Origin: a bacterium
Lineage (GTDB): Bacteria > UBP6 > UBA1177
Direction of reading: 5' to 3'
NCBI GenBank assembly: GCA_017963125.1
Contig: JAGCUA010000076.1
Coordinates: 1 to 64,000 of the forward strand
DNA length: 64,000 bases
Shown here: positions 1 through 64,000 of the stretch, piece after piece
How positions within the stretch are numbered: the first letter of the stretch is position 1
Layout of the letters: each line of letters begins with the position of its first letter
Position numbers and translations under genes: made by a program
The notes under the pieces: model-generated
What the model was told of the DNA's origin: nothing
Database searches by the model: none
The model's input: the letters and a program-made list of their open reading frames with translations, nothing else

Positions 1-1344
1 AGACGTGTCCGGGAAATAGGCCGGATCAAGAGCCGGGTTGTATCTGCCTGCATCTGAGATTGTGAGAATCTCCTTTGGAGAAGGGAGCCGCCAGTCGGAA
101 TAACCGGCGTAGCTGAGATCGCCGCAGTAGCTAACCGCACCTCCCCAGGAATACGATCCGCTCGGAATATCCTGCTGCCACATAAGCCCGAGGTTGTTGT
201 CTACGACCACCTTCTGACCAGAGAGAGTCTTGACCGTAAAGCTTCTAGGCACACAAAAGCCCAGATCCGCATAATAGACATCCTGACCGAAATAAGCGGC
301 GTCTTGATAGGTCGGGCAAGTTATGTCGCTGGAGTCGTTGTAGCATTTTTTCTGGTTTGTGCAGACGCGGCCGAAGCTGTTCACAATGCACCTTCCGGTC
401 AGGCTGCTGCAGCCATCACTGCACTGGATTTCCTTGATCATGCCGCTGCCGTCCGCACACTCCAGACTTTTGCCGCCGCTGCATGTCGCAGCCCCCGGCG
501 TGCAGCTGTTGCACTCCATCGTCTCCTTGTTGCAGCCGTGTTCGCAATAAGAACCTTCATCCCAATGCCCATCCCTGCAGGTGTAGATTCTGCCGTCGCA
601 ATATTTTTCTCCCTCCGCGCATTCATCCGTCTCAGGCGGTTTGTTGCACGCCGGACACGACTGACCGAAGATGAAAAGCTCGAAACAACGCGAATCCTCC
701 TCCAAATCGTATGAGGTCCAGCCGTCCAGACATTCACATTTTCCCGTTTTGATGTTGCATTTGCCGTGAGCTTCTATGGAAAAGGCGTCATAGCCCTGAG
801 GACTCGGGATAAAGAGTCTCGTTCCGTCGTAGCAGTAAGTGTCATCGCAGTATTTTACGCAGTCAAGCTCATCAGTTTCAGAAATGTTCGTAAACCCGGG
901 TTTGCAGTAGCAGCCCGGAGCATTTGTCAATATATCGTAACTGCACTGTTCCCCCTCAGCACAGTGATAATCGGCATGCTCGCAGTCAGGCTTACAGGTA
1001 CCGTCCGCCACAAGCGCGTAACCTGCCGGACAGACACCGAGCTCAGCCGGAATTTCGTTGTCTGCATCCAGGGTGTAATCCGGGGCTTCCGGATCCGGAG
1101 AGTCAGGGAAATCAGAGTCCGGGTAATCCGAATCTAAGTCAGTGTAATCCGAATCTAAGTCAGTGTAATCCGAATCTAAGTCAGTGTAATCCGAATCTAA
1201 GTCAGGGTACTCCGAATCAGAGTCCGGGTAATCCGAATCACCGGCTTTTTCCGAGGCCGGATTTCCGAGATGCATGCCTCCGCCTCCGCACCCTGCAAAA
1301 AGCAGAAAAACTAGAAAAGCAGCAAAAACAAGCACTTTTTTCAT
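1..1344 (-). CDS. Cys-rich lipoprotein with C-terminal DUF1566 (Lcl) domain, 3' end cut by window edge
   Basis: The minus-strand frame is open from an ATG at 1344 to the window edge, about 448 codons, with no stop seen. It begins MKKVLVFAAF and has a lipobox-like LFAGC at residues 15-19, so it is probably an outer-membrane or surface lipoprotein. A tandem DSDYTDL linker follows. Next comes a Cys-rich stretch (pairs such as CPAGYALVADGTC, CSGG, CTNQKKC) like small EGF/Dickkopf-type modules. The visible C-terminal part (LMWQQDI, WGGAVSYC, GYSDWRLPSPKEI) matches the DUF1566/Lcl C-terminal fold, also seen in the lipoprotein at 55390. Function is unknown; this fold is common in surface and fimbrial proteins. 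The true C-terminus lies beyond base 1. The SD is weak (GGGGG, 1346-1352). Confidence 0.8.
   Translation of the reverse strand, partial: MKKVLVFAAFLVFLLFAGCGGGGMHLGNPASEKAGDSDYPDSDSEYPDLDSDYTDLDSDYTDLDSDYTDLDSDYPDSDFPDSPDPEAPDYTLDADNEIPAELGVCPAGYALVADGTCKPDCEHADYHCAEGEQCSYDILTNAPGCYCKPGFTNISETDELDCVKYCDDTYCYDGTRLFIPSPQGYDAFSIEAHGKCNIKTGKCECLDGWTSYDLEEDSRCFELFIFGQSCPACNKPPETDECAEGEKYCDGRIYTCRDGHWDEGSYCEHGCNKETMECNSCTPGAATCSGGKSLECADGSGMIKEIQCSDGCSSLTGRCIVNSFGRVCTNQKKCYNDSSDITCPTYQDAAYFGQDVYYADLGFCVPRSFTVKTLSGQKVVVDNNLGLMWQQDIPSGSYSWGGAVSYCGDLSYAGYSDWRLPSPKEILTISDAGRYNPALDPAYFPDTS
1124..1207 (-). repeat. Four tandem 21-bp units encoding DSDYTDL
   Basis: Four near-identical 21-bp units (1124-1144, 1145-1165, 1166-1186, 1187-1207) encode a seven-residue acidic repeat just after the lipobox of the lipoprotein at 1-1344. 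Flanking units are degenerate (DSDYPDS, DSEYPDL). The length is a multiple of three, so copy changes would keep the frame, as expected of a variable-length stalk. Confidence 0.85.
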
Positions 1345-1531
1345 GGTTTCCCCCAAAAAATCTAATTCGGAGGATATTCTAGCAGAGAATGTGATTAAAA
1401 CAAGAAAATGAAACAACTTCGATATTTAGGAGAATGTTAACGAAATTTAGCACTTTTCTTGCCGAAGCATCAGCCCGAAGATCAGGGATGGATGGTGAAT
1501 ATCCCGCTATGGGCGATAGGATCTATATAAA

Positions 1532-1547
1532 TCAACACTTTTTCGGA
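1532..1547. repeat. 16-bp direct repeat, left of fic gene
   Basis: TCAACACTTTTTCGGA occurs here and again at 2805-2820. The two copies are exact, in the same orientation, and bracket the Fic gene and its operators. They may be target-site or recombination duplications; no transposase is seen. Confidence 0.7.
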
Positions 1548-1561
1548 ACCGGATTGCCGGT

Positions 1562-2632
1562 TTATACCGACGGAGTAATGAAAACACGCCAGAATCCGCG
1601 GTCATCTTTCTCGATGTATCCGTTTTTCTGAAGCGACTGCAGCATTTTCTGCAGGGCAGAGCGGTTTATTCCGATTTCATTCTGAAGATATGACAAGGTC
1701 GCCTTCGGTTCGATCTGGAGCTCGCGGAGGATCTTCCCGTAAGTCGGAGTCCTGAAAGCTATGCGCTCTCCGTCATACCACCAGACATTTTCGTCTTTTT
1801 CAGTCACAAAAAGGATGTCGTTTTCCACTTCGTGCGTTATCAGTTCGACCATGTATTTGTGAAACGGGCGGATATTTTTCAAAGAGGCTTTTACTCCGTC
1901 TGACGGTATCGGACCGACTATCAGATCGGCGCTGTGCAGCGCGTCAAGATACTCCTTTTTCAGGCGGCTGCGCACAACTATCATGGGCAGACTGTGCCTT
2001 GAAAGAATATAGTTGACCAAGAGCCTTGCGATACGCCCGTTACCGTCCTCAAACGGATGAATGCGGATAAACCTGTAATGAAATAGAACCGCTATATCTA
2101 CAGGCGAAAACAAATCATCCTGCTCAGCCTTATTGTACCAGTCCACAAGATCAGCCATAAATGCCGGAGTCTCCTCTGGAGATGCATAATCAAAACGCTC
2201 GCCGTAACGGGTTATGACGCTGTTCGGACGAGTCTTGTACTGCCCGGCGTGGACCGTGTAACCGACCTGCATCCCGTCAGGAAGCGTGCGCGAAACATCA
2301 TAATCCTCGCGTATCAAAGTTTTGTGCAGAGCCCTGATAAAATTCTGAGTAAGCGGCTGCTGTGCTTCCGCAGCCTCATTCAGCATCATTTTCAAACCGA
2401 GATCACTTGCCTTCATCTCCTCGTATTCACGAAAATCTGCCACGCCGATCACCTTGTCAAAAAGCAGGAGAAGTTCCGTCTGCCCGTAAGTGAGAGTATT
2501 TCCTTCAATGTGGTTGCTGTTGTAGTTGAAATCGACGGTGAAACGACGGCTCAACCTCCCCTTGTCGATTTCAGAAAGCGGCTGCAGCCGCTCCCATCTT
2601 TCCAATGCGCTCAAAAGTTTTTTGTTTTCCAT
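1562..2632 (-). CDS. Fic family protein (class II) with C-terminal winged helix
   Basis: This 356-residue protein contains the canonical Fic motif HPFEDGNGR at residues 192-200. His192 is the expected catalytic base and the glycine/Asn loop binds phosphates. Such enzymes usually transfer AMP, or another nucleotide-derived group, to protein hydroxyls. The N-terminal SNHIEGN at 39-45, with Glu43, matches the inhibitory [S/T]xxxE[G/N] helix, so the enzyme is probably autoinhibited. The last ~55 residues look like a winged helix-turn-helix (NEIGINRSALQKMLQSL then a DRGFWRV wing). I place the start at 2632 because GGAGG lies 7 bases upstream; an in-frame ATG at 2677 would lie in the operator. Class and motif are secure; the target is unknown. 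Confidence 0.9.
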   Translation of the reverse strand: MENKKLLSALERWERLQPLSEIDKGRLSRRFTVDFNYNSNHIEGNTLTYGQTELLLLFDKVIGVADFREYEEMKASDLGLKMMLNEAAEAQQPLTQNFIRALHKTLIREDYDVSRTLPDGMQVGYTVHAGQYKTRPNSVITRYGERFDYASPEETPAFMADLVDWYNKAEQDDLFSPVDIAVLFHYRFIRIHPFEDGNGRIARLLVNYILSRHSLPMIVVRSRLKKEYLDALHSADLIVGPIPSDGVKASLKNIRPFHKYMVELITHEVENDILFVTEKDENVWWYDGERIAFRTPTYGKILRELQIEPKATLSYLQNEIGINRSALQKMLQSLQKNGYIEKDDRGFWRVFITPSV

Positions 2633-2643
2633 GAAAGCCTCCG

Positions 2644-2674
2644 AACCACCAATTTCGGTGGTAACATTACCACT
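2644..2674. promoter_or_regulatory. Palindromic operator 1 in front of fic
   Basis: An inverted repeat ACCACC-N6-GGTGGT (2645-2662) overlaps a second palindrome GTGGTAACATTACCAC (2658-2673). The composite lies between the proposed -10 (2676-2681) and the Shine-Dalgarno of fic, where a bound protein would block transcription. The same composite recurs 75 bp upstream. Confidence 0.6.
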
Positions 2675-2675
2675 C

Positions 2676-2704
2676 AAAATAGCACTTTTTGATCATACAC
2701 GCAA
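2676..2704 (-). promoter_or_regulatory. Putative fic promoter
   Basis: Read on the minus strand, TTGCGT (2704-2699) is followed after 17 bases by TATTTT (2681-2676), a fair sigma-70 match. The promoter sits between the two operator copies. Confidence 0.45.
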
Positions 2705-2718
2705 GATTTTTTGTTAAA

Positions 2719-2749
2719 AACCACCAGATAAGGTGGTAGTGTTACCACC
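2719..2749. promoter_or_regulatory. Palindromic operator 2 upstream of fic promoter
   Basis: This repeats operator 1: ACCACC-N6-GGTGGT at 2720-2737 overlapping GTGGTAGTGTTACCAC at 2733-2748. Start-to-start distance between the copies is 75 bp, about seven helical turns, compatible with cooperative binding or looping. Confidence 0.6.
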
Positions 2750-2804
2750 AAAAGTCACTATTTTAAGATTTTGCACATTTTTTCCGACCTGAAACAAGCA
2801 AAAG

Positions 2805-2820
2805 TCAACACTTTTTCGGA
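2805..2820. repeat. 16-bp direct repeat, right of fic gene
   Basis: Exact copy of the sequence at 1532-1547. It lies between the fic regulatory region and the 3' end of the Card1-like gene. Confidence 0.7.
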
Positions 2821-2871
2821 GGATTTTTCTGTCCAGAAATGTTTGACCATTATATTTTTTACATCAATTTA

Positions 2872-4470
2872 TCAGCTATACATCATTGCGAGGTCGCGCA
2901 ACCTTTCGGCGATTCTGTCGATCGGAGTGACTGTTTTGTCGGTCGTGGCGAAGAATGTGCCCCAGCCGGCCGCCGATTTCAGCCCTTTGCTGTAGAATTT
3001 GCGGATGAATGGATCGTTTTTCTCTTTGAAAAGTTCGATGTCGCGGGCGGTGAAGGGGAAGACGATGTCCATTCCGACGCTTTCGCCGAGATATTTTTTC
3101 ATGACGAGGATGCGCGAATTGAGGTCTTTGTTGGAAACATGCGAGCTTTTCGCCTCAAGAATGTGGAGATATCCGTTTTTGAAGACGACGAGCGTGTCGA
3201 TTTCGATCAGCGAACTTGCCTTGCCGCTCAGTTTCACGTTCTGGAAAACCGATGCGATCGACTCTTTCAGGAGCGGATACTTCTCCATCGCCCGGCATAC
3301 GGCGTAACTTATGATTTTCTCAAAAATTACAGAGATTTGCGAGCGAGTATTGAGTGTGCTTTCACGCTCGATTTCTTTCACATATTTCTGTTTAAAGCGG
3401 TTGAAAACGGCCGCCGTGACATCCATGCTTTTGACATCGGCAAGAGAAGTCGTTTTTTCCGAAATTTTGGAGAAAAGAACGTCTAAAAAGTGCTGGACAT
3501 CGCTTCTGAGGTCGGCTTTGTCGACTTCTCCGGCAAGCGGAAGGATCTTTCTTATGACTGCATCGGGCATTTCGGCGTTGAATTTTTTCTGGCAGCCTGC
3601 AAGAGTCGATCTGAAATCAAAGGAGTCGGAGAAAGTCTGGAGTTCTTTTCTATGGCTCATTTCGTTAAAGAAACCGGTGAGTTTTACCCTTATTTCATTT
3701 TTTGCCGCATTGATTTCGGGGCGCAGGTGAGGCATGACGCCGAAGATCCTCTGCAAAAACTTGTCGATCTGCTCGTCGCGGAAGTTTTTCACCATAAAAT
3801 CGTGAAGTTCCCCTTTGAGGTCGATGATCGTTTTCATGTTGTCGTAGGACGAGAAGAAGGCCCGCAGATTCATTGAGTTGCAGAGATTGGTGTAAAGCTC
3901 TTCAAACTGCTCAGAGTTTTCTGCGAAATAATTTGTTTTGCCGTCATAAATCGCAAGAAAATCGGTAAGTTCCGCTCCATAAAGGGTAAGCCTCTCCTTC
4001 AAGTGCCAGTCAATTGAAACCGAGGATTTGTATTCGCGGAAAGACTGCTCCTTTATCGCGATCTTATTGATCTGGCGCGTATCGAGATCGAAATATACGA
4101 GGAAAAAATCGAGATCCTGCTTTTCTGAAAAACGCTTGAGATACTCGGCGAAAACTATTCGGTGGATCCCTTTTCCGCAGGAAGCGTCGCAGTAAATTTC
4201 GTTGATTTTGTATTCGTCGAAAATGTTCCGGACATGCCTTTTGAGCATCTCGATGATTTCACCGAGATTCATGTTTTTCTCAATAAAAACATTGACATAC
4301 TTAATGTCTTCGCCTTGAGAGCGTTTTACTAAAACCGGAATATTTTTGTGCCAGTCGTTTTCCTGCGCCATCACAGTCGAGACAAAAATTATGACATCGG
4401 GAGCAGCTTCGCGGATAAGAGAAGCCTGGACGACAGTCTGACGCGAAAGGATCGTTACGAGAAGTCTCAT
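2872..4470 (-). CDS. Card1/Can2-like (DUF1887) CARF-type domain plus PD-(D/E)XK nuclease
   Basis: This 532-residue protein starts MRLLVTILS at 4470, directly after AGGAGGG. The first ~130 residues read like a Rossmann-type CARF domain: ILSRQTVVQASLI, then VIIFVST, then a strand-loop INEIYCDASCGKGIHR at the place where CARF proteins have a TGGTK-like ligand loop. The C-terminal part has a PD-(D/E)XK core, Glu423-x-Asp425 and LEAK with Glu439 and Lys441, then a KDLNSRILVMKKYLG helix. This order fits Card1/Can2, nucleases activated by cyclic oligoadenylate in type III CRISPR systems, but it is ~150 residues longer, with a mostly helical middle. It is translationally coupled to nfo, its SD overlapping the nfo stop. 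No CRISPR genes are visible here. The nuclease core is well supported; the CARF assignment is by pattern. Confidence 0.65.
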   Translation of the reverse strand: MRLLVTILSRQTVVQASLIREAAPDVIIFVSTVMAQENDWHKNIPVLVKRSQGEDIKYVNVFIEKNMNLGEIIEMLKRHVRNIFDEYKINEIYCDASCGKGIHRIVFAEYLKRFSEKQDLDFFLVYFDLDTRQINKIAIKEQSFREYKSSVSIDWHLKERLTLYGAELTDFLAIYDGKTNYFAENSEQFEELYTNLCNSMNLRAFFSSYDNMKTIIDLKGELHDFMVKNFRDEQIDKFLQRIFGVMPHLRPEINAAKNEIRVKLTGFFNEMSHRKELQTFSDSFDFRSTLAGCQKKFNAEMPDAVIRKILPLAGEVDKADLRSDVQHFLDVLFSKISEKTTSLADVKSMDVTAAVFNRFKQKYVKEIERESTLNTRSQISVIFEKIISYAVCRAMEKYPLLKESIASVFQNVKLSGKASSLIEIDTLVVFKNGYLHILEAKSSHVSNKDLNSRILVMKKYLGESVGMDIVFPFTARDIELFKEKNDPFIRKFYSKGLKSAAGWGTFFATTDKTVTPIDRIAERLRDLAMMYS

Positions 4471-4478
4471 ACTCCCTC

Positions 4479-5321
4479 CTATTTTACAAAACTTTTGAGC
4501 AGTTCTATTTCCTGCGGCCACTTTTCGGGTTCCGGAGTCTCTAAAATCAGCGGAATATTGTCGGTGAAAGGCTGCTTAACGAGCCATTTGAAGCAGTCAA
4601 GCCCGATTGCGCCGTTACCAAGCGTTTCATGCCTGTCGACCTTGCTTCCGAGCATTTTTTTAGCATCATTGAAGTGCATTCCGCGAAGATATTTGAGCCC
4701 GACAACTTTATCGAGTTCGCTGAAAGTTTTTTCGCACGCTTCAAATGTCGTGAGGTCGTAACCCGCGGCAAAGGCGTGGCAGGTGTCGATGCAGATCCCG
4801 ACACGCGGTTTATCTTCAACTTTATCAATGATTTCGGCAAGATGTTCAAATCTGTATCCGACATTGGAGCCTTGTCCCGCGGTATTTTCGATGACTGCCG
4901 TGACCCCTTTTGTCTTATCAAGCGCAATGTTTATCGATTCGGCGATTTTTGAAAGGCACTCGCTTTCTGTGATCTCGCGGAGATGGCTTCCGGGGTGGAA
5001 GTTGAGTCTGTCGAGCCCGAGGATTTCGCAGCGTTTCATCTCGTCGGTGAATGAATTCCGCGATTTCTGAAGCCCTTCATCGGCCGGATGCCCTAAATTT
5101 ATGAGATAACTGTCATGCGGAAGGATCGCGTTTGCCGCGAAATTGAGTTCCGCGCACCTCTCTTTGAAAGCCTCTACTGAAGCAGCGGAAAGCGCCGGAG
5201 CGAACCACTGTTTCTGGTTTTTCGTGAAGAGAGCGAAAGCCGTAGCGTTGATCTCAGCCGCATTTTTAGGAGCGTTTTCAACTCCGCCGGCCGCCGAAAT
5301 GTGGGCACCGATAAGTTTCAT
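4479..5321 (-). CDS. nfo: Deoxyribonuclease IV (apurinic/apyrimidinic endonuclease)
   Basis: The 280-residue product starts [13 protein letters not shown], the signature N-terminus of the endonuclease IV TIM barrel. Metal-binding stretches are visible: [64 protein letters not shown] and LILETP. The enzyme cleaves 5' of abasic sites in DNA in base-excision repair, using three zinc ions. GGAGG precedes the ATG at good spacing. It is the first gene of a two-gene unit with the Card1-like nuclease, whose ribosome site overlaps this stop codon. Confidence 0.96.
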
Positions 5322-5444
5322 TGGATCCTCCTTTCAAAAAAGCGGATAAGTTTAGCACAAAAATTTTTCTTTCCGATTTTTTTAGTTTTTGACAAAAAAC
5401 CGAGTTCATGTAGAGTTGCCCGTTTACAGTTTATGGAGTCACAA

Positions 5445-7805
5445 ATGATAAAAAAATCTTTTCTTTTTTTAGTTTTGATACTGTTTTTTACACATATTTC
5501 CGCAGATTCGGTCGATATAGATGTTCCTGATGTCGTTTTCAGCGTTCAGAACGGCTTTTCTGTTCCGAAAATAGAGGGGTTCTGGCTTGACGGGACCGGA
5601 GAAGAGACGGTTCTTCCTGTCAAAAAGATGGTTTTCGGCAGCGTTGTAGTCAAAGTCGAAATACTGAAACAGCATAAAATAACTCTGGATGCTCCTTTGA
5701 AAAAAGGAAGTGGGCTCTACCGGCTGAGCGATATGCAGAAAGTGGGAAAAACGCCTTCCTCAGCGCGGAAAATGCCGACCGTTTCTCAATTCACATTTGA
5801 CCGCAAACCTTCTTTGAAACAAGGTATCAGACAGTTTTCTTTCGACTTTTACCCGATCATTCCGGCCGGAGAAACAGAGCTCATAAAAATAGATAAAATC
5901 AGAGTCACGACAAAAGGGACCGCTCTGCTTCCTATGCACAATACCAAAAGCAGGAATTCACTTCTTATCCTCACGACAGAATACTTCCTTTCGGAGTCAA
6001 CGGAGATCGAAAACTACATAACAGCCAAAAGGAATGCAGGTTTCAGAGTGGATATAGCTACAGAGACCAATTACGGCGGCGGCGAACTCACGGGTATGGA
6101 ACGTGTCGCAAAAATCAGAAAATATCTGAAAAGCGTTTACAAGGATTATGATTTCCTGCTCATAATCGCCGGGACAGACACGCAGGGAAACGAAGTTCCG
6201 ATGGTAGTGACACGTCCTGAGGATGCTGAGGATCCGTCTTATGAAAATGTTCCCACCGATATTTTCTATGCCGAACTCACCGAAGATATGGACAGCGACG
6301 GCAACGGAGTCTACGGCGAACGCACCGACATGATCGAATACGCATTCGAACTTATCGTCGGAAGGATCCCGATTTACGGCCAGAACGTCAAAAATGCCGA
6401 CAAAATCTTGGCGAGAACGATCGAATTTATGAAAGAAAAGCCCTCTCAAGCGGAATATCGGCAGAAGATCCTGTTCCCGACAACGATTTCTTACTATAAA
6501 AATCAGGACCATCAGTTCGGGATCCCGAAAATGGACGGAGCATACGTTGCAGAATATCTCGTCAAAAACTCGATAAAAGAGCCGTTTACTTCAAAAACAC
6601 TTGTTGAACAAAGCGGCTTCGACCCGTCCGAATTTATTAACGAAGACGCTTTGACCTATACTTCGATGCTTTCTCACATGAATCAGGGTTACGGCACGGT
6701 TTTCTGGCAGGCTCACGGAATGCCTGATTATTCGGTGCGGACGATCTGGTCATCCGACAGGAACAATAACGGTGTTGCGGACACATACAACTACGAGCTT
6801 TACAGCGACACTTTTGTAGACAACAATCTTGTCGGCAGCGTCAAAAAAATGACTCCCTTTGTTTTTCAGGGAAGCTGTCTCAACGGGTCGATACAGTCTT
6901 CAGGAAGCCTTGCCTACGAGACACTCAAACACACAGCCGTCGGAGTCGTAGGCGCTTCGCAGGTTTCCTACGGCGCGATATTCAGCGACTACGATCTGAG
7001 TTCGCAGGATATTTTCGCTTACGGAGCCGTCTTCACCGATGCTCTCATAAAAAACGAGATCCCGGCAAAGACATTGTTTGATACGAAGGAACAGTGGTCC
7101 GACCGCAGTGTTCTTCTGACCATAAAGCTTGAAACGAACTACCTCGGAGATCCTTCTCTGAACCTGAATTTTATGCAGTGCGGAAGCGACAGTGACTGCG
7201 ATGATGCAATTTTCTGCAACGGTTCCGAAAAATGCGTTGACGGCTTCTGCGAAAAAGCTGAAAACTCTGTTCCATGCCTTGACGATATAAACGAATGCGA
7301 ATCGGCGGTATGCGACGAAACGACAAGATCGTGCAAAACATCACCGATGCCGGACGGCTCATTCTGCGGTTCCGCGACAAACCTGTGTTTCAGCGGGAAA
7401 CAGTGTGTGAGCGGGAAATGTACAGATGTCAATCCGAAAGACTGCTCCGAACTCGACTCAGAATGTTCCGCGGGTTCCTGCGATCCGGAAAGCGGAGAAT
7501 GCATCAGAGTCGCTGTCAATGAAGGCGGAGCGTGCAGCACCGGAAAGCTCTGCATCAAAAACGAAGCCTGCTCGCAGGGATTCTGCGAAGGCGAAGCACC
7601 TGATATGCCCGAAGCAAAAGAGTGCCGCAAAACGGAATGCTCCGAATCAGAAGGATTCATCTCTGTCTCGGATCCCACACAAAACTGGAAGGAGTGCACT
7701 ACCGAAGACGGGAAACAGGGATATTGCGACTACGGTTCCTGCACACCTAAAAAAGAACAGAAAAAGGAATCCTCTTCATCAGGCTGTTCCGCCATTATTT
7801 TATAA
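5445..7805 (+). CDS. Secreted gingipain-type (peptidase C25) cysteine protease with Cys-rich tail and SSGC C-terminus
   Basis: The start at 5445 (MIKKSFLFL) has GGAG six bases upstream and gives a signal peptide ending near FTHISA; product 786 residues. The central domain matches peptidase C25: LLILTTEYF, YDFLLIIAGTD, a conserved FELIVGRIP, the catalytic His424 in WQAHGMP and Cys478 in FQGSCLNGS. A propeptide-like N-terminal region precedes it. From about residue 575 a Cys-rich region (CGSDSDCDDAIFCNG, CNGSEKC, CFSGKQC) resembles myxobacterial-type Dickkopf/EGF repeats. The protein ends SSSSGCSAIIL, with the Cys six residues from the end, a tag shared with other exported proteins of the window. 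It probably digests extracellular protein. The gene stands alone, divergent from nfo. Confidence 0.88.
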   Translation: MIKKSFLFLVLILFFTHISADSVDIDVPDVVFSVQNGFSVPKIEGFWLDGTGEETVLPVKKMVFGSVVVKVEILKQHKITLDAPLKKGSGLYRLSDMQKVGKTPSSARKMPTVSQFTFDRKPSLKQGIRQFSFDFYPIIPAGETELIKIDKIRVTTKGTALLPMHNTKSRNSLLILTTEYFLSESTEIENYITAKRNAGFRVDIATETNYGGGELTGMERVAKIRKYLKSVYKDYDFLLIIAGTDTQGNEVPMVVTRPEDAEDPSYENVPTDIFYAELTEDMDSDGNGVYGERTDMIEYAFELIVGRIPIYGQNVKNADKILARTIEFMKEKPSQAEYRQKILFPTTISYYKNQDHQFGIPKMDGAYVAEYLVKNSIKEPFTSKTLVEQSGFDPSEFINEDALTYTSMLSHMNQGYGTVFWQAHGMPDYSVRTIWSSDRNNNGVADTYNYELYSDTFVDNNLVGSVKKMTPFVFQGSCLNGSIQSSGSLAYETLKHTAVGVVGASQVSYGAIFSDYDLSSQDIFAYGAVFTDALIKNEIPAKTLFDTKEQWSDRSVLLTIKLETNYLGDPSLNLNFMQCGSDSDCDDAIFCNGSEKCVDGFCEKAENSVPCLDDINECESAVCDETTRSCKTSPMPDGSFCGSATNLCFSGKQCVSGKCTDVNPKDCSELDSECSAGSCDPESGECIRVAVNEGGACSTGKLCIKNEACSQGFCEGEAPDMPEAKECRKTECSESEGFISVSDPTQNWKECTTEDGKQGYCDYGSCTPKKEQKKESSSSGCSAIIL

Positions 7806-7809
7806 CAAA

Positions 7810-7865
7810 CGTCATTCTGAGCATAGCGAAGAATCTCAGATATTTCACTTTCGCTCAATATGACG
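7810..7865. repeat. Dispersed-type palindromic repeat (CGTCATTCTGAGC...)
   Basis: The element opens CGTCATTCTGAGCATAGCGA and closes with TTTCGCTCAATATGACG, an imperfect inverted copy. It can form a long hairpin just after the protease stop codon. Similar GTCATTCTGAGC palindromes are dispersed in many unrelated bacterial genomes, as I recall. It could act as a terminator or a non-autonomous mobile element. Only one copy was noticed in this window. Confidence 0.7.
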
Positions 7866-7958
7866 ACAGATGTTTCGGCAATCCTCGCCATGACATGATT
7901 TCCATTTTTTAGTTTTTCCTGTATAATTCACAGTTTTTGATTGTTTAAAGGAGGGATC

Positions 7959-9263
7959 ATGCGCCTGTTTTACGACATTATCGCTGACAAAAGAGACAAA
8001 AAAACTCTTTCCAAAGAGGACATTTCCGATTTTCTGCAGAGCTATCTTGACGGGACTTTGAAGGATTACCAGATGTCGGCCATGCTGATGGCGGTATTTT
8101 TCAATTCTCTGAGCAGTGAAGAGCTTGAAACATGGACCGAAAAGATGCTTTACAGCGGCGAAGTGCTTGATTTCTCCGATATTGACGGCGTTGTTGTCGA
8201 CAAGCATTCAACGGGCGGCGTGGGCGACAAAATTTCGATCCCGCTGGCTCCGCTTCTTGCCGAACTCGGCTTTTATGTGCCGATGATTTCAGGCCGAGGG
8301 CTCGGTCACACAGGCGGAACGCTCGACAAACTCGAATCGATTCCCGGTTTTTCGGTCAATATCGACAAGGATTCTTTCAAAAAAATCGTGAGGACCAACA
8401 AAATGGCTCTCATCGGGCAGACTCCCGAGATCGCGCCACTTGACAAAAGGCTTTACGCACTCCGTGATGTGACGGGAACAGTCGAATCGGTGCCGCTTAT
8501 CGCTTCTTCGATCATGAGCAAAAAACTGGCTGAAGGAATAAACGGGCTTATTCTCGATATCAAAATCGGCGAGGGCGCTTTCATGAAGGATCTTGCTTCG
8601 GGAACGCGCCTTGCCAAGACGATGCGATCAATAGGAAAACGTTTTGGAAGAAGTGTTGATGTTCTTTTCACGAATATGGATGAGCCGCTTGGTTATGCTA
8701 CCGGAAACGCGCTTGAAATAAAGGAATCCTTAGATGTAATGCAGGGGAAATACGTACCGCAGGTCACGGAACTCACGCTTAGAATGGCGGCAGTCCTCAT
8801 GAAAACTTTCAAAATGACAAATTCCATCGAAGAAGGCGAAGAAAAAGCGAAAAAGATGCTTGAAACCGGAAAAGTTCTCGAAAGATTTGCAAAAACCGTC
8901 GAACTTCAGGGCGGGGATCCGAAAGTCACCGAAAACTATTCGATCCTTCCTGAAAGCCGCTTCAGAAAAGAGGTAAGAGCTACTGAAAGCGGTGTCATCA
9001 CAAAAATCGACGCACTCGATTTCGGCAAAGCACTCATCCGCCTGGGCGGCGGCAGACTCCGTCAGGAAGACAGCGTGAACAAGGCAGTCGGATTTGTTTT
9101 TGCGAAAAAAGCAGGGGAATCCGTCAAAAAAGGAGACCTCATCTACACGATACACTACGATGAGGAAGAAAGGCTGGAAAGTGCAAACGAGCACCTTGAA
9201 AACGCAGTCAGAATTTCGGAAAAAGCGCATGAAACCTCCCCGCTCATACTCGGAAGTCTATAA
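7959..9263 (+). CDS. deoA: Thymidine/pyrimidine-nucleoside phosphorylase
   Basis: The 434-residue protein begins MRLFYDIIADKRDKKTLS and carries the family signature KHSTGGVGDKISIPLAPLL, SGRGLGHTGGTLDKLE, ALRDVTGTVES and IMSKKLAEG. It catalyses phosphorolysis of thymidine or uridine to base and (deoxy)ribose-1-phosphate in cytoplasmic nucleoside salvage. The ATG at 7959 follows AAAGGAGGG (7948-7955), which decides against the upstream TTG. A TATAAT at 7922-7927 is a likely -10 box. Length is normal for DeoA/Pdp enzymes; thymidine versus broad pyrimidine specificity cannot be told from sequence. The next gene starts two bases after the stop. Confidence 0.94.
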   Translation: MRLFYDIIADKRDKKTLSKEDISDFLQSYLDGTLKDYQMSAMLMAVFFNSLSSEELETWTEKMLYSGEVLDFSDIDGVVVDKHSTGGVGDKISIPLAPLLAELGFYVPMISGRGLGHTGGTLDKLESIPGFSVNIDKDSFKKIVRTNKMALIGQTPEIAPLDKRLYALRDVTGTVESVPLIASSIMSKKLAEGINGLILDIKIGEGAFMKDLASGTRLAKTMRSIGKRFGRSVDVLFTNMDEPLGYATGNALEIKESLDVMQGKYVPQVTELTLRMAAVLMKTFKMTNSIEEGEEKAKKMLETGKVLERFAKTVELQGGDPKVTENYSILPESRFRKEVRATESGVITKIDALDFGKALIRLGGGRLRQEDSVNKAVGFVFAKKAGESVKKGDLIYTIHYDEEERLESANEHLENAVRISEKAHETSPLILGSL

Positions 9264-9265
9264 AC

Positions 9266-10180
9266 ATGCTTGACGACAAAATTTTCACATTCAACAGTTA
9301 CATGAAGCGGAAATTCGGCGGCAGAGTCGCCCGCATCTCGATGAGCACAGGCTTTGACTGCCCGTGGAACAAGTGCATTTTCTGCCGGAAAGAATCGTTT
9401 TCGCCAAATGTTTCGGTCGATATGACCAAAGAAAACAGGCTTGAAACGCTTGAAAGAAGCATGAACTTCCTCAAAAACCGCTACGGCAACAAATTTTTCG
9501 CGGCATACTTCCAGAGCGGGACTTCCACTTTCGGAGACAAGGAAACTTTAGCGAAAATGTACCGCGAAGCCGCATCGATAAAGGGTGTCGTGGCAATGAT
9601 CTTTTCGACGCGCCCCGATTATTTAGGCAAAGAAGAAATCCAGCTGATTCTCGACTGTGTGCCGAAAAACATAGATGAGATCTGGATCGAACTCGGTTTG
9701 CAGTCAACAAACGACTGCTCTTTGAAATGGATAAACCGCGGTCACGACGCAGCGTGCTACTTCAAGGCGATTGAAAATGTCGAAAAATACGGCGAGAACA
9801 AAATCAAAGTCGCTCCGCACATAATTTTAGGGCTTCCCGGCGAAACCGAAGAAGACATGATGAATACCGTCCTTCAGAGCACGCAAAGCCCCGTCGCAAA
9901 AGGGTTAAAACTCCATCACCTGCAGATCCACAACCGCACTCCGCTTGAAAAAATCTATGCCGAAAATCCGTTTCCGCTTCTTTCAGTCGAAAAATATATC
10001 GAAATCACGGCTAAAATCATCGCGAAACTGCCGCCCGACAAAGTTTTGTTCAGGCTTTTCACCACTGCGCCTGCGGAATATCTCATCGCTCCGAAGTGGA
10101 ATCTCGGAACGCAGGAAGCTCTCCGCAAATTCGAGGAATATTTGGATGCCCACCACATCACGCAAGGCTGCGAAAGGTAA
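9266..10180 (+). CDS. Radical SAM protein of the YhcC/TIGR01212 type
   Basis: This 304-residue protein has the iron-sulfur motif C-x4-C-x2-C in FDCPWNKCIFCRK near residue 32, followed by AAYFQSGTSTFG, IFSTRPDYL, WIELGLQS, HIILGLPGETEEDM and LHHLQIHNRTPLE. These match the TIGR01212 family, radical SAM proteins of unsettled substrate. It probably binds a [4Fe-4S] cluster and cleaves S-adenosylmethionine. It follows the phosphorylase by two bases, so it is likely co-transcribed. Its last codons (TQGCER-stop) belong to a duplicated segment that reappears beyond the next gene. Confidence 0.88.
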   Translation: MLDDKIFTFNSYMKRKFGGRVARISMSTGFDCPWNKCIFCRKESFSPNVSVDMTKENRLETLERSMNFLKNRYGNKFFAAYFQSGTSTFGDKETLAKMYREAASIKGVVAMIFSTRPDYLGKEEIQLILDCVPKNIDEIWIELGLQSTNDCSLKWINRGHDAACYFKAIENVEKYGENKIKVAPHIILGLPGETEEDMMNTVLQSTQSPVAKGLKLHHLQIHNRTPLEKIYAENPFPLLSVEKYIEITAKIIAKLPPDKVLFRLFTTAPAEYLIAPKWNLGTQEALRKFEEYLDAHHITQGCER

Positions 10181-10215
10181 ATCCCCAAAAAAACTTGCAA
10201 AAGTCCTATGAAAAA
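10161..10215 (+). repeat. Direct repeat copy 1 (3' end of radical SAM gene)
   Basis: About 55 bases covering the last codons of the radical SAM gene and the following spacer recur at 11611-11664, roughly 75-80% identical by eye. The shared core is CAAGGCTG-Y-GAAAGGTAAATCC. The two copies flank the AAA ATPase gene. Confidence 0.65.
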
Positions 10216-10250
10216 TGTTATAACTTTTACGAAAGTGGTATGACTTTTGT
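10198..10250 (+). promoter_or_regulatory. Operator-like array before the AAA ATPase gene
   Basis: TATAACTTTTAC (10219-10230) and TATGACTTTTGT (10239-10250) are direct copies of TATRACTTTTRY. CAAAAGTCCTA (10198-10208) is an inverted copy. Three half-sites within 53 bases just ahead of the start codon suggest a repressor site; no regulator is identified. Confidence 0.4.
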
Positions 10251-10264
10251 AAAAACGAGGCTCT

Positions 10265-11584
10265 ATGAAACGAAATTTCATTAACGATTTAATCGCCTGG
10301 AAGGAAAGCAAGAACCGCAAACCGCTGCTTGTCACAGGTGTTCGTCAGTGCGGAAAAACCTACGCATTGAAGGAATTCGGAGAAACGCAGTTTGAAAATG
10401 TGTGCTACATCAACTTTGAGTCAAACAGTGCTTATGCCTCTGTTTTTGATTACGATTTCGATGTGGAACGCATCATTCGTGAAATCGAACTGCTGGAGCA
10501 GTGCAGGATCACGGCGGGAAAAACGCTGCTGATATTCGACGAGATCCAGGAGGCTCCGCGTGCAATCACTGCTCTGAAATATTTCTGCGAAAACAAACGT
10601 GATCTTCATGTCGCGTGTGCCGGATCTCTTCTCGGAGTCGCGCTGAAAAGGGAAAATTTCTCTTTTCCTGTCGGCAAAGTGAACAGGATGCAGATGCACC
10701 CGATGAGTTTTGACGAATTTTTGGCCGCGAACGGTGAAGAAAAATATCTGGAACTTTTTGCCGGCTGGAAATCAGACCGCGTGATCCCGGAAGTCTATGC
10801 AAAACCGCTGGAGCGTCTTCTGAAGGAGTATTATGTTGTCGGCGGAATGCCGGAAGCGGTGAACGAATATGTTGCATCGAAGGATTTTGCGGCGGTTCAG
10901 GAGATTCAGGATACGATTCTGAGCGACTATGCCGACGATTTTTCAAAGCACGCTCCGGTTTCAGAAATAGAAAAAATCAGGCTTGTGTGGGATTCTGTTC
11001 CGAAACAGCTTGCGAAAGAAAACAACAAATTCGTCTTTTCCCATGTGAAGGAGGGAAAACGCGCCCACGAGCTGGAATCGGCATTGCAGTGGCTCAAAAA
11101 CGCGGGCCTTGTTCATCTTGCGGAGCTTGTCCAGAATGCGGAAATTCCTCTTTCGGCGAACGCAGATGCGACATATTTCAAAGTCTACATGGCTGATACC
11201 GGCCTGCTTTGCCGCAGACTCGGCTTAAGCTACAAAGATATTCTGGGAGATGGCGACAACCTGAAAATATTTAAAGGTGCGATTGCTGAAAATTATGTCC
11301 TGAATGAACTTGTGACGCTGCGGAAGAACCCGTATTTCTGGCGGTCAGGAAACAGCGCAGAGCTCGATTTTCTCTTTGAGGAAGAGGGAGAAATATTCCC
11401 CGTTGAAGTGAAAGCCGCGGCAAATACCCAGGCAAAAAGTTTCAAGCAGTTCTGCAAGAAATTCAAACCAAAAATCGGCTACAAACTTTCGCTCAAAAAC
11501 CTCGCCGTCGCTGACTGTGAGGGAACTGCGGCAATCAGTCTGCCGCTCTATCTGCTGTGGAATATGGATAAAATCAAAAAATAA
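10265..11584 (+). CDS. AAA-type ATPase with DUF4143 domain
   Basis: The 439-residue product has a Walker A motif GVRQCGKT at residues 25-32, Walker B LLIFDEIQEA and sensor-like HVACAGSLLGVAL. The text MSFDEFLAANG and YYVVGGMPEAVNEYV is typical of the AAA_14 domain. The C-terminal DUF4143 region shows KVYMADTGLLCRRLG, GAIAENYVLNEL and a PD-(D/E)XK-like core, SAELDFLFEEEGEIFPVEVKA. The cellular role of the family is unknown; these genes are numerous, patchily distributed and often gained by transfer. It is flanked by imperfect direct repeats, suggesting insertion downstream of the radical SAM gene. Confidence 0.9.
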   Translation: MKRNFINDLIAWKESKNRKPLLVTGVRQCGKTYALKEFGETQFENVCYINFESNSAYASVFDYDFDVERIIREIELLEQCRITAGKTLLIFDEIQEAPRAITALKYFCENKRDLHVACAGSLLGVALKRENFSFPVGKVNRMQMHPMSFDEFLAANGEEKYLELFAGWKSDRVIPEVYAKPLERLLKEYYVVGGMPEAVNEYVASKDFAAVQEIQDTILSDYADDFSKHAPVSEIEKIRLVWDSVPKQLAKENNKFVFSHVKEGKRAHELESALQWLKNAGLVHLAELVQNAEIPLSANADATYFKVYMADTGLLCRRLGLSYKDILGDGDNLKIFKGAIAENYVLNELVTLRKNPYFWRSGNSAELDFLFEEEGEIFPVEVKAAANTQAKSFKQFCKKFKPKIGYKLSLKNLAVADCEGTAAISLPLYLLWNMDKIKK

Positions 11585-11610
11585 GTAATATTCAGGCGTA
11601 AACCGTACCG

Positions 11611-11664
11611 CACAAGGCTGTGAAAGGTAAATCCTTAGAAAAGCAGCAGAAGTCGTATAAAATC
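11611..11664 (+). repeat. Direct repeat copy 2 downstream of the AAA ATPase gene
   Basis: Matches 10161-10215. In frame it still reads TAQGCER-stop, equivalent to the TQGCER-stop of the radical SAM protein, so it is either the displaced original end of that gene or a duplicated tail. Confidence 0.6.
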
Positions 11665-11776
11665 CCGAATTTGTATTGATGGAGTTGATAAAGTTTCCTT
11701 GCCATTTAAGCTGAAACCCCTACAATAATTAAGTTTTTTGGCTTTTTAAGGTTCGTATCTCAATCAGGAGAATAAA

Positions 11777-12379
11777 ATGAACGAAACATATATCATTGAA
11801 GCGATCGGATATGTAGGATCGGCACTGGTCCTCATTTCGATGCTGATGACTTCAGTAGCGAAGCTGCGGCTGATCAATACTTTCGGGAGCCTGATTTTTA
11901 CCGGTTACGCGCTTGCGATCCAGTCTTATCCGACGGCCGCAATGAATTTCAGCCTGGCGCTCATCAACATTTACAATCTGGCAAAACTGCTTAAAAACAA
12001 AAAGGAATATTCAATAGTTGTTCTGCAGCCTGACGATGCATTCGTCACTTATTTCATGAATTTGTACAAAGCCGACATCGAGAAGTTTTTTCCGAAATTC
12101 GTCAGATCCGAAGAGTGCAACCGCGCTTATCTCATCTGCCGCGGCACAGAAGCTGCCGGAATCTTTCTGGGAAGGAACGCGGACACTTCGATCAATGTGA
12201 AAATCGACTACACGACTCCGGTCTACCGCGACTGCTCGGTCGGGAAATACCTTTACAATTATCTCGCTTCGCAAAATTTCAGTGAACTTGTTGCCGAAAA
12301 TGTTTCGGAAAATCACAAACCGTATCTCGAAAAAATGGGATTCGTTCAAGACGGCCCGCACTTCGTCAAAAAATTGTGA
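11777..12379 (+). CDS. YgjV-like inner-membrane protein with GNAT-like C-terminus
   Basis: The 200-residue protein has about three N-terminal membrane segments (residues 7-25, 30-50, 52-75), including YVGSALVLISMLMTSVAKLRLINTFGS cut by loops, the pattern of the YgjV family. The remaining ~120 residues (NRAYLICRGTEAAGIFLGR, VGKYLYNYLAS, HKPYLEKMGF) read like the strand and acceptor-helix layout of a GNAT acyltransferase fold. GGAG precedes the ATG. Function is not known. It stands alone and converges with the hydrolase at 12431. Confidence 0.7.
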   Translation: MNETYIIEAIGYVGSALVLISMLMTSVAKLRLINTFGSLIFTGYALAIQSYPTAAMNFSLALINIYNLAKLLKNKKEYSIVVLQPDDAFVTYFMNLYKADIEKFFPKFVRSEECNRAYLICRGTEAAGIFLGRNADTSINVKIDYTTPVYRDCSVGKYLYNYLASQNFSELVAENVSENHKPYLEKMGFVQDGPHFVKKL

Positions 12380-12430
12380 AAATAATCGCAAGAGGTGCAT
12401 GGCATAAGGGTTGTGCAAGAGTTTGAGCCT

Positions 12431-13321
12431 TTATGAAAGCAGAAAATCGGAAATCACAGAAACCGTTTTCTCGTAGAACTCTTTTTCTTCGTTAAGAAGT
12501 TCGTGGAACCCTTTTTCGATAAGGGTCTTGTGGCAGTTTTCAATATTCGACGCAACGACATTCTGAATATTGTTGCTGACGACAGTGTCGTTTTCAGCCT
12601 GAACCAAAAGGACCGGAGCTTTCACTTTTTTTGCTGCTTCAGGAAGTTTTTCCATCGCTTTCATACTTTCGCATACCCACTTGAATGCAGGTCCGCCCAG
12701 TGCAAAAGAGCGGTTCTGAGTCACGAAACTCTGCTGTGCGATATATTTTTCAAAGCTGTGTGTGAGAGTAGTTCTTTCAAAAGGCTTAAGGTAGTCCTTC
12801 GAACTTTTTCCGGGAGCGTAAAATTTGCTGAAACCTAACAGGCATGCACCTTTAATGATTATTTTGACCAAGATTTCCGGCATATCGTAAATGAGTCCCC
12901 ACATCGGGCTCGTAAAGACTATTTTTGTGAACAGATCTTTGCATCTTGCGGCAAGAAGAAGCGAAACTGCGCCGCCCATCGAGTGCGAAACCAGAAAGAG
13001 ATCTTTGTTTTTTGCATATTTAAGGACGGTGTTTTTGAGAAAATCCTCAGCATCATCGACATAAAAATCAAAATTTTCGACATATCCCTTTTCGCTTTCA
13101 GGCAACATTCTGCCGCTTGCCCCCTGCCCTCTGTGATCAAGCGCGAAAACCGTGAAACCGAGAGCATTCATCCGTTCGAAAAAAGGGAGATACTTCAAAA
13201 AATACTCCGCCCTGCCGGTCAGAAACAGAATAACGGCTTTTTCACGCCCTGATTTAAAGCAGGAATATGCGATTTTCACGTTTCCGTGCCGACTTTGGAA
13301 AGAATCGATATTTTCAAACAT
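12431..13321 (-). CDS. Alpha/beta hydrolase, lysophospholipase/monoacylglycerol lipase-like
   Basis: The 296-residue cytoplasmic-looking protein has the serine hydrolase elbow SHSMGGA near residue 115, an early LDHRGQGASGR motif, the acid region LLVQAENDTVVSNN and the final His in KGFHELLNE. The order and the GRAEYFLKY oxyanion region match the Serine aminopeptidase S33/PldB group, which hydrolyses lysophospholipids or monoacylglycerols. No signal peptide is seen. It is divergent from recB with about 140 bases between. The substrate remains a guess. Confidence 0.85.
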   Translation of the reverse strand: MFENIDSFQSRHGNVKIAYSCFKSGREKAVILFLTGRAEYFLKYLPFFERMNALGFTVFALDHRGQGASGRMLPESEKGYVENFDFYVDDAEDFLKNTVLKYAKNKDLFLVSHSMGGAVSLLLAARCKDLFTKIVFTSPMWGLIYDMPEILVKIIIKGACLLGFSKFYAPGKSSKDYLKPFERTTLTHSFEKYIAQQSFVTQNRSFALGGPAFKWVCESMKAMEKLPEAAKKVKAPVLLVQAENDTVVSNNIQNVVASNIENCHKTLIEKGFHELLNEEKEFYEKTVSVISDFLLS

Positions 13322-13405
13322 TTTCTGCCCCGTTTATCAAAAAACAGTTTATTTTACACAGGGAAAAAGAATTTGAAATTTTTGCCCTGCGAAGTTTTTT
13401 ATGAC

Positions 13406-13434
13406 TTGTTTTCCGGCCGTTTATCTGCTATAAG
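13406..13434 (+). promoter_or_regulatory. Putative promoter of the recBD operon
   Basis: TTGTTT (13406-13411), 17 bases, TATAAG (13429-13434). It lies 26 bases before the recB start in the divergent spacer. Confidence 0.5.
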
Positions 13435-13459
13435 TGCACGCTTTTTTAATGGAGAAGAA

Positions 13460-16400
13460 ATGTCTGGCATAATTACTGAAAATTTTGATGTTTCAAGTGT
13501 GAAACTGGAAGGCAAAAACCTTATTGAAGCGGCTGCTGGAACAGGAAAGACCTATTCCATCGCGATAATGGTCCTACGCTGGATACTGAACACCGCCCAC
13601 ACAATCGATTCGGTCATCGCAGTGACATTCACGAACTACGCCACAGCCGAACTCAAAGAGAGGATCCTCAACTTTCTTGAAGCGGCTCTTGCCTTCTTTG
13701 AAACAGGGGATTGTAAAGATCCGACTATAAAAAAAGTCTGTCTCGGCATTCCTGAAAACGAACGTGAAAAAGCTGTCAAAAAGCTGAAAGCCGCTGTCAA
13801 CGACTTCGACACGGCTTCGATATTCACGATCCACGGTTTCTGCCAGAAACTCATCCGCGAACACGCTTTCGAGCTCGGGACCGATTTCAACATGAAACTT
13901 TCGGAGGATGCCGATCCTGACAACGATGCCGCTACCGGTTTTTTCAGAAAGAACATCATCAACTGCAAACTGCAGGACGAAAACGGCAGGAATTTGCTTT
14001 CACTAAAAGAATTCCGAGAAAGAGTCTCCAAAGAAAAGCTGAAAGACTTCATTTCAAAGGCGGGAATAGGCATCGGGAACCAGAAGATAATCATAAAAAA
14101 CGATAAGCTGAAACCCGGCGACGCCGAGAAATTAGCCGGAATTTATGCCGACTTTGTCAAAGAAGCCCCTCTCTCGGTCAAAGAGAAACGCAGTAAGACC
14201 AATGTTATGGGTTTTGACGATATTCTGCTGATACTTTACGAAGTCCTCCGCGACGGCGGGAAAACGGCGCAATCGCTCAGAAAAATCATGGAGGAGCGCT
14301 ATTCGCTTGTCCTTATCGATGAATTTCAGGATACCGACCCGCTGCAGTATCTGATTTTCAAGACCCTTTTCTGCAACGGACATCACACTGTCTTTTTTAT
14401 CGGAGACCCGAAACAGTCGATCTACGCATTCAGGAAAGCCGACATCTTCGCTTACATCGAGGCAAAAAAAGAGATCGGTCACGTCTATAAAATGACGAAG
14501 AATTTCCGTTCCGCGCCGGCTGCGGTAGAGGCGACGAACGAAATTTTCGGTGCCGACAGTGAAAATATTTTCGGCGGGGAAAAACTTATAAAATATGAGA
14601 ATGTCGATGCTGAAAAAAAAGAACAGGACTATTGTCTGACATACGACAATGCCCCGTTTTACGGAATGCTCGTGCGACGATTACCGGATAAGAAAGGAGA
14701 CAAAGCTGTACCGTCGGACACCTTAAAAGCAATGATGACCGGAGATATCGTGCAGTCAGCATGGGATATGGTAAAAGAAGATTCTGCTTTCAAAATCAGA
14801 GAAAAAAAAGAGGATCAGATCATAGAAAGAGCCGTTGCGCTGTCGGACATAGCCGTTCTCGTTGCGAAAAACGATTTTGCACTCGAAATATGCAAGGCAT
14901 TGAACGCGGCCGGCATTACGTCAGTTGTTGAAGCCGATAACGCGAAGCAGCTCTCGATTTTTTCTTCCGCAGAAGCCCTGGTCATGCAGAGACTCATATC
15001 GGCTGCATCTTCAAAAGGATTGCCTGAGTTCAAAACGCTCCTTCTCACTTTCTTTTACAAAAAAACCGTTGACGATATCACCGAAGACAACGATAATCTG
15101 ACGGAACTCCACAGAAAATTCATTTCGTGTTTTTCCGAATGGGATCAGAAAGGATTCGGTTTTTCTTTTTCGAAACTTCTTGAAGACGAAAACATCCTCA
15201 GGAACATTGCAGCAGAAGGAAAAAGAACAGTCAGCATCATCAGACAGCTTTCCGAACTCATACAAAAACATGAATCTTCTGAAGGCTCATCAGCGCTGCA
15301 CACCCTGAAATGGTTCAATGAAAAAATGAATTCAAAAAGCAGCGGGAAGGAAGAGGAAAACATCCGCTCCGAAAGCGAAGAAAAGGAGTGCGTAAGAGTG
15401 ATGACCCTGCATAAAAGCAAAGGACTTGAATTCAACATTGTATTTTTTCCGTTCATACTTCCATCATTCTCCTCCTCCAGGGAACAATGGATGACGCTTC
15501 ATTCAAAAAACGAAGTGAAAAACATTTACGAAAGAGGAGTAATGCTCACTTCGGAAGGAGGAGATGAAACAGACGAGGCGCTTGAAGAAAACCGCAGGAT
15601 CTATGTCGGTATCACACGGGCGAAGTACCTTACTGTCTGCTACACGCAGGATACCGGAAAATCGCTTGAGAAGACTTCGTTTTTTGAGCGGAAAAACTCT
15701 AAAATCATCAATACGGCCGCACTCGAAACCGTAGAGAGCGAAGATGAGAACAATACTGAAAAAAAGAAGACTTTTTCAGGAACAGAACCGGTCCCGCAGG
15801 AAGAAATGAACAGAAGGATAAAATCAGGCTGGGCGATGACTAGTTTCAGCGGAATAATGTCATACGGACAAAACGAGGAAGTATCTTTAGGGAACGAAAA
15901 CGAAGACCCTGATCCGGCTGAAAATACGGAAAACCGCACCGATTGCAGCAACGACGATGAAAACGTGCCTATGGCTGACTTCCCGAGCGGAGCAGATGCG
16001 GGAACAGTCCTTCACTCGATTTTTGAAAAAGCGGATTTTTCTTCCGGCGACAACACCAAAATCATCAGCCCTCTCCTGAAAAAGAAGATGAATTTTTCAA
16101 ATGACGAGCTTGAGAAAGCGGTTTCGGCGGTAAACGTATGTCTCCGGAACGTCCTTTCAGCCCCGGTTTTCGAAGGCGGAAAAACTCTGGAAAGTGCCCA
16201 GGAGAGCAAAATACACGAAATGGAATTCTTCATTTCGATAGAAAGCGACTTTTACCGCAGCCAGCTTTCGGAAATCATTAAAGACAACTACAAAACCGCA
16301 AATCTTGACGACGGCAGCGTCAGCAGAGGTTTCCTCCACGGATATATCGATCTTGTCGCGAAAATAGACGGAAAATACTACATCATCGACTGGAAATCGA

Positions 16401-16681
16401 ACAATCTGGGCACAAACTTTTCAGATTACAGAAAGGAAAAGATCGAAGCGGAAATGAAAAAACACAACTACTATCTGCAGTATATGCTCTACCTCGCGGC
16501 TTTCGACAAGTATATGCGGACAGTTGACAAAGAATATTCTTACGAAAAAAGTTTCGGCGGAATAAGGTATGTTTTTATGCGCGGCGTCCAGAACGGAAGC
16601 GGTCAAACCGGGATCTTTTCCGACAGACCGGATATATCGGAATTAAAAAGGATCCAAAAACTTTTCGAAGGTGAGAAATGA
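13460..16681 (+). CDS. recB: Exodeoxyribonuclease V beta subunit (RecB)
   Basis: This 1073-residue UvrD/Rep-type helicase has Walker A AAAGTGKT ending at Lys30-Thr31, VTFTNYATAELKERI, VLIDEFQDTDPLQY, FFIGDPKQSIYAFR and MTLHKSKGLEFNIVFFP. The C-terminal nuclease has GYIDLVAK with Asp964 and IIDWKSN with Asp977 and Lys979, the RecB nuclease core. RecB is the 3'-5' motor and nuclease of RecBCD, which processes double-strand ends. I chose the ATG at 13460 behind GGAGAAG; longer frames overlap the divergent gene. Its stop overlaps recD by four bases. No recC is adjacent, unlike many genomes. Confidence 0.93.
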   Translation: MSGIITENFDVSSVKLEGKNLIEAAAGTGKTYSIAIMVLRWILNTAHTIDSVIAVTFTNYATAELKERILNFLEAALAFFETGDCKDPTIKKVCLGIPENEREKAVKKLKAAVNDFDTASIFTIHGFCQKLIREHAFELGTDFNMKLSEDADPDNDAATGFFRKNIINCKLQDENGRNLLSLKEFRERVSKEKLKDFISKAGIGIGNQKIIIKNDKLKPGDAEKLAGIYADFVKEAPLSVKEKRSKTNVMGFDDILLILYEVLRDGGKTAQSLRKIMEERYSLVLIDEFQDTDPLQYLIFKTLFCNGHHTVFFIGDPKQSIYAFRKADIFAYIEAKKEIGHVYKMTKNFRSAPAAVEATNEIFGADSENIFGGEKLIKYENVDAEKKEQDYCLTYDNAPFYGMLVRRLPDKKGDKAVPSDTLKAMMTGDIVQSAWDMVKEDSAFKIREKKEDQIIERAVALSDIAVLVAKNDFALEICKALNAAGITSVVEADNAKQLSIFSSAEALVMQRLISAASSKGLPEFKTLLLTFFYKKTVDDITEDNDNLTELHRKFISCFSEWDQKGFGFSFSKLLEDENILRNIAAEGKRTVSIIRQLSELIQKHESSEGSSALHTLKWFNEKMNSKSSGKEEENIRSESEEKECVRVMTLHKSKGLEFNIVFFPFILPSFSSSREQWMTLHSKNEVKNIYERGVMLTSEGGDETDEALEENRRIYVGITRAKYLTVCYTQDTGKSLEKTSFFERKNSKIINTAALETVESEDENNTEKKKTFSGTEPVPQEEMNRRIKSGWAMTSFSGIMSYGQNEEVSLGNENEDPDPAENTENRTDCSNDDENVPMADFPSGADAGTVLHSIFEKADFSSGDNTKIISPLLKKKMNFSNDELEKAVSAVNVCLRNVLSAPVFEGGKTLESAQESKIHEMEFFISIESDFYRSQLSEIIKDNYKTANLDDGSVSRGFLHGYIDLVAKIDGKYYIIDWKSNNLGTNFSDYRKEKIEAEMKKHNYYLQYMLYLAAFDKYMRTVDKEYSYEKSFGGIRYVFMRGVQNGSGQTGIFSDRPDISELKRIQKLFEGEK

Positions 16682-18447
16682 TTTTCGGCAGCAGAATCGA
16701 CCTGTTAAGCAAAATGAAAGAGATGAAGCTCGTTACGGATGTCTCGGTAAACATCGCGGAATTTCTGTGCGGACTCGAAAAAAACCTCAGCGGAGATGAA
16801 AAACAGACTCTCGCCGCAGCTGCAGCCCTTCTTTCCGAATGGGTCTCATCAGGAAGCATCTGCCTTATGAAAGACGACATCAAAACCTTTATTGAAACAA
16901 ACGGAGAAGCTCTTTCAGGCACCGGTTTTCCGGATTGGGAAAAGATCAAAAATATCCTTTCAAAAAGTTCCTGCTGCACTTCAGACCCTGAACACGAGCA
17001 GAGACCTGTCGTCCTTGCGGGAGAGAAGCTCTATTTTTACAAATACTGGCTTTATGAAAATTCTCTTGCCGCAAAAGTGCTGAATTTATCGCACGGAGAA
17101 GGAAAATATGCTAAATACGCAGATAAAATAAAGGCCGTTTTAGACAAACTTTTCAATGAAGATGCAAAAAAATACGGAACAAAAAACATTGAACAGCAGA
17201 AAGCAGCCGAAACCGTCATCGATCACCGCTTTTCGGTCATCACCGGCGGCCCGGGAACGGGAAAAACGACGACTGTCGCAAAAATAATAGCCGGAATTTC
17301 AAGTGTCTGCGAAAAAGCAGTGATAATCCTTGCAGCACCTACCGGCAAAGCGGCAGCACGTATGACCGAATCACTCGTCAGCGAAACGGAAAAAATGGAA
17401 GGATCGAATGCGATAGAAAATGCAGAAATACTCAGAAAAATGAAATCTCTCGAAGGACAGACCCTGCACAGGCTTATGGGCTGGATGTTCGGTAAACCGG
17501 AGAAGAACGCGGAAAATCCGATATACGCCGACCTTATTATCGTTGATGAGGCGAGCATGGTGGATATCGCAATGTTTTCAAACCTGCTGGATGCTGTTTC
17601 CGACAGCACTTCGTTAGTCCTTCTCGGCGACAAGGATCAGCTTGCAAGCGTCGATGCCGGCAATGTCCTCAGCGACATATGCAGCGCAGACGAAGCCGGA
17701 CTTTTCGAGAATAATATCGTAGCCAGACTTACAAAAAGCCACCGGTTCGAAGAACATCCGGCTATCGGCAGATTAGCCAATGCGGTCAACGGTCAGAAAG
17801 ATGCCAAGGAAATCATTAAAATATGCACCGAAGAACAGGATCTTGATTTCACGACAAAAACAGTCGATGAGATCGTCAGAACAGCTGCAAATAATTACGG
17901 ATTTCTTTCAGATACCGGCCTCAAACCGGAGGAAGCTCTCAAAAAACTTAACGATTTCAAAATATTGTGCCCTTCAAAAGAAGACTCTTCCGGAGTCGTA
18001 AAACTCAACGAAGCGATAGAGAAAGATCTCGGCAGAGACAGTTCGGACGTTTTTTACAGCGGACGGCCGATAATGGTTACAAAAAACGACTACGCAAACA
18101 GCGGCCTCGTCAACGGCGACTGCGGTATCATTCTGGGGAAAAGAGCATATTTCAAGACAGACAGCGGAGTGAAATCGTTCCCGATATCAGCTCTGCCGCC
18201 GGTCGAGACTGTCTACGCGATGACGATCCACAAAAGCCAGGGAAGCGAATACAGCTCCGTTCTTGTCGTCATGCCTGAAAACAATATGCCGATGCTGACG
18301 AAAGAGCTGCTATACACCGCGATAACAAGGGCGAAAGAAAAAGTGGAGATAGCTGCGAAAGAGAGCGTTTTGGAATACACTCTCAAAAACTCAGCGGCAA
18401 GGAACAGCGGTTTTAAAGAGGCTTTGGAAAAACTGAAAAAATCATGA
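16678..18447 (+). CDS. recD: Exodeoxyribonuclease V alpha subunit (RecD)
   Basis: The 589-residue superfamily 1 helicase has Walker A TGGPGTGKTTT with Lys196, LAAPTGKAAARM, LIIVDEASMVD, VLLGDKDQLASVDAGNV and AMTIHKSQGSEYSSV. These are standard for RecD, the 5'-3' motor of RecBCD. A non-catalytic N-terminal domain of ~150 residues is present, so it belongs to the RecD rather than the shorter RecD2-like group. The ATG overlaps the recB stop as ATGA, and its own stop overlaps the next gene the same way, so the unit is translationally coupled. Confidence 0.93.
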   Translation: MIFGSRIDLLSKMKEMKLVTDVSVNIAEFLCGLEKNLSGDEKQTLAAAAALLSEWVSSGSICLMKDDIKTFIETNGEALSGTGFPDWEKIKNILSKSSCCTSDPEHEQRPVVLAGEKLYFYKYWLYENSLAAKVLNLSHGEGKYAKYADKIKAVLDKLFNEDAKKYGTKNIEQQKAAETVIDHRFSVITGGPGTGKTTTVAKIIAGISSVCEKAVIILAAPTGKAAARMTESLVSETEKMEGSNAIENAEILRKMKSLEGQTLHRLMGWMFGKPEKNAENPIYADLIIVDEASMVDIAMFSNLLDAVSDSTSLVLLGDKDQLASVDAGNVLSDICSADEAGLFENNIVARLTKSHRFEEHPAIGRLANAVNGQKDAKEIIKICTEEQDLDFTTKTVDEIVRTAANNYGFLSDTGLKPEEALKKLNDFKILCPSKEDSSGVVKLNEAIEKDLGRDSSDVFYSGRPIMVTKNDYANSGLVNGDCGIILGKRAYFKTDSGVKSFPISALPPVETVYAMTIHKSQGSEYSSVLVVMPENNMPMLTKELLYTAITRAKEKVEIAAKESVLEYTLKNSAARNSGFKEALEKLKKS

Positions 18448-19394
18448 AGAGTGCGATTTTCCCAGAAATAGTCTTCAGACAAGAGTTTGCCGGCTTTGCG
18501 GAAGACCCGTTTGTACAGGCATTGGATTTCATTCGCGGAAAAAACAGTGATTTTAAGCGGCAATATGCCGCTACCGAGGCTGCGAACCTGCTTAAATACA
18601 GGGATTTCCGCACGATTTGCGATTCTCTCAACGCTGACGGCATAACACGCTTTATCCCGGTCAAGGGGATGTATGTTTTCAACACGATTTTCGCGAATTA
18701 TCTCGGTTTGAGGCCAATGTCGGACATTGATCTGCTCTTCGCGCCGGATGAATACAAAAAACTGAAAAAATTCCTCGCAAAACACCCAAAATTTCCGGCA
18801 TCTCACGGCGAGCACTCATTTTTAGAACACGGCAGCGAGGCAATGTGTGTGATCTCGGGAAAAACTCTGACTGAACTCCACTCGCGGATAACGACTATGC
18901 CGATAGCGGGGATCATAAATGAAATATTTGAAAATATCGAAGAAATAAGCGATGCCTCCGGCAGCAGGATGTTCGTTCCGAAGACCGAATATGCCGTGAT
19001 CGTCATGCTCATGCACGACTATACTGCATCAAGTCTGCTCAATTTTTCGGTAAGACGGCTTCTTGAGTTTTACATAGTTTTAAGCAATTCCGACTTGAAT
19101 AAAGTTCTCGATATTGCACACAGGTTCGATCTCGACAGGGCTTTGGAGATGCAGCTTTTCATGATTTATACAATGCTTGAAAAAACTTTTTTCCCGCGGA
19201 ACGCTTTCAGGATCTGCGAAGAGTTCGGTTCCATCAAAAAAAGCACAGGAGGGTTTCACGTGAAACATCCGTGGAAAATACACAGAAAGATCTTCCACGG
19301 AAAAACTCTTCCGCTCGGAATGAAAAATTATTTTGCTTCGATGATCCGCGAGACAAAAGCGGGAATGAAATTCATAGAGATCTTTCACAGGTGA
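18444..19394 (+). CDS. Nucleotidyltransferase family protein (NTP_transf_5 type)
   Basis: The 316-residue protein contains KGMYVFNTIFANYLGLRPMSDIDLLF cut into strand, helix and the Asp-x-Asp metal pair of the nucleotidyltransferase fold, as in the 'uncharacterised nucleotidyltransferase' family PF14907. The remaining part is mainly helical (RRLLEFYIVLSNSDLNKVLDIAHR). It overlaps recD by four bases and precedes the large activase by three, so it is embedded in the operon. The substrate is unknown; family members often accompany polysaccharide or peptide biosynthesis genes, which are not present here. Confidence 0.72.
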   Translation: MKSAIFPEIVFRQEFAGFAEDPFVQALDFIRGKNSDFKRQYAATEAANLLKYRDFRTICDSLNADGITRFIPVKGMYVFNTIFANYLGLRPMSDIDLLFAPDEYKKLKKFLAKHPKFPASHGEHSFLEHGSEAMCVISGKTLTELHSRITTMPIAGIINEIFENIEEISDASGSRMFVPKTEYAVIVMLMHDYTASSLLNFSVRRLLEFYIVLSNSDLNKVLDIAHRFDLDRALEMQLFMIYTMLEKTFFPRNAFRICEEFGSIKKSTGGFHVKHPWKIHRKIFHGKTLPLGMKNYFASMIRETKAGMKFIEIFHR

Positions 19395-19397
19395 GAA

Positions 19398-22300
19398 ATG
19401 AAACACTTTTTGGGACTTGATCTGGGCTCGGTCAGCCTTGACTGCGTCATACTCGATGAAAACAAAAATATCGTCTATAAAAGTTACCGCCGGACTAACG
19501 GAAGGCCTTTGAAAGCCGCATCGGAACTTTTTGCCGAAATGGAGCAGACTTGCGGAAATATCGAACTTTCCGGCGTATGCGTGACCGGTTCGGGCAAAGA
19601 ACTCATCGCCGATCAGTTCGGCTTCGATGTCACGAACGAAATAATCGCGCACGCCACCGCTGCATGGACGCTTTATCCCGATGTGAAATACATTTTCGAG
19701 ATCGGCGGTCAGGACTCGAAATTCATAACTGTAGGTAAAAGCAGCAGCGGAAAGCACTACCTCAAAGACCACGCTTTCAACGAACTCTGCGCTGCCGGAA
19801 CGGGCGCATTCCTCGACCAGCAGGCACAGAGACTTGGTCTTACCACGGAAGAACTGGGAAACATCGCTTTTTCGGCAAAAAACGTGCCGAGTGTAGCCGG
19901 AAGATGTTCTGTTTTCGCGAAATCGGACATGATCCACTTGCAGCAGAAAGGGGTCCCGAAAGATGAAATTGCGGCAGGACTCTGTTTTTCACTTGCAAGG
20001 AACTATCTTTCAGCGCTTTGCCGCGGCAAAATACCGGAGCCACCGATACTTTTTCAGGGAGGAGTCGCCGCAAACAAAGGTGTAGTGCGCGCTTTCAGAG
20101 AGATTCTGAATTTAAGCGAAAACGAGCTCATAATTCCCGAAAATTTCGGCGTAATGGGTGCTGTCGGAGCGGCACTTTCAGCTTTTGAAAGCAAAGAAAA
20201 CAGAGAATCATCCCTTTCCGAAATCGCGAAAAACTTCTCTCAAACATTTGATTTTATTGAAGAAAGCGATTTGAGTCCGATAAAATTCGAAAATGTCAGA
20301 GAAATTCAAAAAAATGAAAAACCGAAAGATTCCTCGGAACTTTTTCTGGGAATAGATGTCGGATCGGTCAGCACGAAAGGGGCTCTTCTCGACAAAAACA
20401 GAAACGTGATCGCCTCCGCATACCTTCCTACAGCGGGAAAGCCGGTAGAGGCGGTAGAAAAAGTCGTTGCGGAGATAAAAAAACAGGCTGGAGAAAACGT
20501 TGTTTTTGCTGAAACCGCAGTCACGGGATCAGGCAGACACCTTGCTGCAAAATTTCTGCAAACGTCTGATACTATTGACGAAATATCTGCTCAGTCTATT
20601 TCATGCGGCTACTTTTTCCCTGACTGTGACACGATCATCGAGATCGGCGGGCAGGATTCTAAATTCATAAAAATGGAGAAGGGCGCGATAAGCAATTTCA
20701 AGATGAACAGAGCGTGCGCCGCAGGGACGGGATCGTTTCTGGAAGAGCAGTCGAACCGTCTTAAAATCAGCATAAGAAACGATTTTGCCAAACTTGCATT
20801 CTCATCGCTTCATCCTGTGAGACTCGGCAGCAGATGCACTGTTTTTATGGATTCAGACCTTGTGCACCATCTTCAGCGCGGCGCGAAAACAGAGGATCTC
20901 TGCGCCGGCCTGGCCTATGCGACATGCGAGAACTACATCGAAAAAGTCGTCGGCTCGATGAAAGTCGGAGAAAGCATAGTTTTTCAGGGCGGAGTCGCAA
21001 AAAATAAAGCTGTTGCGGCAGTTTTTGCAAAACTTCTGGAAAAACCTGTGAGCATCCACCCCTACCCTGAAATTTCAGGAGCTATCGGAGCTGCGATTTC
21101 GGCAATGGAAGAGCATTCCGCAGGAAAAAAGGAAAAGGAAAAGACTAAAGCGACCGACGGTTTTGCGATCCGCGAAGAACTGCTTCTTTCCTACCTCAAA
21201 GAATATGAACCGAATGCAGAAACCCCTGACTGCAAAGGGGTCATAGCAATGCCGTTCGCCCTCAATATGACGGAGCATCTGCCTTTCTGGGCTGCATTTT
21301 TCGGTGAACTCAACTACGAACTCGTTCTTTCGCCGAAAACCGATAACGAAATAGTTCAATCGGGGCTTATCCGTGTTCCGGCTGAGTTCTGCTATCCGAT
21401 GAAAGTCCTTTTCGGACACGTCCAAACCCTTTTGGATAAAGGGTATAAGCGTATTTTCATCCCGCATTTACAATTTTTTGCGCCGCCTAAAAAAGGTTTG
21501 CAGTATGCCTGCCCCTACACCCAGGCTGCACCTTACGTCGTCAGGGAGAATCTTGAAACCGAGGCCGAGATCCTGACGCTTCAGTATCCGATCGCGGGAG
21601 AAGAAAAATTCTGGACCGAAAACACAGCGAAAACGCTCGGACTCACCTTTGAAGAAATCGACTGCGCCCTTGCAAAAGCAGGCGCTGCGCAGCGCGAATT
21701 TACGAACAAGTGCATCGCAAAAGGACGAGAGATAATAGAAGAAATCGAAAGAACAAACGGCCGCGGAGTCGTTATCCTGGGCAGACCTTACAACACGACA
21801 GACCGGCACATCAACTTAGATCTGTCGAAAAGGCTGAACGGCTTCGGAATAACGACGATCCCGGCAGATTTTCTTCCCACGGCCGAAGAAAAACTTCCTC
21901 CGATCTGGAGCAGAGTCCGCTGGGGATACGGCAGAAAGCTGATCCAGGCAGCAAGGATCCTGAAAAAGCACAAGAATTTAGGAGCAATAACTGTCACTAA
22001 TTTCGGCTGCGGCCCTGACGCTTTCATCGACCAGTACCTTGAATACGAACTTTCGGATACGCCGCATCTTGTTCTCGAATTTGACGACCACCGCGCCGAA
22101 GCAGGACTTGTGACGAGGATCGAAGCATTCTCGCGCAATTTCAAAATCGCAGAAAAAGAACGCTCGGTCGTTGACGGGATCGACCCCGGGAAACCAAAAA
22201 TTCCGCTTCGCGAATACACCTACTACATTCCGAGTTTCATGGATCACGCCCTTGCGATAAGCGGCGCGCTCAAGGCAAGCGGCTGCAAGGTCGTTCTTCT

Positions 22301-23387
22301 GCCGCCGACAGACGACGAAAGCTGGGAACTCGGGCTGAAATACGCTTACGGCAGAGAGTGTCACCCGTTCATTTCGTTTGTGGGTGATTTGCTCAAAGCA
22401 GCAAAACGGCCCGATTTCGTGCCGGAAAAAGCGTGCTATTTCGGTCCGTCGTATTTCGGTGCATGCCTTCTTCCGCAGTATATCATCGCGATGCACCTTG
22501 TTCTCAGGCGTCTGGGACTTGGCGAAGTCACGATCATGAATATCACCGATGAAACCAACATGAAGGAACTCGGGCCGAAGTATCTTGCGAGAATGGCTCT
22601 CGGGATCTATGCGATCGACCGTTTTTTCAAGTGGAAAACAGAGATAACGCCTTACGAAGCAGAGCCCGGCGGAGTCGAAAAAGTTTACCGCGACGTTCTT
22701 TCAGGGATCGAGAAAGGGCTTGAAACCGGCGGATTTTTCAAAGCGGTCAAACGCGGCGTCAAGGCGATGAAATCGATAAAACTGACTCCGCAGAACGGCA
22801 CGAAACCCAAAATCGGCGTCGTCGGTGACGTTTACACCAGAATAAACGCCCACTCAAACGGAAAACTCTTTGAAAATCTCAAAAACATGGGCTTTGAAGT
22901 ATGGCCGTCCTGCTCGATGATCGATCTCACCTTCATGGCACTTGAACTCAAATCGGACGACTTTTTGAAAGAAGGGAAAAAGGTAAAAAGTTTCCTCGCG
23001 AAAGGAACTTTCCCCGCAGTGAAAATGTGCCGCCACCTCATTGACAGATACTTCCCCGACACGATCAGAACTCCGCAGGAGCGCGACCTCAACTTCATCA
23101 AAAAGACTGTCGGAAAACATATCGACATCACGATCGACCGCGCTCTCACATTGAATTTAAGCCGCATCGGAGAGCTTCACGAAGCCAAAGCCGACGGAAT
23201 TTTGAATGTCATGTGCCACAACTGTATGCTCGGCACCGTCACAGAATCGCTCACCTCGACTTTGAGAAAGGATACCGACGACACACCCATCTGCACACTT
23301 GTTTACGAAGGCTTGAAGTCGACTCACAACAAAAACCGCCTCGAAGCATTCGCCCATCAGGTGAAACAGAAAATTTCTAAAGAATAA
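19398..23387 (+). CDS. Giant CoA-dehydratase activase-related protein: two BadF/BadG/HgdC domains plus DUF2229 and dehydratase-like region
   Basis: The 1329-residue protein begins with two ASKHA ATPase domains (about 1-260 and 313-575). Each has a phosphate loop (GLDLGSVSLDC; GIDVGSVSTKG), IEIGGQDSKF, and a Cys pair at the expected cluster positions: Cys131 in CAAGTGAFL with Cys170, and Cys440 in CAAGTGSFL with Cys480. In HgdC a [4Fe-4S] cluster bridges the dimer through such Cys. A DUF2229-like region (about 610-830: GVIAMPFALNM, IPHLQFFAPP) and a region resembling the 2-hydroxyacyl-CoA dehydratase fold (GRPYNTTDRHINLDL, NFGCGPDAF) follow. Known activators use ATP to push an electron into radical dehydratases. 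No separate dehydratase genes are nearby, so its partner is unknown. It points to anaerobic metabolism. Confidence 0.9.
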   Translation: MKHFLGLDLGSVSLDCVILDENKNIVYKSYRRTNGRPLKAASELFAEMEQTCGNIELSGVCVTGSGKELIADQFGFDVTNEIIAHATAAWTLYPDVKYIFEIGGQDSKFITVGKSSSGKHYLKDHAFNELCAAGTGAFLDQQAQRLGLTTEELGNIAFSAKNVPSVAGRCSVFAKSDMIHLQQKGVPKDEIAAGLCFSLARNYLSALCRGKIPEPPILFQGGVAANKGVVRAFREILNLSENELIIPENFGVMGAVGAALSAFESKENRESSLSEIAKNFSQTFDFIEESDLSPIKFENVREIQKNEKPKDSSELFLGIDVGSVSTKGALLDKNRNVIASAYLPTAGKPVEAVEKVVAEIKKQAGENVVFAETAVTGSGRHLAAKFLQTSDTIDEISAQSISCGYFFPDCDTIIEIGGQDSKFIKMEKGAISNFKMNRACAAGTGSFLEEQSNRLKISIRNDFAKLAFSSLHPVRLGSRCTVFMDSDLVHHLQRGAKTEDLCAGLAYATCENYIEKVVGSMKVGESIVFQGGVAKNKAVAAVFAKLLEKPVSIHPYPEISGAIGAAISAMEEHSAGKKEKEKTKATDGFAIREELLLSYLKEYEPNAETPDCKGVIAMPFALNMTEHLPFWAAFFGELNYELVLSPKTDNEIVQSGLIRVPAEFCYPMKVLFGHVQTLLDKGYKRIFIPHLQFFAPPKKGLQYACPYTQAAPYVVRENLETEAEILTLQYPIAGEEKFWTENTAKTLGLTFEEIDCALAKAGAAQREFTNKCIAKGREIIEEIERTNGRGVVILGRPYNTTDRHINLDLSKRLNGFGITTIPADFLPTAEEKLPPIWSRVRWGYGRKLIQAARILKKHKNLGAITVTNFGCGPDAFIDQYLEYELSDTPHLVLEFDDHRAEAGLVTRIEAFSRNFKIAEKERSVVDGIDPGKPKIPLREYTYYIPSFMDHALAISGALKASGCKVVLLPPTDDESWELGLKYAYGRECHPFISFVGDLLKAAKRPDFVPEKACYFGPSYFGACLLPQYIIAMHLVLRRLGLGEVTIMNITDETNMKELGPKYLARMALGIYAIDRFFKWKTEITPYEAEPGGVEKVYRDVLSGIEKGLETGGFFKAVKRGVKAMKSIKLTPQNGTKPKIGVVGDVYTRINAHSNGKLFENLKNMGFEVWPSCSMIDLTFMALELKSDDFLKEGKKVKSFLAKGTFPAVKMCRHLIDRYFPDTIRTPQERDLNFIKKTVGKHIDITIDRALTLNLSRIGELHEAKADGILNVMCHNCMLGTVTESLTSTLRKDTDDTPICTLVYEGLKSTHNKNRLEAFAHQVKQKISKE

Positions 23388-23411
23388 TTGAAAACGCTGG
23401 TACTTAAAAAC

Positions 23412-23439
23412 TTGCCGTAAATTTAATAAAATATATACT
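23412..23439 (+). promoter_or_regulatory. Putative promoter before the GAF gene
   Basis: TTGCCG (23412-23417), 16 bases, TATACT (23434-23439), 27 bases before the start codon. The same -35 variant TTGCCG is used at 37361. Confidence 0.55.
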
Positions 23440-23465
23440 TCGCCGATTGAACTGACGGAGGTCTC

Positions 23466-24350
23466 ATGAAGAACTTAAAAATCTGCACGGCAATCAGAAA
23501 CAAGGATTTTGAAGATGAAATCATCAAGATCATTCAGGATGCAGGCTGGGTGCATTCGAATGTCAACAGTGACGATATCGTGAACGAACACAGATCGGCA
23601 AATCAGGTCTTCATTGTCGAAGACAACTATTCGCAGATCCTGAATTTAGTCGAATTTCACAATTCGTGCCATCTCAACTTTATTCCGACGGTCGTTCTCT
23701 CCACTCCTGAATCGAAATTCAAGGACTGGGTCAAGGGCGTGAAATATCCTGAAAAATATTTTCACTGCGGCCTGATGAATTTCAGGATGATAGCGACCCA
23801 GACGATCGAAACGATGTCGGCTTTAGCAGAAGCACACAGAAATCTCGTAGTTAAGAAATACAGAGAGGCAGCGACCGATGTATTCAAGAAATCGGCACTC
23901 GATTTCAGATCGTTCCTTTATGAAGTCCTCACAATGAGTCTCGATATACTCTATGCGGAAAGAGGTTCGATCATGCTCCTCAACGAAAAAGGAAACCTTG
24001 TCGTCGAGGCTGCGACTAAAAAAACGATCATCGGCATAGAGATCCCGCCATGCAACGAGAATGTCGCGTGGACAGTCGTCAACACGATGAAACCTATTTT
24101 TGTCGAAAACATAGACGATGATCCAAGGTTCAAAAAATCGGGTTCAGGCTACGCAAAAGACTACTTCATGTCTATTCCGATCTTCCTCAACAAAAAGATC
24201 GCCGGCGTTTTCAACCTTTCCGACAAGATGGTTTCGCTCCTTTTCGACAACAACGACTATGAAAAAGCAAACGAACTTTTGAACGTCCTTGAGCCGTACC
24301 TCTACATAAACAAACTGACTAATTACCTGAGATCATTAAAGAATATATAA
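23466..24350 (+). CDS. GAF-domain protein with response-regulator-like N-terminus
   Basis: The 294-residue protein has a C-terminal GAF domain (about 140-290): SLDILYAERGSIMLLNEKGNLVVEAATK, then PPCNENVAWTVVNTMKPIFVENIDDDPRF and SIPIFLNKKIAGVFNLSDK in successive strands. The first ~120 residues alternate strands and helices (KICTAIRNKDFEDEIIKII, VFIVEDNYSQIL, FIPTVVLSTPE), suggesting a degenerate receiver-like domain. No output domain is seen, so it may bind a ligand and partner another protein. GGAGG is at good spacing. It shares an operon-like run with the following genes. Confidence 0.75.
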   Translation: MKNLKICTAIRNKDFEDEIIKIIQDAGWVHSNVNSDDIVNEHRSANQVFIVEDNYSQILNLVEFHNSCHLNFIPTVVLSTPESKFKDWVKGVKYPEKYFHCGLMNFRMIATQTIETMSALAEAHRNLVVKKYREAATDVFKKSALDFRSFLYEVLTMSLDILYAERGSIMLLNEKGNLVVEAATKKTIIGIEIPPCNENVAWTVVNTMKPIFVENIDDDPRFKKSGSGYAKDYFMSIPIFLNKKIAGVFNLSDKMVSLLFDNNDYEKANELLNVLEPYLYINKLTNYLRSLKNI

Positions 24351-24357
24351 AGCAATA

Positions 24358-25635
24358 ATGTCAAACAAACCGTTGCTTTTAAAAATCGTATCCATTGTCA
24401 CATACCTTACAGCTTTCCTTTCAGTCTGTCTCTTCGTCAATACGCAGATGGTAAAATACGACTACTTCATCTATCTTTACGGCGATTCAACGGCTCCCGG
24501 CTCGAAGGCTCTCGTCAAAGTTCTTTCCCGCGACGGCGAACTCGTCTCGAATCCTGTCGTATTCGTAAACGGGGTAAAACAGCTTTCATCTCTGATCGAT
24601 CTCCGTCCCGACATGAAGGAAATAAAAGTGGTTTTCGGCACTACGGAAGCGGCGTTCCCGTTGAAATACAAAGATGTCGCGGACTACGGTTTCAAGCCGC
24701 AGAAAAAGCTGCGACCGACAAAACAGGAAGCGGAAAAAGCAAAAATCGTGAATGTAGGAAACAGAAAAATTTTCCTTCTTCCCGAAAATTTCAGAGCCGT
24801 ATCGGAATTCGAAACGACAGTAGGCCTGTATTGCACTGAAAACGACAAGCCGTGCACCGACACTTCGATATTTCTCGACGGCTCTCAGCACGAACTGAAC
24901 GGCGGATTCATGAAATTCTCTACCGTTTTCGGCAAAGACCAGGGAGTCAACATCTCCTTTGAAAACGGAGATTCAGGCTATATTCCTATCCCGTATCCGG
25001 GCAAAATGTTCAAATTCTACAAAACGAAGGATTCGCTCACTCTCGCAGCCCTCAGCGATACAAGAAACGTCCATATCGACTGTTTCAACGAAGGGAAATG
25101 GGTCGGCACGGATATCGTTTCGGTCAGCTACGAAGGACTTGTCCTGCCAAAAGTCTATATGCAGTGCGACACTGTTCAGGCAAGCCTCAATTCAGCTTTT
25201 CCAGGAACAATGTCTGCAGTTCTGACAAATGTGAAAACACCGGTCGGAAAGGTCGACGATCCTTACTATTCCGCTTTGTCAAAGGCGTTTCAGCACTTTT
25301 CACCCTCAGCGCAGAGATATTTCACGACTTCCTACAACTCATCGTTTTTCCAGCCTCTTTCGACAATATTTTCGGGTGAAAAACTTGAGAAAGAGTTCAA
25401 TGCGGCGCGTGACAAGGAGCTTTCGGCATACCGGATAATGCTTATAATATCGTCGATCCTCGGTTTTGCCATCTTCGCCTACATCATGTTCAAAAACATA
25501 AAAGTAGTTGAAGACGAAGACGGCGAAGTGATCTCGAACTCACTTGCGAAACAGCGGGCGATCGCGATCTGCGCGCTCACGTTTTTTGCGCTTTTTATAC
25601 TCGGTTTGCTCTATTTTCTTAACAATTTAGCGTAA
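24358..25635 (+). CDS. Conserved-looking membrane protein, unknown function
   Basis: I do not recognise this 425-residue protein. One membrane helix lies at residues 8-27 and two near the C-terminus (about 359-379 and 403-423), separated by a cytoplasmic loop KNIKVVEDEDGEVISNS. Between them is a ~330-residue, probably periplasmic, region rich in strands with one Cys pair (YCTENDKPC). It starts seven bases after the GAF gene and ends six bases before mutL, so it is probably co-transcribed with both. No SD-like sequence stands out before its ATG. Confidence 0.7.
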   Translation: MSNKPLLLKIVSIVTYLTAFLSVCLFVNTQMVKYDYFIYLYGDSTAPGSKALVKVLSRDGELVSNPVVFVNGVKQLSSLIDLRPDMKEIKVVFGTTEAAFPLKYKDVADYGFKPQKKLRPTKQEAEKAKIVNVGNRKIFLLPENFRAVSEFETTVGLYCTENDKPCTDTSIFLDGSQHELNGGFMKFSTVFGKDQGVNISFENGDSGYIPIPYPGKMFKFYKTKDSLTLAALSDTRNVHIDCFNEGKWVGTDIVSVSYEGLVLPKVYMQCDTVQASLNSAFPGTMSAVLTNVKTPVGKVDDPYYSALSKAFQHFSPSAQRYFTTSYNSSFFQPLSTIFSGEKLEKEFNAARDKELSAYRIMLIISSILGFAIFAYIMFKNIKVVEDEDGEVISNSLAKQRAIAICALTFFALFILGLLYFLNNLA

Positions 25636-25641
25636 CGGATC

Positions 25642-27546
25642 ATGGGAATAATCAGACAACTTTCAGAAACGATAATAAACAAGATCGCGGCCGGCGAAGT
25701 GGTCGAAAGACCCGCATCGATCGTGAAGGAACTCATTGAAAACAGCATCGATGCCGGTGCAAAAAGCATCGAAGTCGAAATCGAAGGAGGCGGAAAGAAA
25801 CACATCCTCGTCCGCGACGACGGCTGCGGAATGAGTGAAGACGACCTTTTTATGGCGCTTGAAAGCCACGCGACAAGCAAACTCACGAAAATCGAAGACC
25901 TTGAAGATATCGCCACGATGGGTTTCAGAGGCGAGGCAATACCTTCGATAGCGGCAGTCACGAAATTTTCGATCTCAAGCGCACAGAGCCACGGAAACGG
26001 ATTTAAAATCGAGACTAAAAACGGTTCCGTCATCAGAAACATCCCGGTTTCGATGCCGAAAGGAACTGAAATCGTTGCAGACGACATATTTTTCAATGTA
26101 TCGGCGCGCAGAAAATTTTTGAAAGAAGATAAGACCGAGTACAGCAAGATCCGCGAGATCATCACGAATTTCGCAGTCGCATACTACAAAACGGCGTTTT
26201 CGTTCAAAAGCGATTCCCGGATAATTTTCAGCTATGCCGCGGCAAATTCGCAGATCGAAAGGATATCTTCGGTCTGGAAAATATCGAAAGAACTCATCGG
26301 TTCGGCGGAAGCGGCTTATCAGAATACTGTTTCGGTCCACGCTTTCATTCCGAGTCCTCTCGAATCGGTCCCGAATCATTCGGTAATAACGGTAAACGGC
26401 AGGATCATTTCGGACCGCGCTGTAAATTCGGCGGTTTTCAGCACCTTCAGAGAAGCTGTAGGCGGAGAATTCAAGTCCCCGGTAATGCTTTTCATAAAAA
26501 CAGATCCTCACTTTGTCGATGTCAATGTCCACCCGGCAAAATTAGAAGTGCGCTTCCTCAACACCATGCTTGTTACCTCGCTGATACGCGAGGCGATGCT
26601 CAAGGCCCTGCAATCCATAAGAAACCGCACAAAAAACGAGATACGAACCGAGTTTGTACCGTTACAAAACCCTTTTACGAAGCAGGTACAGCAGGTTTTT
26701 GAAAAGCCAGAGAAAACAGAAAACGCCGGGAAACAGATTCCAGATACAGTTTCAGAGAAAAACGACAGATTCATTCACGGCAAAATTACGGATATAAGTG
26801 AACCCGTCAAATTATGCTGCGGCATCCCGCGCCATCCGATACATTTCACAATAAGCGAAGAAACTCCTGCTTATTCGGCAGATAAATATGAGCCTGAAAA
26901 TCATGAGAGCAGAGAAACTGCTCAAACATACATTCCCGAACCGGAACAGGGGAACCTTTTCGGAATGAAAATCCGCGATTACAAAAAGATCGGAGTCGTT
27001 TTCGGCGTCTATCTCGTCATTGAAATGAAGGATAAAATCGTTTTTTTAGACCAGCACGCGGCTCACGAAAGGATAACCTACACCGCGTTGCAGAAAGCCG
27101 TTTCTATGAATAACGGACTTTCACAGGAGCTTATAACGCCTCTTCTGATAAGGCTTTCCCCGACTGAATCGGCGACACTTGAAGAAAACAGCGAAAAATT
27201 CAGAAAATCGGGCTTCATAATCGAAATTTTTGATGAAAGTTCCGCAACACTCAGGGCAACACCGGCTTTAGGCTTCGAAACGAATTGGGAAAAAGTTATA
27301 AAGGAGATGCTCGGAGAACTTGCGGCTTACAGCGATTCGTTCGAAATGGAGAAATTCTTTCTCTCGCACTTGGCGCAGAAAGCGTGCAAATCCTCGGTCA
27401 GAAGGAACGATGTCCTTGCCGATGAAGAGATAGATGTGCTGATCGAAGCCGTCAACAGAAGCGATTTCATTTCGTGTCCGCACGGCAGACCATTTTTCTT
27501 CGTGATGACTAAAAACGAATTCGAGAAAAAAGTGCAGAGACGATGA
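25642..27546 (+). CDS. mutL: DNA mismatch repair protein MutL
   Basis: The 634-residue protein has the GHKL ATPase motifs IAAGEVVERPASIVKELIENSIDAGA, DDGCGM, TMGFRGEA and GTEI in the first ~110 residues (quoted piecewise here), and the transducer VNVHPAKLEVRF. The C-terminal part has DQHAAHERITY, ACKSSVRR and SCPHGRP, as in nuclease-type MutL proteins. The family endonuclease motif DQHA-x2-E-x4-E appears incomplete: the last Glu is Thr. MutL couples MutS mismatch recognition to strand removal. Its stop overlaps miaA (ATGA). Confidence 0.95.
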   Translation: MGIIRQLSETIINKIAAGEVVERPASIVKELIENSIDAGAKSIEVEIEGGGKKHILVRDDGCGMSEDDLFMALESHATSKLTKIEDLEDIATMGFRGEAIPSIAAVTKFSISSAQSHGNGFKIETKNGSVIRNIPVSMPKGTEIVADDIFFNVSARRKFLKEDKTEYSKIREIITNFAVAYYKTAFSFKSDSRIIFSYAAANSQIERISSVWKISKELIGSAEAAYQNTVSVHAFIPSPLESVPNHSVITVNGRIISDRAVNSAVFSTFREAVGGEFKSPVMLFIKTDPHFVDVNVHPAKLEVRFLNTMLVTSLIREAMLKALQSIRNRTKNEIRTEFVPLQNPFTKQVQQVFEKPEKTENAGKQIPDTVSEKNDRFIHGKITDISEPVKLCCGIPRHPIHFTISEETPAYSADKYEPENHESRETAQTYIPEPEQGNLFGMKIRDYKKIGVVFGVYLVIEMKDKIVFLDQHAAHERITYTALQKAVSMNNGLSQELITPLLIRLSPTESATLEENSEKFRKSGFIIEIFDESSATLRATPALGFETNWEKVIKEMLGELAAYSDSFEMEKFFLSHLAQKACKSSVRRNDVLADEEIDVLIEAVNRSDFISCPHGRPFFFVMTKNEFEKKVQRR

Positions 27547-28445
27547 CACTTATATTTATTCTGGGACCGACCGCATCAGGAAAGACTTCTCTTTCAGTCG
27601 AACTGGCAAAAAAAATAAACGGAGAAATCGTCGGCGCGGATTCAGTCCAGATTTACAAAGATCTGGTGATCGGCTCGGCCGCTCCGGCTGAAGATGAAAT
27701 GCAGGGGATCCCTCATCACCTCATCGGGATCCGTGATTTAAAAGACGAAATCAGCGCAGGGATCTACATTTCCTCAGCATTACCGATAATCGACAAAATA
27801 GAAAAATCGGGAAAAACTCCGATCGTTGTCGGCGGCACCAATTTTTATGTTGATGCTCTCATCAACGGGCTTTCGCCTGTCCCCGCGGCAGATGAAGAAA
27901 CGATGCGCTTTTGGGAAGAAAAATTCGAACCTGTTTCTACCGAAGAACTTTTCTCGGAACTTCAAAAAACAGATCCTGAGTGGGCTGAAAACATATCTTC
28001 GCCAAACGACAGACAGAGGATAAAACGAGGGCTTTTCGTCGCAAAAACTACCGGGAAAACCCTCTCCGAATGGAACAGAATGACGAGGATCAACGCATAT
28101 AAAGGCGATTTTCTCGCTTTAGGAATAGATATTCCGCGAGAACGACTTTACGAAAAAATAAATCTCCGCACAAAAATCATGCTCGGATCGGGACTAGTCG
28201 AAGAGGTCCGCGCAATCAATGAAAAAGGGTTTGATTCCTCGAACTGTAAGGCATTGTGTTCTATCGGCTACATCGAGACAGAGCGCTACCTGAAAGGCGA
28301 AATCGCATCAATCGAAGAACTTCGGGAACTTATCGCGCAGAATACGAGACACTTGGCGAAAAGACAGCTCACATGGCTTAGGAACCGTGACTATGTCGTG
28401 TGGAAAAATCCTGAAGAAATCCTGAAATCATCAACAGATCTGTAG
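27543..28445 (+). CDS. miaA: tRNA dimethylallyltransferase
   Basis: The 300-residue enzyme has the P-loop ILGPTASGKTSLS, then GADSVQIYKDLVIGSAAP, PHHLIGIRD, IVVGGTNFYVDALINGL, SPNDRQRIKR and an Arg-rich C-terminal NTRHLAKRQLTWLRN. These define MiaA, which adds a dimethylallyl group to A37 of tRNAs that read UNN codons. It overlaps mutL by four bases, a common gene pairing. A symmetric hairpin begins at its stop codon. Confidence 0.96.
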   Translation: MTLIFILGPTASGKTSLSVELAKKINGEIVGADSVQIYKDLVIGSAAPAEDEMQGIPHHLIGIRDLKDEISAGIYISSALPIIDKIEKSGKTPIVVGGTNFYVDALINGLSPVPAADEETMRFWEEKFEPVSTEELFSELQKTDPEWAENISSPNDRQRIKRGLFVAKTTGKTLSEWNRMTRINAYKGDFLALGIDIPRERLYEKINLRTKIMLGSGLVEEVRAINEKGFDSSNCKALCSIGYIETERYLKGEIASIEELRELIAQNTRHLAKRQLTWLRNRDYVVWKNPEEILKSSTDL

Positions 28446-28466
28446 AGACGTTTCCTGAAACGTCTC
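28445..28466. terminator. Perfect hairpin between convergent miaA and barrel gene
   Basis: GAGACGTTTC-CT-GAAACGTCTC is a perfect 10-bp stem starting on the last base of the miaA stop. No clear U-tract follows on either strand. It may be a bidirectional terminator or a dispersed GTAGAGACG-type palindromic repeat. Confidence 0.5.
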
Positions 28467-28485
28467 CAGAAACATCTTTACGATA

Positions 28486-29790
28486 TTAGTATTTTCTGTC
28501 GAGTTCGTAGAATACCGAGAGGTAAAGAGCATTTGAAACCTGCCAGTCGCGAACGACAGCGAAGTCTTTCTTGACATTGAGTTCGTAGTTGAAAGCAACG
28601 TATTTATGAACGTTGAAGTCAAGTCTGAAGCGGGTTTCGAACTGAAGAGCATCGAGCCATTTGAATTCGTCTTCCGGATCAGCCTTGTAGTTGTCTTTCG
28701 TGTCGTCCGGCATATAGAACGGCATAACGACTTTCGCCATAAGGTCATAAGCAACAACTCTGTTTTTAAGGTAACCGTTAAGGGTAAGACCAGCTTCGCC
28801 GCCGACTTCATAAACATTGTTGAGTCCTTTGAAATCAAGTTCAGCTGTTGCGTCATCGTCAGCAAGAACGAGGGTGTCGCCCACGAAAACTTCTCTGGCT
28901 GCAAGACCGGCATAAACTTCAAGGTTTGCATCTTCTCTCTCGACCGGACGAACGAAAATACCGGTTCCTTCGGTAAGATAGAGAGGTTTGCCGGGTTCAG
29001 CAGTTTTGAATTTTCTTTTGCCTTTCGCATTTCTTGAGTTGTCACCTTTTACAAGGTAATCGGTGTCTTCGTTCTGGTAGTCATAGCCCGGAAGGAAGTG
29101 GGTCTCAAGGCCGGCTTTCAAGTAGTAACCTGCGATCTTGTGGAACATAAGGTTGTAACGGAAGTCGAACTTAAAGAGGTCATTAGCAATTACCCAGCCG
29201 TCGAATGCGGGAGTGTAGCTTACGCCTTCTTTAAGGTTGAGGTCGGTAAGGACTTCGTGCATGCCCTCTTTATACTTGTAGTTGAAGACAATGTTTGCAT
29301 CCGTCTGGAAATAGTGACCGTCAGCTTTTCCTGCAACGTGAAGGTTGTGCATGTAACTTGCAGAAAGCTGGGGCTTGAAGTAGATGAAGTGGTGAGGATC
29401 TGCGACCGGAGCTTCTTCAGCCGGTGCGTCACATTTCGGGCAGTTGCAGTTGTCAGCCGGTGCTTCTGCAGTTGCGTCAGCAGCAGGAGCTTCTTCTTTA
29501 GCTTCTTCCGCCGGAGCCTGTTCAGCCGGAGCCTCTTCTTTAGGAGCTTCTTCTTTAGGAGCTTCTTCTTTAGCAGGTTCTTCTTTTGCAGGTTCTTCTG
29601 CGGGAGCTTCTTCTTTAGCAGGTTCTTCTGCCGGAGCAGCCTGTTCAGCAGGAGCAGCCTGTTCAGCCGGTGCAGCCTGTTCAGCCGCGGGCTGGTTTTC
29701 GTCAGCAGCGGGAGCTTCTGCCGGAGCTTCCTGAGCTGTCAACGAAGCGAAAATAAAAACGATTGAAAGCAAAAACATAAAACGTTTCAT
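28486..29790 (-). CDS. Outer-membrane beta-barrel-like protein with Ala/Pro/Glu/Lys-rich N-terminal linker
   Basis: The 434-residue protein begins with a signal peptide (MKRFMFLLSIVFIF ... LTAQ). Residues ~22-125 are a low-complexity tract of PAEEAPAKEE and AAPAEQ units followed by a CNCPKC motif. The rest consists of alternating amphipathic strands (FIYFKPQLSASYMHNL, FDFRYNLMFHKIAGYYLKAGLE, FRLDFNVHKYVAFNYELNVK) and ends in an aromatic residue (ELDRKY), as in outer-membrane barrels. The linker resembles periplasmic spacers that cross or bind peptidoglycan. GGAGGA precedes the ATG. Transport function is unknown; it is probably a structural porin-like protein. Confidence 0.75.
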   Translation of the reverse strand: MKRFMFLLSIVFIFASLTAQEAPAEAPAADENQPAAEQAAPAEQAAPAEQAAPAEEPAKEEAPAEEPAKEEPAKEEAPKEEAPKEEAPAEQAPAEEAKEEAPAADATAEAPADNCNCPKCDAPAEEAPVADPHHFIYFKPQLSASYMHNLHVAGKADGHYFQTDANIVFNYKYKEGMHEVLTDLNLKEGVSYTPAFDGWVIANDLFKFDFRYNLMFHKIAGYYLKAGLETHFLPGYDYQNEDTDYLVKGDNSRNAKGKRKFKTAEPGKPLYLTEGTGIFVRPVEREDANLEVYAGLAAREVFVGDTLVLADDDATAELDFKGLNNVYEVGGEAGLTLNGYLKNRVVAYDLMAKVVMPFYMPDDTKDNYKADPEDEFKWLDALQFETRFRLDFNVHKYVAFNYELNVKKDFAVVRDWQVSNALYLSVFYELDRKY

Positions 29791-29937
29791 CTTTTCCTCC
29801 TAAAAGAAAACAAAAAAATAACGGGCGGGATTATAGACAAAAAAAGTATTTTTGCAAATTTTTTACTCAAATTTTCATTAAGTTTGCAGATTTTTTATGA
29901 AATTATACTTAATTTTACATAATTAAGTTCGACGATG

Positions 29938-30015
29938 CTATATCAAACCGCATCCGATCAGAACAAGAGTGGATACAAACGAGAGAACCGCCGCTAAAAG
30001 CATTCTGATATCCAT
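29938..30015 (-). CDS. Small hydrophobic peptide, 25 residues
   Basis: A strong Shine-Dalgarno AAGGAGG lies eight bases before an ATG at 30015. The frame encodes MDIRMLLAAVLSFVSTLVLI plus GCGLI and a stop. It is one membrane-spanning helix, with a Cys near the end. It lies just beyond the terminator-like hairpin of the M16 operon. The excellent ribosome site and clean hydrophobic content support translation; nothing is known about function. The rest of the 29791-30162 spacer is AT-rich with no other gene seen. Confidence 0.5.
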   Translation of the reverse strand: MDIRMLLAAVLSFVSTLVLIGCGLI

Positions 30016-30034
30016 GACTTGCCTCCTTAATAAA

Positions 30035-30062
30035 AAAAACAAACAGGCTGACGTGCGCCAGC
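30035..30062 (-). terminator. Terminator after the M16 peptidase operon
   Basis: On the minus strand GCTGGCGCACGTCAGC (one mismatch in the stem, 30062-30047) is followed by CTGTTTGTTTTTTTT, a typical intrinsic terminator layout, about 100 bases after the M16 stop. Confidence 0.55.
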
Positions 30063-30162
30063 TTCTTTTATTTAGTTCCTTAACGGGACGATTTTTCTGA
30101 TAAAAATTTCAAAAAAATAAAAAAAATCACTTAACCGACTGATTTTACGAGAGATTTATTGT

Positions 30163-32598
30163 TTAAACCGCTCCACTCAGGATCCATGTTCCTTTTTTGA
30201 GCCATTTTTCGGCGGCTGCACGGATCATTTCGGGAGTGATGGAGTTTATGATTTCGAGCTGCTTCAGATAGGTTCCGGCTTTCAGACTGAGGACTTCTTC
30301 GATCACGATGTTGCTTGAGTGGAAGCTGCTGCTCTGTACAGCCTTTGCAAACGATGTCGCCAGCGTGTTTTTGGTTTCGTTGAGCCGTTCTTCGAGAAGC
30401 TTTCCGTTTCTGATGTCGTCGATCGCCTTTTCAAAAACCTGCTGCACAGCCTGGATTTTTTCGGGACTCGTTATCGCGATGAAATTCGCGGCTCCGCCGA
30501 CCGGCGTATTGCTTATCAAAAACGAAAATGTGTAGACAAGGCCGCTTTTTTCCCTGAGTTCAGTAAAAAGAGGCGATCTTTCGCCGTTCATGTAGCATTC
30601 AAGAAGACGCATCGTGTCGAAATCCTTGTCGTAGTGCGAAGGACCTCTGAAAATCTTTGAAATATAGGCCTGATCCCTGCCTTTAACCGGAATTTTTATC
30701 GTTTCTCCGCTCAAAGGTTTGAGCTTTGCCGGCACAGTTTCAAGCGGACTTTTGCCTTCTTTGAAGCATGAAAGGAGTTTTTCCGCAGTTTTTGTTTCGG
30801 CTGCCCCTGCTATTGCCATGACGAAGTCGTTTTTGTTGAGGAAAATCTCTCTGATTTTTCTCGCATCATTGATCGTCATCTTTGAAACCGACTCGACTGT
30901 ACCGTCAGAAATGTATTCCCACGGAGTGCCGCCGAAAAGCTCTCTGTTTGCCGCGGCACGGATAAAATATTCGGGATATTCCTGCATCATCGAGAGGTTC
31001 GAAAGGACGCTCAGTTTCTCTTTTTCGAAGTCTTCTTCCTTGATTTTGTTGTCGAAGAAGCGTTTTACGATATCGACCGCTTCGTCAGCGAAACTGTCGC
31101 GCGCCGTAAATTCAAGTCCTGCGTACGAATTGCTGTTAACCGGCTTTATCCTGATTCCGAATTTGTCGAGATAGCTGTTTGTCTCATCGAAAGTCATTCC
31201 GTCTGCCGAAGCGAAAATCGACGACACCGCCAATTTGAACGAGCCTGGAAATCCTTTGAGGTTCATCTGTGCGCCGCCGCGTTTGAGTATGCAGCCGCTT
31301 ACAAAAGGAGATCCGTCGAGTTTTTTGACGAAGCATTTGAGTTTTCCGCTTTTAATAGCGGCGTGATCTTTGTTTCTATCAACGCTTTTCGCAGCCGGAA
31401 ATTCAAAAGAATCTATGTCGAAAGTGCACTTCGGCGACTTGGAAAAACCGATGAAAACTTTGTCAAAACCCAAGTATTCTCTCTTGAATCTGTTGAGATC
31501 GTCTGCCGTGAGGTGAACAAATTCGTAAAAATAATCGCGGTCGAGTTTTTCGGCGTCTTTGTAGAGGAGAAAACTTTTCTGCATTATCGCCGGAGTGTTT
31601 CCCAAACCTTCGGAATTGAAAAATTCCTTGCTTAAAAGAACTTCACGCGCCTTTGCGACCTGGCTCTGCGTAAATTCAAGAGAATCCCACACTTTCGCCC
31701 ACTTTTCGATCCGCTTTTTCACATTTGATGCCGGCATCGCGCAGAGCTGAACATAAGTCGAGCCGAAAACGCCGGTTTCCGTTCCTTCGGTGTATGTGTC
31801 GAACGTGTTATGCTCGTAAACAAGCTCGTTATAAAGAACTCCGCTGTCCATGCTGTAAGTTATCGCGCTGATAAGATTCATCATCGCTTCGATCCTGCCT
31901 GTGTGAGGCGGCAGATCCCAGCCGGCAGCAAAGTAACATTTGTTCTGCCTGTTAGTTATTTCAAAGCGCCTTGTCCCTTTCCACGGAGTGAGTTTTCCTT
32001 TTTTCCAGTCGGGGCTGACATCAAGTTCCATCGAAGGAGTTTTGTCATAACCGCCTGCAATGACCAGGTAAGGCGAATTGAAAACGCGGTTTTTCCAGAA
32101 ATCTGCAACTGCTTTTTTTTCAGCTTTACCGACAGTAAAGTTTTCGCCTAAAATCTTCTGCCCGTAAGTGTGTTTCGTATAGATATTGTGCATCAGCGTT
32201 TCGTGCAGATTATCGGCGGGATTGTCGTCGTACATCGCCATTTCTTCAAGAACGACTCTTCTTTCTTCGGTGAAATCGGCGTCATCGATCGTCATGAAAG
32301 AGGTGTTGAAAATTTTCTCCAAAAACGCGATGACTTCAGCCACATAGCGGCTCTGCACCATGATTTCGAAGGCAATCACATCGTGCGAAGTGTAGGCGTT
32401 GCTGCTTCCGCCCAAAGCCGAAACGAATTCAAAAATAGAAACACCGTCAACTTTGAGCTTGAACGCAAGATGCTCGCAGAAATGGGCAAAACCGAGCGTT
32501 TTATCGTCTTCGAGCGAGCTTCCACCCGGGAAACAGAGAGTGATTTCAGCGTATGAAAAATCTTTTTTATACTCAATTACAGGAATTTTTTGAATCAT
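30163..32598 (-). CDS. M16 family zinc peptidase (two-lobe insulinase/PqqL-like)
   Basis: The 811-residue protein has the inverted zinc motif HxxEH as His39-Phe-Cys-Glu-His43, with the downstream glutamate region EERRVVLEEMAMYDDNP that supplies the third ligand. Two homologous halves are expected in this length: the second half shows SLIS-like GEKSGLVYTF features (LREKSGLVYTFSFLI) without the zinc site. No signal peptide is visible, so it is probably cytoplasmic or peripheral. M16 enzymes degrade peptides or mature exported precursors. It is the last gene of a five-gene envelope operon. Confidence 0.9.
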   Translation of the reverse strand: MIQKIPVIEYKKDFSYAEITLCFPGGSSLEDDKTLGFAHFCEHLAFKLKVDGVSIFEFVSALGGSSNAYTSHDVIAFEIMVQSRYVAEVIAFLEKIFNTSFMTIDDADFTEERRVVLEEMAMYDDNPADNLHETLMHNIYTKHTYGQKILGENFTVGKAEKKAVADFWKNRVFNSPYLVIAGGYDKTPSMELDVSPDWKKGKLTPWKGTRRFEITNRQNKCYFAAGWDLPPHTGRIEAMMNLISAITYSMDSGVLYNELVYEHNTFDTYTEGTETGVFGSTYVQLCAMPASNVKKRIEKWAKVWDSLEFTQSQVAKAREVLLSKEFFNSEGLGNTPAIMQKSFLLYKDAEKLDRDYFYEFVHLTADDLNRFKREYLGFDKVFIGFSKSPKCTFDIDSFEFPAAKSVDRNKDHAAIKSGKLKCFVKKLDGSPFVSGCILKRGGAQMNLKGFPGSFKLAVSSIFASADGMTFDETNSYLDKFGIRIKPVNSNSYAGLEFTARDSFADEAVDIVKRFFDNKIKEEDFEKEKLSVLSNLSMMQEYPEYFIRAAANRELFGGTPWEYISDGTVESVSKMTINDARKIREIFLNKNDFVMAIAGAAETKTAEKLLSCFKEGKSPLETVPAKLKPLSGETIKIPVKGRDQAYISKIFRGPSHYDKDFDTMRLLECYMNGERSPLFTELREKSGLVYTFSFLISNTPVGGAANFIAITSPEKIQAVQQVFEKAIDDIRNGKLLEERLNETKNTLATSFAKAVQSSSFHSSNIVIEEVLSLKAGTYLKQLEIINSITPEMIRAAAEKWLKKGTWILSGAV

Positions 32599-32635
32599 AG
32601 TAAACCCCTTGAAATATTTGGTGATTTTTTATTTT

Positions 32636-33313
32636 TTAGAAATCCGTTACTTCGAATCCGGCAGGGATATTGGCTTTGAAATCCTTTTTGTCGAGAGCAG
32701 GATTGCGTTTGATGTCGCTGAAAGTGAACTGGGTCATGTTTTTCATCAGGTCGATGATGATGACGCTGTCGATCTCGTTGTTTATCGCGGTTATGAAAAT
32801 GTATTTTACCTGCTGGTTCGGCGTTTTCGGGGTGAGTTTGAGCATTTTCGAGCCGTCTTTTATGACCATTCCGGTCTTTTTAGCCTTTTCGATCGTGCCG
32901 GTCGAATCGCCGATTGTGAACTTCTTGCTGACTTCGTCGAGACCTTTGAGGAAAGCGAGGTATTCAGCCGCTTCGTTCGACGATTTTTTGACCATGACAT
33001 TCTTTTTCTCGAAGTTGATGATCGAGGTTTTTTCTGAATCGACTATGATCTGTTCGACCATTTTTCCGCCCATGAGAGCGTCCATTTTGATGTCACTCGG
33101 AGCGATGAACATTACCGTTCCGTTGTCGTGACTCTTTTTTCCTGTCGCGTTCTGTGTCGTGACGCGGTCAAATTTTGCGGAAAAACTTTTGAGATTGTTA
33201 TACTGTCCTAAAATCGCGGCCGCTATGCTTTCGCCGTCATTTTTCGGCGCCTCTGCTGCCAAAAGCGGTGAAACAGTAAAAAGCAAAACAAAGAAAATTC
33301 TTATAAATTTCAT
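32636..33313 (-). CDS. LolA-like outer-membrane lipoprotein carrier protein
   Basis: The 225-residue protein starts MKFIRIFFVLLFTVSPLLAA, a signal peptide, behind GAGGA; a longer in-frame start at 33343 lacks such a site. The body (YNNLKSFSAKFDRVTTQ, GTVMFIAPSDIKMD, QIIVDSEKTSIINFEKK) has the strand order of LolA/LolB-fold carriers, which ferry lipoproteins through the periplasm. The adjacency to two lipoprotein genes fits. It could also be a related DUF with the same fold rather than true LolA. Confidence 0.75.
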   Translation of the reverse strand: MKFIRIFFVLLFTVSPLLAAEAPKNDGESIAAAILGQYNNLKSFSAKFDRVTTQNATGKKSHDNGTVMFIAPSDIKMDALMGGKMVEQIIVDSEKTSIINFEKKNVMVKKSSNEAAEYLAFLKGLDEVSKKFTIGDSTGTIEKAKKTGMVIKDGSKMLKLTPKTPNQQVKYIFITAINNEIDSVIIIDLMKNMTQFTFSDIKRNPALDKKDFKANIPAGFEVTDF

Positions 33314-33323
33314 ATCGTCCTCC

Positions 33324-34976
33324 TTATTTGTAGACTTTTTCAACTTCGTCCTTGAGCATATTATATTCGACGAATCTCCGCGTCAGAGCTGAGAATCCGA
33401 AGAATCTCATCGGCGCAGGACTTTCGATTTCCGTCATTATGTCGGCAGAAGCGAAACCTACGAAAGGAACTCCCTGACCGATCGTTATGTAAAAAGAAGT
33501 TTCGGGCTCCGTCTCAAAACTGTCGTCTGTGCGGCGAATAGCCACCGAAACATAATCATCCTCGAAGGAAAAAGAATCTTCAGAATCGCCGCTTCCCAGT
33601 TCAGTCGCGTTTCCTGCAAGGATCGTTTTACCGAATGTCTCCCGTGTCACAGTGTAAGTCCCTTTCGTAAATGTATCATCAAAAACGCCTTCGTAGACGA
33701 ATCTGTATATCATCGGCGAAGTGAGTCCGCGTGCAACTTCGATTTTATCGATAAACGGCGCGTTGTCGTAAGTCGTAGCACTGTTTTTCGGGAAAGATGT
33801 GTAGCTTGTCGCGAGATACGGCCGCATTTCAAGCTCGTAAGTCGAAGATGCAGTTGAATCGAAAGGCTCGACCATCCAGCTTGAAGAAGCAAAATCGTAT
33901 GCCCTGATATATCCGTTTTTCATGCCGATCCATACTATATCGCCGCTTTCGGCTTCAACAGTTTCCCACGAAGATGAAATAGTTGTATTTTCCTCCGAAA
34001 GAGCTTCTTTTTCTTCATCGCTGAGATCTTTTTTGAAGACCTGGACCTTTTCCGAAAGCGACTCTCCCTCGAATTTTCTGTATTTGTAGCCTGAACCGTA
34101 CGGAAAAATATTTACAGCAGAAATATCAAAGCCGGCCGGCGTTGCCAGAGTGTTCAAAGAATTGAGATCGGCATCGAATATTTCGAGTTTGTTGTCTTTG
34201 AAAAACGCGAGTTTACCGCCGTAAAGACGGACCATCCGCCCTTCAATGTAATCGTCGAGAACAACTGCTTCCTCAGTTTCCAGCCCCTTGTCCGTTTTAT
34301 AAACCGTTCCCGTCAGATCGTCGAAAAGGTAGATTTTAGTGCCGATAACGGCAATTTCGGCGACCGGAAAATCGATCTCTTTCCAGCGCCCGACACCTTC
34401 GACGTCAACAAAACCGATGTAGTAGGCTGCAAAATCGGAACCCGAGAAGAAAAAACCTTCGTTGTTGTAGTTCTTCACGATTTCAGGATAAAAATCGAGG
34501 AGGAAACTGCGGTTGAAATCCTTGTCGTGCTCGATCTCGTTGTCGAACTTTCTGAGAACGATCCTTCCTTTGTGAGCGGGCAGACGCATCTCCTCTTTTT
34601 TCTTGTCCTTCCAGTGTTCGGAAACGACCTGACCGGTGGATGCGACTGCAACGACAGCCTCTCCGTCTGATATTATTTTATCGATCGAAACGCCAGTTCC
34701 GCCGACATAGACACCGCGTTTTTTATCGCGCTTGTCCTTTAAACTTTTGTCGATTTTCTGCTCGCAGCCGCTGATCTTCTTTATCCTTGCACCGTATTTA
34801 GCCGTGTTGTCGACGACGAAAGCCATGTACGAGGTCCTGCCGCTTTTGCAGAGCGTTCCGCTGACCGTCGTATATGCCGCAGGACTGTCGAAAACATAGT
34901 TCGGACCGCCGTCGCTGCACGATGCCGCCAAAAAAAGAACTGCGGAAACAATGAATAAAATATGCAAGGATCTCAT
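33324..34976 (-). CDS. Lipoprotein, propeller-like, unknown function
   Basis: The 550-residue protein has a lipobox LFLAASC at residues 14-20 and then SDGGPNYVF. The body contains repeated strand pairs with turn motifs (VYKTDKGLETEE, KLEIFDADLNSLNTLA, IVWIGMKNGYIRAYDFASSSW) that suggest a beta-propeller, followed by a C-terminal beta domain. I do not recognise a family. Its start overlaps the stop of the upstream lipoprotein gene by four bases and its stop is ten bases before the LolA-like gene, so the three are coupled. Confidence 0.7.
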   Translation of the reverse strand: MRSLHILFIVSAVLFLAASCSDGGPNYVFDSPAAYTTVSGTLCKSGRTSYMAFVVDNTAKYGARIKKISGCEQKIDKSLKDKRDKKRGVYVGGTGVSIDKIISDGEAVVAVASTGQVVSEHWKDKKKEEMRLPAHKGRIVLRKFDNEIEHDKDFNRSFLLDFYPEIVKNYNNEGFFFSGSDFAAYYIGFVDVEGVGRWKEIDFPVAEIAVIGTKIYLFDDLTGTVYKTDKGLETEEAVVLDDYIEGRMVRLYGGKLAFFKDNKLEIFDADLNSLNTLATPAGFDISAVNIFPYGSGYKYRKFEGESLSEKVQVFKKDLSDEEKEALSEENTTISSSWETVEAESGDIVWIGMKNGYIRAYDFASSSWMVEPFDSTASSTYELEMRPYLATSYTSFPKNSATTYDNAPFIDKIEVARGLTSPMIYRFVYEGVFDDTFTKGTYTVTRETFGKTILAGNATELGSGDSEDSFSFEDDYVSVAIRRTDDSFETEPETSFYITIGQGVPFVGFASADIMTEIESPAPMRFFGFSALTRRFVEYNMLKDEVEKVYK

Positions 34977-36346
34977 TCAAGAACTCCGATTTTTTTGATG
35001 ACTTCCTCAGCCATAAGATCTATCGAATAGAGATAAGCCCTGTCGTCCTGGAAACAGGAAACAAAAAGGTAACCCGTCGTATTTCCGGTACTTTTTGCGT
35101 AAAGCTGATATGGATGGCACTCTTTTTTGTCGTCTTTATAAGAGATTTCGTCGCGGACCGAGTTTCTCGCCGAATCGACGATGATAACCTTTTCGTCGGT
35201 CGGAGCCGCAACAAAAATCAAGTCTCCGATCCTCTGAGAATTTTTGCTTTCATCAGCTTCGGCGGCATCACTGTCGCCAGTCGATTCATCGTCGGCTGCT
35301 CTGGTTTCGACCTGATTTTCGGAGACATCGCTATCATCGATTTCATCGTCATCAAGCTCGTCGTCGTCATTTTCTTCCGCAGCATCGCTGTCGTCAGCCG
35401 TCTCGTCATCGCTTCCGGCCGCTTCGGAACTATACGGCAGTACCGCCATTTCGCCCAGATTGCCACTGACTGTCAGTGTTTTCACGATTTTAAGCTCCTT
35501 GTCCTCGATCTTAAAAGTCACGATCTGCGGCGCAGTGTCTTCATCGTATGCGTATTCGTAGGTGTCTTCGTTGTAAGTGTTCTGGAAAACGGCGTAAAAG
35601 ACCTCACCGTCGCCGGACTGTTTTATCGAGCGGACGTCAAAACCTTTAGTAGGAAGATCTATCGGAAGCTGAAGCACCGAAACATTGAACTCTTCAAGAG
35701 TCTCTCTCGCCTCAATGAGCGAAATATTGCCGGAACTCCTGTGTGAAGCAAGAAAATAACCTGAATTTTTGTCGTAAAGTATTTCAGTGACGCCGTATTT
35801 GAGTTTCGAAGTCTTTATCACTTTCCAATCTTCAGTGTCGATGATCGAAAGTTCGCCGTTCAGAATGTGAGTGACTAAAAGTTTCGACTCGTCTTCGTTA
35901 AGAATGAGCGCATAAGGCTCTTTTTTCGTTTTCAGGATGTCGGGGTAATCACCTTTCGTCCCTTCGTCGTATTGAAGCCTGTAAGAGCCCGATTTTCCCG
36001 CAACTTTTGCTCTGACAACGCCGTGTTTGTCGCGTGTGGTGACAAAAATGTCCTTTTCGTCGGCAGAGACTGTCATTTTGCCGGCAATCGACGGAACTAA
36101 AAGCGAATTTTTGAAGAGAAGGTCGCCGGAATCATCGATTTCCATAAGAACCATCTCACCGAAATCGTATTTGCGGTTCATGTTGCTGCTGAGGTAAATA
36201 AAACTCTTTCCGTCATCGAAAAAGTAGAAATCCGTTATGCGGTTTACGACTCCGTCTGGCGGATAAATGTATTTCGTGTCTGAATCACATGACATGAAAC
36301 ACAGCACAAAAACCGCAGGAAGGAGGAAGCGAAAAATTTTCGACAT
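34973..36346 (-). CDS. Lipoprotein with YncE-like beta-propeller and acidic insert
   Basis: The 457-residue protein has a lipobox CFMSC near residue 19 followed by Asp, which in E. coli favours inner-membrane retention. Blade-like repeats are visible: MTVSADEKDIFVTTRD, ALILNEDESKLLVTHILNGELSIIDTEDW, EILYDKNSGYFLASHRSSGNISLIEA and IFVAAPTDEKVIIVDSARN. An acidic low-complexity insert (about 310-375, rich in DDE, SD, AAE) interrupts the last blades. Function is unknown. It follows the acyltransferase gene by nine bases in the operon. Confidence 0.72.
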   Translation of the reverse strand: MSKIFRFLLPAVFVLCFMSCDSDTKYIYPPDGVVNRITDFYFFDDGKSFIYLSSNMNRKYDFGEMVLMEIDDSGDLLFKNSLLVPSIAGKMTVSADEKDIFVTTRDKHGVVRAKVAGKSGSYRLQYDEGTKGDYPDILKTKKEPYALILNEDESKLLVTHILNGELSIIDTEDWKVIKTSKLKYGVTEILYDKNSGYFLASHRSSGNISLIEARETLEEFNVSVLQLPIDLPTKGFDVRSIKQSGDGEVFYAVFQNTYNEDTYEYAYDEDTAPQIVTFKIEDKELKIVKTLTVSGNLGEMAVLPYSSEAAGSDDETADDSDAAEENDDDELDDDEIDDSDVSENQVETRAADDESTGDSDAAEADESKNSQRIGDLIFVAAPTDEKVIIVDSARNSVRDEISYKDDKKECHPYQLYAKSTGNTTGYLFVSCFQDDRAYLYSIDLMAEEVIKKIGVLE

Positions 36347-36355
36347 AAAAATCTC

Positions 36356-37252
36356 CTATTTGTAAACGCCGCGAAGCTCTTCTGGATGAAGGGAGGCGAC
36401 TTTTTTTCCAAGATTGTCCATAAACGCCTGCTTAAGCCCCGGATTATCACCGATTTCATCAAGAATATCAGAGACATATTCAGCTTTTCCGACGTTTATT
36501 CTTATATTTGACGTATGAAGTTTACCCTGCGATATCGGAAGCAGTTTTTCACCGCCTAAAATCGAAACCGGCTGAACGAGAACATTTTCTCCTGTATCTA
36601 TCATCCTGTAAACTCCGGCAAGAAAGTGATCCATGCTTCCGTCGCGGCTTCTTTTACCTTCAGGAAAAACGAGGAAAACTTTAACTTTTGCCTTGATGTC
36701 TTCGGCAACTTTCGCGGCAGCACGTGCGATAACGCGGATCGGATACGGAATAGGCACCGATGCAACAGTCTGCGACTGGGCAATAAGCAGCGAATTAAAG
36801 TGCATGCTTGCGAACTTTCTGACCGGATGAGAAAAAACCTTCGGCCCTGCGATCACGGCAAGCTGTCCTGCAAGACCCGCTTTTGCGAAATTTTCATCAA
36901 AAGCCGCGGCAAAAATATTGGCATCGGAATAACTGACGTGGTTCGCAACAAAAACGAGCCTGTCAGCCTTCCCTTCCGCGATCAGATTCAATGCGTTATC
37001 AAGATTTTCATCACCTTTGATATCGAATTTAAGCATTATATCGAGAACCAGTTTCATTATGTTCCGGACGAATTCGGAACCTTCCGAATAACCCCAGTCT
37101 GCCCCTGCAACTTCATATTTTTCCAGGAACTCAGAGACAGCACTGTCAGGCTGATTGTCAACAAAATCCCTGACAACGTGAACAATTTCGTCGGGGAGTG
37201 CATCTTCCCATCCTTTGAGCGTTTCATAAAGCAGCTTTTTTTCTTCTGACAT
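36356..37252 (-). CDS. PlsC-type lysophospholipid acyltransferase
   Basis: The 298-residue protein has the acyltransferase motif N-H-x4-D (ANHVSYSD) and the substrate motif FPEGKRSRDG, then a third block GVYRMIDTGENVLVQPVSI. These define the PlsC/1-acylglycerol-3-phosphate acyltransferase superfamily, which acylates glycerolipids at the inner membrane. I prefer the ATG at 37252 because GGAG stands six bases upstream; an ATG at 37264 is also possible. It is the first gene of the minus-strand envelope operon and is divergent from pepD. Confidence 0.85.
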   Translation of the reverse strand: MSEEKKLLYETLKGWEDALPDEIVHVVRDFVDNQPDSAVSEFLEKYEVAGADWGYSEGSEFVRNIMKLVLDIMLKFDIKGDENLDNALNLIAEGKADRLVFVANHVSYSDANIFAAAFDENFAKAGLAGQLAVIAGPKVFSHPVRKFASMHFNSLLIAQSQTVASVPIPYPIRVIARAAAKVAEDIKAKVKVFLVFPEGKRSRDGSMDHFLAGVYRMIDTGENVLVQPVSILGGEKLLPISQGKLHTSNIRINVGKAEYVSDILDEIGDNPGLKQAFMDNLGKKVASLHPEELRGVYK

Positions 37253-37360
37253 AAGTTTCTCCATGTCAATAACTCAAAACCGCAATTTTTATATTAAGCA
37301 CGTTTAAAAATCAAGTAATGACGGGAAAATTCCAATGTTTCGCGCCGTCTCTCATAATTT

Positions 37361-37388
37361 TTGCCGTAAAAAATAAAATCGCTATAAT
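37361..37388 (+). promoter_or_regulatory. Putative pepD promoter
   Basis: TTGCCG (37361-37366), 16 bases, TATAAT (37383-37388), 42 bases before the start codon in the divergent spacer. Confidence 0.6.
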
Positions 37389-37429
37389 GCTTTGTTTTGG
37401 TCTTTTTAACAATCATTTCGGAGGGAAAA

Positions 37430-38887
37430 ATGAACAACAAAATCCAGGCAGTTCTTGATTTGTTCGCAGAACTCGACAAAGTTCCGAGACAGAGCAAACA
37501 CGAAGAAAAAATCAGCGCATGGCTCGTTGACTGGGCCAAGAATCACGGGCTTGAGGCAGAGCGTGACGAATCAATGAACGTTCTCATCAAGGCTCCGGCA
37601 ACTCCGGGCTATGAAGACAAACCGATCGTCGTTATCCAGGGTCATATGGATATGGTCTGCGAAAAAATCGCAGGAAGCGCTCACGATTTCAGCAAAGATC
37701 CGATCAAATGCATCGTTGACGGCGAATGGCTGAAAGCTGACGGCACGACGCTCGGAGCTGACGACGGCATCGCTCTTGCAATGGGTCTTCTCCTTGCAAC
37801 GGATAAAGAAGTCGTTCATCCGCCGCTCGAACTCCTCTTCACGATCGACGAGGAAACGGGTCTCACCGGCGCGAACACGCTTAAACCGGGCTGGCTCAGC
37901 GGCAAAATACTCCTCAACATCGACACCGAGGACGAAGGCGTTTTCACGATCGGCTGCGCAGGCGGAAGAGACACCAAAATCGAACTGGAATGTTCTTCAA
38001 TGGCTGTTCCGGCAGACGACAAAGTCTATGAAATCAGAGTATGGGGGCTTTCCGGCGGCCACAGCGGCGTCGACATCAACCTGCCGAGAGGAAACTCCAA
38101 CATCATAGTCGCAAGACTTCTTGATGAAGCAGCAAGAAATGCAGCGACAAAACTTATCCACATCGAAGGCGGCAGCGCGCACAATGCGATCCCGCGTGAA
38201 ACCAAGGCTATAATCTCGACAGACAAAGATGTTGCGGCTGTTCTGGGAGCTCTCCGCGAAAAAATAATCGGAGAAATCGGTTATGCAGAACCCGGAATGA
38301 AAATCGACATCAATCCTGTTGCAAACATTTACCGCAACGAAATCAATCCTGAAGATACGAAAAAGCTCATCGGAATAATGATGGCTATGCCTCACGGCGT
38401 CGCAGCAATGAGCAAGGATATCGAAGGTCTTCCCGAAACATCGAACAACTTCGCAACGATCAAAATGAGCGAAGCAAGAGGACTGATCTCGGACAAAAAA
38501 CTGGTTTCGATACTTTCAAGCCAGAGAAGCTCGGTTGAAAGCAAGCTCGACTGGATTTCGAGAAAAATCGAAGCTATCGCAGTAGCAGCAGGTGCAAAGA
38601 CGGCGACAAGCGACGGATATCCGAGCTGGGAACCGAATCTGGAAAGCGAACTCAACAAAAAATGCGTCGAGATCTACAAAAAACTTTTCGGCAACGAACC
38701 GAAAGTCGAGATCATCCACGCAGGACTTGAATGCGGGATCATCGGCTCGAAGAACGAAGGAATGGACATGGTTTCGTTCGGCCCGACGATCAAAAACCCG
38801 CATACTCCCGATGAAAGACTTGAGATCGCAACTGTCGGAAAAGTCTGGGATTTCTGCGTAGAACTTCTTAAAGAACTCAGCAAATAG
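37430..38887 (+). CDS. pepD: Aminoacyl-histidine dipeptidase (PepD, M20 family)
   Basis: The 485-residue protein shows the M20 metal-site blocks VIQGHMDMVCEK, GTTLGADDGIALAMGL, LLFTIDEETGLTGA, LLNIDTEDEG and, near the end, IHAGLECGIIG. This set matches PepD, a cytosolic dizinc enzyme that cleaves Xaa-His and other dipeptides. The ATG at 37430 is preceded by GGAGGG. It could finish the breakdown of peptides released by the secreted proteases downstream. Monocistronic by position. Confidence 0.94.
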   Translation: MNNKIQAVLDLFAELDKVPRQSKHEEKISAWLVDWAKNHGLEAERDESMNVLIKAPATPGYEDKPIVVIQGHMDMVCEKIAGSAHDFSKDPIKCIVDGEWLKADGTTLGADDGIALAMGLLLATDKEVVHPPLELLFTIDEETGLTGANTLKPGWLSGKILLNIDTEDEGVFTIGCAGGRDTKIELECSSMAVPADDKVYEIRVWGLSGGHSGVDINLPRGNSNIIVARLLDEAARNAATKLIHIEGGSAHNAIPRETKAIISTDKDVAAVLGALREKIIGEIGYAEPGMKIDINPVANIYRNEINPEDTKKLIGIMMAMPHGVAAMSKDIEGLPETSNNFATIKMSEARGLISDKKLVSILSSQRSSVESKLDWISRKIEAIAVAAGAKTATSDGYPSWEPNLESELNKKCVEIYKKLFGNEPKVEIIHAGLECGIIGSKNEGMDMVSFGPTIKNPHTPDERLEIATVGKVWDFCVELLKELSK

Positions 38888-38897
38888 AGCTTTTCGA

Positions 38898-38946
38898 CTC
38901 TCTGCCGGGAGGCGTATTTTCGCAGGGAGATACTGTTCCGCCTCTC
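38898..38946 (+). other. Interleaved stems (candidate pseudoknot) after pepD
   Basis: CTCTCTGC (38898-38905) pairs with GCAGGGAG (38922-38929), and GGGAGGCG (38907-38914) pairs with CGCCTCTC (38939-38946). Each is 8 bp with one G-U. Their order is interleaved, so they form an H-type pseudoknot or two alternative hairpins. It lies in the 171-base spacer between pepD and the metallopeptidase gene. Confidence 0.35.
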
Positions 38947-39058
38947 ATCGGTCTGAAAGATCTTCTTTAAAAACATCACCGTTTAAAATTATTGACAAAA
39001 AAAATTGAGAATATTTATTGCTTTCAGATTTAAGTTGGTTTTTTTATAGGAGAAAAAA

Positions 39059-41359
39059 ATGAAAAAATTAGTTATCTCACTTGCACTCGTTTTTGCGGTT
39101 TTCGCTCTTTTCGGTGCAAAACCTGAATTTGAGGTGATCAAACCGGCAAAACCGATCACCGTTAAAAACATGTCAGCTTTTGTGGAGCATAAACTCCCTG
39201 CTTTGATTTCACTCAAAAGCCCGCTCTTCAAAGGTACGATCCAGAATTCAAATACGATCTCGGGAACAGCGATACACAGAGTTTCCTGGGTTTACAACGG
39301 GATTCCTGTCGTCGGCAGATACACCGTGATCAAAGAGAAGGACGGCAAAGTTGTTGATATCATCAACGGCATGGACAACTTCTCGATAGACACAAAACCG
39401 GCTCTTTCAGCTGAACAGGCGGCACTTGCTCTGGCAGGAAAACAGTTCGACAAAAAGAATCCCGATTTTATTTCGAATCTCGTGATAATCAGCAACGGTG
39501 ACGGCTACAGACTTGCATACCGCGTCCGTTTCCGTCCGATGAGCCCGGTAGACGGCAGATTCTTCTATGTCGATGCAAATAACGGAAGAGTTTTGCGCAC
39601 GGGAAACCTTGTAAAATTCGCGTCAAACAAGGCAAAAGTTTTCGACGAAAACCCCGTAAGCACTCCCGATCCGATAGAAGTCGATCTTCTCTGGGTCGGT
39701 GACGATGCAGAAGGAAAACTTTCCGCAGCAGCCGACGAAAAAGGGCTCAGAAAAGTCATTTCGGCTAACTGCCCCGATGAAGGAGAAACTTTCGACTATT
39801 ACGGCTACCAGATCCCGCGCTGCACGATCAGACAGATTGCAAACAAAGAAGAAAACGAAAGTTTCATCTACGAAGACTGGACAAACGGTCTTAACTACAA
39901 GCTCGATACCGATGATATCTATCCCGAAATCGCGCTTTACTACCACATAACGAAAATTTACGACTATCTTGCAAATCTCGGTCTTGAAGAATACACCGAG
40001 CTTCCGAACCACAAAGGCACGAACCCGATCATGGGTATCGCAAATTTCCAGATGATGGCGCAAAGCGGGCGCAGCATCAAGCTCCAGCCGATGGACAACG
40101 CTTTTTTCAGCAAATATGATCCTTATTTTGCCGAAATGTTCTACGGAGATTTCGAATACAACGAGAGCGACGCTCTTGTTTTCGGTCAGGGAACCAAAGC
40201 CGATTTTTCTTACGACGGAGACGTTGTCTATCACGAATTCGGCCACGGCGTAGTTGACGGCATCGCACAGTTCGCATACGAAGGCTGGCCCGACAAATAC
40301 GGTTTCAGCAACGAGATCATGGGAATGAACGAAGGTATGGCCGATGTTTTCTCGTTCATAATCACCGAGGATCCGTGCCTTGCAGAATATGTCGCGAAAG
40401 GAACCGGTCAGATGGGAGGCGCTGTCAACCTCGACGGCAAACTCTGTCTTAGAACGACGACAAACCCGAACCGCGTGAACGAGGATTTTAACGGCGAATC
40501 TCACAATGACGGTCTTCCGCTTGTCGGAGCGCACTGGGAGATTTATCAAAAAATGCTTGAAAAAGGCTTCACTAAAGACGATTTTGCCCGCATTTTCCTG
40601 ACAGCCCTTCTCTCTGTTCCGAACAGTGAAATAGGCTACAAGGAATGGGGAAAACTCATGGTAAAAGCTACCGGAGAAAGCGTTGCGGCCGACCTCAAGA
40701 ACGATGTTGAACAGATCCTCACTGACAGGAACTACTTCGAAGAAATCCGCGCAAGAGACGTTATGAACCCAACGGATTATTTCTACATGGGAGGAGTCGG
40801 CGACGGACGCTACACTGCATCGACCAATACTATCGAAATCGATGAAGACGACATTATCACGGAAGTAAGCCCGATGTATGTCCAGCTTTACTTCGACGTT
40901 CCTGAATGCATCGATACGCTCACCATTACGGGAATACCTTACGGAGAAAGCGGCGACCAGAGATATGCTCCGGAACTGACGGCGTTTGTCCGCGAAGGTG
41001 AGCCCGTGCTCTGGAAAGTCAACGATTATCCGGCTACGGTAAAATACGATAGATCCGTCGAAAGCGAAGACGGCAGCACATGGATTTTCCCGAATCTGGA
41101 ATCCGGCAAAAGATACTACATCAGCTTTGTAAACAGAGGACCTGCCGGACTTCTCTACAACCCGAAAGCGAAAGCGTCGTGGAAATCGGAAACAGAATGC
41201 GGCGCAGATCCCGAGGAATCAGGTGACGAAGAGCCTGCGACTGACGCAGATGAAGAAATTTCAGGAGACGGCGACGAGATCAGCGACGACGATATTTACA
41301 GAGACGACGAACCTAAGAAAGAAAAGAAAAGCAGCGGCTGCTCGATGACCCTTTTCTAA
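39059..41359 (+). CDS. Secreted M4/M36-type (thermolysin/fungalysin-like) metallopeptidase with SSGC C-terminus
   Basis: The 766-residue preproprotein has a signal peptide (MKKLVISLALVFAVFALFGA), an FTP-type propeptide (about 25-190: HRVSWVYNGIPVVGRYTVI, YVDANNGRVLRTG) and a zinc site HEFGHG with His392, Glu393 and His396. NEGMADVFSF supplies Glu425 as third ligand. A C-terminal beta domain and an acidic linker follow. It ends KEKKSSGCSMTLF, Cys six residues from the terminus, the tag shared with the C25 and S8 proteases. GGAG precedes the ATG. It probably degrades extracellular protein. The next gene starts on its stop codon (TAATG). Confidence 0.9.
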   Translation: MKKLVISLALVFAVFALFGAKPEFEVIKPAKPITVKNMSAFVEHKLPALISLKSPLFKGTIQNSNTISGTAIHRVSWVYNGIPVVGRYTVIKEKDGKVVDIINGMDNFSIDTKPALSAEQAALALAGKQFDKKNPDFISNLVIISNGDGYRLAYRVRFRPMSPVDGRFFYVDANNGRVLRTGNLVKFASNKAKVFDENPVSTPDPIEVDLLWVGDDAEGKLSAAADEKGLRKVISANCPDEGETFDYYGYQIPRCTIRQIANKEENESFIYEDWTNGLNYKLDTDDIYPEIALYYHITKIYDYLANLGLEEYTELPNHKGTNPIMGIANFQMMAQSGRSIKLQPMDNAFFSKYDPYFAEMFYGDFEYNESDALVFGQGTKADFSYDGDVVYHEFGHGVVDGIAQFAYEGWPDKYGFSNEIMGMNEGMADVFSFIITEDPCLAEYVAKGTGQMGGAVNLDGKLCLRTTTNPNRVNEDFNGESHNDGLPLVGAHWEIYQKMLEKGFTKDDFARIFLTALLSVPNSEIGYKEWGKLMVKATGESVAADLKNDVEQILTDRNYFEEIRARDVMNPTDYFYMGGVGDGRYTASTNTIEIDEDDIITEVSPMYVQLYFDVPECIDTLTITGIPYGESGDQRYAPELTAFVREGEPVLWKVNDYPATVKYDRSVESEDGSTWIFPNLESGKRYYISFVNRGPAGLLYNPKAKASWKSETECGADPEESGDEEPATDADEEISGDGDEISDDDIYRDDEPKKEKKSSGCSMTLF

Positions 41360-42333
41360 TGTTCGAATTTTTAGACAAAAATATAACTTCCGGACTTTAT
41401 TCCGCATATCAGTACGCATTTTTGAAAGGCAGCTTCATTTCGTGCGGCTGCGGAGGGACATTCGATTTTGATTCAAGCGAAAAGATCAATTATTCCACGC
41501 AGTTCGATCTGGCTTCGCTAACAAAGGCCATAGCCGCAGTTCCGATTTTCTACAGCCTTTTTGCATCAAAAGAACTTTTACCTGATGAAAAAATCTTCCG
41601 CTTTTTCTCCGGTGCAGGCAGAGAGATCACGCTCTACGAACTTCTGAGCCACACTTCCGGTTTCCCGGCATGGCTTCCTTTTTACGAGCTTGTTCCGGCT
41701 GAAAAATCTGCTAAAGAGAGGAAAAAAGAGGTCGAAAAAATCATTTTTGAGCACCAGACTTCCGACAAAACGAAGTGTTACAGCGATCTCAACTACCTTC
41801 TGCTCGGTTTTATACTTGAAAGAATATTTCACCAGCCGCTCGATGTGATCTTCAAGGACTTTTGCCGCAGCAACGACCTGTATTCAAGGCTCACTTATCA
41901 CCCGGCAAGAAGAACTCCGAAAACGGCTTTTTCAAAGCTGCGCAATGATTTCCCAGAAAAAACCGTTGAAGATGAAAACTGCTGGTTTTTAGGCGGCATT
42001 ACAGGTCACGCCGGGCTTTTCGGAAGCGCAGCGGAGGTCGTAGAATATTTTGACGGACTGATAAAAACGGACTGGTTCATGCCAACGGCAGAAAGACTCG
42101 GCTTTGCAGGTTTCGACCGGCCAGAAGGGAACGACTCAAACTACGGAAAATCGGCAGATCCCGACAGTTTCGGCCACCTCGGATTCACAGGAACTGCTTT
42201 TATGATCGACCCCGGAAAAAATGCGATAGCGGCGCTTCTCACTAATTCGACTCATCCGACTCCCGACAAACCCGAAAGGAAAGAACGGATAAAAAAGGCC
42301 CGTCAGAAATTTTTCGATTCGCCGGACTTCTGA
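41359..42333 (+). CDS. Serine hydrolase of the beta-lactamase/penicillin-binding class C family
   Basis: The 324-residue protein has the S-x-x-K motif as Ser53-Leu-Thr-Lys56, LLSHTSGFPAWLPF, a Y-x-N-type YSDLNYLLLGFILE, GGITGHAGLFG and GHLGFTGTAF as the KTG equivalent. This is the beta-lactamase-related serine hydrolase family (AmpC fold), which includes peptidases and esterases as well as lactamases. There is no signal peptide, which argues against a periplasmic lactamase. Its ATG overlaps the stop of the metallopeptidase, so the two are coupled. Confidence 0.85.
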   Translation: MFEFLDKNITSGLYSAYQYAFLKGSFISCGCGGTFDFDSSEKINYSTQFDLASLTKAIAAVPIFYSLFASKELLPDEKIFRFFSGAGREITLYELLSHTSGFPAWLPFYELVPAEKSAKERKKEVEKIIFEHQTSDKTKCYSDLNYLLLGFILERIFHQPLDVIFKDFCRSNDLYSRLTYHPARRTPKTAFSKLRNDFPEKTVEDENCWFLGGITGHAGLFGSAAEVVEYFDGLIKTDWFMPTAERLGFAGFDRPEGNDSNYGKSADPDSFGHLGFTGTAFMIDPGKNAIAALLTNSTHPTPDKPERKERIKKARQKFFDSPDF

Positions 42334-42521
42334 ACGGCACTTCGCGCGGGAACCTATATTTAAAAATAAGGAAAAGCCCTTGATTTTGATTTTTTTAAAG
42401 CTACAATTATTGGTTTTCGCTCCTTTTGAAAAAATGCCGATTTAATTAACATTTTTTCTAAGGAATTGTTTTTGCTTATATTTTAAGCTTTTTTGTTTGA
42501 TAATTTTCGGAGGTGAAAAAA

Positions 42522-45158
42522 ATGCCTGCTTTCAGAAAAACATTTACTCTTCTTCTGTCAATCTGTCTTTTTTCAATTCTTTTTGCTGAAAATGAACCGC
42601 CTGTCCTCGGCAAACTTATCGAAAGAAACGGTTTTCTTTACGATACTTTTTACTATCATGTAAGCGGCGAACCGCAGTATCTTCTGCAGAAATACGACGA
42701 GATCGCAATTCCTCATTCGGTAGACATGAACTCTCTGCGCGGTCTTGAATTCAACGGAATACAGATTTCCGACATGATCTCAGAGGTAACTTTCGATTTC
42801 CGTAATTTCAGAGCTTTCAGAATAAACCTTGACGAGTTCGACCGCAAAAACTGGATGCAGGTGCGCAATATCCTTGCGAAAAACGGCATTCCTGCATGGC
42901 CTGTCCTCACCTATCACGCGGAGAACTCCCCGATAGTCCTCGACGGCACGATGAACCTCACTTTCCCGAAATATATGGAAAAGGCTGAACAGGATAGGAT
43001 CCTTGAGCTTTACGGATTAAAAGTAGTTGAAATCGTTGATGAAGAAAATAATTTCTACACCGTTTCACTCAATCCTGGAACCGATCCTTTCGCGATCGCG
43101 AACTCACTCTACACCAGACAGTTCGTCCGCTGGGCTCAGCCGAACTGGCTCTGGCACTTCATTCCATTGTCTACGACTCCGAACGACCCCTATTTTTCAA
43201 AGCAGTGGCATCTCACCCAGATCAACGCACAGTATGCATGGGACACTGAAACAGGTGACAACAAAGATGTCAGGATCGCGATCGTCGATACCGGCGTTGA
43301 TTTGAATCACCCTGACCTGAATGTTCTTGCAGACCTCGGACATGACTACCTCGGCAACCTCGGCGGCGCACCGAACATTCCTACCTACGGCGGCAACACC
43401 CAGGGAGGCAACGATCACGAAGGCACCCCGCACGGAACATCGTGTGCAGGTCTTGCTGCTGCAAAAACGAACAACGGAATCGGCGTTTCGGCTTCATGCT
43501 GGGGCTGTCCGATCATTCCGATAAGACTTATTGCAGATGCCGGAACTTCATATTCGGCAGTACATGCGAGCGACAACTACAATGCCATGAAACACGCTGT
43601 TGACAGCGGCGCATGGGTCGTCAGCAACAGCTGGGGAATGCAGGATGTCGACAGAAACGGCAACTGCACCAATGTTCCCGCAGACAGCAACAGCTCGGAT
43701 GGCGTAAACTACGGCCGCACGAACGGAAGAGGCGGAAAAGGAACTATTTTCCTCTGGGCAGCCGGCAACTCACACTGCAACACAAACAAGAACAGCTTCC
43801 TCTCAAATGACGACAACCTTCTGGCGGTCAGCGCACTGGGTCAGTCAGGCTCGATGGAAAGTTATTCAAACTACGGTACAGCCATCGACATCGCTGCCGG
43901 TGCGGGAAAAAGCACGACCGACCTTCAGGGAAACACTTACGGCTACGCATGCAGTTCTTACGGATGCATGGGAAGCCTTGACACCAACGGCGACTACACA
44001 AACGGATTCAGCGGAACAAGTGCGGCAACACCTGTTGCGGCAGGCGCTGTAGCACTTATGCTCGCGGCAAAACCCGACATGACTTTCAATGAAGCTATGA
44101 ACTGCATCAAAGTTTCGGCATACAAACCTTCGACGACATGCTCCGAAGGCGCATGGACGACACAGAGCGACACATACGTCTCCAACGGACAGCATTCACC
44201 CTGCTTCGGCTACGGCATCGTTGACGCGAATGCAATGGTAGTCGGAGCGAAAAACGGAACATGCGGAGAATGCATCCCGACAGCTTCGATCGACGGCTGT
44301 TTCGGCAACTATTCCGGCAAAGACGACGACTGCGACGGTGTGATCGACAACAATTGCGCCAACGGCGCCGGCGGCAAGGGAAAAGCTGCTGATGCCTGCT
44401 CTACAGATTCCGAATGTGTCAACACGGCAGTCACCCCGAAATGCATTACCGACGAAGGCTGGACTGACGGCTACTGCTCGGCAGAATGCACCAAAAACAC
44501 CGACTGCTACAACGGAAACGGCAAAGTTGAATGCTATCAGGGCAAATGTATAGCAAAATGCTCATACAACACAGTCCGCTCGGGTTACGCATGTATCTCC
44601 GACAAGATCCTTCCGAAAGGGACCGAAGTCGTTGCAAGCTGCGGAAACGGCATCACTGAAGACGGCGAAAAATGCGACGGCGGAAACAAACTCTGCAAAC
44701 TTGTAGACGGCAGCTTTACCGGCGGCACCGCTATATGCAACCAGAACTGCACAGGCTACGACACGAGCACATGCGAAGGCGGAAGCGGAAACCTCTGCGG
44801 CAACCACAATGTTGACAGCGGTGAGATCTGCGACGGAGATACGATCCAGTGCAAACAGCTTGCAGGCGCCCCGAAAGGCGGTACGGCAAACTGTTCAAAA
44901 GACTGCATGAGCTGGGACAAATCGACCTGCTACGACGACGGATCGGGCTCAAATGACGGCGGAAACAACGGCGGTAACGACAGCGGAAACTCCGACAACA
45001 ACGAGAGCGGAGACAGCAAAGCAAACTGCGGAAACGGTTTCCTTGACGACGGCGAACAGTGCGATGACGGCAACAGAATCGACGGCGACGGCTGCTCGAA
45101 ATACTGCATGAAAGAAAGCGGAACGAAATCTTCGGGCTGCGCACTTACGGTCTTCTAA
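42522..45158 (+). CDS. Secreted subtilisin-like (S8) protease with Cys-rich repeats and SSGC C-terminus
   Basis: The 878-residue preproprotein starts at the ATG 42522 (MPAFRKTFTLLLSICLF signal), with GGAGG eight bases upstream; a GTG at 42513 overlaps that SD. The catalytic triad is Asp256 in IAIVDTGVDLNHPD, His304 in GTPHGTSCAGLAA and Ser500 in GFSGTSAATPVAAG. After the domain come Cys-rich modules, including CGNGITEDGEKCDGGN, CGNHNVDSGEICDGD and CGNGFLDDGEQCDDGN, of the myxobacterial Cys-rich repeat (DUF4215) type, with a Gly/Asn/Ser/Asp linker before the last. The end is ESGTKSSGCALTVF. It is very likely exported and surface-held. Confidence 0.93.
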   Translation: MPAFRKTFTLLLSICLFSILFAENEPPVLGKLIERNGFLYDTFYYHVSGEPQYLLQKYDEIAIPHSVDMNSLRGLEFNGIQISDMISEVTFDFRNFRAFRINLDEFDRKNWMQVRNILAKNGIPAWPVLTYHAENSPIVLDGTMNLTFPKYMEKAEQDRILELYGLKVVEIVDEENNFYTVSLNPGTDPFAIANSLYTRQFVRWAQPNWLWHFIPLSTTPNDPYFSKQWHLTQINAQYAWDTETGDNKDVRIAIVDTGVDLNHPDLNVLADLGHDYLGNLGGAPNIPTYGGNTQGGNDHEGTPHGTSCAGLAAAKTNNGIGVSASCWGCPIIPIRLIADAGTSYSAVHASDNYNAMKHAVDSGAWVVSNSWGMQDVDRNGNCTNVPADSNSSDGVNYGRTNGRGGKGTIFLWAAGNSHCNTNKNSFLSNDDNLLAVSALGQSGSMESYSNYGTAIDIAAGAGKSTTDLQGNTYGYACSSYGCMGSLDTNGDYTNGFSGTSAATPVAAGAVALMLAAKPDMTFNEAMNCIKVSAYKPSTTCSEGAWTTQSDTYVSNGQHSPCFGYGIVDANAMVVGAKNGTCGECIPTASIDGCFGNYSGKDDDCDGVIDNNCANGAGGKGKAADACSTDSECVNTAVTPKCITDEGWTDGYCSAECTKNTDCYNGNGKVECYQGKCIAKCSYNTVRSGYACISDKILPKGTEVVASCGNGITEDGEKCDGGNKLCKLVDGSFTGGTAICNQNCTGYDTSTCEGGSGNLCGNHNVDSGEICDGDTIQCKQLAGAPKGGTANCSKDCMSWDKSTCYDDGSGSNDGGNNGGNDSGNSDNNESGDSKANCGNGFLDDGEQCDDGNRIDGDGCSKYCMKESGTKSSGCALTVF

Positions 45159-45212
45159 GTTTGGCACTTTTTTCTTTAATAAAATCAACAAATTAAATCG
45201 CGAGGTAAAGAG

Positions 45213-46871
45213 ATGAAATTCAGAAGATCCCACATTATCGTCTTTTTGTCTGTACTATTCATTTTCGCAGCATGTTCGGACAGCAAAAAAAACGAAGATG
45301 AAACAACCGGTGACCAGGACAGCTATTCCGACAGCGACGCATCCGGCGATGCGGAACTTCCCGACGCAGATTCTGATCCGCATGAAGAAACGGAACCGGA
45401 CGCAGACAACGCCGAAGAGCCGGAAGAAAGAACCAAAAGCCCGGACTTCGAAGACCTTGAATGCGGTCATTCTTTCGGCGACTATGCATGCGACTTCACT
45501 CTGCCGACAGATTCCGGAGACTGGAATTTCGCCGAAAACTACTCAAAAAACGACAACTATATCCTTGTGTTCTACCGCAGCATGAACACGACGAGCTCAA
45601 AAATATGGGGCACATCACTCTACAATCTCTTCGACAAAGCACCTGAAAATATTCACTATTTTTTCATTGTAGACTCAGGGAAAAGCGATGTCACGGAAGA
45701 AAAGATCCAGACAATAAAAGCTTCAGTCAAGGATGCATACGATGTAGTCGGAAACGAAAAGATTTTCAAAAATATGCACATTGTCACCAAACCAGCATCC
45801 GAAGCCGATCCGTGGATCGCCGAACTTATTGAAAACAACAAATCCGACTTTTTCTTCGGTATCGACAGGGAACGCAGGATCAGAAAAGGCGGATCGATGT
45901 CCGGACTTGACGACATATACAAAGAGGCTGAATATTACGATTATGAGAAGAAAATTTCCGGCTTCATTGAAGAAAACGCTTCCGCATCCACGGTTTTCAA
46001 AGGACTTGAAGGAGTTCCTTTTGAAGAAGAAGGGTGGACAAAAAACATCGATTTCGAAATAGATTTCAAGGGACTTTCCGAAAACGGCAGGCTTTACATC
46101 ATGCTTGAGCAGATATGCAGCGAGCCGAAAAAATGCGAATGGGACAGACTTGAAAGACTTTTTCTCTGCGATGAAACCGGAGAAAAATGCGAAACGGAAA
46201 CCGGCCGCTGGATAACGACTTACGGCAGAAGCGGAAAGTGGCTGACCGACATCACTCCGCTTAAACCGATGTTTGAAAAAGACGGAAAATACAAATTCAG
46301 ATTCACCGTTGACGGCGACTACTACGTCAACAACCTCGATTTTATTTTTGTAAAAGAGGCTGAAACAGCAGGGAATGCTCTCGTTCCGCTCTTCAACCAG
46401 CGCGAGCAGTTCGACGAAAACTACAATTCGCATTTTGAGCCGATGAAAATCGAAATATCCGGCGATATCAAAAAAGCTAAAATCTTCGCATACATCACTG
46501 GTCACGGCAATGCCTCGGAAGAAGCCAACTGTGCCGAATTCTGTCAGTTTGAATCGGTCTTCACGGTAAACGGAAAAGATTTCAAAATCCGCTTTGACAA
46601 GGCCGGAACAACTGACGGTTGTTTTGAAGAGGTCAGAAACGGCGTCGTTCCCAACCAGTACGGAACATGGCCCTACGGCCGTGCCGGCTGGTGCCCCGGC
46701 AAAAACGTAACGCTTCTTGAAGCCGATGTTTCGGAAGTGCTTGCCAGCGGCGAAAACGTTTTTTCTTATGCCGCATACCTTGACGGGAAAGTTTATGTCC
46801 CGGTAGTCACGAACGAAAACGGATACCGCGCAGAAATCTATCTTTCAAGCTTCCTCGCACTTTACAAATAA
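45213..46871 (+). CDS. PNGase F-like peptide N-glycosidase lipoprotein
   Basis: The 552-residue protein has a lipobox FIFAAC (residues 16-21) and an acidic linker to about residue 75. A thioredoxin-like region follows (about 95-260: NYILVFYRSMN, YFFIVDSGKSDVTEEKI). The last ~280 residues match the two jelly-roll domains of PNGase F: WTKNIDFEIDF, RWITTYGRSGKWLTDITP, then GHGNASEEANCAEFC, FTVNGKDF, YGTWPYGRAGWCPGKNV and ANGENVF-like SGENVFSYAAYLDG. PNGase F removes N-glycans from Asn of glycoproteins as intact glycans. Two protease genes lie upstream, which fits glycoprotein digestion. No SSGC tag; anchoring is N-terminal. Catalytic acid residues could not be placed with certainty. Confidence 0.82.
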   Translation: MKFRRSHIIVFLSVLFIFAACSDSKKNEDETTGDQDSYSDSDASGDAELPDADSDPHEETEPDADNAEEPEERTKSPDFEDLECGHSFGDYACDFTLPTDSGDWNFAENYSKNDNYILVFYRSMNTTSSKIWGTSLYNLFDKAPENIHYFFIVDSGKSDVTEEKIQTIKASVKDAYDVVGNEKIFKNMHIVTKPASEADPWIAELIENNKSDFFFGIDRERRIRKGGSMSGLDDIYKEAEYYDYEKKISGFIEENASASTVFKGLEGVPFEEEGWTKNIDFEIDFKGLSENGRLYIMLEQICSEPKKCEWDRLERLFLCDETGEKCETETGRWITTYGRSGKWLTDITPLKPMFEKDGKYKFRFTVDGDYYVNNLDFIFVKEAETAGNALVPLFNQREQFDENYNSHFEPMKIEISGDIKKAKIFAYITGHGNASEEANCAEFCQFESVFTVNGKDFKIRFDKAGTTDGCFEEVRNGVVPNQYGTWPYGRAGWCPGKNVTLLEADVSEVLASGENVFSYAAYLDGKVYVPVVTNENGYRAEIYLSSFLALYK

Positions 46872-46992
46872 AACATTATTTCCCGACTTTATTTGAGCCG
46901 CTGTATTTTTGTTTTAAACACTCTGAAAAGTTTTTGAATAAAAAGTCCGGCACAATTTTTGCTTTATTGCGGCGTATTTGATCTTTTTCAAT

Positions 46993-47156
46993 TGATAACG
47001 GCTGTCAGTTTCCGGTCAACACACATTTGAAAAACTAATCTACACCAACACTACAATTTATTTCAAGCGCCGAAAAGGCTTCAAATCCAGAGCTCGTCAC
47101 ATTTCAGGCAGCCGTTATCATCATCCTGACAGAGCCCCTTCGGGGGCATTTTTTTT
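46993..47156 (+). ncRNA. Candidate structured RNA with long closing stem and terminator
   Basis: In the 350-base spacer after the PNGase gene, GATAACGGCTG (46994-47004) pairs perfectly with CAGCCGTTATC (47109-47119). The stem extends by an outer T-A (46993/47120) and inner wobble and C-G pairs. Inside, ATTTGAA (47025-47031) can pair with TTCAAAT (47080-47086), and GCC-GAAAA-GGC (47069-47079) gives a small hairpin. An intrinsic terminator follows after 14 bases. It could be an independent small RNA or a structured 3' UTR. It does not match any family I can name. Confidence 0.5.
47134..47156 (+). terminator. Intrinsic terminator
   Basis: GCCCC-TTCG-GGGGC (47134-47147) with a stable UUCG-type loop, then A and eight T residues. 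It ends the plus-strand transcript of the candidate RNA and/or the PNGase gene, facing the convergent collagen-like genes. Confidence 0.9.
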
Positions 47157-47222
47157 GCACTAAGGCTTTCAGACAGAAAACCGAAACATATTGAAAATAT
47201 TCAAGAAAAAAGTTTTTTTCGA

Positions 47223-48161
47223 TTAGAAGAGCGTGAGCGAGCAGCCTGAACTTGCCGCCTGTTCGCTTGCTTCGACGGCATCTTCGCCGTTGCAGATATA
47301 GTATTTGTTTTTAACTTCGCTCTCGTCGAGGACACCGTTTCTGTCCTTGTCGAGACCGCTCATAAACTTTTTACCGCCGTTTTCGCAGTTGTCTCCGGCC
47401 GCCTCATCAACAATGCTTACAAGCGAATCAAAACCGTCGGATCCTGCTGCGCCCTGTTCTCCGGCGATACCAGGCTCCCCCTGTTCACCTTTGTCGCCGC
47501 GCTCGCCTTTTGCACCGTCTGCACCGTCTTTTCCGTCTGTTCCGGCGACACCCGGTCTGCCCTGCTCGCCTTTGTCGCCCTGTTCGCTGGTTCCGTCGCA
47601 TACGTAATGGACAGAGATCTCGGAATCTTCAAAAATGTCGTTACCGTTTGCATCGAAGCGTGTTTCGATCTTTGAACCGCCGGAAGGACAGTTTTCTCCC
47701 TCAGGCTCTCCGGTTACCACGAATTCCGTAACCTTTCCTTCCGAACCGTTCTGTCCGTTAGCTGCAGCGGCGTCTTCCATAGTACTGGCACCGTTATCAC
47801 CCGGTTCACCGTAGCAGAGCGCGACTTCCGAGGCATACCCGTCATCGATATTCCCGTCGGAATCACAGTCTACACCGCTTGTCACTACAACTCCGTAACC
47901 AGTGGAACAGGATGATGCAGCCTGAACTTTAAAAACGGTATCACAGCCGTTACTGCCGTTACAGATATAGGCCTGAGATCTGAGCTCACCCTTTTCGATA
48001 TCGATAGTTCCGCTGGAATCATCGTCCTGGCCGACAACGACAAGAAGACCGCCGTTCGGGCAATGCGAATCACCGGGACCGAGCGGAGTCGTTTCAACTC
48101 TCTGATACGCAGCGAGCGGCATAAAACCTAAAAATAAAAAAAGCAGAAATAGTTTTTTCAT
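47223..48161 (-). CDS. Secreted collagen-like protein with DUF7151-type repeats and SSGC C-terminus
   Basis: The 312-residue protein has a signal peptide (MKKLFLLFLFLGFMPLAA). It then has repeats of the form CPxGG-x-G-D-x-N-G-x-L-x-x-x-E-V-x-x-YxCNG (for example CENGGKKFMSGLDKDRNGVL). These contain a Cys pair and a calcium-loop-like DxNG, as in DUF7151. Between them lies a Gly-Xaa-Yaa collagen-like tract (about 195-250: GDKGEQGRPGVAG, GAKGERGDKGEQG). It ends AASSGCSLTLF. AGGAGG precedes the ATG. It is probably a surface fibre or adhesin and is the second gene of a pair with a paralogue. Confidence 0.82.
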   Translation of the reverse strand: MKKLFLLFLFLGFMPLAAYQRVETTPLGPGDSHCPNGGLLVVVGQDDDSSGTIDIEKGELRSQAYICNGSNGCDTVFKVQAASSCSTGYGVVVTSGVDCDSDGNIDDGYASEVALCYGEPGDNGASTMEDAAAANGQNGSEGKVTEFVVTGEPEGENCPSGGSKIETRFDANGNDIFEDSEISVHYVCDGTSEQGDKGEQGRPGVAGTDGKDGADGAKGERGDKGEQGEPGIAGEQGAAGSDGFDSLVSIVDEAAGDNCENGGKKFMSGLDKDRNGVLDESEVKNKYYICNGEDAVEASEQAASSGCSLTLF

Positions 48162-48170
48162 AACTGCCTC

Positions 48171-49292
48171 CTAGCTGCGTGCGAATCTTACGGCAACAAA
48201 AGCACAGATCATTGATACTATTGCCAAAACAGCCAGCATAACATTATCATCTTCATCAACTGCACTTAGCGAACAGCCTGTGGACGAGGAAGTCAGTCCT
48301 GCCTCTTCCGCATCACGTCCGTTGCAGACATAGTAAATACTTTCGGCGTCGATTTCATCTTCGTCCAGTGCGCCGTTGCCGTTTGCATCAAGACCGAGCT
48401 CGATTTTTTTGCCGCCGGCTGCACAGTTTTCGCCTGCCGGTTCGTCAACTACCGAAACAAGCGATGTCGCACCGTTTTTACCGGCTTCACCTGTTGCTCC
48501 GGTTTTACCCTGTTCGCCCTGATCGCCTTTTTCGCCCTGATCGCCTTTTTCACCCTGAGCACCATCTTTGCCGTCAGCTCCGTTTGCGCCCGGCTCACCC
48601 TGATCGCCTTTCTGCCCCTGGTTGCCTTTAATGCCGTCTTTGCCGTTGCAGACATACTGCGTGTCGTCAATTTCGTCGTCGTCAAGAACGCCGTCGCCGT
48701 TATCATCGACACCGACTTCGATCTTTATGCCGGTACTTTTCGTACAGTTGTCTCCTTTCGGTTCGTCCGAAACTTTCGTGAGCGCATCGTGACCGTCAGC
48801 ACCTTTTCCGCCGTTGCAGACATATTTAGTCTGAGTCTGATCCACTTCGGAATCATCAAGGTCTCCCTCTCCGCTCGAGTCAAGACCGACTTCGATCTTG
48901 ATACCGCCGTTCGGGCACACCGCCTCAAGATCCTCTCCTTCAGCGGAAGTTCTCGAAAGAGCGTTCTGACCGTCTGCTCCGTTGCAGACATAGCTCGAAG
49001 TTGTGCCGACAGTGATTTTGATACCTCCGGCATCTCCGCACATAGTACCTGCATCACTTATCGAAACCCCTGTAGCACCGTTGCTGCCGTTACAGACATA
49101 CTGAGTGCTCTCGATTTCGCTTTCGTCCAGATCGCCATTACCGTTATCATCATCGCCGACATCGATCCTGGCACCGCCGTTCGGGCAGTTGGCACCTTCA
49201 CCTTCTGTAGAAACATTTACAAGCGTGTCGGTAGCCGAAAGAGCCCCCGCAAACAGAAAACTTAAAATAACAATAAAGGTTGTTTTTTTCAT
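48171..49292 (-). CDS. Collagen-like DUF7151-type surface protein with MYXO-CTERM-like anchor
   Basis: The 373-residue paralogue has a signal peptide (MKKTTFIVILSFLFAGALSA), about five DUF7151-type repeats (CPNGGARIDVGDDDNGNGDL, CPNGGIKIEVGLDSSGEGDL, CAAGGKKIELGLDANGNGAL) and a Gly-Xaa-Yaa tract near 220-270 (GEKGDQGEKGDQGEQG). Its C-terminus is SSSTGCSLSAVDED followed by a ~20-residue transmembrane helix and a basic RFARS tail. That is the Cys + helix + Arg layout of MYXO-CTERM signals, which are cleaved by myxosortase. GAGGAG precedes the ATG. The pair probably forms one transcript (nine-base gap). Confidence 0.82.
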   Translation of the reverse strand: MKKTTFIVILSFLFAGALSATDTLVNVSTEGEGANCPNGGARIDVGDDDNGNGDLDESEIESTQYVCNGSNGATGVSISDAGTMCGDAGGIKITVGTTSSYVCNGADGQNALSRTSAEGEDLEAVCPNGGIKIEVGLDSSGEGDLDDSEVDQTQTKYVCNGGKGADGHDALTKVSDEPKGDNCTKSTGIKIEVGVDDNGDGVLDDDEIDDTQYVCNGKDGIKGNQGQKGDQGEPGANGADGKDGAQGEKGDQGEKGDQGEQGKTGATGEAGKNGATSLVSVVDEPAGENCAAGGKKIELGLDANGNGALDEDEIDAESIYYVCNGRDAEEAGLTSSSTGCSLSAVDEDDNVMLAVLAIVSMICAFVAVRFARS

Positions 49293-49407
49293 GACAGCTC
49301 CTCTAAAAAACCAAAAACAATGAACGCGATATCATCGTTTAAATCGGAGAAAAATTCAAGTTTTGAAGCGGTTTTGGAAGAGAATATTTTTTCCTTTCAT
49401 TTTTTTG

Positions 49408-49435
49408 TTGAAAAAAAACTTTTTTAGACTACACT
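49408..49435 (+). promoter_or_regulatory. Putative promoter of the Cys-rich lipoprotein gene
   Basis: TTGAAA (49408-49413), 16 bases, TACACT (49430-49435). It lies 58 bases before the start codon. Confidence 0.5.
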
Positions 49436-49493
49436 ATTTTGCGCGTTTGAGTTGAATTGGCATTTATTGATAGTTTTATTTTGGAGGTTTGAG

Positions 49494-50273
49494 ATGAAAA
49501 AAATGTTTTTTGTTTTAGTCGCAGCACTCTTTATGTTTGTTGCATGCGGTGACGACCCGACAGCCGTTGTAAACCCCACAGATGCTGACACGACAGCTGA
49601 CACGGAACCGACTGACACTGACACAGACACTGACACTGAACCGACTGAACCGACTGAACCGACCGAACCGACTGAACCGACTGAGCCGACCGACGACGGC
49701 TGTGCCGCAACAGAAGGTCTTTCCTGCACGACCGATACCGAATGCGGAGCTTGCATGATCTGCGTTACCGGCGGAAAATGTGCAAAAGGCTGCAAAACCG
49801 ATGATGACTGCCAGATGCAGCCCGGACTTAAATGCAACACCAAACTCGCACGCTGCGTAAACATCTATGCTTCCAGCAAAGCATGTGCTGATGCAAACTG
49901 CCCGACCGGTTGCTGCTATGCTGAAAAAGGTCTTTCCGGCCTTAAATGCGCAAAAGAGGCAAATCCGGCTACATGCGGTCTCTGCCCGAACGGCGAAATC
50001 TACTCACCCGAAGATTCAAAATGTCTTCCGGCTATCTGCTCTTCGACGACAGACAACTGCCCGACGATCAATGCAGGCGCAACCAATCCTCCGGCAAAAT
50101 GCTACGAATGCAAAACCGGCGAACTTGTCTGCAAAGTAAAAACCTCTACATCTGGTTGCTCGGCAGGTACGGTTATCAACGCTGCACAGTGTGTTCCGGC
50201 AGGTCAGCAGTGTGTTGAAGGCGTAAGCGAATGCTGCTCCGGTATGCCTTGCGTTCAGGGTTACTGCTACTAA
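49494..50273 (+). CDS. Cys-rich lipoprotein with EPT-repeat linker
   Basis: The 259-residue protein has a lipobox MFVAC at residues 14-18. A Thr/Asp/Glu/Pro linker (TDTDTDTDTEPT and six EPT units) follows, then more than twenty Cys in ~180 residues (CSCTTDTECGACMICVTGG in pieces, CPTGCCYAEKG, CVEGVSECCSGMPCVQGYCY). The Cys spacing resembles Dickkopf/EGF-like small disulfide modules. The start at 49494 has GGAGG seven bases upstream. Function is unknown; the architecture suggests a surface-displayed, disulfide-rich binding domain on a stalk. It contains an internal TSGCSAG, not at the terminus. Confidence 0.82.
   Translation: MKKMFFVLVAALFMFVACGDDPTAVVNPTDADTTADTEPTDTDTDTDTEPTEPTEPTEPTEPTEPTDDGCAATEGLSCTTDTECGACMICVTGGKCAKGCKTDDDCQMQPGLKCNTKLARCVNIYASSKACADANCPTGCCYAEKGLSGLKCAKEANPATCGLCPNGEIYSPEDSKCLPAICSSTTDNCPTINAGATNPPAKCYECKTGELVCKVKTSTSGCSAGTVINAAQCVPAGQQCVEGVSECCSGMPCVQGYCY
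49637..49690 (+). repeat. Six 9-bp tandem units encoding EPT
   Basis: Copies of GAACCGACT/GAACCGACC encode Glu-Pro-Thr in the stalk of the Cys-rich lipoprotein. A related but less regular Glu/Pro/Thr tract lies at about 52529-52661 in another lipoprotein gene. Frame-preserving copy changes are possible. Confidence 0.8.
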
Positions 50274-50376
50274 TCGATTTGATCTGATTTCAGATTTTCC
50301 CGAAAATTCGACCGATTTTTCTTGAAATAAACTCTTACATCGTTAGATTTACGCGGTTTTTTTAAAGGAGTTTTTT

Positions 50377-51111
50377 ATGTATAGTTTACTTATCTCTTTA
50401 GGTATCGGCCTTGTTGTCGGCTTGCTTTTAGGCTTTTTGGTAAATATCGGATTAGGTATTTTTCTCGGCCTTTTCGCTTTTTTCGCAGCGTTCATCTTTT
50501 TTCAGAGATTTTTCTCGAAAAAACTTCAGGCGATTTTCATGGCAGCGAATTTTGAAATCCAGAAACAGCAGTTTGACCGTGCGATAACGGCCTTGAAAGA
50601 AGGTTACCGCTACAACAGATACGCTTTTCTGGTCCAGGCACAGATCGACACGCAGATAGGCATAATCCTATACTCGCAGAAAAAGTTCGGAGAAGCCTAC
50701 AAATATCTCCAAAATTCGAATCCGAGAATAATGATGGGTTATCTGATGTATATAATCGGCTGCATCAAAAACAAAAAAACAGAAAATATCGACAAAAGCA
50801 TCGACCTTCTCATCCGCTTCAACAAAAAAGATCCGTTCGTATATTCCGCGATCGCTTATATTTATGAAGAAGAACTTGACGACCGCGACAAGGCTCTTGC
50901 TACTCTGATGAAAGCGGCGAAGATCATGCCCGACAACCCGAAGATCAAGGAACATCTTCTCGCCTTCCAGAACAACAAAGAGTTCAAAATGGAGAAATAC
51001 GGCGAGCAGTGGTATCAGCTCATGCTTGACAGAAAAGGGCTGACCAAACTTCAGAATAAAATGATAAAGAACCAGCAGAAAAGCATGGGTGTCAGGAATT
51101 TCACAAGATAA
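50377..51111 (+). CDS. Membrane protein with TPR-like repeats
   Basis: The 244-residue protein starts with a 45-residue Gly/Leu/Phe-rich stretch that forms two membrane helices. Helical repeats follow (FEIQKQQFDRAITALKEGYRY, IILYSQKKFGEAYKYLQN, AIAYIYEEELDDRDKALATLMKAAKIMP in segments) with the A/Y/G spacing of TPR motifs. It is probably an inner-membrane scaffold facing the cytoplasm. AAGGAG precedes the ATG. The next gene begins two bases after its stop. Confidence 0.75.
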   Translation: MYSLLISLGIGLVVGLLLGFLVNIGLGIFLGLFAFFAAFIFFQRFFSKKLQAIFMAANFEIQKQQFDRAITALKEGYRYNRYAFLVQAQIDTQIGIILYSQKKFGEAYKYLQNSNPRIMMGYLMYIIGCIKNKKTENIDKSIDLLIRFNKKDPFVYSAIAYIYEEELDDRDKALATLMKAAKIMPDNPKIKEHLLAFQNNKEFKMEKYGEQWYQLMLDRKGLTKLQNKMIKNQQKSMGVRNFTR

Positions 51112-51113
51112 TC

Positions 51114-51626
51114 ATGGATATTTCGATTTTAGAAAAACGGGGGATCAACCCGAAAATCCTCGGTTCGCTGCAAAAAGAGCCTGAACTTCTCGAATTTTCG
51201 CTGCGGATCCTCGAAAAAGCGGATCTCAATGCTAACTCGTTCAAAAATTTTCTTCGCTACACACGTGAGATCGGGCTCCGTGAAGAAAAACCGTTTGACG
51301 AAATATTTGAAAACGCCGGTCTCTTCTCGATTCTGGATAACGAAAATTTGTCCGAAAAAACAAAAGGCGAAGAACTTATGAGCAGGCTTTACAACCTGCG
51401 CTATCCGTTCTGGAGCAGGAAACAGGCCAATTTCACGAAGCTCAAAAACAGATTCTGCGCCGCAACCGGAGGCGATATAGTTTTCCCCGATTTCGCAGAG
51501 GGAAACAGCTTCAAAATTTCGTTCACGATAAAAAACGAAGCCGACATCGAAAAAATCGAGCAGACCATCGCTTCGGCACTGCCTCTTCTCAAAGAATCGC
51601 TTCAAGAAATAAAGGAAAACTCATGA
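51114..51626 (+). CDS. Hypothetical protein, co-transcribed with TPR gene and cobO
   Basis: I do not recognise this 170-residue protein. It lacks a signal peptide and membrane helices. The N-terminal ~110 residues are helical and charged (LEFSLRILEKADLNANSFKN, GEELMSRLYNLRYPF). The last ~60 form probable beta strands and a helix (SFKISFTIKNEADIEKIEQTI). It lies between the TPR gene (two bases) and cobO (13 bases), so it is probably in one operon. Confidence 0.65.
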   Translation: MDISILEKRGINPKILGSLQKEPELLEFSLRILEKADLNANSFKNFLRYTREIGLREEKPFDEIFENAGLFSILDNENLSEKTKGEELMSRLYNLRYPFWSRKQANFTKLKNRFCAATGGDIVFPDFAEGNSFKISFTIKNEADIEKIEQTIASALPLLKESLQEIKENS

Positions 51627-51639
51627 TCGGAGACTAAAA

Positions 51640-52161
51640 ATGGAAGATTGCAAAGGTTATGTTCAGGTTTACACAGGAAACGGCAAAGGAAAAACGACAG
51701 CTTCTTTCGGACTCGCTCTGAGAGCAGCTATGGCAGGCAAAAAAGTGTTCATCGGACAGTTCGTGAAAGGAATGCCTTACAGCGAACTCAAAGCGCCCGA
51801 ATACATCAGAAACATAGAAATCAAACAATACGGTGCCGACTGTTTCATCGTCAAGGCTCCGACAGAGCACGACATCAAAATCGCGCGTGACGGCCTTCAT
51901 GAAATGGCTGAAATCCTTAAAAGCGGAAAATACGATGTCGTCATTATGGACGAGGCGAACATCGCCCTTTTCTACAAACTTTTTTCACCTGAAGAACTTA
52001 TCGAAGCGGTCAGAAACCGTGCGGAACACGTTGAAGTTATCATCACCGGCAGATACGCGCCGCAGGAAATCATCGATTTCGCCGACCTTGTCACCGAAAT
52101 GAAGGAAATCAAGCACTACTACACGAAAGGCGTAGAAGCAAGAACCGGCATCGAGAAATAA
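51640..52161 (+). CDS. cobO: Cob(I)yrinic acid a,c-diamide adenosyltransferase (CobO/CobA/BtuR)
   Basis: The 173-residue enzyme opens with VQVYTGNGKGKTTASFGLALR in its early part: P-loop GNGKGKTT at 13-20, the hallmark of CobA-type ATP:corrinoid adenosyltransferases. KKVFIGQFVKG, YDVVIMDEANIAL and VIITGRYAPQEIIDFADLVTEM follow. It transfers the 5'-deoxyadenosyl group from ATP to cob(I)alamin, making coenzyme B12. Length is typical. A cobalamin riboswitch starts less than 60 bases after its stop, controlling the next gene, so B12 handling is concentrated here. Confidence 0.94.
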   Translation: MEDCKGYVQVYTGNGKGKTTASFGLALRAAMAGKKVFIGQFVKGMPYSELKAPEYIRNIEIKQYGADCFIVKAPTEHDIKIARDGLHEMAEILKSGKYDVVIMDEANIALFYKLFSPEELIEAVRNRAEHVEVIITGRYAPQEIIDFADLVTEMKEIKHYYTKGVEARTGIEK

Positions 52162-52177
52162 TCTTTTCTTTTTTTAA

Positions 52178-52205
52178 TTGACACCCCGTTTTTAAAGCCT
52201 ATATT
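52178..52205 (+). promoter_or_regulatory. Strong promoter for the riboswitch transcript
   Basis: TTGACA (52178-52183), 16 bases, TATATT (52200-52205). The -35 is a perfect consensus. Transcription would start near 52212, at the beginning of the riboswitch. Confidence 0.7.
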
Positions 52206-52208
52206 GCA

Positions 52209-52345
52209 GCGATTTGTTTCTGCGGAAATCGGTGAAAATCCGATGCTGTCCCGCAACCGTGAAGCTTTAAGCCAAGCCGGATACACAGACTCAGATCACG
52301 TTAATGAGTACCCCGAGGAGGGAAAAATTGCGATCCGAGGTTTTC
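52209..52345 (+). promoter_or_regulatory. Cobalamin riboswitch, compact form
   Basis: The core GCTGTCCCGCAACCGTGAA (52245-52263) is the invariant cobalamin-aptamer segment. It is preceded by the hairpin ATCGG-TGAAAAT-CCGAT (52228-52244) and followed by AAGCCAAGCCGGATAC (52269-52284), which stands for the B12-box/second conserved helix. The 5' part is short, because the promoter leaves about 15 bases before the first stem. An expression platform is suggested by CTCAGATCACG (52290-52300) facing GCGATCCGAG (52330-52339). It precedes the lipoprotein start at 52390 and would lower expression when B12 is plentiful. Aptamer confident; limits approximate. Confidence 0.88.
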
Positions 52346-52389
52346 ACAATTTTTCCAGTATTATTCACTTTCCAACAATGGAGGAGAAA

Positions 52390-53973
52390 ATGAAAAAAAC
52401 CTTATCTTTGCTTGCAGTTATTCTTGTGCTTGTTTTCGCAGTGTCGTGCGGAAGCAGCAAAAAAGACGACAAAGACACGACCGACACTGACACCGTTGAC
52501 GACACTGATGTTGCAGACACTGACATCGAACCGACTGATGATCCGACAGAAGAACCAACCAACGAACCAACTGACGATCCGACGACTGAACCCACCGGTG
52601 AACCGACAACGGAACCGACTGAAGAACCGACAGAACCAACTGAGCCGACTGAAGAACCTGTCAAGACACTCGAAATTATCGGCAGATACATGGACGATTT
52701 CGACACTTCCCATGTCATTACCGAAACTGAATGGACATCGAGATCTTCTCACGGCACAACAGTTTCTCACATCTCGCAATACGACAACGAACAGGATTTC
52801 ATCATCGCGAAGAACGATTCTGAAAAATCATGGAATCCTGATAAATGGAGCAGATTCGACTACATCGTAAAAAACGGTGATATATACTACTGTCAGACCG
52901 CTTATGACAAAGAGACTGAAGAAGAGGCTCTCGCGACTCAGGCTGCAGACAAAACTGATCCGGAAAGTTCAGGATGCGGCGGTTACGCTTGGACAAAACT
53001 GCATAAAGATACAGTTGAAATTATCGGAAGATTCAACGACAACTGGGGCATGAGCCACATCATCTCCAACACCGCATGGTTCCAGCCGTCGTCCTACGGC
53101 GATTCGCTTTTCCACATCACTCAGTTTGACAGCGTTGACAATGTCATAATAGCTCACAATGATGAAACACATCCTTGGGCATCGAATAAGTGGAGCCGAT
53201 TCGACTATGTCATAAAAGAGGGAAAAATCTACTACTGCCAGATCACTTACGACAAAGAAACTGAAGATGCGGCTCTTGCCGTAACAACAGCCGACAGAGA
53301 AAATCTCACGGCAGGATGCAATGCAAATCCTTGGAGCGAGCTTATCGCAGTCGTTGAAGAGCCGATCGACAAAGACGATACAAAAATCGTCGCATGGGCA
53401 ACCGGATATAAAGATTATCAGGCCGGCGAAGGCGTTGATGAAGACTGGAAAACTCCCGAAAAAGCTCTCGGTAAAGCTGTCGGCGATTCCTATGACGTCG
53501 TCGTTTTAGGTGACGGCGGAAGCATAGTTCTTACTTTTGCAAAACCGATCACAGACGGCGAAGGTGCCGATTTCGCGGTTTTCGAGAACAGTTTCAACGA
53601 CACCTTCCTTGAACTCGGAACAGTCGAAGTCAGCAGCGACGGCGAACACTTTGTTGCATTTGACCACTTCTACCTTGGACTTGAAGAAATCGGCGGAACA
53701 GGTTCGCACGATGCAAGCTTGATTTGGGGATTCGCAGGCAAATTCAAACAGGGCAAAGGCAACATGTTCGACCTTGCTGAACTTGAGAACAAAGCGGAAG
53801 TTGTCGACGGAACAGTCGATCTTGAAGCGATCACACACGTTAAAATCGTTGATGTGATAGGCGACGGTTCTCAGCTTGATTCGATCGGCGACCCGGTTTT
53901 TGACCCGTATCCGACGACAGGAAGCGCAGGTTTCGACCTTGACGCTGTCGCAGTAATCAACGAAAAAGAATAA
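52390..53973 (+). CDS. Riboswitch-controlled surface lipoprotein, probable cobalamin-binding or uptake protein
   Basis: The start at 52390 has GGAGG five bases upstream and gives a lipobox FAVSC; 527 residues. A Thr/Asp then EPT-rich stalk spans ~25-92. Two ~115-residue repeats follow, beginning EIIGRY at 95 and EIIGRF at 210. They share SHxI, W-x-x-S-S, NKWSRFDYxxKxGxIYYCQ and YDKETExxAL. The last domain (about 331-527: GDGGSIVLTFAKPITDGEGADFAVFEN in segments, SSDGEHFVAF, GFDLDAVAV) resembles, as I recall, a surface-protein domain found near cobalamin-transport genes in Bacteroidetes. The riboswitch and adjacent cobO support a B12 role. No TonB receptor or ABC importer is adjacent. Function is inferred from regulation. 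Confidence 0.8.
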   Translation: MKKTLSLLAVILVLVFAVSCGSSKKDDKDTTDTDTVDDTDVADTDIEPTDDPTEEPTNEPTDDPTTEPTGEPTTEPTEEPTEPTEPTEEPVKTLEIIGRYMDDFDTSHVITETEWTSRSSHGTTVSHISQYDNEQDFIIAKNDSEKSWNPDKWSRFDYIVKNGDIYYCQTAYDKETEEEALATQAADKTDPESSGCGGYAWTKLHKDTVEIIGRFNDNWGMSHIISNTAWFQPSSYGDSLFHITQFDSVDNVIIAHNDETHPWASNKWSRFDYVIKEGKIYYCQITYDKETEDAALAVTTADRENLTAGCNANPWSELIAVVEEPIDKDDTKIVAWATGYKDYQAGEGVDEDWKTPEKALGKAVGDSYDVVVLGDGGSIVLTFAKPITDGEGADFAVFENSFNDTFLELGTVEVSSDGEHFVAFDHFYLGLEEIGGTGSHDASLIWGFAGKFKQGKGNMFDLAELENKAEVVDGTVDLEAITHVKIVDVIGDGSQLDSIGDPVFDPYPTTGSAGFDLDAVAVINEKE

Positions 53974-53974
53974 C

Positions 53975-54007
53975 TCGTTCTTATCGATTAAGTTCGTTCT
54001 TCTCGAT
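53975..54007 (+). repeat. Short direct repeat TCGTTCTTMTCGAT
   Basis: TCGTTCTTATCGAT (53975-53988) recurs as TCGTTCTTCTCGAT (53994-54007), 19 bases apart, in the spacer before rsmB. Meaning unknown. Confidence 0.5.
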
Positions 54008-54079
54008 CGAAAATCATGATTTCTTTCCCATTTTTCTTAACTGTGCTATAAACTTCCGGATTTTGATTTCGGAGGAGAT

Positions 54080-55393
54080 GTGAGCAGTAAAAAGACAAAA
54101 GATCCGAGACTTGTGGCAAGTTCGCTTATCCAGGATGTGCTTGACCAGTCCTTTTTCGTGAACGAACTTCTGAACGATTCACTTTCGGCTTTCGATTTTC
54201 CGAAAAGACGCTTCATCACGGAACTTGTCTACGGCACGGTTCGGAATTTAACCCACCTCGACTACTGGATCCTCAAAGTTTTCAAAAAGCCGCTGAAAAA
54301 AATCGACAAGAATCTTCTTTCACTGCTTCGCGTCTCGCTTTACCAGATACTTTTCATGTCGAACAGAGAGGCAGCGACGATCGTTTTCGAGGCGGCAGAA
54401 CTTGCGAAACGCTGCGGAAACGACAAAACGGCCGGTTTTGTCAATTTCATTCTGCGCGAGATCCTTCGCATCGGTCCGACACGCGAGAACATGGAAGCAG
54501 ATTTTGCCGGAAAACACGACGAATTTCTGCAGACGTATTATTCCGTTCCCGACTGGTTTTACGCGAGGATAAAGGCTCAGGCGGAAACTTTGGGCAAGGA
54601 TGTCGAAGAATATCTGCAGATCGTGAACAAGCCGCTCGGGATCACTCTCAGAATAGAAGGCGACGAAAATTTGAGGCAGCAGATCATCGAAAAGCTCGTT
54701 TCGAAAGGGGCTTCAGCCGAAGAGGCAAAGCTCAGTCCGTACGGGATCTGCACGAACAAGGCTGTCAACTTCTCGATGCTGAAAGGCTTCGACAACATCT
54801 ACATTCAGGATGAATCGTCACAGCTTTCAGTCCTCGAAATGGATATCAAAAAGGGTGACAAAATTCTTGATATCTGCGCGGCTCCTGGCGGAAAAACACT
54901 TTTTGCATCGTATCTGACAGGCGATGAAGGCTTCGTCACAGCAGCCGATGTCAACGGAAACCGTCTCAATATGCTTGCAGACGTCGTCATCCAGCACGGA
55001 AAGAAAAATATCGGAATGAAACTCCACGACGCGACCAAAGACAACCCCGAATGGCACAACGCTTTCGACAGAGTTCTCCTTGACGCACCTTGCAGCGCGC
55101 TCGGAACAGTGAGAAGACACCCTGAGACAAAATGGATAAAGAATGACAACGACCCGGCGAAAATGGCAGCAATTTCGGGAAAGATCCTAGAAAAAGCTGG
55201 CAGATACCTGAAAAAAGGCGGCATCCTCGTCTTTTCAGTCTGCACTTTCACAAAAGAGGAAACACTTGAACAGATCAAACGTTTCTCCGCGCATCACCCT
55301 GAATTTAGCGTGGAAAAATCGTATTTCACCGTCACCGGTCCCGACGACAACAGAGACATATTTTTCATCTGCAGAATGAGGAAAATAAAATGA
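54080..55393 (+). CDS. rsmB: 16S rRNA (cytosine-C5) methyltransferase RsmB
   Basis: The 437-residue protein combines an N-terminal NusB-like RNA-binding domain (RRFITELVYGTVRNLTHLDY, LLRVSLYQILFM, FVNFILREI) with a SAM methyltransferase domain: ILDICAAPGGKTL, DVNGNRLNML and the m5C motifs DAPCSALGTVRRHPE with Cys338 and FSVCTFTKEE with Cys388. This is RsmB/Sun, which methylates C967 of 16S rRNA. The start is GTG at 54080 behind GGAGGA. The last four bases overlap the next lipoprotein gene. Confidence 0.94.
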   Translation: MSSKKTKDPRLVASSLIQDVLDQSFFVNELLNDSLSAFDFPKRRFITELVYGTVRNLTHLDYWILKVFKKPLKKIDKNLLSLLRVSLYQILFMSNREAATIVFEAAELAKRCGNDKTAGFVNFILREILRIGPTRENMEADFAGKHDEFLQTYYSVPDWFYARIKAQAETLGKDVEEYLQIVNKPLGITLRIEGDENLRQQIIEKLVSKGASAEEAKLSPYGICTNKAVNFSMLKGFDNIYIQDESSQLSVLEMDIKKGDKILDICAAPGGKTLFASYLTGDEGFVTAADVNGNRLNMLADVVIQHGKKNIGMKLHDATKDNPEWHNAFDRVLLDAPCSALGTVRRHPETKWIKNDNDPAKMAAISGKILEKAGRYLKKGGILVFSVCTFTKEETLEQIKRFSAHHPEFSVEKSYFTVTGPDDNRDIFFICRMRKIK

Positions 55394-56091
55394 AGAAATT
55401 CTTTTTTTTATCTTTATGCGCGCTTTTCATTTTTACCGGATGTGGAGGCGCTTCAAACGGGAACGAAGAAGACAACATTGATACCGAAAACTCTATGGCA
55501 GATGAAGAAAACAAAATTCCCGACGCCTGCACTGAAGCAGGATTTGAAGGTGCGGTATTCGATGAAGAAGGTGAAGTCTGTGTTTGTCCCGGAGCTTATA
55601 ACTTCGGCACAGGTGATAAAAGCAAAAAATGTCTTCCTGTCAAATGCAGTGCTGCAAGTTCAACTCCGTGTGTTGATTTAGAAACAGATTTAATCTGGTC
55701 CGGGAAATATTTTGATAAAATGGATTGGCTTTCGGCTGTAAACTACTGCCAAAACCTGGCTGAAGGCAAATACTATGATTGGCGTATGCCGACAATCAGC
55801 GAACTTAGAACACTTATACAAAACTGTAAAAGCACAGAAACTGACGGAAAATGCTCAATCACTGACAGTTCTCACTATTATTATTCTTCTGAACAAGACG
55901 AAAAAAACCTCTGTGCCGGCTGCCCTCTTGATAGCAGCGGGAAATACAGCAAACTGGGAGATGCTGATGTGTTCTGGTCTTGCTCTCTTTGCTCTGATAA
56001 TGATTGGTTAGTATGGGACGTTGGATTCGACTATGGGGATGTGCGTTATGCCGGTAAGAGCGGCAGCCACTTCGTCCGCTGCGTGAGGTAG
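55390..56091 (+). CDS. DUF1566 (Lcl) lipoprotein
   Basis: The 233-residue protein has a lipobox IFTGC (residues 14-18) and a short acidic linker. A small Cys pair region follows (CVCPGAYNFGTGDKSKKC). Then comes a complete DUF1566 domain: DLIWSGKYFDKMDWLSAVNYC, YYDWRMPTISELRTLI, YYYSSEQDE, VWDVGFDYGDVRYAGKSGSHFVRCVR in successive blocks. The same domain ends the lipoprotein at 1-1344. The molecular role of the fold is unknown; it is exported and probably surface-exposed. The ATGA overlap couples it to rsmB, an unusual housekeeping-surface pairing. Confidence 0.85.
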   Translation: MKKFFFLSLCALFIFTGCGGASNGNEEDNIDTENSMADEENKIPDACTEAGFEGAVFDEEGEVCVCPGAYNFGTGDKSKKCLPVKCSAASSTPCVDLETDLIWSGKYFDKMDWLSAVNYCQNLAEGKYYDWRMPTISELRTLIQNCKSTETDGKCSITDSSHYYYSSEQDEKNLCAGCPLDSSGKYSKLGDADVFWSCSLCSDNDWLVWDVGFDYGDVRYAGKSGSHFVRCVR

Positions 56092-56177
56092 TGCAACGAC
56101 CAAGCTCAGCAACCGCGCTCATAAAAATCACGTGGATTTTTTCAAAAAATTGAGTATAATACAGCGGTTTTTGCGTA

Positions 56178-56429
56178 TTGGAGGTAAAAATGAGCTTTGA
56201 AGTTTTTGAAAGAGAATTGAGCGCACTCACGGCTGAACAGCAGGCTATCGTTTACAATTTAGTCGTTTCGCTCAGAAACATGAATGAAAACAGACATGAA
56301 GAGAGTGAAATGTCGAAAGAAGAAACGATGAAGCTGTTTAACGATCTTTCCGGTTGCATTAAAAGTGAAACTCCTGTTGATGCACGTAAGGAATATCTCG
56401 AATATTTGGATGAGCGTTACGGAGTGTAG
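56178..56429 (+). CDS. Putative antitoxin of a PIN-type toxin-antitoxin pair
   Basis: The 83-residue acidic protein (MSFEVFERELSALTAEQQAIV) is mostly helical and has a charged C-terminus (KEYLEYLDERYGV). Its position directly before a PIN-domain gene and its size fit VapB-type antitoxins, though no DNA-binding fold is obvious. A TATAAT at 56155-56160 and GGAGG precede it. Its last codons contain the GGAGTG that serves the toxin gene. Confidence 0.65.
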   Translation: MEVKMSFEVFERELSALTAEQQAIVYNLVVSLRNMNENRHEESEMSKEETMKLFNDLSGCIKSETPVDARKEYLEYLDERYGV

Positions 56430-56430
56430 T

Positions 56431-56847
56431 ATGCGGATTCTGCTTGACACAAATATTTTGCTGAACTGGCTCATCGAAACGAATTCAAAGCATGCGGAAG
56501 CAAAGCAGCTCGTGCAATCATGCCTCTTTGACGACATAACTGAAGGATATGTCACCTCGCATTCCCTCACAGATGTTTTCTATATTTTGCGCAAATATCA
56601 CCACTCGACAGAAATACGTAGAAAATTCATTCTGATTATGGTGAATAATTTCACTATTCTTACCGAAAACAAAGAACGATTCCTCGAATCATTGAACGAT
56701 TCAGATTTTTTTGATCTCGAAGACGGCTTGCAGATGAAATGCGCTGAAAACGCCGTGCTCGATTATATCGTCACCGAAAATCTTAAAGATTTCAAAAACT
56801 CAAAAATTCCGGCAATCAGCATCGAAGAAATTCTGAAAAAGCTGTAA
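56431..56847 (+). CDS. PIN-domain ribonuclease toxin (VapC-like)
   Basis: The 138-residue protein begins MRILLDTNILLNWL, with Asp6 as the first acidic residue of the PIN active site. SHSLTDVFYILRKYH and DLEDGLQMKCAENAVLDYIVTEN supply the later acidic residues, and DFKNSKIPAISIEEIL closes the fold. VapC-type toxins cleave RNA in a metal-dependent way. I chose the ATG at 56431, one base after the antitoxin stop; a longer frame would overlap the antitoxin. The pair sits between rsmB-DUF1566 and rpe. Confidence 0.85.
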   Translation: MRILLDTNILLNWLIETNSKHAEAKQLVQSCLFDDITEGYVTSHSLTDVFYILRKYHHSTEIRRKFILIMVNNFTILTENKERFLESLNDSDFFDLEDGLQMKCAENAVLDYIVTENLKDFKNSKIPAISIEEILKKL

Positions 56848-57023
56848 ACATCCTCTCAAGCGGTGCAAATAGAAACTTTTTGAAGTTTTAAATGTGAAAG
56901 TAGAAAATTGCGGCGGAAAAACAGAGTTCCCGCTTTCTTGCATTTAAAACCTGTTTGAATATAAAACTTCCGCGTTTTAGCACTGTAACAGATGAATTTT
57001 TGTGACTTTTTAAGGAGACAAAA

Positions 57024-57677
57024 ATGATAAAAATTGCTCCTTCGATCCTTTCAGCCGACTTTTTAAAACTTGAGGAAGAAATCCGTTCAATCGAAACAAG
57101 CGGCGCAGATCTTGTCCATCTCGACATCATGGACGGTCACTTCGTTCCGAACATCACGTTCGGTCCGATGATAGTGAAGCAGATACGGCCTCTCGTAAAA
57201 CTTCCTTTTGACGCGCATCTCATGATCGAAAATCCGACACAGTTCATCCAGAAGTTCGCCGATGCGGGATGCGAAATGATCACTGTTCACGCCGAAACTG
57301 AGCAACACCTTCACCGCACTCTGCAGTTTATAAAAAGGCTCGGACTCAAGGCCGGAATTTCGGTAAATCCGCACACGGCGGTCGATTTTCTCCCCTATGT
57401 AGGCGATCTGTGCGACCTTTTCCTCGTGATGAGCGTAAATCCCGGTTTCGGCGGTCAGGAATACATAAAAAGTGCTTCCGAAAAAATCAGAAAAGTTGCC
57501 GAGATCCGCGAAAAATACGGCTTTAACTACGAAATTTCAGTCGACGGCGGCGTAAACGCAAAAACCCTGCCTGAAATCATTAAAGCGGGAGCCGATATCG
57601 CCGTCATGGGATCCTACTTCTTCGGCAAACCGGCTGCGGAAAGAAGCGAACTTGTAAGAAATGCGAAAAATCTGTAA
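57024..57677 (+). CDS. rpe: Ribulose-phosphate 3-epimerase
   Basis: The 217-residue TIM barrel starts IKIAPSILSADFLKLEEEI and shows VHLDIMDGHFVPNITFGP, DAHLMIENP, ITVHAE, LVMSVNPGFGGQ and VDGGVNAKT. These carry the metal-binding His/Asp residues of Rpe, which interconverts ribulose-5-phosphate and xylulose-5-phosphate in the pentose phosphate pathway. AAGGAG precedes the ATG. nadC follows after 15 bases. Confidence 0.96.
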   Translation: MIKIAPSILSADFLKLEEEIRSIETSGADLVHLDIMDGHFVPNITFGPMIVKQIRPLVKLPFDAHLMIENPTQFIQKFADAGCEMITVHAETEQHLHRTLQFIKRLGLKAGISVNPHTAVDFLPYVGDLCDLFLVMSVNPGFGGQEYIKSASEKIRKVAEIREKYGFNYEISVDGGVNAKTLPEIIKAGADIAVMGSYFFGKPAAERSELVRNAKNL

Positions 57678-57692
57678 AAACAGGAGATAAAA

Positions 57693-58538
57693 ATGAGATG
57701 TCCCGACTATGTAACCAAGGAATTTATAGCGCATGTCATCAGAGAGGATCTGGGGCGCGGCGATGTTACGACAAACTTTGTCTGCGATGAGCCGCGTAAC
57801 GGCAGGGCTTTCATCAAGGCGAAAAGCGACCTCGTGCTGTGCGGAGTCGACTTGGCAGCATATATATTTGAATTTATTGACGAAACTCTTGACGTCGAAC
57901 TTCTGGCGCGTGACGGTGAAAAACTCTGCGCAGGCGAAAGAATAATGAACATCTCGGGAAACGCGGCATCGATACTCAAGGCCGAAAGAACAGCTCTCAA
58001 CTTCCTGCAGAGGCTTAGCGGCATCGCATCGCTTACGGCTGAATATGTTAATGAAATCGACAAATATTCTGAAACTAAAATCGCCGACACGAGAAAAACG
58101 ACTCCGGGACTCCGGACTTTGGAAAAATACGCGGTCCGCACCGGCGGAGGCAGCAATCACCGCTTCGGGCTTGACGACGGAGTGATGATCAAAGACAACC
58201 ACATCGTTCTTGCAGGCTCGATCACGCAGGCTGTCGAAAACGTAAGAAGCAAGATCCATCACCTTCTTAAAATCGAAGTCGAAACGACGAATTTAGACGA
58301 AGTGGAAGAGGCTCTTGCGGCAAAAGCCGATGTGATCATGCTTGACAACATGGACTATGACATGATGGCTGAAGCCATCGAAATAATCGGGGACAGCGCA
58401 AAAATCGAAATTTCGGGAGGCGTCACCCTTGAACGGATCAATGAACTTTCAAAACTCGGTGCTGACTTCATTTCGGTCGGAGCGCTCACCCACTCCGCTG
58501 TCGCGAAAGACATCAACCTCACCCTTGAAATCGTTTAA
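57693..58538 (+). CDS. nadC: Nicotinate-nucleotide pyrophosphorylase (quinolinate phosphoribosyltransferase)
   Basis: The 281-residue protein contains DLGRGDVTTNFV, ERTALNFLQRLSGIASLT, ADTRKTTPGLRTLEKYAV, GGGSNHRFGLDDGVMIKDNH, IEVETTNLDEVEEAL, IMLDNM and IEISGGVTLERI, the full NadC signature. It condenses quinolinate with PRPP to nicotinate mononucleotide in de novo NAD synthesis. AGGAG precedes the ATG. Probably co-transcribed with rpe. Confidence 0.96.
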   Translation: MRCPDYVTKEFIAHVIREDLGRGDVTTNFVCDEPRNGRAFIKAKSDLVLCGVDLAAYIFEFIDETLDVELLARDGEKLCAGERIMNISGNAASILKAERTALNFLQRLSGIASLTAEYVNEIDKYSETKIADTRKTTPGLRTLEKYAVRTGGGSNHRFGLDDGVMIKDNHIVLAGSITQAVENVRSKIHHLLKIEVETTNLDEVEEALAAKADVIMLDNMDYDMMAEAIEIIGDSAKIEISGGVTLERINELSKLGADFISVGALTHSAVAKDINLTLEIV

Positions 58539-58555
58539 AAACATTGGAGAATATC

Positions 58556-60127
58556 ATGAAATTAAAATTTTTGCTTCCGTTTTTTGCACTGATTTTCATT
58601 TTAAGCTGCGGCGATGACCCCGATGACTTTGTCCCGAACGATGACGACAGCATTTACGGAACACAGGATGACGACAACAGTCTGCCGGATGCTGAAAATT
58701 CAGGGAACGGAGAGCAGAACGATTCCGAAAATTCCGACACAGAGGCAGATACCGGCGATGACAGCGGAACAAACGGAGATTCAGACAACACTACGACTGA
58801 TAATGAAACGACATCTGATGATGATGCAGAAACAACGCCGGACAACGACACAGACACAACACCGGATGACGACACAGACACAACACCGGATGATGCCGAT
58901 TCAACCGATGATTCGGACGATCCGCAAACCGACGACGATGCCGACAGCGATACCGGAGACAATGACGCAGACACCGGATCAGGCGATGACGACGCAGATT
59001 CCGGCAGTGATACCGGCGAAGAAGATGAACTGGAGGTCGTTCTTCCATACAACGGCGGAACAGTCGAAAAAACAATAAAACTTAACACGAAAATCAACAA
59101 AATCGATGTTCTGCTGCTTGTCGATGTCGGACACACTTCGATGTCAACTGCACATGACAGTTTAAAGGCAAATAAAGACTCGTTGATCGACGGAATCCGC
59201 GCAAAAATTCCTGATTCGGCATTCGGACTTGTCAATTTCGGGCTGTTCGGGGCAAATGTCTACGATCTTGCCCAGCCAGTCACTACAGACAAAAATAACT
59301 TTAAAAACAAGATTGATACCATCGCTCCGAAAACATCAGGCTCAGCGACAGATTTGAAACAAAGATATCACACTCATGCGCTTTGGGAAGCCGCGTCAGG
59401 AGAAGCAGACTATGAACAAGTTGCTCACAACGTATCCGGAACAACACAATATTCAAGCATCAATATTCCGGCTGTTGACTGCAGCGAACAGGAAGGAACC
59501 ATCGGCGGAGCATGTTTCAGAGACAACTCTATGCCTGTTTTCGTTATGGCAACGAACAGTGCGTTTAACGATCTCACCTATGACAATTTCGGAGAATGGA
59601 AGGTCGGAGAGAAAAAAAACAAGCCGAAAGCTGCCGAAAAAATGAATGAAATAAACGCCAAATTCATCGGTTTTTCTCTGACGACCCTTTCCACATCAAA
59701 TCTGCCGAAAGATTTAGGCTACATCTCGGAAAACACGGATTCTTTGACCTTGTCGAACGAAAATTTCGTTATTTCCGAAACTTCCGACAACTGGGCTACG
59801 AAAATCGCGGAAACCGTCAAAAACCTGACCGAAAACATCAAACTCGACGTCCAAGCGCAGTTCAAACATGTTGACAACGGATACGGCGTTGAAAATACCG
59901 TACAATTCAAAAAATCAATTTATCCGGAAGCCGGAAAAACCGTAAAAGCGGGAGATACTGCATCCTTCGACATAACTTTCGAAAACACGATCCACGAAAA
60001 CAACGACTGCGAACCGCACATTTTCTACATAACAGTCGAAGCTGCAGGCGAAGGACTCGTTCTTGACAGCCGCAGCATCAAAGTTGTCGTTCCCGGCAAG
60101 GAAGAAGGCTGCGGATCAGCTCAGTAA
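58556..60127 (+). CDS. Asp-rich lipoprotein with von Willebrand A-like domain
   Basis: The start at 58556 (MKLKFLLPFFALIFI) has GGAGA upstream and a lipobox FILSC; 523 residues. About 130 residues of Asp/Thr/Glu/Ser/Asn/Pro low complexity follow (DTDTTPDDD-type units). The folded part begins NKIDVLLLVDVGHTSMSTAHD, which resembles a von Willebrand A or integrin-type MIDAS strand with a changed motif (D-V-G-H-T-S for D-x-S-x-S). IPDSAFGLVNFGLFG and MPVFVMATNSAFN are later strands. Ends in a beta domain with two Cys. It is probably a surface adhesin or metal-binding lipoprotein; the stalk would bind divalent cations. Confidence 0.75.
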   Translation: MKLKFLLPFFALIFILSCGDDPDDFVPNDDDSIYGTQDDDNSLPDAENSGNGEQNDSENSDTEADTGDDSGTNGDSDNTTTDNETTSDDDAETTPDNDTDTTPDDDTDTTPDDADSTDDSDDPQTDDDADSDTGDNDADTGSGDDDADSGSDTGEEDELEVVLPYNGGTVEKTIKLNTKINKIDVLLLVDVGHTSMSTAHDSLKANKDSLIDGIRAKIPDSAFGLVNFGLFGANVYDLAQPVTTDKNNFKNKIDTIAPKTSGSATDLKQRYHTHALWEAASGEADYEQVAHNVSGTTQYSSINIPAVDCSEQEGTIGGACFRDNSMPVFVMATNSAFNDLTYDNFGEWKVGEKKNKPKAAEKMNEINAKFIGFSLTTLSTSNLPKDLGYISENTDSLTLSNENFVISETSDNWATKIAETVKNLTENIKLDVQAQFKHVDNGYGVENTVQFKKSIYPEAGKTVKAGDTASFDITFENTIHENNDCEPHIFYITVEAAGEGLVLDSRSIKVVVPGKEEGCGSAQ

Positions 60128-60145
60128 ATTTGTAATCAGAGAAAA

Positions 60146-60703
60146 TCACCCTATTTTTTTGAAAAATTCAGGTCTGTGAAAATCAGGTTTTGCGCTTTCG
60201 ATATCAAAAAGCGTCATATAGTGCGGTGTCGGGGATTTGTCGGCGCATTTGTAAATGTTGCCGATAAGTGACATCGTGTTAATTGTACAGCCGTCAAAAA
60301 CAAAAACTTCTTTCGGTATCAAAACTTCAAGGGTATAGCTCGTTTTTTCATTTTTAATGCCGAACGGCTTATCTCCCAAAGTTGAGAAAACTTTAATGTT
60401 TCCGATGATTTCCGGTTTAAGAAGTTCACGGTTGAAGCGCTCTTTTCCGTGCTCGGCAAGGATGCAGCCTATGCAGCTGATTTCAAAATTATAGTAAAAT
60501 CCGTTACCGAACGACAAAAACAGTTCGGAGCAGCTTTCTTCCCAAACTTTTGAGTTTGTTTCGGAATATTCCGCTTTCACACTCGGCTCCGTTATGTGAA
60601 AAACTGCAGAAATTCTTTCCGAAGAAGCCTGAAAATCGCATGAGACCTCAAGATTTTCGTAAGGTTTTTCTGTCCATGCCTGTTTCAGGAAATATAAAGT
60701 CAT
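60146..60703 (-). CDS. CBM9-like (carbohydrate-binding family 9-like) protein
   Basis: The 185-residue protein lacks a signal peptide and has the pattern of the CBM9-like family often found alone: FLKQAWTEKPY, AVFHITEPSVKAEYSETNSKVWEESCSELFLSF in segments, FYYNFEISCIGCILAEHG and TYTLEVLIPKE-like SYTLEVLIPKEVF. It ends with PHYMTLFDIE and PDFHRPEFF. Binding target unknown. Its ATG overlaps the stop of the PQQ-like gene by one base (TAATG), making it the last gene of the operon. Confidence 0.75.
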   Translation of the reverse strand: MTLYFLKQAWTEKPYENLEVSCDFQASSERISAVFHITEPSVKAEYSETNSKVWEESCSELFLSFGNGFYYNFEISCIGCILAEHGKERFNRELLKPEIIGNIKVFSTLGDKPFGIKNEKTSYTLEVLIPKEVFVFDGCTINTMSLIGNIYKCADKSPTPHYMTLFDIESAKPDFHRPEFFKKIG

Positions 60704-62085
60704 TATTCTTTTTCCAAAAAATCAGAGAGATTTTTCTCTTTAATGTTGAAGTAATCGTCGTAATCAATGATATCAACGGCTTTTCCGCCGTAGACTACTT
60801 CCGGAAATCCAGTCATTCTGCCGAGCAGTGTTCCGCTTTCACTCTCAAAAAGATAGAAAGAAATATCTGACGGATTCAGAATATTCGTTTTTTTGAAAAC
60901 CGTGTATTCGGCGTCACTATGAACGAGAGTTATGAATATTTCAGGTTCGTCCGTTCCTTTCGGGAACGAGAATCCAAGTTCTTTTTCAAGCGAATTCGTA
61001 GAATATTTTTCAATGTTTACCATCATATTTTCAGGATCGCCCGATTCTGTTGCAATGTAGAACGTGCTTCCGGAAAAACCTGTTATGTTGATTACTTTCA
61101 CGTTTATGTCTGAAGTGTGTTCGAAAATCCTTTCGCCGGTGGAAATGTCGAAAATATAGACCTTGTCAAAGTAATTTTCCGCTGTTTCAGAACTCTGCTG
61201 ATCCAGATTCCTGACAGTGAATGCCGCAAGAGAAACTTCTTCGTTGCATGAAAGTATCGTTGTTCCGGTTCTCGGATAACTCCAGTATTCCTGACCGTTT
61301 TTCACAAAAAGGACAGAGAAAAATTCCTCGCTCTGCGCAATGACGAAACCGTCGTTTATGCAACGGACCTTCCCGGCGTAAGGCTGAAGCCACTCGCTTT
61401 CGCCGGTAGAAAGAGCAAAACCGTCAATAAAATCGTAATCAACGAGCAATGTTTCGGGGAATGTGTGAAAATCGTTAAGATTTTCAAGAGGTTCTGTTTT
61501 CCAGAGAGTTTTCCCGTCAGAGAGATCTGCGGCAGTTATACCCGAAATTTCAGTGCCGTAGAAAAAAAGATTTTCTTCGATTTTAAATTCTGCGGAAAGT
61601 GTTTCCTCCGCGTTAAGCGCCGTTTCCCAGATCTTTTCGCCGCTTTCTATGTCGAACGCGCAGATCGAATTTTCTTCGCATAAAGTATAAACCCTGCCGT
61701 TTTCAACGATAAAACCTGTAGATTCCGGAGAAAAAACAAGTTTTGAAACGGCTTCGAAAACAGTTTTTCCCGTTTCTCTGTCAAGAAGACAGACGTAGTC
61801 CTTTCTGCAGTTACAGGCGAGCAGATCTCCGAAGATCTTAACGACCGGCGTTCCCGGATGGCCCGAAATATTCCTCACCCACTTTTCTGAAAACGGCGAT
61901 AAAGTCGAAGCGAAAAGATAATTCTGCATATCTTTCTGATAGATGACGAACATCGTGTCTTTTTCGGAAGTATAGAAAAGCATCTTTCCGTTTTTGTGGA
62001 ACGTTTCACTGCATGAAATGCAGAAAAGAAGTGAAATCACTAATAAAATTTGGAATAATCTGTTTGAAAGCAATTCTTTTTTCAT
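60703..62085 (-). CDS. PQQ-like beta-propeller lipoprotein
   Basis: The 460-residue protein has an N-terminal membrane segment and lipobox LFCISC. Propeller blades with the PQQ-like G-x-x-x-W pattern follow: TGKTVFEAVSKL, SGEKIWETALN, DGKTLWKTEPL, TGESEWLQPY and NGQEYWSYPRT, with TGERIFEH. This resembles BamB/quinoprotein-type propellers, but no enzyme motif is visible. ATGA overlaps link it to the M23 gene upstream and TAATG to the CBM9-like gene downstream. Confidence 0.82.
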   Translation of the reverse strand: MKKELLSNRLFQILLVISLLFCISCSETFHKNGKMLFYTSEKDTMFVIYQKDMQNYLFASTLSPFSEKWVRNISGHPGTPVVKIFGDLLACNCRKDYVCLLDRETGKTVFEAVSKLVFSPESTGFIVENGRVYTLCEENSICAFDIESGEKIWETALNAEETLSAEFKIEENLFFYGTEISGITAADLSDGKTLWKTEPLENLNDFHTFPETLLVDYDFIDGFALSTGESEWLQPYAGKVRCINDGFVIAQSEEFFSVLFVKNGQEYWSYPRTGTTILSCNEEVSLAAFTVRNLDQQSSETAENYFDKVYIFDISTGERIFEHTSDINVKVINITGFSGSTFYIATESGDPENMMVNIEKYSTNSLEKELGFSFPKGTDEPEIFITLVHSDAEYTVFKKTNILNPSDISFYLFESESGTLLGRMTGFPEVVYGGKAVDIIDYDDYFNIKEKNLSDFLEKE

Positions 62086-63335
62086 CTTTTTTTGTCTGCC
62101 GATGATGATAATTTATTCTCTTTTACAAAAAAACTTTTTTTATTGTCAACAGCCTTTTCAAGCTGGAGCGTCCTCTCGGCCGAAAGAGTTCTGAAAGTGC
62201 CCGAGATGTCGAACGGTGCCGTCCAGACTCTTTCGTAGGTATAAAGCAGAGGATCGACTGTTTTGCCGTCCTGCATCACGGTGAAATGAAGGTGCGGCGC
62301 GGTAGATCTCCCCGTGTTTCCTGCTCCGGCAATTATCTCTCCGCGGGTTACCTGCCTGCCGTTCGTAGTCAGGAATCTGTTGAGATGCCCGTAGATCGTA
62401 CGCAGACCGTTACCGTGATCGACAACGATCGCATTTCCCAAACCGCCCTTTTCTCCTGCAAAAATGACTCTGCCGCTTTCCGCCGCTCGCACCGGAGTGT
62501 CGATCTTAGCCAAGATATCGACCCCGCTGTGAAATTTTTTGTGTTTGTTGAACGGATCTTTGCGGGTGCCGTAGTAACTCGTTATCCTGCCGCTGTCTAT
62601 CGGAGCGCGGAAAAATCCTGGAGGAGAGAGGACGACCGTGTGTCCGGAAACGAAGTAGTCGCCGTAGATGTAATCGCGGAAAGCTGTCATCGTAAAGTCG
62701 CCCAATGTTTCGCTTTTGACCGAAAAACCAAGTATCCCGTAAGTTTTAACAAGAATGTCGCGGTCAAAGATCCCTTTTATCATGAAAGCGATCGAATCAC
62801 CCGGTTTCAGCTTGTCCAGAATGCCCCAGTCCCAGATAAGACGCTCTTTTGCGATATCGTAAAACTGCGGATCATCCTCTGCAAGGGATCTCTTTACGGT
62901 GTAAAACCGGATCATCGTCTTTTCTTCAAGTTTTATCGGCTCGTTTTTTCTGACATATTCGTGACCGTGTCTGACAAACGAGATTTTTTCCCCTTTCGAA
63001 TTGTTTGCGTAGTGGTGAAGATCGTAGGAAATCGTTTTGTTTCCGGCTGTCGTCACCGAAAAAACGTCACCGTTCATGAATTTCGTGAGTCCCGCCTGCT
63101 TGCGGTAGAGCTTTTTTGCATTCTCCCAAGTATCGCTACCGAGGATTTCGGCAAAGAAGTCGTCATATTTCGCTTCAGGGACCTGAAGATGAAGCGTTTC
63201 GGTCATCCTTTTGCCGCTTTTGTTGTCCCAGCCTACATTGATGTTCACGTCTTTTTTCAGAGATTCGTAATATCCGAATACAGAAAGTGCAGCAAGCACG
63301 ATTATTGCGAGGACTATCGCGACCTTGGATTTCAT
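62082..63335 (-). CDS. M23 family peptidoglycan metallopeptidase, membrane-anchored
   Basis: The 417-residue protein has a membrane anchor (residues 5-22) and a ~220-residue middle domain. The LytM domain has SYYGTRKDPFN, KKFHSGVDILAK, GNAIVVDHGNGLRTIYGHL and STAPHLHFTVM, carrying the zinc ligands (His and Asp in HSGVDI, His in HLHF). M23 enzymes cut peptide cross-links in peptidoglycan; activator forms lack a zinc ligand, but the motifs here look intact. Start and stop overlap the neighbours by four bases each. Confidence 0.92.
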   Translation of the reverse strand: MKSKVAIVLAIIVLAALSVFGYYESLKKDVNINVGWDNKSGKRMTETLHLQVPEAKYDDFFAEILGSDTWENAKKLYRKQAGLTKFMNGDVFSVTTAGNKTISYDLHHYANNSKGEKISFVRHGHEYVRKNEPIKLEEKTMIRFYTVKRSLAEDDPQFYDIAKERLIWDWGILDKLKPGDSIAFMIKGIFDRDILVKTYGILGFSVKSETLGDFTMTAFRDYIYGDYFVSGHTVVLSPPGFFRAPIDSGRITSYYGTRKDPFNKHKKFHSGVDILAKIDTPVRAAESGRVIFAGEKGGLGNAIVVDHGNGLRTIYGHLNRFLTTNGRQVTRGEIIAGAGNTGRSTAPHLHFTVMQDGKTVDPLLYTYERVWTAPFDISGTFRTLSAERTLQLEKAVDNKKSFFVKENKLSSSADKKR

Positions 63336-64000
63336 AAATTACCGATTTTATCAGATATTCTTGTTTGAGCCGAAGAGTCGAAGAAATGCAGTTTCTCGTG
63401 TTTCAACGAGAGAGAGATTTTGTCTCCGATGTCGTACTTTCTTGCTGTTTCAGCCTCGGTTTCGGCCGTTATTTTCAGATTTTCGGAAACCGCGACGTGG
63501 ATCAGCGACATTCTGCCCAAAGCCTCGACGATCTCGACAGTTCCCGTTATTTCAGGCTCTTTTCCCTCGAAAATAAAGTCCTGCGGACGAACACCGACGA
63601 TTATTTTTTCGGGGTCAAAAACTTCTTCGGCCTTAACTTTGATTTTTATGTTTTCGCCGTTCAGATTCAAGGTGCCGCCTTCTCTTTTTGCCGAAAGTTC
63701 GAGCAGATTCATCGAAGGAGAACCTATAAATCCCGCTACGAAGACGTTCTGCGGCGTGTCAAAAAGTTCCGCCGGAGTACCGACCTGCTGGATTATTCCT
63801 TTGTTGAGAACGACAATTCTGTCGGCGAGAGTCATAGCCTCGACCTGGTCATGCGTGACATAGATTATCGTGGTTTTAAGACGTTCGTGCAGCTTTTTGA
63901 GCTCGACTCTCATCTGCGTTCTGAGCGATGCATCAAGATTCGAGAGAGGTTCATCGAAAAGAAAGACCTTCGGATCTCTGACGATCGCACGCCCCATCGC
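63332..64000 (-). CDS. ABC transporter ATP-binding protein, MalK/UgpC type, 5' end outside window
   Basis: Only the C-terminal 222 residues lie in the window; the frame runs in from the right edge. Visible are AMGRAIVRDPKVFLFDEPLSNLDASLR (signature end, Walker B and D-loop, in order), the switch TIIYVTHDQVEAMTLADR, GTPAELFDTPQNVFVAGFIGSP and a TOBE/OB domain (IIVGVRPQDFIFE, IVEALGRMSLIHV). This is the MalK-type ATPase of sugar or glycerol-phosphate importers. It heads a coupled operon with the M23, PQQ-like and CBM9-like genes. The substrate is unknown. Confidence 0.93.
   Translation of the reverse strand, partial: AMGRAIVRDPKVFLFDEPLSNLDASLRTQMRVELKKLHERLKTTIIYVTHDQVEAMTLADRIVVLNKGIIQQVGTPAELFDTPQNVFVAGFIGSPSMNLLELSAKREGGTLNLNGENIKIKVKAEEVFDPEKIIVGVRPQDFIFEGKEPEITGTVEIVEALGRMSLIHVAVSENLKITAETEAETARKYDIGDKISLSLKHEKLHFFDSSAQTRISDKIGNL

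Follow-up and report, generated by a model that had tools for sequence, protein, structure and literature searches.

A conserved probable small RNA gene with a predicted sigma-54 promoter beside a PNGase-F-like gene in the candidate phylum UBP6

The locus and its neighbours

The DNA analysed here is a stretch of 64,000 nucleotides (the window) from an uncultured gut bacterium of the candidate phylum UBP6, also known as Candidatus Asafiota (PMC11382960). A predicted small RNA gene sits in the spacer between two convergent genes. This spacer had been described as gene-free on the plus strand, and the search likewise recognised no gene on that strand between 46871 and 47223. The features of the region are listed below.

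45213 to 46871, plus strand: lipoprotein with a PNGase F C-terminal domain (PF09113, E = 8.5e-23; synteny), the upstream neighbour, given as context and lying outside the RNA
46945 to 46966, plus strand: predicted sigma-54 (-24/-12) promoter GTCCGGCACAATTTTTGCTTTA, with GG at 46949-46950 and GC at 46961-46962
46974 to 47156, plus strand: predicted primary transcript of ~183 nt, as delimited by promoter and terminator
46993 to 47006, plus strand: 5' arm of the closing stem P1 (folding; compensatory changes)
47013 to 47022, plus strand: conserved segment CGGTCAACAC within P1, with GRTCAA in all eight homologues (alignment; congener identity 80-90%)
47026 to 47067, plus strand: stem P2 of genus g1, TTTGAAA (47026-47032) with TTTCAAG (47061-47067), its loop containing the conserved motif (minimum-energy folds)
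47039 to 47059, plus strand: most conserved unpaired segment TCTACACCAACACTACAATTT, with the core ACACCAACACT (alignment; predicted single-stranded)
47069 to 47079, plus strand: small conserved hairpin P3, GCC-GAAAA-GGC, its three pairs invariant in seven of seven sequences
47107 to 47120, plus strand: 3' arm of P1 (folding; compensatory changes)
47134 to 47156, plus strand: intrinsic terminator GCCCC-TTCG-GGGGC-A-T8 (ATTTTTTTT tail), conserved in seven homologues including that of the window
ending at 47223, minus strand: collagen-like/DUF7151 protein, the convergent downstream neighbour

The PNGase-F-like lipoprotein is present in all 19 genomes of the family, with relatives in Myxococcales MAGs and marine Poseidoniales archaea. 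Across the spacer, the minus strand of 47223-49292 encodes two adjoining secreted-looking proteins, each composed of collagen-like GXX repeats and three to four DUF7151 stretches. One of these proteins has the C-terminus SSGCSLTLF and a subtilisin-like protease close by (42513-45158) has SSGCALTVF, endings that suggest a common sorting or processing signal. Further along the plus strand, 52224-52284 matches the cobalamin riboswitch model RF00174 with 34.8 bits (gathering threshold 31.5) over model positions 47-167 of 189. A search for a plasmid or phage origin of the element gave no match.

Predicted promoter, fold and conserved interior

The promoter was missing from the first-pass annotation of this DNA. 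The pattern GGCAC-N5-TTGC (46949-46962 here) precedes the stem in all eight homologous spacers, as TGGCAC in six of them, and is a textbook fit to the sigma-54 -24/-12 consensus. Promoters of this class have the form GG-N10-TGC (PMC8657755). As a nine-base pattern also arises by chance, the weight rests on its conserved position in eight genomes. A second exact match, at 19875-19888 on the minus strand, is probably fortuitous, since it lies antisense within a 1329-aa reading frame.

Identity to the congeners is 73-82% for the promoter, against 34-41% for the adjoining upstream spacer, and reaches 79-89% between the +1 position and the stem; overall, the promoter, the initial transcribed nucleotides, the stem, the motif and the terminator are highly conserved, and the linkers and the sequence ahead of the promoter show low identity. 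The start was placed at about 46974, 12 nt past the GC of the -12 element. The terminator reported earlier, GCCCC-TTCG-GGGGC-T8, was found at 47134-47156 and is kept in seven of the eight homologues, the contig of the eighth (G004) stopping short of it.

A perfect closing stem of 11 bp around 104 bases had also been proposed. The stem and its spacing stand, and the length needs correction: the inverted repeat GATAACGGCTG/CAGCCGTTATC pairs perfectly over 12 bp (46993-47004 against 47109-47120, the arms separated by 104 nt), and folding extends it inward by U.G and C-G to 14 pairs. On the plus strand, 46985-47165 folds more stably than 199 of 200 dinucleotide shuffles (z = -3.2), whereas the minus strand of the element is unremarkable against its shuffles (z = -1.05), and the cores of all seven homologues examined exceed theirs (z from -2.0 to -4.6).

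RNAalifold recovered P1 with no input structure and placed double changes in five of 12 predicted pairs, two of the five lying in the small internal hairpin. For the structure named above, the seven sequences carry double changes in seven pairs, the covariation score of 0.280 exceeds the 0.195 +/- 0.027 of shuffled alignments (only one of 500 shuffles matches it) and sliding the partners lowers the paired cells from 83% to 32-49%, controls that are supportive rather than conclusive because they rest on seven related sequences. The outer part of P1 varies by genus, with GAG/CUC or GGAAG/CUUCC pairs at this place in other genera, which the alignment registers poorly. Homologues without compensatory changes in the closing stem had been named as the finding that would speak against a structured RNA; such changes are present in the other genera, and because the stem is kept through compensatory substitution there, the inverted repeat is more than a chance occurrence.

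Within the closing stem, the two weaker internal stems noted earlier were both recovered, one being the conserved 3-bp GCC/GGC hairpin (P3) and the other varying between genera. A pair flanking P3 is U-A in G003, C-G in G001 and absent in the other five of seven sequences. The pairing of P2 was taken from the minimum-energy folds of four genus-g1 sequences; in the other genera a different small hairpin, of the TGCGGAAACGCA type, precedes the motif instead. The core ACACCAACACT is present in all eight homologues across four genera, with one base different in G015, and is a natural candidate for the active part of the RNA; the surrounding segment, 47039-47059, is proposed as a candidate seed or protein-binding site on the strength of its conservation and predicted openness. 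No open reading frame shared among the predicted transcripts was found, and a coding RNA was rejected, the longest start-to-stop frames being 7-26 aa and not common to the genera.

Distribution and sigma-54 machinery

Among the 19 genomes of the same family, a BLAST search with the spacer picked up three congeners that have a syntenic copy (70-76% identity); one further hit, short and in G017, was discounted as lying inside an unrelated coding region. Inspection of the regions 3' of all PNGase orthologues added four further genomes, from three other genera, so that the element lies just 3' of the PNGase-F-like gene, as a single copy, in eight of 28 genomes of the phylum and in four genera. The covariance model R1, which describes the core, has exactly one match in each of these eight genomes (E from 4e-22 to 2e-6) and none elsewhere, with the qualification that it was trained on seven of the eight homologues and that the incomplete copy in G004 (E = 2e-6) is its sole independent hit. 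A scan of the region with the Rfam 15 covariance models gave nothing at the gathering threshold, with the best sub-threshold matches at chance level, and no small RNA from this lineage turned up in the literature searched.

Absence from 11 of 15 congeners, some with incomplete genomes, shows the RNA to be dispensable, and the PNGase gene is retained without the element in 11 genomes. In the PNGase tree, which is built from one gene and rooted at the midpoint, carriers occur in both deep branches and the carrier label needs at least three changes, a pattern that fits an ancestral RNA with repeated loss. The RNA appears to go back to the ancestor of the family and to have disappeared from several congeners.

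Both RpoN (PF04552) and sigma-54 activators (PF00158) are encoded in all 19 family genomes, with four such activators in the genome of the window. Hfq (PF17209) was detected in none of the 19, by a search that was positive in the controls E. coli, B. subtilis and others. One activator of ~668 aa, with a GAF-AAA+-Fis (GAF-AAA+-HTH) architecture, occurs in six of the eight RNA carriers (L135, L136, L137, L139, L141 and L143, full-length orthologues of 54-82% identity) and is missing from all 11 non-carriers, which were compared by open-frame length and BLAST of the returned loci rather than activator by activator. The co-occurrence has a Fisher p of 0.001 overall and 0.057 within the genus, values to be read as partly shared ancestry and as an association spotted after viewing the table. 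This activator was not detected in the carriers G015 and G000, the latter being the window's own genome, which weakens the link; the window's contig, including its first 64 kb, likewise gave no match, and collinearity between the window and G008 is limited to the block between positions 39 and 60 kb. The protein is a lead only as regulator of the RNA. A search for an enhancer motif between stop codon and promoter returned k-mers that were mostly A-rich words and not clearly above shuffles.

Interpretation and known counterparts

The position of the conserved sigma-54 promoter, after the stop codon of PNGase and ahead of the stem, favours an independent RNA over a 3' UTR, and the first-pass suggestion of an independent small RNA is now well supported by that promoter and by the covarying closing stem. 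We are highly confident that the sequence marks a conserved RNA gene with its own promoter. With promoter and terminator of its own, conservation in four genera and no Rfam family, it is very probably a real and undescribed regulatory RNA.

In the mechanism proposed, RNA polymerase with sigma-54 would start at about 46974 once an enhancer-binding protein, for which the GAF-AAA+-Fis protein is a candidate, has been activated, and would stop at the terminator at 47156. The long closing stem P1 would then enclose a mostly open interior exposing CACCAACACT, and the exposed CACCAACAC segment may pair in trans with target mRNAs without Hfq or, alternatively, sequester an RNA-binding protein. Pairing in trans is the most likely function by analogy with other small RNAs. 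We infer transcription, activator, trans pairing and targets alike from sequence, and put the probability of an independent sigma-54-driven regulatory RNA of ~183 nt, trans action included, at roughly 0.7; seed and activator are where this full reading is least secure. A more specific version, in which a UBP6-specific sigma-54 riboregulator pairs its CACCAACAC segment with mRNAs without Hfq, belongs to the regulon of the GAF activator and was lost jointly with it in part of the genus, is tentative and somewhat doubtful. When the eight carriers were searched for exact complements of the motif, no target common to them was found, the AGTGTTGGTG sites being mostly antisense or within coding regions. 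One site is common to the four genus-g1 genomes and was rejected as a sense target because it lies antisense within an aminotransferase-like gene; another, in G004 only, lies 32 nt 5' of a possible start codon.

The position of the element, directly 3' of the PNGase gene and on the same strand in all eight carriers, also invites a reading as a promoterless structured 3' UTR of the PNGase mRNA, acting as a stability or processing element or giving rise to a 3'-UTR-derived small RNA, and read-through from PNGase would stop at the identical terminator. Such a reading is improbable in view of the sigma-54 promoter between stop codon and stem in all eight, the unconserved stop-to-promoter interval (23-157 nt among carriers, 34-41% identity) and the persistence of the PNGase gene in the 11 genomes without the element; read-through is nevertheless a possible extra source of the RNA. 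An inverted repeat around a short spacer that is missing from many relatives could equally describe a mobile or repeated element of the miniature inverted-repeat type. That the element is single-copy, holds the same location in four genera, has a one-sided promoter and terminator, and shows compensatory changes and strand-specific folding leaves this explanation a negligible chance.

A third alternative keeps sigma-54 control, as for CrcZ (PMC8657755), and makes the RNA a protein sponge, comparable to CrcZ in its action on Hfq/Crc, that binds a CA-motif protein through ACAACACCAACAC. The CA-rich nature of the conserved unpaired segment and the lack of a shared mRNA target in the search agree with it, yet the search for Hfq was negative in all 19 family genomes, the motif occurs once instead of as a series of repeats, and no candidate protein was identified, which together make a sponge rather unlikely.

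In its length, long-range closing stem and open interior the element resembles 6S RNA (RF00013). It matches no 6S model, however, and 6S identity was rejected, as a better sub-threshold candidate exists elsewhere in the genome, on a different contig. That candidate, L013 (G000:C34:186375-186533), is a possible 6S RNA of the window's genome, at 36 bits against an Rfam gathering threshold of 46.4. Qrr small RNAs act together with Hfq, commonly exist in several copies and fold differently, whereas the UBP6 RNA is single-copy, has no Rfam match and occurs in hosts in which Hfq was not detected. The likeness to Qrr is that of a small RNA with a sigma-54 promoter, predicted here and described for Vibrio (PMC10162802).

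The myxobacterial small RNA Pxr is intergenic, has a predicted sigma-54 promoter and occurs in hosts without Hfq (PMC5568312, PMC5684412), and the UBP6 RNA shares these traits, with Hfq not detected. By description rather than by sequence comparison, Pxr is ~108 nt long with three stem-loops and adjoins the activator gene pxrR (nla19); the UBP6 RNA, by contrast, is ~183 nt with one long closing stem and internal hairpins in place of three stem-loops, and its neighbour is PNGase rather than a sigma-54 activator gene directly upstream. Predicted sigma-54 control is shared with CrcZ, CrcX and CrcY as well, and the CA-rich unpaired motif recalls the motifs of CrcZ. These Pseudomonas RNAs are controlled by sigma-54 and the enhancer-binding protein CbrB (PMC8657755), and CrcZ antagonises Hfq/Crc (PMC8657755; PMC4063720). 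The UBP6 RNA differs in its single motif, the absence of an Rfam match and the lack of detectable Hfq (PF17209 in 0 of 19 genomes), the partner of a CrcZ-type sponge.

A promoter of the -24/-12 type fixed upstream, RpoN and enhancer-binding proteins in the hosts, a covarying structure and a terminator are the marks of a sigma-54-dependent small RNA, and all appear to be present in these sequences. To our knowledge, judged unsystematically, documentation of sigma-54-driven small RNAs seems sparse for lineages that lie outside the proteobacteria and myxobacteria and in which Hfq is not detectable. The element is apparently a real small RNA family that has gone undescribed. An uncultured phylum thereby gains a family of small RNAs that is strongly backed by comparative evidence and for which promoter class, start, end and structure are all predicted.
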